NCBI GenBank assembly: GCA_027022065.1
Contig: JALVZS010000009.1
Location: forward strand, 1 to 5,185
Length of the DNA stretch: 5,185 bases
Direction of reading: 5' to 3'
Origin: a bacterium
GTDB taxonomy: Bacteria > Thermosulfidibacterota > Thermosulfidibacteria > Thermosulfidibacterales > Thermosulfidibacteraceae
The translations under genes were made by a program, and so were the position numbers. The notes under the pieces are model-generated. The model saw only the letters and a program-made list of their open reading frames with translations, did not search any database and was not told where the DNA came from. This document shows positions 1 to 5,185 of the stretch, piece by piece. The stretch's first letter is position 1, and the number at the start of each line of letters is the position of its first letter.

Positions 1-236
1 GTGTCTTTGGTACTACAAACAGAGCTTATACCGCATCCAGCATTCTTTAGGTTGAGCTTAAGCTGCTCACAGAACCTCAGATCCATTTTCTCAGCAAAGA
101 AATCAAAATCTTCAGAGTACCTGTGATTATACATCAAGGCTAACGCCGTGCCGCCTGCAAGGTAAAACCTTTCACCTACGCCAAATCTGGCAAGCAAGTC
201 TAAAATTTTCCTTTGCTCTTCTGTTAATTTCCTCAT
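1..236 (-). CDS. AbiEii/AbiGii-type nucleotidyltransferase, N-terminal part (runs off window)
   Basis: The first 78 codons of a gene whose 3' end lies outside the window. The translation starts MRKLTEEQRKILDLLARF and contains FYLAGGTALAL at about residues 24-34, followed by HRYSEDFDFF at 38-47. A GG-T motif followed by a D-x-D pair (D43, D45) is the nucleotidyltransferase-fold signature of the AbiEii/AbiGii toxin family, in which the acidic residues bind the metal and nucleotide. Members of that family act in abortive infection or toxin-antitoxin pairs, some by modifying tRNA ends; activity here is inferred from family only. An in-frame TAA at 242-240 sits just before the ATG at 236, so translation cannot begin earlier in this frame. 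No clear Shine-Dalgarno sequence precedes it, which fits translational coupling to the overlapping upstream gene. It could also be a housekeeping-like nucleotidyltransferase with no toxin role. Confidence 0.75.
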   Translation of the reverse strand, partial: MRKLTEEQRKILDLLARFGVGERFYLAGGTALALMYNHRYSEDFDFFAEKMDLRFCEQLKLNLKNAGCGISSVCSTKD

Positions 237-423
237 CGCTTATTTTGAGGCACCACTTCCAGAAATTGAGGTTAACTCTATCAAACCTGTGAAGATTGCC
301 AAGAAACAGCTCTCTAAGGTAATCCCTGTCGTAATCCCTCAACACACTAACAGGGTCATCCCAGAGCATTCTCCTGATCGCCAGCTCTTTTTCACTCCTG
401 CACCTATTCCAGTCAAACTTCAT
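172..423 (-). CDS. Small protein of unknown function, partner of the nucleotidyltransferase
   Basis: An 83-residue product starting MKFDWNRCRSEKELAIRRM, not assigned to a named family. It is highly charged and probably all-helical, with a central segment LRDYDRDYLRELFLGNLHRF rich in Arg, Asp and Leu and three Trp residues in its second half; no signal peptide or membrane segment is seen. The ATG at 423 lies 4 bases after the paaK stop; a longer frame beginning at 507 would lie over the paaK C-terminal coding sequence and is unlikely. The 3' end overlaps the next gene by 65 bases in another frame, which is unusually long. Its position directly before an AbiEii-like nucleotidyltransferase suggests an antitoxin-like or accessory partner, but that rests on context only. 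The long overlap could also mean that a frameshift has altered the natural C-terminus. Confidence 0.55.
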   Translation of the reverse strand: MKFDWNRCRSEKELAIRRMLWDDPVSVLRDYDRDYLRELFLGNLHRFDRVNLNFWKWCLKISDEEINRRAKENFRLACQIWRR

Positions 424-427
424 CCAC

Positions 428-1717
428 TCAGATGCCCGATCTTTTGTCCACAACCCTCTGGGCCTTACCGGGCTTTCTAGGGATGGTGCCCTCGGGAACC
501 AGCTCAAGATCCACCCTGAAGCCTAAAAAGTCGTAAAGGTGAGTGGCCAAATGTTCCCTGAGCTCCCCGTTGGAAACCCTGGATCCGTTTTTCACCTCAA
601 GAATCACCTTTACATAGGTCTTTCCCTTTTTCTCATCAATGATTATCTGGTACTCGTTTCCCACCTCTTTGTGACGCATAAGAATGGCCTCTATCTGTGA
701 GGGATAGAAGTTCACCCCTTTGACCTTGAGCATATCGTCTGTGCGTCCCTTGAGCCTGTCCACCCTCAGCATGGTCCTTCCACAGTCACAGCGCTCCCTG
801 GAGACTATCCTGGTTATATCCCTCGTTCTGTACCTTATTAAGGGAATCCCCTCCCTTGTGAGGGTGGTTACAACCATCTCTCCCTCTTCACCGTCGGGAA
901 GCACCTCTCCCGTCTCAGGATCCACAATCTCCACTATGTAGTGATCCTCCCACACATGGATGCCGCACTTGTACTGACAGTCTATTCCAAGACCAACGCC
1001 TCCCGTTTCCGTCATGCCAATGATATCGTAGGAGTCTATGCCCATCTCCTCCTCAATCCTCTTTCTCATCTCATCGGACCAGACCTCAGCACCGAATATG
1101 CCTATCCTTAGGTTGGTTTCGGAAAAGTCAAAGCCCTCATCCTTGGCCACCTCTATGAGCCTTAAAGGATACGAAGCTATGGCGCATATCACGGTGGTCC
1201 CCATCTCCTTCATAAGCTTTAGCTGAAGCATGGAGCGCCCCGCACCTATAGGGACCACCATACATCCTATCCTTTCGCACCCGTAGTGGAAACCAAATCC
1301 GCCGTTGAAAAGGCCAAAAGAAGGGGTTATCTGCACCACATCCCTGCTTGTAACCCCAGCAGCAGTAAGACAGCGAGCCATGATCTCAGCCCACTGCTCC
1401 ACATCGTTTCTCGTATAAAAGTTCACTATAGGCGTTCCCGTGGTGCCAGAGGACATGTGGAACCTGACGAAGGACTCTTTAGGTGCACAGGTGTAGGTAA
1501 AGGGATAGCCCTCCCTCAAGTCGTCTTTTGTTAAAAAGGGAAGATTCTTTAGATCGTCCAGGCTCTTTATGTCCTCCGGCTCAACCCGTCCTATCTTCTT
1601 CCAGTAAAAGGGATTGTTGTCCTTTATATGCCTTATGGTATCCCTAAGTCTTTCCAGTTGGAGCCTCTCAAGCTCCTCTCTGTCCATTCCCTCAAGACGC
1701 GGCTGATACATAGCCAT
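428..1717 (-). CDS. paaK: Phenylacetate-CoA ligase (AMP-forming)
   Basis: A 429-residue cytoplasmic enzyme, full length for the family, that activates phenylacetate or related arylacetates with ATP and CoA to the aryl-acetyl-CoA, AMP and PPi. The adenylate-forming motifs are present in order: P-loop SSGTTGTP at 89-96, YDIIGMTETGG at 230-240, YRTRD at 296-300, CDCGRT at 310-315 (typical of PaaK), RLKGRTDDMLKVKGVNFYPS at 321-340, and a C-terminal PRKPGKAQRV at 413-422 with the likely catalytic Lys417. The start at 1717 is chosen because AGGAGG lies 6 bases upstream; the next ATG at 1711 would be 12 bases away. It overlaps iorB by 26 bases, so the two are probably translationally coupled. In archaea and anaerobic bacteria paaK-like genes often neighbour iorAB, where the ligase supplies or recovers arylacetyl-CoA. 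The true substrate (phenyl-, hydroxyphenyl- or indoleacetate) cannot be read from the sequence. Confidence 0.95.
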   Translation of the reverse strand: MAMYQPRLEGMDREELERLQLERLRDTIRHIKDNNPFYWKKIGRVEPEDIKSLDDLKNLPFLTKDDLREGYPFTYTCAPKESFVRFHMSSGTTGTPIVNFYTRNDVEQWAEIMARCLTAAGVTSRDVVQITPSFGLFNGGFGFHYGCERIGCMVVPIGAGRSMLQLKLMKEMGTTVICAIASYPLRLIEVAKDEGFDFSETNLRIGIFGAEVWSDEMRKRIEEEMGIDSYDIIGMTETGGVGLGIDCQYKCGIHVWEDHYIVEIVDPETGEVLPDGEEGEMVVTTLTREGIPLIRYRTRDITRIVSRERCDCGRTMLRVDRLKGRTDDMLKVKGVNFYPSQIEAILMRHKEVGNEYQIIIDEKKGKTYVKVILEVKNGSRVSNGELREHLATHLYDFLGFRVDLELVPEGTIPRKPGKAQRVVDKRSGI

Positions 1718-2204
1718 CCTTCGCCTCCTGATATCCTATGGTTAACGCCTTTACATTGTAGTCCTTGTCTTTACCCAGAGATTTTAGAAACTTCAATCCA
1801 TCCTCCAGCTCAGCACCTAACAACCTTAAAAGAAGACCCGCCACCACCATATTAGCCACCCTTGGAAATAGGCCCTCCTTCTCCATCAACCCTTTCACAT
1901 CTATACCCTCAACAGGCAAGTTGTAACCAACCACAAGCGCATCCTCCCTGCAGTAAGCCTCTATCTTGTCAGACTCATCTGGATGAAGGAGAACCCCTAT
2001 ATCCGCCGTTTTGGGAAGTATCAAGGGGCAGTGGTAGTTTCCCACCTTCATAAAGGACACTACGCTTCCTCCCCTTGTGGCCATACCATGAGTTTCCGTA
2101 GAAATCACATTAAAGCCCTTCTCGGTAAGAACCGTGCCAAGAAGCCTTGTTAGAAGGACGATCCCCTGTCCCCCTGCTCCAGCGAATACAAGCTTTACAT
2201 CCAT
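1692..2204 (-). CDS. iorB: Indolepyruvate:ferredoxin oxidoreductase, beta subunit
   Basis: A 170-residue member of the pyruvate/ketoisovalerate oxidoreductase gamma-domain family. It begins MDVKLVFAGAGGQGIVLLTR with the hallmark GAGGQG loop at 9-14, followed by ETHGMATRGGSVVSF at 37-51, the second conserved block, and a helical C-terminal part with VANMVVAGLLLRLLG at 116-130. With the TPP- and iron-sulfur-containing alpha subunit IorA it would convert indole-, phenyl- or hydroxyphenylpyruvate plus CoA to the arylacetyl-CoA, CO2 and reduced ferredoxin; the reaction is reversible in anaerobes. The size is slightly short but both motifs are intact. The start is supported by GAGGGAG about 7 bases upstream and a 22-base gap after aroB'. 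No iorA is present in the window, so its partner must be encoded elsewhere. A gamma subunit of a different 2-oxoacid oxidoreductase is possible, but the paaK neighbour favours the aryl-specific enzyme. Confidence 0.87.
   Translation of the reverse strand: MDVKLVFAGAGGQGIVLLTRLLGTVLTEKGFNVISTETHGMATRGGSVVSFMKVGNYHCPLILPKTADIGVLLHPDESDKIEAYCREDALVVGYNLPVEGIDVKGLMEKEGLFPRVANMVVAGLLLRLLGAELEDGLKFLKSLGKDKDYNVKALTIGYQEAKDGYVSAAS
1724..1729 (-). promoter_or_regulatory. Ribosome-binding site of paaK
   Basis: A perfect AGGAGG on the minus strand inside the 3' end of iorB, 6 bases before the ATG at 1717. It decides the paaK start over the in-frame ATG at 1711. Confidence 0.8.
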
Positions 2205-2226
2205 GATCCCACTCCCTCTACAAGTA

Positions 2227-3198
2227 TTAGCCTTCCTTTATCTTTTCCCTAACCTTCACGCCAAAGTGGCGGCCTGCCTCTGTAACATGGGCGAGCACCC
2301 TGTCTCCGGGCTTCAGCCTAACCACCGATATGGGAGAGCCATCAGGAGCAGTGAGCCTTATGGTTTCGGCATTCTGCAGGATCAAACTACCCTCTCTATC
2401 ATTATGGCGGGCCTTCACTATAAGAAGAGGCCTCACCTCGGTCTTGTTTCTTCCCACAACAGCTTCCCTTGCCTCTCCCTTGGCATTGACCACAAGCACC
2501 CTTTCCCCTGCTGAAAGCTCGCAAAGATACTTGGTCTTGTTCTCTGGGCAGAGGATATAGGCGTGCACCCCTCCCGCATTAACCCTAAAGGGCCTAGGGG
2601 CCACGTAGGGATTCTCTATGCTTTCTGAGTGAACAAGAAAGAGAAAGCCGCTTGTGTCTCCCACAAGCATCCCTTCGGACGGCGTCATAAGTTCCGTGGT
2701 ATCCACGCACACCCTGTATCCCATGCCCACAGGCCTTATCTCCGTAACTTCCGCCTCCACAAGCTCAAGGTTTAAGGTGCGCCTTTTAACAATCCTACCC
2801 ACCTCTTTAACTACAGAAGGGTCTTGAGTTTCAAGAAGTACCCCCTTTGTTCCCACCTCCAGAACCCCAATGGCAAGCTCCGCCTCCTCCGGACTCCTCA
2901 CCACGGCTATGATGTTCTGGGACTGAGAAACAAGATTTTCCAAGGGTATCACCTTCCAGTCCTTCCCATCCACAACAACAGGACCTGCCTTTGAAAGCTC
3001 AAGGGCCTTTAACTCATCCTCTTTTGAAGAAATCTCCACAAAGACCAGATCATCTATAGCAATGGCATCCACTATTCCAAGCTCTCTGACCTTTGGGATG
3101 TTCTCCCCTTCAACTATGACAGCATCCGCTCCTGCCTCTATGGCAGAGGTTACTATCTTCTTGTTCCAGGGAACCGCCTTTACCCAGAAAAGCTTCAT
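2227..3198 (-). CDS. aroB': 3-dehydroquinate synthase II (archaeal-type)
   Basis: A 323-residue enzyme of the AroB' family (EC 1.4.1.24), which uses NAD to oxidatively deaminate and cyclise 2-amino-3,7-dideoxy-D-threo-hept-6-ulosonate to 3-dehydroquinate. It replaces the DAHP-dependent AroB of most bacteria. The conserved blocks are clear: an N-terminal alpha/beta part starting [20 protein letters not shown], the family signature [17 protein letters not shown] at 177-193, and [19 protein letters not shown] at 196-214, followed by a beta-rich C-terminal domain ending in an HFGVKV segment. Length matches the family. Its ATG overlaps the TGA of aroA' in an ATGA arrangement (3195-3198), indicating translational coupling of two consecutive pathway enzymes. 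Expression is expected to depend on the attenuator upstream of aroA'. Confidence 0.95.
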
Positions 3199-3989
3199 TT
3201 GAGCACCTCCATGGCCTCCTCCACGCTGGCACCCTCATGCACTATCATGGATATGGCCCTCACCATGGCCACGGGATTCTCGTGCTGGAATACATTTCTT
3301 CCTATGGAAACCCCAGCTCCTCCAGCCTCCATGGCACCCTTCACCATCCTAAGCACATCCTCTGCCGTGTCCATCTTCTCGCCGCCGGCAATTACCACAG
3401 GAATGGGACATCCCTCCACAACCTCGGCAAAGCTCTCCGGGCTTCCGGTGTAGGGCACCTTAACTATGTCGGCTCCAAGCTCTGCTCCCACCCTTGCTGC
3501 ATGCTTCACCACAGAGGGATCATACTGGTTTCTTATCTTAGGCCCCCTCGCATAAACCATGGCCAGAAGAGGCATTCCCCACTCCAGGCACTTGGCAGAA
3601 ATCATGCCGAAATCCCTGAGCATGGTCATCTCATCCTCGGCTCCTATGTTGACGTGGATGGAAACTGCATCGGCGCCAAGCTTTATGGCCTCCTCTACGG
3701 TGCACACCAGCACCTTGTTGTTGGGTGTGGGAGAAAGGCAGGTGCTTGCAGAAAGGTGGACTATCAGACCAATATCCCTTCCCCTCTTCCTATGCCCCAC
3801 AGGTACTATACCCTTGTGGATCACAATGGCGTTGGCCCCTCCTTCCGCCACCTTGTCAATGATCTCCCGCATATTGATTAAGCCCCTTATAGGTCCCACC
3901 GTAATGCCGTGATCCATAGGAACGATAACGGTTTTGCCCTTTTCCCTGTCCATTATCCTCTCAAGCCTGATCTCTTTACCTACTATCAT
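3195..3989 (-). CDS. aroA': 2-amino-3,7-dideoxy-D-threo-hept-6-ulosonate (ADH) synthase, DeoC/FbaB-type aldolase
   Basis: A 264-residue class I aldolase that performs the first step of the alternative route to dehydroquinate, joining 6-deoxy-5-ketofructose 1-phosphate and aspartate semialdehyde to give ADH (family knowledge, from the Methanocaldococcus enzyme MJ0400). Visible features of the TIM barrel are [11 protein letters not shown] at 23-33 with the likely catalytic Asp26, [11 protein letters not shown] at 144-154 with Tyr146, [13 protein letters not shown] at 173-185 with the Schiff-base Lys177, and IAGGEK plus [13 protein letters not shown] as the phosphate-binding loops near the C-terminus. 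The start at 3989 is preferred because it is preceded by a purine-rich GAGGGGGGTGGAGAG; the in-frame ATG at 4028 would put the N-terminus across a terminator hairpin and U tract. It is the first gene of the aromatic operon. A related fructose-bisphosphate aldolase function is possible, but the adjoining aroB' makes ADH synthase the best call. Confidence 0.95.
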
Positions 3990-4004
3990 CTCTCCACCCC
4001 CCTC
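3990..4004 (-). promoter_or_regulatory. Ribosome-binding region of aroA'
   Basis: On the minus strand the bases GAGGGGGGTGGAGAG run directly into the ATG at 3989. The purine-rich stretch lies immediately downstream of the attenuator's U tract, so it is only present on read-through transcripts. It fixes the aroA' start at 3989 rather than 4028. Confidence 0.65.
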
Positions 4005-4009
4005 AGTTG

Positions 4010-4054
4010 ATAATAAAAAAAGGGCCATGGGAGCAGAAAGCTTCCATGGCCCTT
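4010..4054 (-). terminator. Intrinsic terminator of the aromatic attenuator (arms 4:5)
   Basis: Read on the minus strand, AAGGGCCATGG (4054-4044) pairs perfectly over 11 bases with CCATGGCCCTT (4030-4020). One A/C mismatch and three more pairs (AGC with GCT) close a TTTCT loop. The stem runs directly into five further U residues and AUUAU, giving a classic GC-rich hairpin plus U tract. It ends about 20 bases before the aroA' start codon, so it must be bypassed for the operon to be expressed. It would also end any transcript coming through from the upstream nucleotidyltransferase gene. Arm 4 can instead pair with arm 3, which would prevent this hairpin. Confidence 0.88.
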
Positions 4055-4079
4055 CTGGAAAATTTTTTAAGGGCCATGG
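4044..4079 (-). promoter_or_regulatory. Antiterminator pairing (arms 3:4)
   Basis: Minus-strand CCATGGCCCTT (4079-4069) is perfectly complementary over 11 bases to AAGGGCCATGG (4054-4044), with a 14-base A/T-rich loop. This pairing uses the entire 5' arm of the terminator, so the two hairpins are mutually exclusive. It should form when arm 3 is not held by arm 2. Confidence 0.75.
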
Positions 4080-4106
4080 GGGGCTTGAGGCCCGCCCATG
4101 GCCCTT
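4069..4106 (-). promoter_or_regulatory. Anti-antiterminator hairpin (arms 2:3)
   Basis: Minus-strand AAGGGCCATGGG (4106-4095) pairs over 12 bases with CCCATGGCCCTT (4080-4069). After a single bulged C at 4094, four further pairs (GGGC with GCCC) close a CTCAA loop. It holds arm 3 away from arm 4 and so favours the terminator. It has no U tract and is unlikely to terminate by itself on this strand. Confidence 0.75.
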
Positions 4107-4144
4107 TGTAGGCCTTACCTTTTAGGGCGCCATGGACGGGCCCC
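4087..4144 (-). promoter_or_regulatory. Sensor hairpin (arms 1:2) spanning the end of the leader peptide frame
   Basis: Minus-strand bases 4144-4124 can pair with 4105-4087 over 19 base pairs, interrupted only by a two-base bulge (4128-4127) and including two G-U pairs. The 5' arm starts three bases after the run of aromatic codons and lies inside the leader frame; the leader stop codon is in the 18-base loop. A ribosome paused in the aromatic run would leave this stem free to form and occupy arm 2. A ribosome that reaches the stop codon would disrupt arm 1. The pairing was found by hand, not by a folding program. Confidence 0.75.
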
Positions 4145-4231
4145 CTTAAAGTAATACCACCAAAAGTAGAAGAAATCTTTGGACACTGTCTGGAAGGAAG
4201 GTGCTATGTATGCAACACTAATTCTACCCAT
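4115..4231 (-). CDS. Aromatic-rich attenuator leader peptide
   Basis: A 38-codon frame from ATG at 4231 to TAA at 4117-4115, inside the leader of the aroA' operon. The peptide begins [19 protein letters not shown]; residues 20-28 are FFYFWWYYF, nine aromatic residues in succession covering Phe, Tyr and Trp, and the tail GARPWRPKR is basic and adds one more Trp. Such a run is not expected by chance and is the hallmark of a leader peptide in ribosome-mediated attenuation, comparable in principle to TrpL or PheL but apparently sensing all three aromatic amino acids. The product itself is probably not functional. No Shine-Dalgarno sequence precedes the ATG; the predicted transcription start is only about 2-4 bases upstream, so translation may be essentially leaderless. 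An in-frame GTG at codon 16 is an alternative start and would keep the aromatic run. Confidence 0.88.
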
Positions 4232-4235
4232 CTTG

Positions 4236-4249
4236 GTTAAAATTTTAAC
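4236..4249. repeat. 14-base perfect palindrome overlapping the -10 element
   Basis: GTTAAAATTTTAAC is a perfect inverted repeat placed between the stop codon of the upstream gene and the leader peptide start, covering the predicted -10 box. It could be an operator half-site pair for a repressor, or simply the A/T-rich surroundings of the promoter. Confidence 0.35.
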
Positions 4250-4271
4250 ATTCACGGGTGAGCCTTGTCAA
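4242..4271 (-). promoter_or_regulatory. Sigma70-type promoter of the aromatic operon
   Basis: On the minus strand a consensus TTGACA (4271-4266) is followed after 18 bases by TAAAAT (4247-4242), five of six matches to TATAAT. The -35 box lies within the last codons of the upstream nucleotidyltransferase gene. The expected transcription start is near 4233-4236, just before the leader ATG at 4231, giving a leader of roughly 245 bases before aroA'. The position fits the downstream attenuator well. Confidence 0.7.
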
Positions 4272-5185
4272 CACTTGCCCCTTCAATAAGCCTCTTTACA
4301 TACTCAAGCTCTTCTTCCTTTGTGTTAACCTCGCCCTTTATCTTCGCCTCAAGAACCTTGTTCAGAAGCTTGCTAAAGAGAGGTCCCGGAGTGAGTCCAA
4401 GCTTTATAAGATCCCTCCCACCTATAGCGGTCTTTATGTCCATCCACTCCATTAGGTATCTTCCTATCTTGCGCTGGGTTTCCTCATCGGCTCTGGCCAT
4501 GTAGTAGAGGATAGCTTCCAAAGGCTGATTCCTCAGTGTGAAATACACTTTTGCGTCATCCTCTGCCTTCCTCAGCTCCCAAAGCACCTTGTGGGCTTGG
4601 AATATACCCGTGGATATTATCTCTTTCTCCGACTTCGCCATGCCAAACCAGTGGGTAAGCCTCTCCACCTCCTCGGGCTTAAGCTTGTTCAGTAGGATCA
4701 TCATGTTCACCATCCATGTCTCCGGCTGCTTTCTTTTAAAGAGAAGCTCGTACCAGGAAAGCACCTCCTGGGCCCTGTCAAAAAGCTCCTCCATCTCCTC
4801 ATCCACCCTTATCTTTGGGTGAACGAACCTGAGTATCCCTAGATCCTGCATCCTTTTGACCATAAGCAGTGCGTTCTTTTCGTCCAGCATGTGCTTAAGC
4901 TCATTAAAAACCCTCTTTCCAGAAAGCCTTTCAAATATCCCGTCCCTAACGGCAAGTCTTATAAGCCTTTCCGTTTGGGCCCCTATTCTGAACCCGTATC
5001 TCTGCTCAAACCTTACGGCCCTAAAGGCGCGGGTAGGATCCTCAACGAAACTGAGATTGTGTATAACTCTTATCACCTTGTCCTTTAGATCCCTTAATCC
5101 CCCGTAGTAATCTATTAAGGTATAGGCGTCTTCTCCCGTTATCTTTATGGCCATGGCGTTTATGGTAAAATCCCTTCTATAAAGG
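4252..5185 (-). CDS. tRNA nucleotidyltransferase / poly(A) polymerase family protein, C-terminal part (5' end outside window)
   Basis: The visible 310 codons begin mid-gene with LYRRDFTINAMAIKI; RRDFTINAMA is motif B of class II CCA-adding and poly(A) polymerases, and the Met within it at 5154 is not the start. It is followed by GLRDLKDKVIRVIHNLSFVE (motif C region) and EDPTRAFRAVRFEQRYGFRI, motif D, whose Asp and Arg select the incoming nucleotide. The remaining ~240 residues are the helical neck, body and tail that bind tRNA. The enzyme would add or repair the 3' CCA, or only its A or CC part. The EDPTRAFRAVRFEQRYGF wording is typical of the long DHH-CBS-CBS-polymerase proteins of Deltaproteobacteria and Aquificota, several of which are A-adding enzymes; the N-terminal domains would lie beyond the window. 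The catalytic DxD of the head domain is also outside it. Its transcript would be ended by the attenuator terminator at 4054-4010. Confidence 0.92.
   Translation of the reverse strand, partial: LYRRDFTINAMAIKITGEDAYTLIDYYGGLRDLKDKVIRVIHNLSFVEDPTRAFRAVRFEQRYGFRIGAQTERLIRLAVRDGIFERLSGKRVFNELKHMLDEKNALLMVKRMQDLGILRFVHPKIRVDEEMEELFDRAQEVLSWYELLFKRKQPETWMVNMMILLNKLKPEEVERLTHWFGMAKSEKEIISTGIFQAHKVLWELRKAEDDAKVYFTLRNQPLEAILYYMARADEETQRKIGRYLMEWMDIKTAIGGRDLIKLGLTPGPLFSKLLNKVLEAKIKGEVNTKEEELEYVKRLIEGASVDKAHP

Follow-up and report, generated by a model that had tools for sequence, protein, structure and literature searches.

The minus strand of the window, by which we mean the whole 5,185-nucleotide stretch of DNA analysed here, carries what is very probably a ribosome-mediated transcription attenuator of an aroA'-aroB' operon for aromatic amino acid synthesis. 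It combines a short leader open reading frame (ORF), rich in codons for the operon's own amino acid products, with an intrinsic terminator and an alternative fold that excludes it, as is typical of attenuators read by the ribosome. The anatomy of the element, its two exclusive pairings, their covariation and the conservation of the aromatic leader were established by sequence analysis and computation.

The leader is preceded by a sigma-70-type promoter (4242–4271, minus strand) that matches the consensus at 11 of 12 positions, with TTGACA at 4271–4266, an 18-nt spacer and TAAAAT at 4247–4242; relatives from the same order also carry a TTGACA promoter, likewise positioned with respect to the leader ATG. 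Transcription would start at about position 4235. A tRNA nucleotidyltransferase-like gene (5154–4252, minus strand) lies upstream of the leader, and the controlled genes follow on the same strand. Gene 1 (3195–3989) encodes an archaeal-type 2-amino-3,7-dideoxy-D-threo-hept-6-ulosonate (ADH) synthase, aroA' (TIGR01949, 392.8 bits, cut-off 299.45), and gene 2 (2227–3198) a 3-dehydroquinate synthase II, aroB' (NF002627, 445.9 bits, cut-off 392); together they open the archaeal-type route to aromatic amino acids, catalysing its first and second steps.

Directly 3' of aroB' (2204–428, minus strand) we observed two further genes that are possibly under the same control. One (1692–2204) encodes a 2-oxoacid (indolepyruvate-like) ferredoxin oxidoreductase subunit (Pfam POR PF01558, E 2.4e-22; best NCBIfam match E 8e-22, under cut-off), the other (428–1717) a phenylacetate-CoA-ligase-like enzyme with AMP-binding domains (TIGR02155, 430.6 bits, under the cut-off of 646.3). 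Enzyme pairs of this kind are known in archaea, where they salvage aryl acids into aromatic amino acids, and the gene order suggests that such salvage may form one transcription unit with aroA'-aroB'. At the edge of the window, the minus strand (3–236) holds an incomplete gene whose product matches the AbiEii nucleotidyl transferase domain (Pfam PF08843, E 4.8e-10); this protein is a putative component of a type IV toxin-antitoxin-like system.

The leader ORF (4115–4231, minus strand) contains nine consecutive aromatic codons, FFYFWWYYF (4148–4174), which form the presumed sensing site. Relatives have aromatic-rich counterparts ahead of aroA', in which the cluster is retained but F, Y and W follow one another in varying order. 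No Shine-Dalgarno sequence is evident in the window leader, and its ATG stands close to the promoter. Within the window's order, the ATG follows the −10 box by 7–10 nt in aro leaders and by 5–7 nt in four of six trp leaders (described below), against mostly 18–44 nt outside the order, where a second cluster lies at 7–9 nt. Spacings of 5–10 nt were seen in the window (4271–4231) and in L002, L003, L083, L086, L087, L088, L090 and L116–L119, a set that includes both aro and trp leaders. Since transcription is expected to start about 7 nt past the −10 box, an ATG 7–10 nt past it would coincide with the transcription start or lie only a few bases from it. Judged from consensus promoters, the leader-peptide mRNA would therefore be leaderless or nearly so across the window's order.

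Five arms occupy positions 4144–4019 of the minus strand, all of them where the original prediction had placed them, and can pair in two mutually exclusive ways, either as 1:2 with 3:4 (18 and 11 pairs) or as 2:3 with 4:5 (15 and 14 pairs). The predicted count for 3:4 was exact, and those for 1:2 and 2:3 (19 and 16) were close, each one pair too high. Arm 1 (4125–4144) lies inside the leader ORF and begins three bases past the aromatic codons, as proposed, with the last codon, TTT, ending at 4148 and the arm starting at 4144. Its partner is arm 2 (4087–4105; 1:2, −38.3 kcal/mol), and the leader stop codon (TAA, 4117–4115) falls between these two arms, enclosed by their helix as had been foreseen. 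Arm 2 can instead pair with arm 3 (4069–4084; 2:3, −33.1 kcal/mol), and arm 3 with arm 4 (4040–4054; 3:4, −21.8 kcal/mol), both partners of arm 3 being supported by covariation and pair counts. Arm 4 is also the 5' arm of the predicted intrinsic terminator, which is completed by arm 5 (4034–4019) and a U tract (4021–4015), together spanning 4015–4034 (4:5, −24.7 kcal/mol); the 4:5 hairpin is evident in the sequence and in each fold. A simple terminator scan of the window did not flag it, probably because its stem is interrupted by a mismatch and extends into the U tract. No U tract follows arm 3 in the window or in several relatives, so arms 1 and 2 can act on termination only via 3:4. The fold of the window leader is more stable than that of dinucleotide-shuffled sequences (z −4.9; none of 200 as good), and none of 500 versions with letter-shuffled arms gives a 1:2 or a 3:4 helix as strong as the real one.

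For comparison we assembled 80 loci, 60 related genomes and a 297-genome phylum sample, which yielded 77 carriers and further upstream regions; for the phylum of genome G031, the survey covered three genomes only. An ORF with at least six aromatic residues in nine was present in 88 of 155 upstream regions, a set that includes identical or nearly identical regions. After removal of near-repeats, archaea and regions shorter than 200 nt, 114 non-redundant bacterial regions upstream of the ADH synthase gene were left, 66 of which carry such a leader. In the first set it was found in 33 of 51 bacterial regions and in none of the 12 archaeal homologue regions that served as controls, and shuffled controls reached six of nine in 6 of 630 cases and seven of nine in 0 of 630. 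The aromatic leader is present in each of the nine genomes from the window's order, with five arms in eight and in a simpler form in one (L085, in G003). The architectures form a series: in the simpler leaders 1:2 competes with a single terminator, 2:3; others have a U tract after each of the hairpins 2:3 and 4:5; and the window, like its close relatives, has one after 4:5 alone. One genome, Pseudodesulfovibrio STD2_191, has two ADH synthase genes, each behind its own, different aromatic leader (L057 and L062). In another group (L009, L021, L026, L030, L039 and similar), the leader peptides share a C-terminal motif like CASTFKR. Arm 1 (GCGCCTCGACTTTTAAAAG) encodes this motif, so what is conserved is probably the RNA arm and not the peptide.

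Lack of covariation among relatives had been set beforehand as evidence against the prediction. Across 19 five-arm leaders, whose arm cores were aligned and set in register by hand (alignment A1), both pairings covary. In the 1:2 + 3:4 state, 88.3% of cells are paired and two-sided changes occur in 14 pairs; for the 2:3 + 4:5 state the figures are 94.5% and 10. In neither case did any of 500 shuffles, scored by percentage paired and by a covariation score, reach the observed values, and slid versions, which span 22–54%, gave at most 46% for the first state and 54% for the second. Related sequences may beat shuffles without any structure, so the slid controls and the functional argument are important here. 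Two-sided changes occur at 8 of 11 pairs of helix 1:2. When species labels were permuted for each helix, none of 2000 permutations reached the observed value for 1:2, 2:3 or 4:5, against 63 of 2000 for 3:4, the weakest-covarying of the four helices when taken alone; the 3:4 core could partly reflect duplication of a hairpin. In five relatives, a mismatch falls within 4:5 where the same arm-4 base is still paired in 3:4 (columns 59/70 and 40/59 of A1).

We modelled the switch by folding the RNA at successive lengths with the ribosome-covered bases removed, assuming a ribosome edge 16 nt from the first P-site base, which lies at 4104 for a ribosome at the stop codon. With the transcript extended to arm 4, and either no ribosome or one stalled at F20, F23 or W25, helices 1:2 and 3:4 have 18.0 and 10.9 expected pairs at 37 °C; with a ribosome at the stop codon, 2:3 has 14.0 and 3:4 none. 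The no-ribosome, two stalled and stop outcomes in the window are unchanged at 65 °C. The folding model thus reproduces, at both temperatures, the original proposal that a stall leads to the read-through fold and completion of the leader to the terminator fold. A stall at the last aromatic codon, F28, already hides enough of arm 1 to give 2:3. When arm 3 has just been made and arm 4 is absent, 2:3 is favoured even with arm 1 free, which means that 1:2 must persist or be regained once arm 4 appears. Once arm 5 is present, the terminator hairpin 4:5 wins at equilibrium whichever scenario is modelled for the window, and the full 2:3 + 4:5 state does so in nearly all of them, so the switch, and with it read-through, must be kinetic. 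Counting helix energies only, the two states lie within about 2 kcal/mol of each other in the window at that stage, and rough estimates of the direct-path barrier to the terminator state are about 15 kcal/mol in the window and about 5 kcal/mol in L002. The model points to an outcome decided by kinetics, as in attenuators generally.

Of 18 five-arm leaders folded in this way, 17 favour 1:2 + 3:4 at one or more stall positions when a ribosome halts in the aromatic cluster, the exception being L051, which shows no switch; with a ribosome at the stop codon, L083, L088, L058 and L043 keep partial 3:4. Without a ribosome, at the end of arm 4, the window, L002, L083, L087 and L088 fold as 1:2 + 3:4 at 37 and 65 °C, L003 and L086 favour 2:3 at 37 °C, and three other five-arm leaders (L007, L032 and L033) lose 1:2, consistent with an extra upstream arm that may pair with arm 1.

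Together, these data suggest the following mechanism. Translation of the leader peptide would begin at, or only just inside, the 5' end of the mRNA. A shortage of Phe-, Tyr- or Trp-tRNA would stall the ribosome within FFYFWWYYF, upstream of arm 1; arm 1 would then hold arm 2 and arm 3 would hold arm 4, so that 4:5 would come too late and the operon would be transcribed. If the ribosome instead reached the leader stop codon, 2:3 would form, arm 4 would be free to pair with arm 5, and transcription would be expected to end near 4015 in the cell. An untranslated leader should fold as 1:2 + 3:4 and give read-through, since no upstream arm pairs with arm 1; this default is plausible, as a kinetic prediction of the model.

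A different arrangement appears before another operon of the same order. A pattern search for the common arms found the same tandem hairpins behind WWWW or WWW leaders in six genomes (leaders L116–L121, from G008, G005, G007, G004, G003 and G001). In five of them (G001, G004, G005, G007 and G008) trpE was confirmed downstream by matches to the model TIGR00564, below its cut-off; in the sixth, G003, the contig ends soon after the leader. In the folding model without a ribosome, arm 1 pairs with an additional, protecting arm 0, which comprises the Trp codons or adjacent bases, to give 0:1 + 2:3. A stall at the Trp codons gives 1:2 + 3:4, and a ribosome at the stop codon leads to 2:3, although L119 shows a mixture in that case. 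The trp leaders would accordingly be six-arm, his-like attenuators that terminate when untranslated. The aro leader of the window lacks arm 0 and, with no upstream competitor, retains its 18.0 pairs of 1:2 without a ribosome. Only the C-terminal part of trpE was found in the window genome, whose own trpE leader is thus unreadable. The comparison raises the possibility, which we hold to be a little likelier wrong than right, that two attenuators of one uncultured order with like arms have opposite defaults: when initiation fails on the leaderless aro mRNA its operon would stay on, while an untranslated trp leader would terminate. If so, the aro attenuator would sense not only the charging of aromatic tRNAs but also a failure to translate the leader.

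Among other explanations, the one closest to ours accepts the attenuator and disputes its default: 4:5 might form fast enough to displace 3:4, and the untranslated leader would terminate, as that of E. coli trp does. The victory of 4:5 at equilibrium whenever arm 5 is present speaks for this, as do the low barrier in L002 (only about 5 kcal/mol) and the preference of L003 and L086 for 2:3 without a ribosome at 37 °C. Yet the window and four relatives adopt 1:2 + 3:4 without a ribosome at both temperatures, the estimated direct-path barrier in the window is about 15 kcal/mol, and the window has no protecting arm, unlike the trp leaders of the same order; we therefore consider default termination unlikely, though it deserves to be taken seriously. 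Considerably less probable is a reading in which the only switch is 1:2 against 2:3, the terminator 4:5 is independent, and 3:4 is a by-product of a duplicated hairpin with no role. Here the weak covariation of 3:4 would find an explanation, a simple 1:2/2:3 switch does work in the several relatives with a U tract on 2:3, and the simpler leaders do without 4:5 altogether. In the window and its closest relatives, however, the missing U tract after arm 3 would leave 4:5 unconditional and the strongly covarying 1:2 without purpose. Moreover, 3:4 is stronger than nearly all shuffled arms in 18 of 18 leaders tested (0–4 of 500 reach it), and it stays paired where 4:5 is mismatched.

Two further alternatives would do away with ribosome-mediated control, and we regard both as highly improbable. 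The hairpins lie directly 3' of the tRNA nucleotidyltransferase gene, whose ORF ends at 4252, and could be no more than its pair of terminators, with no regulatory leader at all; but a promoter and an aromatic leader ORF stand at and past the end of that gene, and in relatives the device accompanies the ADH synthase gene and is also found before trpE. A protein or small-molecule sensor of the T-box, TRAP or riboswitch kind might read the leader in place of the ribosome, a view for which we found no supporting point. Searched against Rfam at E up to 10, the window matched only unrelated RNAs, all below threshold, nine related loci gave no match at the gathering threshold, and the run of aromatic codons with varying order of F, Y and W argues for codon sensing. 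The ribosome-mediated attenuator remains our preferred reading.

Among known systems, the closest relative is the his leader of E. coli and Salmonella, not E. coli trp. The his attenuator forms stem-loops AB, CD and EF with the alternative DE (PMC10989985), and its extra hairpin has been discussed as a guard against basal read-through (PMC1183508). In both systems the arms form a chain, one more hairpin is inserted ahead of the terminator, after the leader, and an alternative pairing can sequester the terminator's 5' arm. Arms 1–5 of the window correspond to B–F, and the scheme of BC + DE against CD + EF is present and covarying. The window looks like a his leader without arm A, so that an untranslated leader is not forced to terminate, and it further differs in its mixed Phe/Tyr/Trp codons, the absence of an evident Shine-Dalgarno sequence, its lineage and its genes. 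With the E. coli trp attenuator it shares a leader peptide with sensing codons, an exclusive terminator and antiterminator, and the coupling of ribosome position to folding; the trp attenuator has four arms with the sensing codons in arm 1, whereas the window has five and its codons end 3 nt upstream of arm 1.

A leader-peptide mRNA starting at or near its start codon has precedents in Sinorhizobium meliloti, where the 5' end of rnTrpL is the trpL ATG (PMC7298713), and in Corynebacterium glutamicum, where the ilvBNC leader is described as lacking a ribosome binding site in the title of reference 42 of PMC4046766. These leaders concern other amino acids and other arms, and the comparison covers the position of the mRNA start. 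PMC4046766 also describes a putative attenuator with an aromatic leader (Phe-Tyr-Phe) before the DAHP synthase gene aroF of C. glutamicum, which resembles the window in placing an aromatic leader before the first enzyme of aromatic amino acid synthesis. There the enzyme is the standard shikimate entry enzyme rather than the archaeal-type ADH synthase, the codon run is shorter, and the passages concerned report no five-arm chain. We found no description of such an attenuator for this gene or these lineages in the open-licence papers searched, and the main text of the premature-terminator survey by Naville and Gautheret (PMC2965389) does not feature these genes or lineages.

The element is thus a variant of ribosome-mediated attenuation that is new with respect to Rfam and the open-licence papers searched. 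With it, this form of control reaches the archaeal-type entry pathway to aromatic amino acids, both in an uncultured lineage and in genomes labelled as Deltaproteobacteria, where it is widespread. The simpler, five-arm and six-arm versions constitute a natural series in which the gain and loss of extra and protecting arms can be followed, and the apparent leaderless start, together with the missing protecting arm, predicts that the operon would be on without translation, the reverse of the textbook case.

Follow-up and report, generated by a model that had tools for sequence, protein, structure and literature searches.

A leader peptide gene ahead of aroA'-aroB' with which a deep-branching bacterium very probably senses its whole aromatic amino acid supply

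The window (the whole stretch of DNA analysed, 5,185 nucleotides) contains a short open reading frame located between a tRNA nucleotidyltransferase gene and the gene pair aroA'-aroB', which provides the archaeal-type entry into aromatic synthesis. The frame and its neighboring genes, in the order in which the minus strand is read, are as follows.

4252 to 5184, minus strand: C-terminal part of an A-adding tRNA nucleotidyltransferase-like gene, the upstream neighbor of the leader (NF041569, profile positions 581-878 of 880, below cut-off)
4115 to 4231, minus strand: leader peptide gene, 38 aa, from ATG at 4231 to TAA at 4117-4115, with homologous leaders in relatives
4148 to 4174, minus strand: putative regulatory codon run Phe-Phe-Tyr-Phe-Trp-Trp-Tyr-Tyr-Phe (codons 20-28), from the sequence and selection for the aromatic class
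3990 to 4002, minus strand: purine-rich ribosome binding site of aroA' (GGGGGGTGGAGAG), from the sequence
3195 to 3989, minus strand: aroA', 2-amino-3,7-dideoxy-D-threo-hept-6-ulosonate synthase, the putative first regulated gene (TIGR01949, above cut-off)
2227 to 3198, minus strand: aroB', 3-dehydroquinate synthase II (PF01959)
1692 to 2204, minus strand: indolepyruvate oxidoreductase beta-subunit-like protein of the POR family (PF01558 above cut-off, NCBIfam below cut-offs)
428 to 1717, minus strand: phenylacetate-CoA ligase-like protein of the PaaK family (profile search)

A preliminary description had placed the run FFYFWWYYF at codons 20-28 (4174-4148) of a 38-codon frame, before an aromatic-biosynthesis operon and a terminator. 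Re-reading of the minus strand confirms the run, both downstream genes are identified by their profiles, and a hairpin that resembles a terminator and carries a T7 tract (4054-4015) stands ahead of aroA'. Regarding start codons, GTG 4255 is the alternative start of the mechanically called leader ORF and lies 5' of the predicted transcription start. For aroA', ATG 3989 was taken as the start; the longest ORF begins at 4028, but a start inside the terminator is unlikely to be the true one. At the contig edge lies the start of an AbiEii-family nucleotidyltransferase (PF08843, 3-236); in the same part of the window (3-507), a short ORF belonging to no known family (172-507) overlaps the 5' end of this gene as well as the last part of the PaaK gene.

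The following strong promoter can be predicted directly upstream of the leader.

4242 to 4271, minus strand: predicted sigma70-type promoter, -35 box TTGACA at 4271-4266, 18-nt spacer, -10 box TAAAAT at 4247-4242 (11 of 12 consensus matches)

In the window, the -35 box falls on the final codons of the upstream gene, and the -10 box, assigned by consensus match, ends 10 nt ahead of the leader ATG. Among the nine genomes sampled from the phylum, all of one order, an exact TTGACA is found at each of the nine aroA' leaders with a predicted gap of 7-10 nt between -10 box and ATG (5-11 nt in the trpE and livH-like leaders of the phylum), the -10 boxes being weaker than the -35 boxes with 3 to 5 of 6 consensus matches. 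There is no room for a Shine-Dalgarno sequence before the aroA' leader; purine-rich sites are present in the leuA leaders of the phylum and in many leaders of Desulfobacterota. Because the predicted promoter lies only 7-10 nt before the start codon, the leader mRNA of this phylum is probably leaderless or nearly so. A precedent is the leaderless attenuator trpL from S. meliloti, whose mRNA begins at the leader AUG, as may hold for the aroA' leader, but which senses Trp only and precedes trpE(G) (PMC7298713).

Between 4255 and 4005, the RNA folds with z = -6.1, and five segments can be distinguished in it from the end of the leader onwards.

4125 to 4145, minus strand: segment A, within the final codons of the leader, GGGGGCCCGTCCATGGCGCCC; with B it forms the putative antiterminator (alignment, covariation)
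4089 to 4106, minus strand: segment B, AAGGGCCATGGGCGGGCC, pairs with A or C (alignment, covariation)
4069 to 4084, minus strand: segment C, GCCCCCCATGGCCCTT, pairs with B or D (alignment, covariation)
4040 to 4054, minus strand: segment D, AAGGGCCATGGAAGC, pairs with C or E (alignment)
4015 to 4034, minus strand: segment E with the T7 tract, GCTCCCATGGCCCTTTTTTT; D:E is the predicted intrinsic terminator (folding, alignment)

Helices A:B and B:C are mutually exclusive, having segment B in common, and the same holds for C:D and the terminator D:E. Each of the nine phylum genomes keeps all 9 core pairs of A:B, with compensatory changes, while B:C is paired at 98% and C:D at 93%; D:E is intact in eight of the nine, and the genome without it (G003) has a T run after B:C instead, a position where the window has no T tract. 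When 28 sequences from both the phylum and Desulfobacterota are considered together, A:B is 90% paired with double (compensatory) changes in 7 of 8 pairs and B:C is 95% paired with such changes in 7 of 9 pairs; the covariation scores of these two helices were reached by none of 500 shuffles, and the share of paired cells drops to 26-53% once either helix is slid. In a separate test over 40 loci, comparison with shuffled A segments gave a mean z of -3.5 in favor of A:B (the automatic choice of hairpin was wrong in L007 and L121, and L007 was judged by alignment). The pairing is also kept despite a different sequence in a subgroup of four loci (L053, L069, L077, and L088) and in L079. In most loci, A starts 0-9 nt past the last aromatic codon, and segment A, read as codons, gives the Gly-Leu-Pro that is conserved after the aromatic run. 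In Desulfobacterota leaders, B:C is followed by a T run, and a second terminator, D:E, frequently comes after it; these leaders and G003 represent a three-segment form in which B:C itself would be the terminator, with the same logic.

Taken together, these features make it very likely that the frame is a ribosome-mediated transcription attenuator that would tune aroA'-aroB', the common trunk of the pathway, to the combined charging of tRNA-Phe, tRNA-Tyr, and tRNA-Trp. Whenever any of these charged tRNAs runs short, the ribosome would stall in FFYFWWYYF and leave segment A free to pair with B. In the five-segment form of the window, A:B would free C, the resulting C:D would block the terminator D:E, and transcription would enter aroA'; in the three-segment form, A:B alone would remove the terminator B:C. 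When all aromatics are plentiful, the ribosome would run through A to the stop codon and cover A, allowing B:C and then D:E to form, with termination as the outcome. Translation of the leader, ribosome stalling, termination, and the timing of folding are what we infer. As to the last of these, A:B plus C:D (-65.6 kcal/mol) is 6.7 kcal/mol less stable than A:B plus D:E (-72.3 kcal/mol) in a folding model set for 37°C, which may not be the growth temperature of the host. Because of this difference, antitermination in the window should require that C:D form before E is transcribed.

The element has the makeup by which attenuators of this class are recognized: a short upstream frame in which codons for the end products abound, mutually exclusive helices placed such that a stalled or a moving ribosome can decide between them, and an intrinsic terminator before the first structural gene (D:E with its T7 tract in the window, B:C with a T run in Desulfobacterota). 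E. coli trpL, pheL, and pheST likewise combine end-product codons in a short leader with mutually exclusive antiterminator and terminator hairpins, although each of them serves one amino acid; moreover, stalling in trpL hides segment 1, whereas stalling in the aroA' element should leave A free for the antiterminator. A cascade of pairings through more than four alternating segments to the terminator is known from the his operon attenuator of enterics, which, however, uses His codons and hence a single amino acid. The closest tested counterpart is the AroR-aroF attenuator from C. glutamicum, where ribosome stalling raises transcription and mixed aromatic codons (Phe-Tyr-Phe) precede a shikimate entry enzyme; it differs in controlling the DAHP synthase gene aroF rather than aroA'-aroB' and in having three aromatic codons, without Trp (PMC11802643). 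The uORFC-13-1 motif from Acholeplasma, also predicted to be an attenuator, has one or more Phe codons ahead of aroF, a gene for entry into the shikimate pathway, but gene and taxon differ and it is for Phe only (PMC8632094). Regarding RNA families, Trp_leader (RF00513) and Phe_leader (RF01859) have no match in the window at E-values up to 5 or, at the gathering cut-off, in 15 relatives, and an Rfam scan of the window and these relatives returned no relevant family. No leader or attenuation of aroA'-aroB' was found described in the open-access literature, nor an attenuator from Desulfobacterota or a control of DVU0460, most subscription journals being outside this search. The mechanism is of a known kind; what is new is its target, the sensing of three amino acids, its spread across phyla, and its segment logic.

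In related genomes, the aromatic run was expected to be conserved upstream of aroA' amid divergent flanks, and this comparison bore out the expectation in two phyla. In the phylum itself, an aromatic-rich leader stands directly before aroA' in nine of nine genomes, despite differing upstream genes and flanks, and all nine leaders contain all three aromatics (e.g., MMKMNYRIFNWFWFYYWWGLPMRSLSA in G004 and MMRRDAFWWFWFYYGRCLPSRPSGCYF in G008); the closest public records are MAGs labelled Aquificota, Deferribacteres, or just "bacterium". A scan for AroA' over 84,980 species yielded a first set of 80 loci, about half of which have a similar leader (e.g., MAHNFSSNFFNYYWYYFFSTGLPGVR and MNNIFSGSFYYSYFWWYYITGLPGCMN), nearly all in phylum members or Desulfobacterota, with one leader-bearing record titled Spirochaetes. 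By score, 35 of the 80 loci reach at least seven aromatic residues in ten, vs. 13 of 2246 control stretches. In a second set of 30 unselected Desulfobacterales aroA' loci (one of which, L194, is the same locus as L059 of the first), leaders with Phe/Tyr/Trp runs were found in 28 and were missing from two; the upstream 450 nt hold a short ORF with at least seven aromatics in ten in 24 of the 30, four further leaders scoring lower, vs. 1 of 396 control stretches taken elsewhere in these loci. The downstream genes in Desulfobacterota are variously aroB', pheA, aroD, aroE, and those for shikimate kinase or EPSP synthase. In the first set, no leader is seen at three Desulfobacterota loci (L054, L080, and L114), and none was found at distant aroA' homologues, i.e., those of Aquificota, Desulfurobacteriaceae, Sedimentisphaerales, archaea, and second copies such as L031. 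Because these distant homologues do without it, the leader is not a fixed companion of aroA'. L031 (G003:C206), a second copy in G003 (66% identical), was perhaps acquired horizontally or is perhaps contamination. In L118, upstream of aroA', stops break the leader frame within the aromatic run (VAHNLSGKCYRYFF*), perhaps by duplication or assembly error. No aroA' relatives were found in viral contigs. Several aroA' leaders of Desulfobacterota have no Trp, and the Trp part of the sensor may not be general.

When a covariance model built from the aroA' elements was run on the same genomes, further elements on the same scaffold were recovered. LLLL precedes leuA in G002, G004, G005, and G007 (LeuA being identified in G007 and assigned by similarity in the others) and is also found in G001, at a contig end beyond which the gene is not seen. 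WWW(W) leaders precede trpE in five genomes of the phylum and livH-like permeases in three, and three have WWW ahead of an operon that includes a TrpB-like gene. A mostly FFF(F) leader with a similar hairpin stands before one PaaK paralogue, distinct from that of the window, in five genomes; in G002, the same paralogue has the mixed run EYFWFYF. In Desulfobacterota, where the genes were named by reading and not by profile, trpE is preceded by WWW and leuA by LLLLL; an ilvD-like gene has Ile-Leu codons ahead of it, and Phe-Tyr runs stand ahead of an aminotransferase and a transporter binding protein. Only the trunk (aroA') leaders mix the three aromatics in every one of the nine phylum genomes, and no aromatic leader was seen at the pheA loci of the same genomes. 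Since the leaders that stand ahead of the corresponding branch genes in these genomes are each for a single amino acid (Trp, Leu, or Phe), the trunk mixture seems to be a product of selection. Comparative sequence provides the frame, the aromatic run, the competing and covarying helices, and the match between codons and pathway in the sister elements. The earlier proposal of a leader peptide that reads the aromatic supply before aroA'-aroB' gains support from the conservation in two phyla, the covarying helices, and the single-amino-acid sister leaders.

Selection on the codons can be followed by comparing leaders that are 70-99.5% identical, in pairs that are not independent: among one-base differences touching an aromatic codon, 14 are synonymous, 57 exchange one aromatic for another (all Phe-Tyr), and 14 lead to another residue, so that the aromatic is kept in 57 of the 71 amino-acid-changing differences (80%, vs. 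14% expected from the code). Conservation does not extend to residues outside the run, while Phe and Tyr interchange within it. It could be argued that the attenuator effectively senses one amino acid, e.g., Phe or Trp, with the other aromatic codons as passengers, since AroR holds Phe-Tyr-Phe yet responds to Phe limitation only (PMC11802643) and the codons closest to segment A should count most. This is rather unlikely, if worth keeping in mind, in view of the three aromatics in all nine phylum leaders, the free swapping of Phe and Tyr within runs, and the Trp-only and mostly Phe leaders that the same lineage places before trpE and a PaaK gene.

Any role as a small functional protein, such as a membrane or regulatory micropeptide, instead of a sensor of charged tRNAs is very improbable. 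While an aromatic-rich peptide could be bioactive, and the leader peptide of S. meliloti trpL also acts in trans (PMC7298713), such a role fits poorly with the variable residues and the Phe/Tyr interchange just described, and the conserved GLP is accounted for by nucleotide pairing between A and B. Slightly less credible still is an aromatic metabolite riboswitch or protein-binding antiterminator with an incidental frame: the RNA structure is strong, but it has no Rfam match, and codon content follows the pathway product across the sister elements. That the upstream gene simply has these hairpins as its ordinary terminator, with a spacer following and the frame arising by chance, is the least credible of all, for while the -35 box overlaps the end of that gene and genes often end in paired GC-rich hairpins, leader, promoter, and helices are constant where the upstream genes of relatives differ, conservation and the enrichment over control stretches rule out a chance ORF, and the covariation of A:B rules out an upstream-gene terminator only.

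Returning to the attenuator, on balance the elements appear to form a modular family that crosses phyla, in which one scaffold is recoded for each pathway (Leu for leuA, Trp for trpE, Phe for PaaK, three aromatics for aroA'-aroB') and the trunk leader would act as an OR gate for a shortage of any aromatic, on a leaderless mRNA. An entry into aromatic synthesis for which no regulation was found described would thereby gain a testable control device, with a three-amino-acid sensor at the shared trunk beside one-amino-acid sensors at the branches on a common RNA scaffold. The device occurs across at least one further large phylum of bacteria, being present in most of the sampled Desulfobacterales as well as in a whole uncultured lineage.

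With the leader codons naming the end product, functions can also be proposed for the genes that follow, e.g., from Phe before a PaaK-family gene or Trp before livH-like transporters. The PaaK-paralogue loci are L237/L176 (G007:C132), L234, L228, L236, L233, and L222, with MICGGGFFFFGRLGP as an example of their leaders, and the Phe leader suggests that this paralogue serves the synthesis of aromatic amino acids from arylacetates. Trp-rich leaders (e.g., MKGFNINQAWWWWQGLVCPLRA) lie ahead of livH-like ABC permeases in L160, L164, L177, and L182, and these permeases, named as branched-chain transporters, may in fact carry tryptophan or aromatics. In L159, L166, and L168, the WWW leader is followed by a predicted secreted or outer-membrane-like protein and then by the TrpB-like (TrpB2) gene. 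Around position 1500 of L185 (G066), the Phe-Tyr leader MAFSTRQTVLQSYYYFFYYFSGEGSVR precedes the substrate-binding protein of an ABC transporter, a candidate aromatic amino acid importer. Finally, L188 (G060) has the leader MILSNVLNNLISIIILLVISVSNHDEQGW ahead of the ilvD-like gene and may represent a mixed Ile/Leu/Val attenuator on a similar RNA.
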